Positions 1 to 20,385 of a DNA stretch of 20,385 bases are shown piece by piece. Both the position numbers and the translations under genes were made by a program. Below the pieces are notes generated by a model. The model did no database searches. It was not told the DNA's origin and saw only the letters and a list, made by a program, of their open reading frames with translations. Source of the DNA: a virus; IMG/VR virus record IMGVR_UViG_3300046006_003536, positions 1-20,385 of that record; one strand, given 5' to 3'. Position 1 is the stretch's first letter. Each line of letters starts with the position of its first letter.

Positions 1-51
1 ATTTCAAGCCCACCAACTATGGGCGGAGGGTATAGTTACATTTTTAAATAA
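1..51 (+). CDS. C-terminal end of an upstream gene (partial)
   Basis: Frame 1 is open from the first base to a TAA at 49-51 and encodes 16 residues ending GGGYSYIFK. The glycine/aromatic ending would suit a structural or fibre-like protein, but no family can be named from so little. Frame 2 is also open for about 27 codons, to a TAA near position 85, but its translation is low in complexity and runs through the A/T-rich leader. I prefer frame 1 because its stop leaves a normal leader before the next gene. Confidence 0.45.
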   Translation: MSSPPTMGGGYSYIFK

Positions 52-88
52 CAAATATTTATATAAAAATAACAAATTATTATAAAAA
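47..88 (+). repeat. Imperfect 21-bp tandem repeat in a leader
   Basis: Two adjacent 21-base copies (47-67 and 68-88) begin with the same ten bases, AATAACAAAT, and match at about 18 of 21 positions by eye. They fill most of the gap before the ATG at 98. The first copy contains the octamer TATTTATA (56-63). The repeat could be duplicated promoter or operator DNA, or only local slippage in A/T-rich sequence. Confidence 0.6.
56..63 (+). promoter_or_regulatory. Candidate late-promoter motif TATTTATA
   Basis: The octamer TATTTATA lies 35 bases upstream of the ATG at 98. The same octamer precedes the fibre gene (9465-9472), and a one-base variant precedes the baseplate operon (12384-12391). A single A/T-rich box without a -35 element is how gp55-type late promoters look (TATAAATA in T4), and this phage encodes a gp55-like sigma factor. 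The motif is a variant of the T4 box, and this role is inferred. Confidence 0.35.
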
Positions 89-97
89 ATAAAGTAT

Positions 98-280
98 ATG
101 AGATACAAAGTACAAATTAGACAAAACTTAGAAGCAATTGAAATCAGAACAAACTTCTTAAAACAAGCGGCAGAAGGTAGTAAACAAATTTCTAATGCAG
201 ATGCAGTAAGGATGTTTGATGAATTATTATTTGCATTAGGTAAAGTTAATGATTTAATTGACCTAGAAAGAGAGGGATAA
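98..280 (+). CDS. Small helical protein of unknown function (60 aa)
   Basis: I do not recognise this family. The protein is 60 residues, charged and probably all helical, with no signal peptide, membrane segment or cysteine. The start is the first ATG after the A/T-rich leader; the leader has no Shine-Dalgarno site and reads AATAAAGTAT before ATG. The stop overlaps the start of the next gene by one base (TAATG), so the two are probably translated together. The pairing suggests a small partner or regulator of the downstream membrane protein, but nothing in the sequence proves it. Confidence 0.7.
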   Translation: MRYKVQIRQNLEAIEIRTNFLKQAAEGSKQISNADAVRMFDELLFALGKVNDLIDLEREG

Positions 281-1374
281 TGAATTGGTTAAAATGGTTA
301 GTAGGAATATCAGCATTAATCATAGCTGGTTGTGCTGCATTTTTTTCTATAACTGGATTGGGTGTTCTATTTAGTGGAGCAGCTGTATCTGTTATGGTAA
401 TGGCAGGTTCATTGGAATTTGCCAAACTGGTAGCAGCAACTTATCTAAAACAAAAATGGAATGATATTGGTGGATTTAATAAGTGGTATTTAGTGTCAGC
501 AGTGGCACTATTGATGCTAATTACATCTGCTGGTATATTTGGTTACCTTTCAAATGCATTCCAACAACAAAATCTTAAATTACAACAAGTAGATAGAGAG
601 ATTGCAGTATATTCTACAAAGATTACTACCAATGAAACCCAAATCGGACAATTGTCGGCACAATTAGGACAATTGTCGGCTACTCAATCCCAAATATTAG
701 ATAAGGGTAAGGTAAATTCTCGTCTTTTACGTTCAATTGATAGTAAAGATAGGCAAGTTTCACAAATTAATAAGAAAATTAGTGATTTACAAACTGAAAA
801 TGCTAAAAACAATGATGAAATCAATAAAATCAAAGTGACAAACTTAGATTTAGAAAAAGAAGTAGGTGGATTTCGTTTTGTTGCTGAAGCATTTGGTATG
901 GAATTGAAAAATGTTGTAAAATTCTTCATATTTTTGATTGTAATTGTGTTTGACCCACTTGCAGTAGCTCTAATTATCGCTTTCAATGGTTTGATTGATG
1001 ATAAAAAGAAAAAGCAAAAAGAAATTTTAACCGAAATAATGGAAAATGACGAAAAATTGGGTTTATATGATAATTTAGATGATTTAATGGAAGAAAATTA
1101 TAAAAATTATGAAGTTTATGGTGATAATGGAAAAAATTCACCAAAAAATGAGGTTATAGTGGAAAATATTCCTCAAAATGAACCCATAGAAACCACATCA
1201 CTACCATATTATGAAGAACCTAATTTTGATTGGGAAAACAAAAATTTATGGATAAATAACCCATCTGCAGTAAAATATTGGATGAATAGTGGTAATTCTA
1301 TCAATAATTTCAAAAAATTATATAAACAACACTTGGATGAATTAGATAATACTAATTTAACAAAAACATATTAA
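280..1374 (+). CDS. Membrane protein with long coiled coil (364 aa)
   Basis: Hydrophobic segments are visible near residues 5-27, 28-54, 68-90 and 214-237. Residues about 93-198 form a Q/K/N-rich coiled coil, and the tail after residue 240 is charged (KKKK then acidic) and probably disordered. This layout suggests a helical hairpin plus a third helix, a roughly 100-residue coiled coil, a last helix and a soluble tail. Similar coiled-coil membrane proteins occur in marine T4-like phages, to my knowledge without assigned function. An AGAGAGGG ribosome-binding site lies within the end of the previous gene. Inner-membrane location is inferred. Roles in superinfection exclusion, membrane remodelling or lysis timing are all possible, and none is supported specifically. 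Confidence 0.8.
   Translation: MNWLKWLVGISALIIAGCAAFFSITGLGVLFSGAAVSVMVMAGSLEFAKLVAATYLKQKWNDIGGFNKWYLVSAVALLMLITSAGIFGYLSNAFQQQNLKLQQVDREIAVYSTKITTNETQIGQLSAQLGQLSATQSQILDKGKVNSRLLRSIDSKDRQVSQINKKISDLQTENAKNNDEINKIKVTNLDLEKEVGGFRFVAEAFGMELKNVVKFFIFLIVIVFDPLAVALIIAFNGLIDDKKKKQKEILTEIMENDEKLGLYDNLDDLMEENYKNYEVYGDNGKNSPKNEVIVENIPQNEPIETTSLPYYEEPNFDWENKNLWINNPSAVKYWMNSGNSINNFKKLYKQHLDELDNTNLTKTY
646..680 (+). repeat. 14-bp direct repeat, one coiled-coil heptad apart
   Basis: GGACAATTGTCGGC occurs at 646-659 and again at 667-680, exactly 21 bases (7 codons) apart. In the protein this gives back-to-back GQLSAQL and GQLSATQ heptads. The repeat period therefore equals one coiled-coil heptad, which fits growth of the coil by in-frame duplication. 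Confidence 0.7.
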
Positions 1375-1384
1375 AAAATAAACA

Positions 1385-1795
1385 ATGGCATATTCAGAAA
1401 AGGTAATTGACCACTACCAAAACCCCAAAAATGTAGGAACTTTGGACAAATCTAAATCTAATGTAGGTACGGGTCTAGTAGGTGCACCGGAATGTGGTGA
1501 TGTGATGAGATTACAAATAGAAGTTAATGATAATATCATAACTGATGCAAAATTTAAAACATTTGGTTGTGGAAGTGCTATTGCAGCATCTTCATTAGCA
1601 ACGGAATGGTTGAAAGGTATGACATTAGAAGATGCGGTTAAATTAGATAATATGGAATTGGTAGAGGAATTAAACCTGCCACCGGTTAAGATACATTGTT
1701 CGGTATTAGCCGAAGATGCTATTAAATCTGCAATAAACGATTATAGACAAAAGCAAGGATTAGAACAACTAATCTTTGATGAATCACATATATAA
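1385..1795 (+). CDS. iscU: Fe-S cluster scaffold protein IscU
   Basis: IscU is the scaffold on which sulfur from a cysteine desulfurase and iron are assembled into [2Fe-2S] clusters before transfer to carriers. The 136-residue protein keeps every expected key residue: C37 and D39 in GAPECGDV, C62 in FGCGSA, and H104/C105 after the chaperone-recognition motif LPPVK (98-102). The N-terminus MAYSEKVIDHY is that of proteobacterial IscU, and only the last several residues extend past the usual length of about 128. The intact LPPVK motif suggests it can still use a host HscA/HscB-type chaperone. No IscS is present in the window, so sulfur would come from the host. It starts 10 bases after the previous stop, behind an A-rich leader without Shine-Dalgarno site, and is followed by a ferredoxin gene. 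Confidence 0.95.
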   Translation: MAYSEKVIDHYQNPKNVGTLDKSKSNVGTGLVGAPECGDVMRLQIEVNDNIITDAKFKTFGCGSAIAASSLATEWLKGMTLEDAVKLDNMELVEELNLPPVKIHCSVLAEDAIKSAINDYRQKQGLEQLIFDESHI

Positions 1796-1813
1796 AAAAC
1801 AAAAAAACAAATT

Positions 1814-2122
1814 ATGAGTTTTATTATTGGTAAGAGTTGTGTTGATTGTATGGATACTGCATGTGCAAGTGCATGTCCGGTAGATTGTATTCACGGACCT
1901 ATTGATATGGAAGGTTCAGGTGGTGAAATTGAAAGAGATGGTAGAACAGCATTTCCCGGTGGGCAAATGTATATCAATCCTGATACTTGTATAAATTGTG
2001 GAGCATGTGTACCAGAGTGTCCTGTTTCTGCGATATATGAAGATGAGGATTTGGCTATCAAAGCTGGAGATGAGGAATCGGTACATAAGAACTATGGTTT
2101 CTTTGGTTTAAAGTATAATTAA
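1814..2122 (+). CDS. fdxA: 7Fe/8Fe-type ferredoxin (FdxA-like)
   Basis: This 102-residue protein is a soluble electron carrier with two cluster sites. Cysteines are C9, C12, C17, C21 and C25 in the first half, and C59, C62, C65 and C69 in CINCGACVPECP. The spacing C-x2-C-x4-C-x3-CP-x2-C is that of FdxA-type [3Fe-4S]/[4Fe-4S] ferredoxins rather than the plain 2[4Fe-4S] pattern. The loop from C25 to C59 has 33 residues, about 19 more than in typical FdxA proteins, and is rich in Gly and charged residues. The C-terminal tail carries the usual acidic and aromatic residues. It lies 18 bases after iscU, so the pair is probably co-transcribed. In-cell role: reductant for cluster assembly or for another phage or host enzyme (inferred). 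Confidence 0.9.
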   Translation: MSFIIGKSCVDCMDTACASACPVDCIHGPIDMEGSGGEIERDGRTAFPGGQMYINPDTCINCGACVPECPVSAIYEDEDLAIKAGDEESVHKNYGFFGLKYN

Positions 2123-2144
2123 AATAAATTTAATTTAAAGATTA

Positions 2145-3137
2145 ATGAAAGTATTAATTACAGGTGTAGCAGGACTATTGGGTAGTAGACTTGCAGATTA
2201 TATAATTGAAAATGTACCAAATGTAGAAGTAGTTGGGATAGATGATTTATCAGGTGGTTATAAGGAAAATGTGAATTCAAAAGTTACATTTTGGGAAATG
2301 AACTTAGTAGAACATCCAATTGAAAATTGTTTTGAAAATCATAAGTTTGATTATGTATTTCATTTAGCAGCATATGCAGCAGAAGGATTATCTCCATTTA
2401 TTCGTCAATACAATTACGAAAACAATTTAGTTGCAACTGCAAGAATAGTAAATCAATGTATTAAACATAATGTTAAAAGATTGGTGTTTACATCTACGTT
2501 AGCAGTATATGGACATGGTGAAGGTGGAATATTTGATGAGAAGCAACAACAGGCGCCAATTGACCCGTATGGAGTAGCTAAGTATGGATGTGAGATGGAT
2601 ATTCAAATTGCAGGTGAACAACATGGTTTAGATTGGTGTATTATCCGTCCACACAATGTATATGGTAGAAATCAAAATATTTGGGATAAGTATCGTAATG
2701 TATTGGGTATTTGGATGTATCAACATTTAAACGGATTACCAATGACAATATTTGGTGATGGTGAACAAACACGTGCATTTAGTTGTATTGATGATATTGT
2801 TGAACCATTATGGAAATCTGCTATATTACCTACCGCATCTAAGGAAATTATTAATTTGGGAGGTGTAGAGGAATGGACAGTTAATAACGCATGTGAAACA
2901 TTGAGAAGCGTAATTGGTGGTGGTGAAGTTGTATACAAAGAGGGTAGACATGAAGTTAAACACGCTATTCCAACCTGGCAAAAATCTATTGATATATTAG
3001 GATTTGAACATAAAACCAATTTTGAAGATGGTTTGAAGGATATGTGGGAATGGGCACAAAAACAACCTAAAAGAAACCAATTCGTTTGGGATACTTACGA
3101 ATTAGATAATGGCATTTATTCATTTTGGAAAAAATAA
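2145..3137 (+). CDS. NAD-dependent nucleotide-sugar epimerase/dehydratase
   Basis: This 330-residue protein is an extended short-chain dehydrogenase/reductase of the GalE/WcaG kind. Visible signatures are the Rossmann motif TGVAGLLG (6-13), D33/D34 at the end of strand 2 for the NAD ribose, HLAAYAAE (73-80), T116-S117-T118 and the catalytic Y142-x3-K146 in PYGVAKYG. Family members interconvert or dehydrate nucleotide sugars such as UDP-glucose. The exact substrate cannot be read from the sequence. It starts the sugar cassette and is less AT-rich than the genes after it. The next gene begins five bases past its stop. A cytosolic role making a sugar donor for the downstream glycosyltransferases is inferred. 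Confidence 0.9.
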   Translation: MKVLITGVAGLLGSRLADYIIENVPNVEVVGIDDLSGGYKENVNSKVTFWEMNLVEHPIENCFENHKFDYVFHLAAYAAEGLSPFIRQYNYENNLVATARIVNQCIKHNVKRLVFTSTLAVYGHGEGGIFDEKQQQAPIDPYGVAKYGCEMDIQIAGEQHGLDWCIIRPHNVYGRNQNIWDKYRNVLGIWMYQHLNGLPMTIFGDGEQTRAFSCIDDIVEPLWKSAILPTASKEIINLGGVEEWTVNNACETLRSVIGGGEVVYKEGRHEVKHAIPTWQKSIDILGFEHKTNFEDGLKDMWEWAQKQPKRNQFVWDTYELDNGIYSFWKK

Positions 3138-3142
3138 AAAAT

Positions 3143-3709
3143 ATGATTACATTTTCAGAGTTCTATAATTCAATAGAACCAAAAAGTGACAAAGGAACAT
3201 TGCATGATTATATCAATGGATATTATTCAACAGAATTTACTGATGTTAGATTGGATAAACTTAATATAGTAGAAATTGGTGTTAGAAGAGGAGATTCTCT
3301 AAATTTATTGAGTAAGTGGTTTATTAATTCAACTATAACAGGTATTGATAATGGTAGTGAAATGAATAACAATGATTTAGAATTTGTAAGTAAAATACCA
3401 AATACAACTCTAATATTAGATACCGCATATTCAGATACTACTATTGATAAATTTGAAGATAATTCAATAGATTACTTAATAGATGATGGACCACATACGA
3501 TTCAAACTCAAATAATTTCAATACAAAAATGGTTAGAAAAAGTAAAAAAAGGTGGTACACTTATAATAGAAGATATACAAGATTGGGATAACGAAAAACA
3601 ATTCTTTGATGAAATATGTAATTCATTAGGAATATCTTATGAATGTATTGACTTGAGAAAAAATAAAAATAGATATGATGATGTTTTAATAATAATTAAA
3701 AAGTTATAA
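3143..3709 (+). CDS. Class I SAM-dependent methyltransferase, MycE/TylF-like
   Basis: The 188-residue protein begins with a DKGTLHDY motif (16-23), then the SAM-binding strand VEIGVRRGDSL (43-53), an acidic end of strand 2 (GID, 67-69) and DDGPHT (114-119), followed by GGTLIIEDI. The DKGT-H-Y motif plus DDG-HT are familiar from sugar O-methyltransferases of macrolide pathways such as MycE, where Asp/His residues bind metal. I chose the ATG at 3143. A TTG at 3125 would add six residues and overlap the previous gene, with no ribosome-binding site to favour it. The likely role is methylation of a sugar hydroxyl on the glycan built by the neighbouring enzymes; the acceptor is unknown. Methylation of another small molecule is the main alternative. 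Confidence 0.82.
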   Translation: MITFSEFYNSIEPKSDKGTLHDYINGYYSTEFTDVRLDKLNIVEIGVRRGDSLNLLSKWFINSTITGIDNGSEMNNNDLEFVSKIPNTTLILDTAYSDTTIDKFEDNSIDYLIDDGPHTIQTQIISIQKWLEKVKKGGTLIIEDIQDWDNEKQFFDEICNSLGISYECIDLRKNKNRYDDVLIIIKKL

Positions 3710-3712
3710 TAA

Positions 3713-4450
3713 ATGATTAAAAATTTAGTATATTATTGTTATTTTGAAAATTCGGAAATAAACGAATTTGCAAATTATAATATCACTTTAATAAATAAAT
3801 ATTTACCACTATTTAATGGACAAAGAATTATTAAAATTGCAGTAGATGATTTATTAAGGGATAATTCACATTTAATTAATTTATTTCCTAATTGTGAAAT
3901 TGAATTAGTACAAAATAATTCAGAAACTAGAGAATCTGAATATTTTATACAATCCTTAAAGGAAATTAAAAACAAAAATTCACTTACATTTTTTGCACAT
4001 AATAAAGGAAGTAAAAATGGTGGTGCTGGAAATGATGTAGTAAAGGTTTGGTTATTATCAATGTATTTTTTTAATTTAGAAGAACGTTATTTATCTAATA
4101 TTGAATATAATTTAACAACCGATAAAACATTTAGTGGTATAATGCAAATAACTGTACCATGTCCTCCTTGGGTTACAACTAATTGGCATTATAGTGGAAC
4201 ATTTTTTTGGTTTAACACAGAAAAATTATTTAGTATAGATGGATGGGATAACTTTGAAAAAGGAAGATTTTCAGTAGAAAGTTATCCTGGAAAAATGGTA
4301 GATGTATCTAATTCACATGTTACATTATGTAGTGAAAATTGTAATTGGAATTCATATCAACCAATGATATGGAATAAATATCTAAATGAAACAACATTAG
4401 AAGCAATTCAATATACCCAATATTGGGAATTATATAATCAAATATTTTAA
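3713..4450 (+). CDS. Glycosyltransferase-like protein with HNKGS motif
   Basis: This 245-residue protein carries the pattern FFAHNKGS (about residues 94-101), followed by a helix with VKVWLLSMYFFNLE, then WHYSGTFFWFNT (about 158-169). The H-x-KG plus W-YSG-FFW combination recurs in uncharacterised glycosyltransferase-like proteins of polysaccharide loci, including C-terminal parts of rhamnan-synthesis-type proteins. There is no signal peptide or membrane segment. It starts three bases after the methyltransferase stop and is followed one base after its own stop by a second glycosyltransferase, so tight coupling is clear. Three sampled 60-base stretches here are only 17-23% G+C, the lowest seen in the window, which hints at separate acquisition. 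Glycosyl transfer is inferred from motif resemblance only. Confidence 0.55.
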   Translation: MIKNLVYYCYFENSEINEFANYNITLINKYLPLFNGQRIIKIAVDDLLRDNSHLINLFPNCEIELVQNNSETRESEYFIQSLKEIKNKNSLTFFAHNKGSKNGGAGNDVVKVWLLSMYFFNLEERYLSNIEYNLTTDKTFSGIMQITVPCPPWVTTNWHYSGTFFWFNTEKLFSIDGWDNFEKGRFSVESYPGKMVDVSNSHVTLCSENCNWNSYQPMIWNKYLNETTLEAIQYTQYWELYNQIF

Positions 4451-4451
4451 A

Positions 4452-5084
4452 ATGTATTCAGTTATTATACCTACAATGTGGAAATGTAATAGATTCCAAC
4501 AAACACTTAGAGAATTAAGTGCACATGAATTAGTTGGGGAAATTATCTTAATAGATAATACACCAAATGATTTAAAAATAGAATTACCAAAATTAATTCA
4601 TATATTAGAAGGAAAAAATACATATGTTACGGCCCCTTGGAATAAAGGAGCTAAATTAGCAAAGTATGATAAACTTTTAATCCTAAATGATGACATTTGG
4701 ATGGATTGGCAGATATTGAACACCTTATATGATTTTATTACACCTGAAATAGGATTAATAGGATTAGATGAAATACCATACAATACCTACCCTAGTTTAA
4801 GTTTTGGATTACAACCAATTGAACATAGACACGGTGGATGGGGTTGTGCAATATTTGTTCATAAAGAAAACTACACTCCAATACCTGAAGAAATGAAAGT
4901 ATGGGGACAAGATGATTGGTTATTTGTAAAAGCTAGAAATAGAAGAAAACAAAATTACAAATTGGTAGGATATAGAATAGATGGTGAATTATCGGTAACA
5001 AATAATATTTTAGATGCAGATAGTGAAATCCATGCAATTAGAGAAAACGATTTAAGATTAAAACAACAATATAATTTATTTTAG
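4452..5084 (+). CDS. GT-A fold glycosyltransferase, family 2-like
   Basis: The 210-residue protein starts with the typical GT2 strand YSVIIPT and continues with IILIDN (31-36). LLILNDDIWMD (75-85) carries the metal-binding DxD-equivalent NDD (79-81), and a later acidic WGQDDW (about 150-155) sits where the catalytic base is usually found. GGWGCAIFV (about 127-135) resembles the acceptor-side region of GT2 enzymes. It is shorter than most GT2 proteins and has no membrane anchor, so it probably acts in the cytosol. It would transfer an activated sugar, perhaps the product of the epimerase at 2145, to an acceptor that the sequence does not reveal. One base separates it from the upstream gene and two from the downstream oxygenase. 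Confidence 0.8.
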   Translation: MYSVIIPTMWKCNRFQQTLRELSAHELVGEIILIDNTPNDLKIELPKLIHILEGKNTYVTAPWNKGAKLAKYDKLLILNDDIWMDWQILNTLYDFITPEIGLIGLDEIPYNTYPSLSFGLQPIEHRHGGWGCAIFVHKENYTPIPEEMKVWGQDDWLFVKARNRRKQNYKLVGYRIDGELSVTNNILDADSEIHAIRENDLRLKQQYNLF

Positions 5085-5086
5085 TT

Positions 5087-5743
5087 ATGTACTTACAAAC
5101 ACCTTACAAAATCAGTTACGATACAACGAAATATGATTTTAGAAAAATAGTTTCAGAAATGTTAGAAGTATGGGAAGGTGATACTACCCCATTAGAAGAT
5201 TTACATACATTGGAACATTATGATTTGTTAGTTAGAGAAAAAGACCAATCTACAATTTGGCATAAAAGATATTACGACAAATATAAAACACAATTTTTAC
5301 CAACTTATTTAGAATTAGTTAAAGAACTTAAAGAAAGGTTTGGTTATGATGAAATTATCTATCAGAATATTCCAACATTTAGAGTTCAATTAGCAGAAGG
5401 TAATTTGGGTGTAGGTGAATGGCATAAAGATAGTACTTACAATCATGGAACTACCGAAGTGAATTTTTGGATGCCATTTGTAAATACTAATGAACAAAAC
5501 ACTATTTGGATGGAAAGTAAAGCAGATAAAGGTGATTACCAACCATATAAAGTAAACTATGGTGAAATTTTAGTATTTAGTGGTGCAAACTTATATCATG
5601 GTAATAAAAACAATGATAGTGGTCAAACCAGAGTATCGGTTGATTTTAGATTAGTAGACCCGGTAAAATTTATTCCAAACGAAGCAGGTTCAATCAATAT
5701 GAAAGCAAAATTTGATGTTGGTGGATATTTTGAAAAATTATAA
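5087..5743 (+). CDS. StrG-like 2-oxoglutarate/Fe(II)-dependent oxygenase
   Basis: This 218-residue protein has the double-stranded beta-helix iron site: H113-x-D115 in EWHKDS, distal H171 in LYHGN, and R182 in TRVSVDFR, which would bind the 2-oxoglutarate carboxylate. The stretch from EWHKDS through EVNFWMPF resembles StrG of streptomycin biosynthesis and related sugar-pathway oxygenases. Enzymes of this fold hydroxylate or otherwise oxidise unactivated carbons using O2, 2-oxoglutarate and ferrous iron. It ends the sugar cassette, so oxidation of a sugar, glycan or linked amino acid is the likely role. The substrate is not determined. The gene is cytosolic, has no signal peptide, and is followed eight bases later by iscA. 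Confidence 0.82.
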   Translation: MYLQTPYKISYDTTKYDFRKIVSEMLEVWEGDTTPLEDLHTLEHYDLLVREKDQSTIWHKRYYDKYKTQFLPTYLELVKELKERFGYDEIIYQNIPTFRVQLAEGNLGVGEWHKDSTYNHGTTEVNFWMPFVNTNEQNTIWMESKADKGDYQPYKVNYGEILVFSGANLYHGNKNNDSGQTRVSVDFRLVDPVKFIPNEAGSINMKAKFDVGGYFEKL

Positions 5744-5751
5744 TTATTAAT

Positions 5752-6075
5752 ATGGTAACAGTATCAGAAACCGCAGCTAAAAAATTAACTTCTCTTATTG
5801 AAGAAAGTGGGTTTGCAACTCCATTTGTAAGAGTAGCAGTTAAAGGTGGTGGATGTAGTGGATTATCATATGACCTATCATTTGATACCGAACAACAACC
5901 CTCCGATACATTAGCCGAAGATAAAGGAGTAAAAATATTAGTAGATAATAAATCTCTATTGTATTTATTTGGTACTGAATTAGAGTTTTCCGATGGATTA
6001 AACGGAAAAGGATTTCAGTTTATAAATCCTAATGCATCCCGTACTTGTGGGTGTGGTGAATCATTTGCATTATAA
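5752..6075 (+). CDS. iscA: A-type Fe-S carrier, IscA/ErpA/HesB family
   Basis: A-type carriers take Fe-S clusters from a scaffold such as IscU and deliver them to apo-proteins. The 107-residue length matches the family. The three cluster or iron ligands are intact: C35 in GGGCSGLSY, and C99 and C101 in TCGCGESF. Other family features are the N-terminal VSETAAKKL helix and the LYLFG-ELEF segment (70-79). It completes a scaffold/carrier pair with iscU at 1385 although the sugar cassette separates them by about 4 kb. ErpA and IscA cannot be told apart here, and the symbol is a family label. The start ATG follows an A/T-rich leader with no Shine-Dalgarno site. Confidence 0.94.
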   Translation: MVTVSETAAKKLTSLIEESGFATPFVRVAVKGGGCSGLSYDLSFDTEQQPSDTLAEDKGVKILVDNKSLLYLFGTELEFSDGLNGKGFQFINPNASRTCGCGESFAL

Positions 6076-6138
6076 ATTCTTATTATTATTTGGAAAGTAT
6101 AATTATTTAATGTATATTAGTGTTATAAACAATTAGAT
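6076..6138 (+). promoter_or_regulatory. Short gap with possible weak promoter
   Basis: This 63-base gap before the deformylase gene is one of the few above 40 bases. It contains TATAAT at 6098-6103, but no convincing -35 hexamer lies 16-18 bases upstream. The sequence is close to 20% G+C, so a chance match is easy. A middle or early promoter for the deformylase-sigma-carbamoyltransferase group is possible but weakly supported. No hairpin followed by a T-run is visible. Confidence 0.2.
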
Positions 6139-6756
6139 ATGATAAAAATAGTAACAGACACATCGGCTCTAAAAAAGTCAATTCCTACTACAACATTTAC
6201 AAAAGAAGAACAAGATTTAGCAACAGCTGCATTATTAACTGCAGTAACCGAACACAAAGGTTTAGGTATGAGTGCAAATCAAATAGGATTAAATAAACGA
6301 ATTTGTGTAATCAATGTTAGAGAAGAACCTTTGGTATTGGTTAATCCTACAATCGTAGAAGAAAGTGAAGAAAAGATAATGTATTTTGAAGGATGTTTAT
6401 CTTTACCTAAAACAATGAAAAAACCAATTAAGACAGTTCGTTCTTATGGTGTTAAAGTAAAAGCAGATAACTTTCCAGATGTATTAGATTTTTCTACAAA
6501 AGAAAGAAAACACGAAGATATCAATGCATTATTTAGTGATGTAGATTTATTAGAATCAGTTTGTGTTCAACATGAAATTGACCATTTGAATGGATTAACA
6601 ATTAGAGATAGACAATATACTGAAACCGTTAGATTAACTGCATTTGCTAAGTTAGGTAGAAACGAAAGATTCATCTTAAAGAAAGGTGATGAAACTCTTT
6701 CAGTTAAGAAAAAGAATTTATCAACGTATTTAGAACAAGGATGGGAGGTAGCATAA
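6139..6756 (+). CDS. def: Peptide deformylase with C-terminal extension
   Basis: Peptide deformylase removes the formyl group from the initiator methionine of new proteins. All three motifs are present: GLGMSANQIG (41-50, catalytic Q48), EGCLS (84-88, metal ligand C86) and QHEIDH (144-149, ligands H145 and H149, catalytic E146). At 205 residues it is longer than most phage versions. There are 61 residues from E84 to H145, roughly 15-20 more than usual, and after about residue 165 comes an extra region ending NLSTYLEQGWEVA. Deformylases are known auxiliary genes of marine phages, thought to speed host or phage protein maturation during infection. The active-site metal is usually ferrous iron. 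The gene after it begins two bases past the stop. Confidence 0.93.
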   Translation: MIKIVTDTSALKKSIPTTTFTKEEQDLATAALLTAVTEHKGLGMSANQIGLNKRICVINVREEPLVLVNPTIVEESEEKIMYFEGCLSLPKTMKKPIKTVRSYGVKVKADNFPDVLDFSTKERKHEDINALFSDVDLLESVCVQHEIDHLNGLTIRDRQYTETVRLTAFAKLGRNERFILKKGDETLSVKKKNLSTYLEQGWEVA

Positions 6757-6757
6757 T

Positions 6758-7018
6758 ATGGAACTAATAATAATAATTTTAACTATATTCTTATCAGCAG
6801 CCGGTTATGCAATATATAATCTTTTGAATAAATTAGAAAGATACGAAGATGTAATTGCAGCTAACACAGAATCTTATATTCAAATTTTAAATGCTATGAA
6901 AGAAATTGATTCAACGGGTGCATTTGAATCCGATGATGAGGTTGGTTCTACATTTCAAGACTTAAAGAATCTTATAGCCAATAACCAAAAAATATTAAAC
7001 GGAAACGATAATGGGTAG
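6758..7018 (+). CDS. Small single-pass membrane protein (86 aa)
   Basis: Residues 2-23 form one hydrophobic segment (ELIIIILTIFLSAAGYAIY), followed by a charged helical tail with acidic GAFESDDEVGSTFQDLK (about 54-70). Small proteins of this shape, with a membrane helix followed by an FESDDEVG-like motif, recur in marine T4-like phages; I know of no assigned function. A GGGAGG ribosome-binding site lies in the end of the upstream deformylase gene, about 11 bases before ATG. The end of the gene overlaps the late sigma gene by eight bases. Inner-membrane location with the tail in the cytoplasm is inferred. Confidence 0.75.
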   Translation: MELIIIILTIFLSAAGYAIYNLLNKLERYEDVIAANTESYIQILNAMKEIDSTGAFESDDEVGSTFQDLKNLIANNQKILNGNDNG

Positions 7019-7739
7019 AAAGAAAAAAGATACCAGATACTTCACCGAACAAACCGAAGCAGCTATTATCGCGTACAACAAATCGGAAGATAATAGAGAA
7101 CGAAATAAATTATATACCGAACACATCCACTATTCATTTTATAAGTTATCCGAAAACGTATTAAACACTTGGGGATTTACTTATTTTGATGATGATAAAG
7201 AAGATATCAAACATGAAGTAGTTTCTTTCTTATTAGAGAAGATACATAAATTTGAAGAAGGTAAGGGTAAAGCATTTAGTTATTTTACAATCGCAGCTCG
7301 TAACTATCTTATCTTAAATAACAATTCTAACTACAAAAGATTTAAAGCAACATCACAATTAAGTGCAATGCCGGTTAGTTGGGATTTAGAAAATGATTTC
7401 AAACAAACATCACATAACGAAGAATTTAAAACTTTCAATGATAGAATGCTACAATATTGGGATTTAAATCTTAATAAAGAATTTTCTAAAAAAAGAGATA
7501 TACAAATCGCAGATGCTGTTTTAGAATTATTTAGAAGAGCAGAATTTATTGAATCATTTAATAAAAAATCATTATACTTATTGGTGAGAGAAATGACGGG
7601 TTATAAAACACACTATATAACTAAGGTTGTTTCAAAGATGAAAGAAACCCAAATGAAGTTATACTATCAATTCTTAGATGAAGGTGATATAACACAAGAA
7701 TCAAAAGACCCGTTTTGGAAACGAACAATTACAAGATGA
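7011..7739 (+). CDS. gp55: gp55-like late-transcription sigma factor
   Basis: T4 gp55 and its relatives are small sigma factors that direct host RNA polymerase to phage late promoters. This 242-residue protein has the conserved region-2-like core DKEDIKHEVVSFLLEKIHKF (62-81), followed by GKGKAFSYFTIAARNYL (84-100), which matches the phage sigma pattern of 'KFDE-KGKAFNYFT'. A helix-turn-helix-like stretch lies near residues 187-211 (LYLLVREMTGYKTHYITKVV). Length is above the 185 residues of T4 gp55. No obvious copy of the T4 C-terminal clamp-binding epitope is seen. The gene overlaps its upstream neighbour by eight bases and its stop overlaps the ATG of the carbamoyltransferase (ATGA). It should control the structural genes downstream. 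Confidence 0.82.
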   Translation: MGRKKKDTRYFTEQTEAAIIAYNKSEDNRERNKLYTEHIHYSFYKLSENVLNTWGFTYFDDDKEDIKHEVVSFLLEKIHKFEEGKGKAFSYFTIAARNYLILNNNSNYKRFKATSQLSAMPVSWDLENDFKQTSHNEEFKTFNDRMLQYWDLNLNKEFSKKRDIQIADAVLELFRRAEFIESFNKKSLYLLVREMTGYKTHYITKVVSKMKETQMKLYYQFLDEGDITQESKDPFWKRTITR

Positions 7740-9430
7740 GAATATTAGGAATATCAGCATTCTACCACGACTCAGCAGCTGCATTAATTGTAGATGGCAA
7801 AGTTGTATCGGCACAAGAAGAAGAACGATTTACAGGTATAAAGCATGACCAACGATTTCCCATCAATTCAATTAATTGGATTCTAAAACAAAACAAATTA
7901 AAGATTAACCAAATAGATAAAATTGTTTGGTACGAAGACCCTAAGAAAAAATACGAAAGATTTAAAGAACAATGGTTTAGGTATTTTCCTAAAACAATTG
8001 GTTTAACTAAGAAACTTATATTTTGGAGAAAGAATAATAACATTGAAGATATTATTCGTACACAATTAGGATATAAAGGTTCAATAGAATATGTAGAACA
8101 TCACATATCACATTTAGCATATTCATTCTATACATCACCATTTGAAAACGCACATTTATTTTCAGTAGATGGTGTTGGTGAAAACGAAACCGCAATATTA
8201 GGATTAGGATTAAAAGGTAGATACATACAACCATTAGAGAGAACGTACTTTCCACATTCATTAGGATTATTATATGCAAGTATTACTGCATTCTTAGGAT
8301 TCAAACCAAATAGTGGTGAATACAAAGTAATGGGATTAGTGGCGTATGGTAATCAAAAAGATTTGTATAGAAAACAATTTGAAAAGATTGCTAAACTAAA
8401 TGGTAATACATTAGAATTAGATATGAAATATTTCTCATATCATTATTCAGAGAAAGGTATGTTTACTTCTAAACTAGCAGAACTATTTAATGTAGCACCG
8501 AGAACGCCTGAAAGTGAGTTAGACCCTGTTTATATGGATATTGCATTTTCATTGCAAGCACATTACGAAAGATTATTTTTTCAAATGTTAAATAACTTTT
8601 ATAAACATTATCCACAAGACAATTTGTGTTTGAGTGGTGGGTGTGCATATAATGGATTAGCAAATGGTAAGATAACAATAGAAACTTCTTATAAGAATGT
8701 ATATGTACCACCAGCCCCATCTGATGCAGGTTCTGCTATTGGGTGTGCATTGTATGTATATTACAAAACATCAACTTCTAAAAGAGTGGATAATTCAAAT
8801 CCATTTTTAGGACCTTCGTATGGTGCAGCTGATTTTATATCTGCAATTGCTAATTTAGTTCCACATGATAAAGTAAAAAGATTTGAAAACTATAATCCAT
8901 TAATTGAAAAGGTAGCTGGTTTAATTAATGATGGTGCAATTATAGGATGGTTTCAAGATGGTAGTGAATTTGGACAAAGAGCATTAGGACATCGTTCTAT
9001 ATTAGCCAATCCAACAATCAAAGATATTAAACCAAAGGTAAATAGAGTAATCAAAAAGAGAGAAGGATTTAGACCTTTCGCACCAATGGTTACATCCGAT
9101 GATGCAAATAAATACTTTGAGATGTTAGGACAAGAAGTTCCGTATATGAATCAAGTATTTAAAGTTAAAGATAAATTTATTGCGGGATTACCATCTATTA
9201 CTCACGCCGATGAAACAGCTAGAGTTCAGACAGTTCGTTCTACTTTCAATCCATATATTTTTACACTACTTAAAAAGTTTGAAAAGTTAAGTGGTTATCC
9301 TATCTTACTCAATACCTCATTCAATCTTAGAGGTCAAACAATGGTATTAGATCCTGAAACTGCAATAAAAACCTTTTATTCATGTGAAATGGATTATTTA
9401 GTGTTAGGTAATTATTTAATATCAAAATAA
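7736..9430 (+). CDS. Carbamoyltransferase, NodU/TobZ family
   Basis: These enzymes make carbamoyl-adenylate from carbamoyl phosphate and ATP, then move the carbamoyl group to a hydroxyl, usually on a sugar. The Kae1-like N-terminal domain starts MRILGISAFYHDSAAAL; H122 and H126 (HHISH), D145 (SVDGVGE) and D330 (APSDAG) are placed as the metal and nucleotide site in TobZ. The C-terminal YrdC-like domain follows after about residue 355, with GWFQDGSEFGQRALGHRS (404-421) and KKREGFRPFAP (440-450). The 564-residue length is close to that of TobZ (about 570). I chose the ATG at 7736, which overlaps the sigma stop; a TTG at 7715 would add seven residues and lacks support. Carbamoylation of the product of the sugar cassette is the attractive inference; the acceptor is unproven. 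Confidence 0.92.
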   Translation: MRILGISAFYHDSAAALIVDGKVVSAQEEERFTGIKHDQRFPINSINWILKQNKLKINQIDKIVWYEDPKKKYERFKEQWFRYFPKTIGLTKKLIFWRKNNNIEDIIRTQLGYKGSIEYVEHHISHLAYSFYTSPFENAHLFSVDGVGENETAILGLGLKGRYIQPLERTYFPHSLGLLYASITAFLGFKPNSGEYKVMGLVAYGNQKDLYRKQFEKIAKLNGNTLELDMKYFSYHYSEKGMFTSKLAELFNVAPRTPESELDPVYMDIAFSLQAHYERLFFQMLNNFYKHYPQDNLCLSGGCAYNGLANGKITIETSYKNVYVPPAPSDAGSAIGCALYVYYKTSTSKRVDNSNPFLGPSYGAADFISAIANLVPHDKVKRFENYNPLIEKVAGLINDGAIIGWFQDGSEFGQRALGHRSILANPTIKDIKPKVNRVIKKREGFRPFAPMVTSDDANKYFEMLGQEVPYMNQVFKVKDKFIAGLPSITHADETARVQTVRSTFNPYIFTLLKKFEKLSGYPILLNTSFNLRGQTMVLDPETAIKTFYSCEMDYLVLGNYLISK

Positions 9431-9493
9431 CTTAATTTTTTTTGAGTTTATTGTTGTTCCTTAATATTTATACTAAAATAAGGAAACTAAACA
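9431..9493 (+). promoter_or_regulatory. Leader of the fibre gene with late-promoter candidate
   Basis: This 63-base gap has a T-run at 9436-9443 just after the carbamoyltransferase stop but no stable hairpin before it, so it is a poor terminator. TATTTATA lies at 9465-9472, 22 bases before the ATG, the same octamer as at 56-63. The ribosome-binding site AAGGAA (9480-9485) is eight bases from the ATG. Initiation a few bases after the octamer would give a short leader of 15-20 bases. Confidence 0.45.
9457..9485 (+). promoter_or_regulatory. Inverted repeat enclosing late box and covering the RBS
   Basis: TTCCTTA (9457-9463) is perfectly complementary to TAAGGAA (9479-9485), with a 15-base loop that contains TATTTATA. 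The right arm includes the AAGGA ribosome-binding site. Read-through RNA could fold and hide the site, whereas RNA started at the enclosed late box would lack the left arm and stay open. The stem is only seven pairs with two G-C pairs, so it is weak alone. Confidence 0.35.
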
Positions 9494-12319
9494 ATGGCAG
9501 GATTAACCGTAGACGAATTATCAGCATCCTTTGATGCTAGATTAGATAACAATTCACAAAATTTATATTTATGGAGTGGTTCATTTCAAACAAAATTGGA
9601 TGGACTGGGTATAGCAGGTATCAATGCATTTTCAGGAGCAATCAGCACTTCTCTTACTAATTTAAGTTCAAGTGTAAGTGCAACTTCAACATCTTTTAAT
9701 GCAAGAATTAATAGTAGTAATTCAAATCAAACAACATTATCGGCATCAGTAAGTGATGATGTAAGTAATTTAAATTCCATTATAGATGGTTTAAATGATT
9801 TTAGTGCATCTATAACTTCTTCATTTAATTCTTTAAGTGCATCGGTTAGTTCAACTAGTGCATCTTTTAGTACAAGAATTAATACGTTAAGATTGGATGC
9901 AGGTGGAGTTAGTACCGCAGATTTTAACGCACTTACACAATCATTAAGTGGTGTTATAAGTAGTAGTGCACAATTAAATGGTGCAAGTATTACAAATTTA
10001 AGTATTACTAATTTAACAACTATTAATGAAACAAGTTCAGTAATATACTCAAGTGGTTCAAACCAATTTGGTGATAGTTTAGCTGATAATCATATTTTAA
10101 GTGGTAGTGTAAAAATAGTTGGTAGTGGTAGTTTGAATGGTTATACAATATTAACTTCAAATGATACCGCATCTTTTTTAACTTCACTTAACGGAGCATT
10201 AAGTTCTTCGGCACAAGTGTTAGATGGTAGTAACATATTTAGTAGTTCAGCACAATTGCCGGTAGGTTTAGTATCTGGTTCATCTCAATTACCTGTTGGA
10301 TTAGTTAGTGCATCTTCACAAGTTTTGAATGGTAGTAACATATTTAGTAGTTCAGCACAATTGCCGGCAGGTTTAGTTAGTGCTAGTTCACAAATATTAG
10401 ATGGTAGTGGATTATTTAGTGCATCTGCACAATTACCAACCGGTTTAGTTAGTGCAAGTTCTCAAATTGAAGCATTAGGATTTATAACTTCTTCTACAAG
10501 TATTGCTACCGGTAGTTTTGCAACAACTGGTTCAAATGTATTTCGTGGAGACCAAATACTAACCGGTTCATTATATTTAAGTTCTAGTTATTACGCAATA
10601 AGTTCACCGGCAGGACAAGCAATTTCACTTGGTGAGGCATCAATATATACTAAAAAAGATGGATATAATAATGGTTTTATAATTATAGAAGGTCAACAGA
10701 CAAGATTATTCGCAAATAGTGTTGTGTTGGAATCAACCTCGGATAATGGTGTAGAAGTAATTGGTAATACAATTATAACAGGTTCATTGACGGTTAGTTC
10801 ATCAGCAGCAGTTGATGTAAATGTAATTGGTAAGATGAATGTTACTGGTGATGTAATCATAACAGGTTCAACTTTATCCGTTATGAAAAGTACGGATTCT
10901 GACCCATTTTTTACCGTAGATGTAAATTCAAAAAGATTAGCATTAGTACAAGGAAATGGTGAGATTCCAGGTGAATTTTATTTAGCATTATCCGGTTCTT
11001 CTGCATTTTCTCCTAGACCAGAAAAAACACTTTTATACGGAGCTAGAGGGTTTATACTTAGAGCAGGACAACCTGGTGCTCAACATGAAATGAGTGGTTC
11101 ACTTTTAATGAGTGGTTCTATTGTACCAGCTGTGGGAGCAGGACAATCTACATCATCATTTAGTTTAGGTTCGGCAACAAATGCATGGAAAGACCTTTGG
11201 GTATCAAATGGTACTATCAATTTCTTAGGTGGTGATGGTACACCACAAGGTACACTATCATCAACCGCAACAGGACTTCAATTAGGTAGTTCTACTATAT
11301 CAGGTTCAATGGTAGTAACCGGTTCATTAACGATTGTAAATGCATTAGGTAATGGGCAAAAAGTTTTAGGTGCAGATGGTATATTGGGTGCTAATTATAT
11401 TGCAGGTAACTCTGGATATTTAGGTGTAGAAAATGGTTTAACTAGAAGTGTTCAACCTGTAATTTCTTCATACTTTACTAATTATTTCACAACAATAAAT
11501 AGTTCACCATACAAATGGGAAATGTCGGATTTAGGTATCGGTACATCATATAGTTGGAATTATGGTAGATTTACTCCATCACCGGCTATTAGAGTAGGAC
11601 ACAATACGGATTTATCTTTTTACACTGGAAGTTCAAGTAACATTTATGTACCTGGATTTTCAACTATTATAAGCAGTAACAATAACTTATCCGGAATGGA
11701 AAGAAATGAAGCTGTTGCATATAGTAATGGAATAAATCACGTGTTAGCAGTAACTGGTAGTTTATTGTCGAGAGATAATACTACATTAGGTACAAAGGCA
11801 ACCGATTTAACATATATAAGAGGAGAGGCAACCATCTCCGGTTCATTAGTAGTGACGGGTTCATTGACAGTTAGTTCATCAGCCGCAGTTGATGTAAATG
11901 TAATTGGTAAGATGAATGTTACTGGTTCATTAGAAGTATCTTCATCTAATACTTTAACTTGGTATACTCCAAAACTTGATATCTACAACCCAGACCCAAG
12001 TGATGTTTGTTCATTCCAATTAAATAAATATAGTACCTCATTAGGTGGTTATTATAACTTTACTATTAGAAATAATGGTGATTCAGCGAATGGAGTTTGG
12101 CTTAGTAATGGTAATCAACCTATTAAAATAACAACAGATGATGTTGTTACATTGGGTGCTAATAATGGTGCAACCGGTAGTGTAAAGGTAATTGGTTCAA
12201 TGACATTAGCAGCACAAACCGTACCAACTGGTACTCTAGTAGCAGGTATGATGTACTTTGATAGTGGTACTAATGAATTTAAAGGATACAATGGTACAAC
12301 TTGGGTAGTATTAGGATAA
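9494..12319 (+). CDS. Repetitive Ser-rich phage fibre/adhesin protein (941 aa)
   Basis: This is the largest gene in the window. Residues 1-160 are Ser-rich helices with regular spacing (SASFDARLDN, SASVSSTSASFSTRI), which suggests a trimeric coiled coil. Residues about 242-325 hold tandem units of the form DGSNIFSSSAQLPxGLVSASSQ. From about 340 onward, beta-rich sequence is punctuated by many TGSLxV motifs, including a 23-residue block present twice (430-452 and 789-811). The end, MYFDSGTNEFKGYNGTTWVVLG, is the kind seen at the tips of phage tail fibres. No peptidase or chaperone domain is visible. It stands alone between a promoter-like leader and a strong terminator, directly before the baseplate operon, so a virion fibre or receptor-contact role is likely. 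A head-decoration fibre is the alternative. Confidence 0.75.
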   Translation: MAGLTVDELSASFDARLDNNSQNLYLWSGSFQTKLDGLGIAGINAFSGAISTSLTNLSSSVSATSTSFNARINSSNSNQTTLSASVSDDVSNLNSIIDGLNDFSASITSSFNSLSASVSSTSASFSTRINTLRLDAGGVSTADFNALTQSLSGVISSSAQLNGASITNLSITNLTTINETSSVIYSSGSNQFGDSLADNHILSGSVKIVGSGSLNGYTILTSNDTASFLTSLNGALSSSAQVLDGSNIFSSSAQLPVGLVSGSSQLPVGLVSASSQVLNGSNIFSSSAQLPAGLVSASSQILDGSGLFSASAQLPTGLVSASSQIEALGFITSSTSIATGSFATTGSNVFRGDQILTGSLYLSSSYYAISSPAGQAISLGEASIYTKKDGYNNGFIIIEGQQTRLFANSVVLESTSDNGVEVIGNTIITGSLTVSSSAAVDVNVIGKMNVTGDVIITGSTLSVMKSTDSDPFFTVDVNSKRLALVQGNGEIPGEFYLALSGSSAFSPRPEKTLLYGARGFILRAGQPGAQHEMSGSLLMSGSIVPAVGAGQSTSSFSLGSATNAWKDLWVSNGTINFLGGDGTPQGTLSSTATGLQLGSSTISGSMVVTGSLTIVNALGNGQKVLGADGILGANYIAGNSGYLGVENGLTRSVQPVISSYFTNYFTTINSSPYKWEMSDLGIGTSYSWNYGRFTPSPAIRVGHNTDLSFYTGSSSNIYVPGFSTIISSNNNLSGMERNEAVAYSNGINHVLAVTGSLLSRDNTTLGTKATDLTYIRGEATISGSLVVTGSLTVSSSAAVDVNVIGKMNVTGSLEVSSSNTLTWYTPKLDIYNPDPSDVCSFQLNKYSTSLGGYYNFTIRNNGDSANGVWLSNGNQPIKITTDDVVTLGANNGATGSVKVIGSMTLAAQTVPTGTLVAGMMYFDSGTNEFKGYNGTTWVVLG
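10217..10468 (+). repeat. Tandem DGS-SSAQLP-GLVS-SSQ protein repeats
   Basis: Starting at V242, three units follow the pattern [VI]L[DN]GSxxFSxSAQLPxGLVSxSSQ. The first carries an extra internal LPVGLVSASSQ half-unit, so it is 35 residues against 24 for the others. At DNA level, 39 bases at 10224-10262 recur exactly at 10329-10367, 105 bases (35 codons) away and in the same frame. Confidence 0.85.
10781..10849 (+). repeat. 69-bp dispersed repeat, copy 1
   Basis: These 69 bases encode GSLTVSSSAAVDVNVIGK and five further residues (430-452). They match 11858-11926 at 67 of 69 positions by eye. The two mismatches are silent, so the peptide is identical. The separation is 1077 bases, an exact 359 codons. 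Confidence 0.9.
11858..11926 (+). repeat. 69-bp dispersed repeat, copy 2
   Basis: This is the second copy of the block at 10781-10849. It encodes residues 789-811 of the fibre protein in the same frame. Both copies follow an ATITGS/VVTGS-type strand motif and are followed by different sequence, so the block looks like a shared module boundary. Confidence 0.9.
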
Positions 12320-12343
12320 TTAATAAAATTTAAATAGAAATTC

Positions 12344-12375
12344 AAAGGTGGTAAGTAAAATTACCACCTTTTTTT
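12344..12375 (+). terminator. Strong intrinsic terminator after the fibre gene
   Basis: AAAGGTGGTAA (12344-12354) is perfectly complementary to TTACCACCTTT (12361-12371), giving an 11-bp stem with a six-base loop (GTAAAA). Seven T residues run through 12369-12375. It begins 25 bases after the fibre stop codon. With A-residues on its left side it could work on both strands, but no minus-strand genes are present. Confidence 0.92.
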
Positions 12376-12383
12376 ATTGTATA

Positions 12384-12391
12384 TATTTATT
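12384..12391 (+). promoter_or_regulatory. Candidate late promoter of the baseplate operon
   Basis: TATTTATT lies directly after the terminator and 12 bases before the ATG at 12403, inside ATATATTTATTAAAAAG. It differs by one base from the TATTTATA boxes at 56 and 9465. Because the preceding terminator should stop fibre-gene transcripts, the baseplate operon needs its own promoter, and this is the only candidate. The short distance to the ATG would leave a very short leader. Confidence 0.4.
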
Positions 12392-12402
12392 AAAAAGTAT
12401 TT

Positions 12403-12822
12403 ATGGCAAATGTAGACATGAATTTCCCACTATTTAAGGGAAAAACATTTAGTGATATCCTAAGTGATATTTACGATAATCAACAAAGCAAAAAGAAAAA
12501 CATTTCATCATTAATAGAAGAAATGAGAAAGTTAGTTACTAAACCAACCGATGTAATTACTATCGGTCCTATCATTACACAATTAATTGAAGCAAGTATA
12601 ACCAACGATGACCACCTAATTAAGATTGCAAATATAGCACAAAAGTTAGTATTAGCAAACACTAAGAAAACAGGTGATGAAGGTTGGTTAAGTGAAGATG
12701 ATAAGAAACAATTATTAGATGAGTTAGATGTGGTAGCTAAGGAAATCACACAAAGTACCGATGATAAGATTGAAGATTTAGAATTTGAAATTGAATCATT
12801 AAAAGAAAGTATAAATAAATAA
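12403..12822 (+). CDS. Helical protein, first gene of the baseplate operon (139 aa)
   Basis: I cannot assign a function. The protein begins ANVDMNFPLFKGKTFSDILSDIYDN, then has helices at about 35-85 and a charged coiled-coil tail at about 98-138 (DDKKQLLDELDVVAKEI, DLEFEIESLKESI). It has no cysteine, signal peptide or membrane segment. Its stop overlaps the ATG of the spike gene by one base (TAATG), so it is tightly tied to baseplate assembly. It could be a small wedge or hub component or an assembly chaperone. It does not resemble T4 gp53 enough to be called that. Confidence 0.75.
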   Translation: MANVDMNFPLFKGKTFSDILSDIYDNQQSKKKNISSLIEEMRKLVTKPTDVITIGPIITQLIEASITNDDHLIKIANIAQKLVLANTKKTGDEGWLSEDDKKQLLDELDVVAKEITQSTDDKIEDLEFEIESLKESINK

Positions 12823-14120
12823 TGGCTAATTTTTATTCATCACAACACCAATCAACCGCAGCGGCTTCTAACAAAGCTGGGATGGCAACCGATGTTGCAA
12901 TTGTACATAGTGTTGTATTAAGTATTGATGATATTAAACCACCGATATCAGAATTTGATAAATTATTTATTGAACATGAAGCCGGCGATTATATTACACA
13001 AGATGGATTATACTATGGTTCTATTAAATATAGAAAACCAGGTGGAGCAACTGAAACAAACGAAGACCTGTTACCTGTTGCATATCCATTAAAGAGAGAA
13101 TGTTTTCAATTACCGGTTGTAAATGAAATTGTAAAAATATACAATATTTCGGGTAAGGATTATTATGAAAAAATAACACCTGAGAATTTACCGAATTTTA
13201 GTACAAACCCACAATTAATATTAGTTTCAACAAAACAAACAGATGAAGGAGCGGGTGCTGGTAGTACGTTGGGTAATTATCAAGAAACCTCAAACACCGG
13301 TATAGCAAGTACAACCGGTAATAGTGCGGGTGGCGATACAATTAAAAAAGGATTTGCAGGTAAATACTTTAAACGTAACCTAAAAACGCATCAGTTAGCA
13401 TTAAACGAAGGTGATACAATATTACAAGGTAGGTTTGGACAATCAATTCGTTTTAGTGGTTACATTCACGATGATAAAGATAACGGAACATCCTTTCCAG
13501 CTTTATTGATTCGTAATGGTGAAAGTGCGGATAATCAAAAGAAAAAAATATATGATGTTGTTAGTGAAGATGTAAATAAAGATGGTACTTCAATTCAAAT
13601 AACATCGGGTCAATATAAAACCCTTTACGATTCAACTACTATAAAAGTTACTAAGGAAGCAAATTCAAAATACCCATCATCTGACCAATTAATAGGTGAC
13701 CAAATTGTAGTTAATAGTGGTAGAGTAATTATATCTTCAAAAAATGCAGAAACATTTTTGTTTAGTAAGAAAACATTTAGTATCTTTACCGATGATGTTG
13801 TTACAATTGATAGTGAAAAAGGATTAAAATTTATTTCTCATAATGGTAATGTTGATATTATTGCAAAGCGTAATAAAAATATTATATTAGGAGTAAATAC
13901 AGGTGGTAAAGTGTTTCATGGTAAAGATGGTGCAGACCAACAAGCTATATTAGGTAATAAGTTAGTGGCTTTATTAGGACAATTAATCGATGCTATAAAT
14001 CTAATGCAATTTCAAACATATATCGGGCCCACAATGCCTGGACCAATAGATAAAGCAAGTTTCAATAAAATTAAAAATGAATTGAAAAATACATTATCTA
14101 AAAATAATTACTTAGTATAA
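12822..14120 (+). CDS. gp5: Baseplate hub/central spike protein, gp5-like, no lysozyme
   Basis: The 432-residue protein fits the T4-like spike of aquatic phages. An N-terminal OB-fold-like region (about 25-140) includes YYGSIKYR and ECFQLPVVNEIVKIYN. A Gly/Ser/Thr-rich linker spans about 150-175, and GRFGQSIRFSGY (about 202-213) is typical of these proteins. A repetitive beta region (about 295-365, ISSKNAETFLF, FSIFTDDVVTIDSEKGLKF) follows, like the trimeric beta-helix that forms the piercing needle. No lysozyme domain with its catalytic Glu/Asp is present between the OB fold and the needle, unlike T4 gp5. The tail after residue 375 (ALLGQLIDAINLM) is helical. It overlaps both neighbours by one base. 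The structural role is well supported, the exact T4 equivalence less so. Confidence 0.75.
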   Translation: MANFYSSQHQSTAAASNKAGMATDVAIVHSVVLSIDDIKPPISEFDKLFIEHEAGDYITQDGLYYGSIKYRKPGGATETNEDLLPVAYPLKRECFQLPVVNEIVKIYNISGKDYYEKITPENLPNFSTNPQLILVSTKQTDEGAGAGSTLGNYQETSNTGIASTTGNSAGGDTIKKGFAGKYFKRNLKTHQLALNEGDTILQGRFGQSIRFSGYIHDDKDNGTSFPALLIRNGESADNQKKKIYDVVSEDVNKDGTSIQITSGQYKTLYDSTTIKVTKEANSKYPSSDQLIGDQIVVNSGRVIISSKNAETFLFSKKTFSIFTDDVVTIDSEKGLKFISHNGNVDIIAKRNKNIILGVNTGGKVFHGKDGADQQAILGNKLVALLGQLIDAINLMQFQTYIGPTMPGPIDKASFNKIKNELKNTLSKNNYLV

Positions 14121-14872
14121 TGTCTTGGAAACAATTTGAAAAAGAAGTAGTAGAAAAATTAGAAACGGAGGGATTTAAAAACCCGGATGATTTTGCTAAA
14201 TTTTTTACAAATAAATACGATGAATGTGTTAAGAGAGGAGTAGATTTAGTTACCTTTAATACTGTTTTAAAAGGTAATAAAGATTTTATGTATTCTATGA
14301 TTCAAATTGCAAATTTAGTATCCATAGCAGCTACAACCCCGGCATTATACGATTTATATTTTAATATGTTAGGAGATGCGGTAGTAGGTTATTGGAGTGG
14401 TGCTAAATTAACAACATTCTTTACACCCATCATTCCTGCACCTGGAACAATTATGAATATAGGTGTAACTGATAATAGTGTTATTAATCCTGGAATTTGG
14501 GTTAAATCAAAAGTTCCACCAATGAAAAGTGTTAGAGTATTTGTTAAAACATTTGTATCATATGCAAAAATACATTTAGCGACAGTACAAGGATTATGTA
14601 GTACAATATCATTATATCCTCCACTTTCTACACCTGGTCCCGCAATGTTACAATGGCAAGGTTTTAAAGTAGTTGAACCAAAAACAAAATATACAAACAA
14701 TCCCGCCGATAGTTATGAAGCACCAATTGATGGCGCTAAAGTAAATTTCACATTTGATAAAGGAATAGAAATATCTGTTACAAAGGTAAATGATAATTGG
14801 TCTTTCGTAAAAGATACAAATAGTAAAAGTGGTTTTATCAAAAAAGAATTTATAACAGATAAGAAACCATAA
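14120..14872 (+). CDS. Baseplate-associated protein with C-terminal SH3-like domain
   Basis: The 250-residue protein has three visible parts. Residues 1-85 are helical, with SWKQFEKEVVEKLE and DFAKFFTNKYDECV. Residues 90-185 are Pro/Gly/Val-rich with uncharged stretches (TPIIPAPGTIMNIG, STISLYPPLSTPGPAML). Residues about 205-246 follow the SH3b pattern, with GAKVNFTF, ISVTKVNDNWSFVKD and SGFIKKEFI; the 'W-FV ... G-FI-K-FI' spacing is characteristic. SH3b domains often bind cell-wall peptides or other proteins. The gene begins inside the spike stop (TAATG) and lies in the baseplate operon, so a hub, spike-tip or wall-contact role is inferred. There is no catalytic motif for a peptidoglycan hydrolase. 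The family of the N-terminal part is not recognised. Confidence 0.65.
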   Translation: MSWKQFEKEVVEKLETEGFKNPDDFAKFFTNKYDECVKRGVDLVTFNTVLKGNKDFMYSMIQIANLVSIAATTPALYDLYFNMLGDAVVGYWSGAKLTTFFTPIIPAPGTIMNIGVTDNSVINPGIWVKSKVPPMKSVRVFVKTFVSYAKIHLATVQGLCSTISLYPPLSTPGPAMLQWQGFKVVEPKTKYTNNPADSYEAPIDGAKVNFTFDKGIEISVTKVNDNWSFVKDTNSKSGFIKKEFITDKKP

Positions 14873-14912
14873 TTAGAAAAAAACAATAATTATATATAGA
14901 AAAAACAATTTT

Positions 14913-15374
14913 ATGGACCAAACACAATTAATCAAAGCAATAGTAAAAGTTTTAAGAGAGGATATTAGAAAAACTCTTAAAGAAGAAATACGAAATGCTG
15001 TTCACGAAGTGTTAAACGAACAAATTGAAACACCGAAAAAACAAGTGAATGAGAGTTACGAATTTAAATCAAAAGATGATGGTAGCTATGGTACAATCCA
15101 ATATGGACAAAGACCACAGGCAGCAAGACCTATGATATCTCCGGCTGATTTGGGATATGGTGATAATTTTAGAGAATACTCACAACCTGAACCTGCGATG
15201 GGTGGAACTCAATCAGAGTATGGTTCTTATTTACAAGGACAAGAAGAAGGTGGTATTCCATTAGAACATAAGATGGCTATGGCAGCGAGGCGAAATCCAG
15301 AAGCAGCACAATCAGTTATGAAAGCAATGACTAGAGATTATTCTCAATTAGTAAAAAAATTCAATAAGGGGTAA
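14913..15374 (+). CDS. Uncharacterised protein of the baseplate operon (153 aa)
   Basis: I do not recognise this protein. Residues 1-48 form a charged amphipathic helix, probably a coiled coil (LIKAIVKVLREDIRKTLKEE). Residues 50-115 are rich in Gly, Tyr, Gln and Pro, with YGTIQYGQRPQAARP and YGSYLQGQEEGG, and are probably disordered. Residues 116-153 form a second helical piece. Such a helix-linker-helix layout is common in assembly factors and linkers. It is preceded by a 40-base gap without Shine-Dalgarno site (AAACAATTTT before ATG) and its last codons carry the ribosome-binding site for gp25. Function may relate to wedge assembly, from context only. Confidence 0.7.
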   Translation: MDQTQLIKAIVKVLREDIRKTLKEEIRNAVHEVLNEQIETPKKQVNESYEFKSKDDGSYGTIQYGQRPQAARPMISPADLGYGDNFREYSQPEPAMGGTQSEYGSYLQGQEEGGIPLEHKMAMAARRNPEAAQSVMKAMTRDYSQLVKKFNKG

Positions 15375-15379
15375 TTAAA

Positions 15380-15805
15380 TTGGCATTTGAATTAGAAAAA
15401 TCGTTTGTAATTGATACACAAGATAAAAGTGTTGGAGTGTCATTGCCTATTGGTGCTGGCAACAATGGATATTTTGGTGTAAACTATACTACGAAAAATC
15501 AAATCAAAAGTAATTTAAAAAATTTAATATTAACAGAACCCGGTGAGAGGTTAAGTAATCCTAAATTTGGAACTCCATTAAGACAATTCATATTTGAACC
15601 ATACGAAGATGGTGATTTTGAAAGTAGAATTGAAGATGTTATAACAACCGCAATATCAACGTATTTACCATATGTTAGTATCGAATCTATTATATTTGAA
15701 AATAACAATGATTCAAAAGATAAACATTTGGTAAATTTAGAAGTAAATTATTCAATAAACTTTTCAGCAATACCCACAACTGATACATTAACAATTTCAT
15801 TATAA
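15380..15805 (+). CDS. gp25: Baseplate wedge protein, gp25-like, TTG start
   Basis: gp25 proteins sit in the inner baseplate wedge and prime tail sheath assembly; relatives are found in R-type pyocins and type VI secretion baseplates. The 141-residue length fits (T4 gp25 has 132). The hallmark segment is LILTEPGERLSNPKFGTPLRQFIFEPYE (49-76), with GER at 55-57 and FG at 63-64. The start is TTG at 15380. The only other in-frame possibilities before a TAA at 15365-15367 are codons such as ATT. An AAGGGG site (15366-15371) is ideally placed eight bases before the TTG, inside the end of the previous gene. It is followed one base later by the gp6-like gene, its physical partner in the wedge. Confidence 0.92.
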   Translation: MAFELEKSFVIDTQDKSVGVSLPIGAGNNGYFGVNYTTKNQIKSNLKNLILTEPGERLSNPKFGTPLRQFIFEPYEDGDFESRIEDVITTAISTYLPYVSIESIIFENNNDSKDKHLVNLEVNYSINFSAIPTTDTLTISL

Positions 15806-15806
15806 A

Positions 15807-17675
15807 ATGGCACTTAATCCAATAGATAAAAGCTGGTCTACAAACAAAAAAGACGTTAAATATGTGAATAGAGATTTCACATCTTTAAAGCAAGCATTGG
15901 TTGAATTTACTAAAACATATTTTCCAAATACCAATTCTGATTTTAGTGATGCATCTCCTGGTATGATGTTTATGGAACAAGCCGCATATGTGGGTGATGT
16001 TCTTTCATATTATACCGATGCTCAATTAAAAGAATCGTTTATTAATGTGGCAAGTAATTATTCAAATATTCTTATACACGCTCAAAACTTTGGATATGTT
16101 CCTAAAATAAGTAGACCTGCGGTAACAACATTGACGGTATATCAAACCGTTCCATCTATATTAAATGCAACTGGAACCGGTACATCTGAGCCTGATTTTA
16201 ATTATTGTGTAAAGATAAAAGAAGGAATGGAAGTTAAATCAGAATCCAATTCTAATATAATATTTACTACATTAGATATGGTAGATTTTACCAATCCTAT
16301 CAATAGAACGGTATCGGTATTGACTCAAGCTAACGGAGCACCACAATTGTATTTATTAACAAAAACAGTTCAGGCTATTAGTGCAGCGGTAGTAACAATA
16401 ACAAATGATTTAGGAAGTTCATTTAAACCAAATCCTACAATTAATATTACAGATTCTAATTTTATAAAAATTATATCAGTAGTAGATGAATCAAATAATT
16501 CATATTACGAAGTTCCATATTTGGCACAAGAAATGATTTATATAAAAGAAGCGAATGCTTCGATATATGACCAAACATTGGCATCGGGTAGTGTTGATAC
16601 ACCGTATAATTTAAAATTAGTTAAAACAAATAAAAGGTTTACAACTAGAATAACAGATGTAGATAATGTTCAATTAAGATTCGGCGCGGCAAGTGAAACT
16701 ACTGCAGATGAAATGATTGTACCAAATACTAAAAACGTAGGATTAGGATTAAATAATTCAATTAGTAGATTAGAACAATCATTTGACCCTTCTAATTTTT
16801 TAAAAACATCTACATATGGAATTGCACCTACCGGTGAAGTTACCATTAAATATTTAGCGGGTGGTGGTATTAGTTCAAATGTTGTTTCAAATGATTTAAG
16901 AAAAATTGTTTCAATGGAATTTGATGAAGATTTATTAACATTTAATTCAACTACATCACCATTATATCAATCATCCAAAGCATCAATTGCAGTGGATAAT
17001 TTAATACCTGCTACTGGTGGTAGAGGTATTGAAACATTAGATGAAATAAGAGAAAATTCAATTGCAAACTACGCATCGCAAAATAGAGCAGTAACTAAAC
17101 AAGATTACGAAATTAGAGCATTATCAATGGATGCTTCATTTGGTAGTATTGCCAAAGTATATGTGGAGCAGGATTCCCAAAATAACCCATTTGCAATCAA
17201 TATGTACACACTTGGATATAATTCTAATGGAAACCTTACCCAACTAAATACAGCAACTAAAAACAACCTTAAAACCTATTTAAATGAGTATAGGTTAATT
17301 ACAGATGCTATAAATTTATTAGATGGTTATATTATTAACATTGGGGTAAACTTTGAAATAACAACATTTTCAAATTATAATAAAAGAGAAGTTGTATTAA
17401 ATTGTATTCAATCAATAACAAACTATTTTAATATCTACAATAGAAAAATTAATCAACCAATTAATTTGGGTGAGTTAGAATTAGAATTAGCAAATGTAAA
17501 TGGTGTAGCAACAGTTCCAAAATTAGAAATTTACAATATATGCGATGATACACATTCTCACAATGAATATGATATTAAAGCAGCAACAAAGAATAAAATT
17601 GTTTATCCATCATTAGACCCTTCTATTTTTGAATTGAAGTTTCCTAATACTGATATTAAAGGGAGAGCATTATAA
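15807..17675 (+). CDS. gp6: Baseplate wedge protein, gp6-like (baseplate J family)
   Basis: gp6 forms the ring that holds the baseplate wedges together. The 622-residue length is near the 660 of T4 gp6. The conserved N-terminal block is clear: NRDFTSLKQALVEF (21-34), then DFSDASPGMMFMEQAAYVGD and VLSYYTDAQLKESF through about residue 78, and GYVPK (96-100). The core seen in all baseplate J-like proteins follows near residues 411-458, with ENSIANYASQNRAVTKQDYE and SIAKVYVEQ. The C-terminal third (about 490-590) carries the alpha/beta domain expected for gp6. It starts one base after gp25 and overlaps the next gene by one base. No truncation or missing core motif is seen. Confidence 0.93.
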   Translation: MALNPIDKSWSTNKKDVKYVNRDFTSLKQALVEFTKTYFPNTNSDFSDASPGMMFMEQAAYVGDVLSYYTDAQLKESFINVASNYSNILIHAQNFGYVPKISRPAVTTLTVYQTVPSILNATGTGTSEPDFNYCVKIKEGMEVKSESNSNIIFTTLDMVDFTNPINRTVSVLTQANGAPQLYLLTKTVQAISAAVVTITNDLGSSFKPNPTINITDSNFIKIISVVDESNNSYYEVPYLAQEMIYIKEANASIYDQTLASGSVDTPYNLKLVKTNKRFTTRITDVDNVQLRFGAASETTADEMIVPNTKNVGLGLNNSISRLEQSFDPSNFLKTSTYGIAPTGEVTIKYLAGGGISSNVVSNDLRKIVSMEFDEDLLTFNSTTSPLYQSSKASIAVDNLIPATGGRGIETLDEIRENSIANYASQNRAVTKQDYEIRALSMDASFGSIAKVYVEQDSQNNPFAINMYTLGYNSNGNLTQLNTATKNNLKTYLNEYRLITDAINLLDGYIINIGVNFEITTFSNYNKREVVLNCIQSITNYFNIYNRKINQPINLGELELELANVNGVATVPKLEIYNICDDTHSHNEYDIKAATKNKIVYPSLDPSIFELKFPNTDIKGRAL

Positions 17676-18787
17676 TGATATTATTTTATACAGCATCACA
17701 AGATGCAACTATATACTTACAACAACCTTACCAAAATACCGGTATAGATGAAATGTTGGAATTATCAAAAGTATACTATGGTGATACACAGGATATGAGT
17801 AGAGTCTTAATTCAATTCGATACTACGGAAATATCTAAAAGTATAGCAAATGGTACAATACCAAGTGGTTCATTTACTGCATCATTACAATTAAAGATAA
17901 CTAAGGCAGATGAGATTGCCGCTAGATTTAATATAGAAGCATATCCAATTTCTCAAAGTTGGGAGAATGGTACTGGTACTCGTTTTGATAATATTACAAC
18001 CAATGGTGTAACTTGGTATTATAAAAATGGTGATGATACATCTACTATTTGGAATAATACATATGTAGCAGGACAAGGTGCAAGTTTTAATCCATTTACA
18101 ACCGGGTCTCAGACAGGACTTGGTGGCACATGGTTTACATCATCGGTAGCATCACAATCATTTCAGTACACAATAGAAGATATTAATTTAGATGTTACTT
18201 CATTTGTTAAAAGATGGAATAGTGGTAGTATAACAAACAATGGCATCATACTTAAATTTCCTACCGATAAAGAAAATGATTCAGTTGATTATGGTAGTAT
18301 TAAAATGTTCTCAAAAGAAACTAATACAATTTATCAACCTAAATTAGTTATAACTTATTTAGAAACGGATGTAGTTAGTGGAAGTTTAATAAACATTACC
18401 GATTTTATTAATAGTAGTAGTTATGATGTTTCGTATAGATGCTATTCACCAAATTTAAAAACCTCATATCAAGAAGGTCAAAAAGTAACTCTTAAAATTG
18501 ATGCAAGAGAATTATATCCAATCAAACAATTTAATTCTACATTTGTATATCAAGTTAAATACTACTTACCATCAACCACATATTATAGTGTAATTGATAC
18601 TTTAACAAAAGAAACAATCATAGGATATTCGGAAGCAAGTAAAGTTATAAAAGGTGAATTTAATAGTTTAATAAAATTAAATTTCCAAAATTGGTCGGTT
18701 GGTAGAAATTATACATTATTAGTAAAATCAATTACTAATGATAATGAAGAAATTTTTGAAATAGGTACATTTGATATTTACAAATAA
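17675..18787 (+). CDS. Baseplate-operon protein with DNRLRE/CBM96-like domain
   Basis: The 370-residue protein starts ILFYTASQDATIYLQQPYQN, followed by SRVLIQFD (42-49), a series of beta strands, AYPISQSWENGTG (89-101), DVTSFVKRWNSG (173-184) and NNGIILKF (188-195). This order is that of the DNRLRE family: a 'D-TI' opening, an SR-LIQFD strand, W-E-GTG, 'DVT-FVKRW' and 'NNGI-LK'. DNRLRE domains are extracellular beta-sandwiches, some of which bind polysaccharide (CBM96). The last 140 residues (about 232-370) are a separate beta-rich part, perhaps the virion attachment. There is no signal peptide, as expected for a virion protein. It occupies the place after gp6 where T4 has gp7, which it does not resemble. 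A role in contacting host surface glycan or in wedge structure is inferred. Confidence 0.68.
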   Translation: MILFYTASQDATIYLQQPYQNTGIDEMLELSKVYYGDTQDMSRVLIQFDTTEISKSIANGTIPSGSFTASLQLKITKADEIAARFNIEAYPISQSWENGTGTRFDNITTNGVTWYYKNGDDTSTIWNNTYVAGQGASFNPFTTGSQTGLGGTWFTSSVASQSFQYTIEDINLDVTSFVKRWNSGSITNNGIILKFPTDKENDSVDYGSIKMFSKETNTIYQPKLVITYLETDVVSGSLINITDFINSSSYDVSYRCYSPNLKTSYQEGQKVTLKIDARELYPIKQFNSTFVYQVKYYLPSTTYYSVIDTLTKETIIGYSEASKVIKGEFNSLIKLNFQNWSVGRNYTLLVKSITNDNEEIFEIGTFDIYK

Positions 18788-19812
18788 TGGCAATAGAAAA
18801 AAAATATATTACGTTAAGTGATTTAGATGATAATCAAAGTGTATCAACTAAATTATATGTAGACCAATATAATCAAACTGAATTAGAAAAAGCAGTAGAT
18901 ATAACGGTTACGGAATTAATAAATGCATTGCCTGATGTTAATTTGGATTTAGTACCTAAACCTGTGTACGATGCAGAAGTATCACATTCTCAACAATTAG
19001 AATTAGATATAACTAAATTAGAATTACAAATTGCAGATTTAACAGCAAGAGTACAGGCATTAACATCAGATAGTAGTTCTTTGTATATATCAAATGATAA
19101 TTTAAGAGTTACTAATGCAAAATTAGAAAATACAGTTGCATCCGTTCAACAAACAACATTAGAGTTAAGAACTAATTTAACAACATCATTAACAAAAGCA
19201 TTAAATGAAGCAACCGAAAGAACTGCATTAGAAGCTGAGAATAATGGATTGAATGCACAAAAGAATGCATTGATTAAACAAATCGATACATTAAATAATT
19301 TATTAGCCCAAGCAAATGCAAGTTTACAAGTTGCAGCTCAACAATTAAGTGCAAAAGCACAGGCAGTAGCAGCGGGTGGTGTTTCAACGGGTGAATTATC
19401 CACAATTGTTTGGGAAAAAGGTGACCCTTCAAAAAATGGAAGTTTGGGATATGCACTTGATTTGAATTTAGTTGCAAAGGGTGCTAAGGTAGAAGGACCA
19501 CCACAATACGCAGCCGCGTGGAGTAGTAATTATGTTGATATAGTAGCAGGTCCAAAGGATATAACTGCAACAATATCTCAAACCTTTTTTACAATAGAAT
19601 CTCCACTTAGTTTAAAAGCAAACGAAACAAAACGAATTACATTTGATAAACCCATTCAAAGTAGAGTGCCTAGTGGAACAAGAGGTTGGACCGGGTTAGG
19701 GAGGTCACAAAGAGATTATGAAGAAGTATTAAAAATTACAGTAAAGGATATTGACCCGGCTGGTAAATCGGAAGATAAAAATTGGAAAATAAAAGTACAC
19801 TCATACGAATAA
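18787..19812 (+). CDS. Coiled-coil structural protein with C-terminal beta domain (341 aa)
   Basis: I do not recognise a named family. Residues about 30-60 hold short segments around LINALPDVNLDLVP. Residues 62-192 form a long coiled coil (SQQLELDITKLELQIADL, ENTVASVQQTTLELRTNL, LIKQIDTLNNLLAQANASL). After a Gly linker (AAGGVSTG), residues about 205-341 are beta-rich with many Trp and Gly (TRGWTGLGRSQRDYEE, DKNWKIKVHSYE). An N-terminal anchor, trimeric stalk and C-terminal beta tip would suit a short fibre or wedge pin. It overlaps its upstream neighbour by one base and is followed six bases later by another structural-type gene. Confidence 0.7.
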   Translation: MAIEKKYITLSDLDDNQSVSTKLYVDQYNQTELEKAVDITVTELINALPDVNLDLVPKPVYDAEVSHSQQLELDITKLELQIADLTARVQALTSDSSSLYISNDNLRVTNAKLENTVASVQQTTLELRTNLTTSLTKALNEATERTALEAENNGLNAQKNALIKQIDTLNNLLAQANASLQVAAQQLSAKAQAVAAGGVSTGELSTIVWEKGDPSKNGSLGYALDLNLVAKGAKVEGPPQYAAAWSSNYVDIVAGPKDITATISQTFFTIESPLSLKANETKRITFDKPIQSRVPSGTRGWTGLGRSQRDYEEVLKITVKDIDPAGKSEDKNWKIKVHSYE

Positions 19813-19818
19813 TAAATT

Positions 19819-20385
19819 ATGGCAATAAAAGATTTTAAAAATATTGAAAACATTAATCTTAATTTGGATTCAACTGCACAATTAGTTGATTCAAAAGATT
19901 TAACTATATTCAAAACCGGAGCTAAGAATATTACTGATTTCGGAATGTCTAAAAATGATGTTATCGAATTTAGAGTATATGATATTTCAAATAATTTATT
20001 ACAACAAACAAATGGTATTAGTGTAAGGTATATTCATAAAGATGATTTACCAAAATATCTTAAAAGTGATATCGATACAATAACACAAGAAAAAATATTT
20101 GAAATTGATGTTGAAAAATTAGTTAGAGAAGCCGGTTATGGTAATGGTGAATTTAAAGTTTCATTTAATTTCTTAAAAAATTATGTAGGAAACGAAGATA
20201 AAAAACAAAGAGTTTGGATACATGAAGTTTCACCATCTCGTTCAGAAATAAGAGTGATGCCATTATTAGGTACAGATACGTTTTTAAATAATAAAATATC
20301 AAATAGATACAACGGATTTTTAAATAAAGCAAATGAATTACGTGGAGTTATTTCTATTATAGAAAGAGCATTAGATTCAATTCTC
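19819..20385 (+). CDS. Structural-type protein, 3' end outside the window (partial)
   Basis: An ATG at 19819, six bases after the previous stop, opens a frame of 189 codons with no stop before the window ends. Visible sequence includes IEFRVYDISNNLLQQTN, VRYIHKDDLPKYL, LVREAGYGNGEFKVSFNFLKNYVG and the segment WIHEVSPSRSEIRVMPL (about 131-147). The 'Y-NG-Y-V-FNF ... I-EISPSR-EIR' pattern recurs in large virion proteins of uncultured marine phages, in my recollection without known function. Its place in the baseplate operon argues for a tail or baseplate component, perhaps filling the role of gp7 or gp8. It follows the A-rich leader AATAAATT with no Shine-Dalgarno site. Confidence 0.8.
   Translation, partial: MAIKDFKNIENINLNLDSTAQLVDSKDLTIFKTGAKNITDFGMSKNDVIEFRVYDISNNLLQQTNGISVRYIHKDDLPKYLKSDIDTITQEKIFEIDVEKLVREAGYGNGEFKVSFNFLKNYVGNEDKKQRVWIHEVSPSRSEIRVMPLLGTDTFLNNKISNRYNGFLNKANELRGVISIIERALDSIL

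Follow-up and report, generated by a model that had tools for sequence, protein, structure and literature searches.

The DNA studied here (the window) is an IMG/VR virus record of 20,385 bases, and gene coordinates are numbered from the whole stretch. It carries a baseplate operon in which the following features can be delimited:

15380..15805, + strand: gp25-like baseplate wedge protein (PF04965 above cut-off, 1.8e-12; phrog_261 at 3e-16)
15807..17675, + strand: gp6-like baseplate wedge protein (phrog_219 at 5.3e-18; TIGR02243 below cut-off)
17675..18787, + strand: DNRLRE-domain protein of 370 aa with a predicted function only, an ORF with a DNRLRE_dom match and a place after gp6
17675..18358, + strand: DNRLRE/CBM96-type beta-sandwich, residues 1-228 (DNRLRE_dom, fold search, hhalign, AF2 model)
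17714..17782, + strand: conserved segment, residues 14-36, aligned with the CBM96 groove lysines (E26 at K22, E29 at K25); 13 of 23 residues invariant, n=56
17960..18052, + strand: conserved segment, residues 96-126; 8 of 31 residues invariant, n=56, mostly with pLDDT <50 in the lone monomer
18068..18100, + strand: variable loop, residues 132-142, extended by 294-323 residues in 11 of 182 relatives
18275..18340, + strand: conserved segment, residues 201-222, with the family hallmark F-S-K-E...P-K-L; 10 of 22 residues invariant, n=56
18422..18784, + strand: C-terminal beta-sandwich of Ig/macroglobulin/SKICH-like type, residues ~250-370 (several Ig-like folds match at Z 7.0-8.9)
18787..19812, + strand: coiled-coil-rich protein, a less conserved neighbour (weak coiled-coil matches)
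19819..20385, + strand: start of a gene truncated at the edge of the window, with relatives that align to the N-terminal region of a large gpI/gp7-like candidate

The ATG of the 17675-18787 ORF overlaps the gp6 stop (TAATG), and its own stop overlaps the ATG of the following gene in the same manner (TAATG). No export signal is apparent in its product, as judged by eye.

The DNRLRE ancestry of the phage domain is well supported. The NCBIfam model DNRLRE_dom (NF033679) matches residues 10-227 over profile positions 2-164 (E 1.9e-8), scoring 34.6 bits where the cut-off is 34. This margin is thin for the window protein alone, but the family-wide evidence is not marginal: in alignment A2, which has the window among its 56 members, 55 match the same model at E<=0.1 (best 8.8e-14), and hhalign, applied to one profile pair rather than to a database, aligns a profile of the phage domain to one built from a small DNRLRE set, with a probability of 97.9 and an E of 3.7e-13 over query columns 6-227. 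Since the A2 members and hhalign agree beyond the single score, the match is more than a chance one. Eight virus records, picked for holding the gene, contain exactly one DNRLRE_dom match each, all above cut-off. A first-pass annotation had proposed a DNRLRE/CBM96-like beta-sandwich in residues 1-230, and the DNRLRE profile thus recognizes it both in the window protein and in its relatives. The CBM96 profile of Pfam (PF24517) gives a divided answer: at E<=1 the window protein does not appear among its matches, whereas 5 of the 56 A2 members do at E<=0.1 (best 2.1e-5). The disaggregatase repeat PF06848 is found in 16 of the 56 at E<=0.1 (best 1.9e-4). With the window protein, nothing in Pfam or PHROGs exceeds the cut-off, and searches of PDB sequences with A1, A2 and single members return matches at chance level.

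The same annotation suggested that the domain may be a host adhesin module, captured by the phage and used for holding surface glycan. The ancestry stands, but a donor finds no support: the best score among the sampled Bacteroidota proteins is 20 bits (L133), hence no donor is named. Two proteins of similar layout, L135 and L136, score <2 bits. The DNRLRE protein of L057 has no match in plasmids at E<=1. By eye, many in a sample of 16 DNRLRE proteins from Bacteroidota appear to be exported or lipid-anchored.

Structure prediction yields the expected fold at the level of a model. AlphaFold2 was supplied with 56 sequences, the window among them, for this protein and with 26 for the large downstream protein, all from viral contigs, database phages being left out. 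The model of the 370-aa protein (pLDDT 78.5, pTM 0.76) is mostly beta, and its first domain is predicted to be a two-sheet beta-sandwich like those of the solved DNRLRE members. Among solved structures, residues 1-229 align best with 8wab, a DNRLRE module that binds chondroitin sulfate (Z 16.2; 169 residues at rmsd 2.9), followed by the founding member of CBM96, 7vbo (Z 13.0). The next matches, at Z about 10, are the prodomains of pro-BMP9 and pro-TGF-beta and chains of two Bacteroidota BAM complexes. For residues ~250-370 the similarity is to macroglobulin, SKICH and Ig folds (Z 7-9), an arrangement that is common. No solved phage baseplate chain is among the matches listed (two lists of 50 each), which proves nothing. 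One phage fibre, 8hre, stands in the second list of 50. The stretches with pLDDT <50 are 19-25, 99-113, 115-122, 124-130 and 147-149. The alignment, and not the absence of a partner, may be the reason for the low confidence in 19-25 and 99-130.

Conservation is unevenly distributed along the protein. In 56 sequences, 31 of the 46 invariant residues fall within 14-36, 96-126 and 201-222, which make up 76 of the 370 residues (hypergeometric p 9e-14, for segments delimited post hoc with the data already seen). Only 96-126, among these three segments, is mostly modelled with low confidence, together with 19-25. In a broader set of 90 non-redundant members of 330-460 residues, positions kept at >=90% include D10, N21, G23, D25, E29, R43, W96, G99, W114, W126, T216, T218 and P222. 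By alignment, most of the invariant residues fall where CBM96 has its groove, and the three segments would lie on one common face.

The chemistry of this groove has changed. The alginate residues named for TM6-N4 (7VBO) in PMC9971899 are Lys10, Lys22, Lys25, Lys27, Lys31, Arg36 and Tyr159; the 7VBO segment was numbered through these named residues, and the groove was mapped by sequence alignment. K22 and K25 align with E26 and E29, both invariant in 56 of 56 sequences; among the 90 more diverse members, E is present at position 29 in 86 and at position 26 in 74. Lys27 aligns with Ser/Gly31, and Arg36 with residue 42 (S in 36 and A in 14 of 56), adjacent to position 43, which is R in 46 and H in 10 of 56. 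K10, the fifth of the residues covered by the mapping, aligns to a gap. Because the positions of K22, K25, K27 and R36 carry other residues, the alginate site is not kept at the mapped positions. This loss has no bearing on neutral sugars, and the conserved W, Y, N and Q of the phage domain would also suit sugar binding.

The gene is closely linked to gp6. To avoid circularity, loci were chosen by gp6 alone, keeping the best 80 matches per gp6 scan; 234 loci were obtained, of which 27 were set aside (<450 nt after gp6, or no ORF), and the longest ORF starting <=160 nt from the gp6 stop was tested. This ORF is the DNRLRE protein (E<1e-3) in 205 of the 207 testable loci, a figure that describes this gp6 lineage, the gp6 queries having come from phages holding the gene, and in which some contigs occur twice or are shared with the loci selected by DNRLRE. 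In one of the other two (L210) the DNRLRE protein lies one gene further from gp6, and in the second (L219), whose contig ends 754 nt past gp6, an unrelated short ORF is present and no DNRLRE gene. From the gp6 stop to the first listed start of the DNRLRE gene there is 1 nt in 65, -1 in 45 and 2 in 19 of the 205. A gp25 homologue precedes gp6 in all 178 loci with enough upstream sequence; the linkage to gp6 and gp25 is thus constant, as expected of a wedge subunit. Among loci found through the DNRLRE protein itself, gp6 is directly upstream in 102 of 104 rows (which include the window, the re-cut L001 and Mel-JY01 twice), and the remaining L008 and L017 start too near the gene to tell.

The gene is also present in database phages, namely Flavobacterium phages immuto (four records), Microcystis phage Mel-JY01 and LR756508, an uncultured phage of 484 kb. 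A Flavobacterium and a Microcystis are among the hosts on record for these phages. In all six database records with gp6 covering >=80% of the query, the gene stands just after gp6 by coordinates, and the three regions that were opened agree. Phages with a distant gp6, such as PA5oct, Atu_ph07 and GAP32, have a giant protein after gp6 instead; the scanned parts of these proteins (2129, 1939 and 2280 residues) give no NCBIfam match at E<=0.05, DNRLRE included. Regarding the place of the gene after gp6, where T4 has gp7, the first-pass annotation was right about the position. No gp7 match is seen in the Pfam, PHROGs and PDB searches.

With respect to sequence divergence, the DNRLRE protein is conserved about as well as gp25. 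The median pairwise identity in 143 loci, with gp25 identified by homology, is 0.455 for gp6, 0.337 for the DNRLRE protein, 0.309 for gp25 and 0.164 for the next gene. Against the window query, the medians are 46.7 for gp6 (95 loci), 45.4 for DNRLRE (95), 38.8 for gp25 (86) and 31.0 for the coiled-coil gene (43 loci where it is detected). Neither rapid divergence nor patchy presence, the marks expected of an adhesin, is found, gp6 and gp25 rather than a receptor-binding protein being the yardsticks. The Spearman correlation of distances with those of gp6 is 0.72 for gp25, 0.53 for the DNRLRE protein and 0.47 for the next gene. Twelve relatives share 81-94% identity in the DNRLRE protein but only 54-59% in gp6, and 50-54% in gp25 where it is present, and therefore the DNRLRE protein tolerates different gp6 alleles; L009 and L020 are closer in gp6 (82 and 70%). 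Nucleotide identity to L006 and L010 rises from ~70% to ~90% near 17.6 kb, at the gp6/DNRLRE junction.

Two loops accept additional sequence. Counted on the 182 of 205 matches with >=330 residues, 294-323 extra residues are found between residues 128 and 148 in 11 relatives, and 49-128 between residues 29 and 44 in 10. Six insert pieces were scanned; three weakly match the GOLD family PF01105, below cut-off, and two of these also a galactose-binding-like family. These loops are probably at the protein surface, because they must be free to hold further domains.

The window also contains a fibre-like gene (9494-12319, 941 residues); BLAST places its product together with immuto proteins whose annotations read tail fibre and tail spike. 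Among 101 loci, only L005 and L013 match it, and none of the 13 relatives holding both of its flanks does; the flanking genes are separated by 22-40 bp in 10 of these and by 600-607 bp in the other 3, and all 13 have the DNRLRE gene. A nearly identical DNRLRE protein (99% in L005, 94% in L006) occurs whether a relative of the fibre-like gene is present or not. The DNRLRE gene therefore stays while the fibre-like gene comes and goes.

The large downstream protein has a conserved segment, W-R-R-x-x-x-N-N-L-P-Y-L-x-K-H-K-G, and 4 of 26 members match Tail_P2_I weakly (E 0.03 at best). Its profile gives chance-level matches to PDB sequences, and the AF2 model of its putative gpI/gp7-like core, made from 26 sequences, is poor (pLDDT 46). 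From these motifs, the protein is a candidate gpI/gp7 relative, which is only a lead.

CBM folds in phage tail tips are known as adhesion add-ons. The protein described here can be compared with several known systems. It shares with the DNRLRE family (NF033679, including 8WAB) the whole-domain and profile-profile matches, the structural similarity to 8WAB and the motifs N-x-G, R...L-x-F-D, W...T/S-W and F-x-S-K/R-E...P-x-L, but it differs in the lack of an export signal (by eye), the long segment 96-150, the fused Ig-like domain and the baseplate operon. With CBM96 it shares the fold, the phage side being a model, whereas glutamates replace K22 and K25 and S/A predominate at R36, next to R/H43. 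BamH, as described in PMC12611786, is a fixed subunit of DNRLRE/CBM96-type fold in the Flavobacterium BAM complex, and 9n2d_C, a chain of that complex which is presumably BamH, aligns with the AF2 model at Z 10.3. BamH offers the structural reading a precedent for this fold as a fixed part of a large machine; it is, however, a host outer-membrane lipoprotein with another partner. The Herelleviridae phage Vp4 also has a CBM-type fold in a myophage wedge protein, Gp119 (baseplate wedge 3), which is reported to bind cells (PMC11406892). Its folds are of the CBM16 and xylan-binding types, lie inside the wedge protein and are unlisted for the Deep-Blue counterpart, whereas the DNRLRE protein has a gene of its own that almost every sampled relative retains. 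Among Brevibacillus phages, SecTim467 has a DNRLRE domain (2.3e-51) and Jenst gives only a weak tblastn match, but that of SecTim467 lies within a 1569-residue protein rather than in a 370-residue gene after gp6. The literature search found nothing joining DNRLRE with the baseplate, and nothing on Microcystis phage Mel-JY01. An Aeromonas phage ORF18 is named DNRLRE, in a different gene setting, and Bacteroidota jumbo phages with gp25 and gp6 have been reported (PMC12619734), the available portion of that report making no mention of DNRLRE.

We hold it slightly more probable than otherwise that the gene product is a stoichiometric wedge-associated subunit, in which the former ligand edge has turned into a protein dock. 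The subunit would belong to a T4-like contractile baseplate and combine an exapted DNRLRE (CBM96-fold) domain with an Ig-like domain. It would be co-produced with gp6, from abutting or overlapping genes, and its docking partners would be gp6, the wedge proteins that follow, or both, contacted through the sandwich edge that corresponds to the sugar-groove edge of CBM96, with the variable loop 132-142 turned outward, where some relatives add domains. This reading of a fixed wedge part is based on the close linkage, the moderate conservation and the invariant residues in the former groove segments, and from these we infer virion presence, partner, docking face and copy number. The tolerance of gp6 alleles argues against a docked subunit, as does the correlation with gp6, which is near that of the next gene.

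The main rival is a landing adhesin, with the DNRLRE domain on the baseplate rim and its groove binding a conserved envelope or capsule glycan, so that the phage is held during the rearrangement of fibres and wedge. Both top structural matches are glycan-binding modules, many sampled Bacteroidota relatives look exported or lipid-anchored, Vp4 Gp119 offers a precedent, and the long inserts in one loop suit an adhesive role, which counts against a purely structural reading. However, the adhesin role is weakened because the protein is a near-constant gp6 partner with gp25-like conservation, is present independently of the fibre-like gene and has acids at two alginate-lysine positions; we give it roughly one chance in a handful or a little better. 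T4 gp9, gp10 and gp11 have connector-type roles at the wedge, and the protein might likewise be an adaptor by which the wedge carries tail fibres or a peripheral network of fibres; the fibre side would then be either the 132-142 loop or the Ig-like domain. Two beta-sandwich domains, one variable loop and a constant place between gp6 and the downstream tail genes would fit such a connector, but its indifference to the fibre-like gene makes this unlikely. Finally, its position directly after gp6 could suggest a functional replacement of gp7 as third core wedge protein. The gp6-gp7 core of the wedge is a helical bundle, whereas this 370-aa protein is predicted mostly beta and shows no sequence match to T4 gp7 in the searches above; given the downstream candidate, it need not replace gp7, and such a replacement is highly improbable.

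As a wedge-associated subunit, the protein might also act as a sensor, a proposal that we put forward as a long shot: in a lineage of T4-like phages, a former carbohydrate-binding domain would serve as a fixed wedge subunit sensing a conserved envelope glycan, its acidic invariant groove binding only with the baseplate flat on the surface and this binding helping to release contraction. If true, a glycan-sensing wedge would be a landing trigger distinct from the fibres. A common unannotated baseplate gene can now be given a provisional name. Here, a CBM-type fold is a near-constant gp6 partner in about two hundred sampled loci, with altered groove chemistry, and this combination makes a clear case for asking if domains that bind sugars can turn into structural components of injection machines.

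Relatives whose DNRLRE protein (the product of 17675-18787, plus strand) is 81-94% identical to that of the window share just 50-59% identity with it across the gp25-gp6 block of baseplate wedge genes at 15380-17675, and in many of them gp6 has 671 aa versus 622 aa in the window. These differences indicate that gp25-gp6 has probably undergone allelic block exchange beside a conserved DNRLRE gene. A longer version of the DNRLRE protein and a large protein were found on viral contigs of relatives:

L374:7925-9946, DNRLRE protein of 674 aa with an insert of about 300 residues
L006:11469-16652, large protein with a conserved W-R-R...N-N-L-P-Y-L segment

By eye, the insert resembles two beta-rich repeats. 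The large protein, of 1265-1728 aa among relatives, could be a gpI/gp7-like wedge protein; in the phages Mel-JY01 (Microcystis) and immuto (Flavobacterium), its N-terminal part matches a separate gene of the window lineage.

The window, a phage contig, also contains iron-sulfur cluster genes (the first three listed here), two enzyme-like genes and a fibre-like gene:

1385-1795, IscU
1814-2122, ferredoxin-like protein
5752-6075, IscA/SufA-type protein
6139-6756, peptide-deformylase-like protein, 205 aa
7715-9430, NodU-type carbamoyltransferase-like protein, adjoining tail genes
9494-12319, serine-rich fibre-like gene, inserted between two genes

Among 101 loci compared, only L005 and L013 contain pieces matching the fibre-like gene. 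Both of its flanks occur in 13 relatives, separated by 22-40 bp in 10 of them, and all 13 possess the carbamoyltransferase-like gene. The NodU-type match (152.8 bits; curated cut-off, 1000) and the peptide-deformylase match (TIGR00079, 89 bits; cut-off, 103.95) are below threshold. The ferredoxin likeness was judged by eye, and the profile scores of IscU (TIGR01999, 216.7 versus 192.4 bits) and the IscA/SufA-type protein (TIGR00049, 117.8 versus 58.8 bits) exceed their cut-offs.
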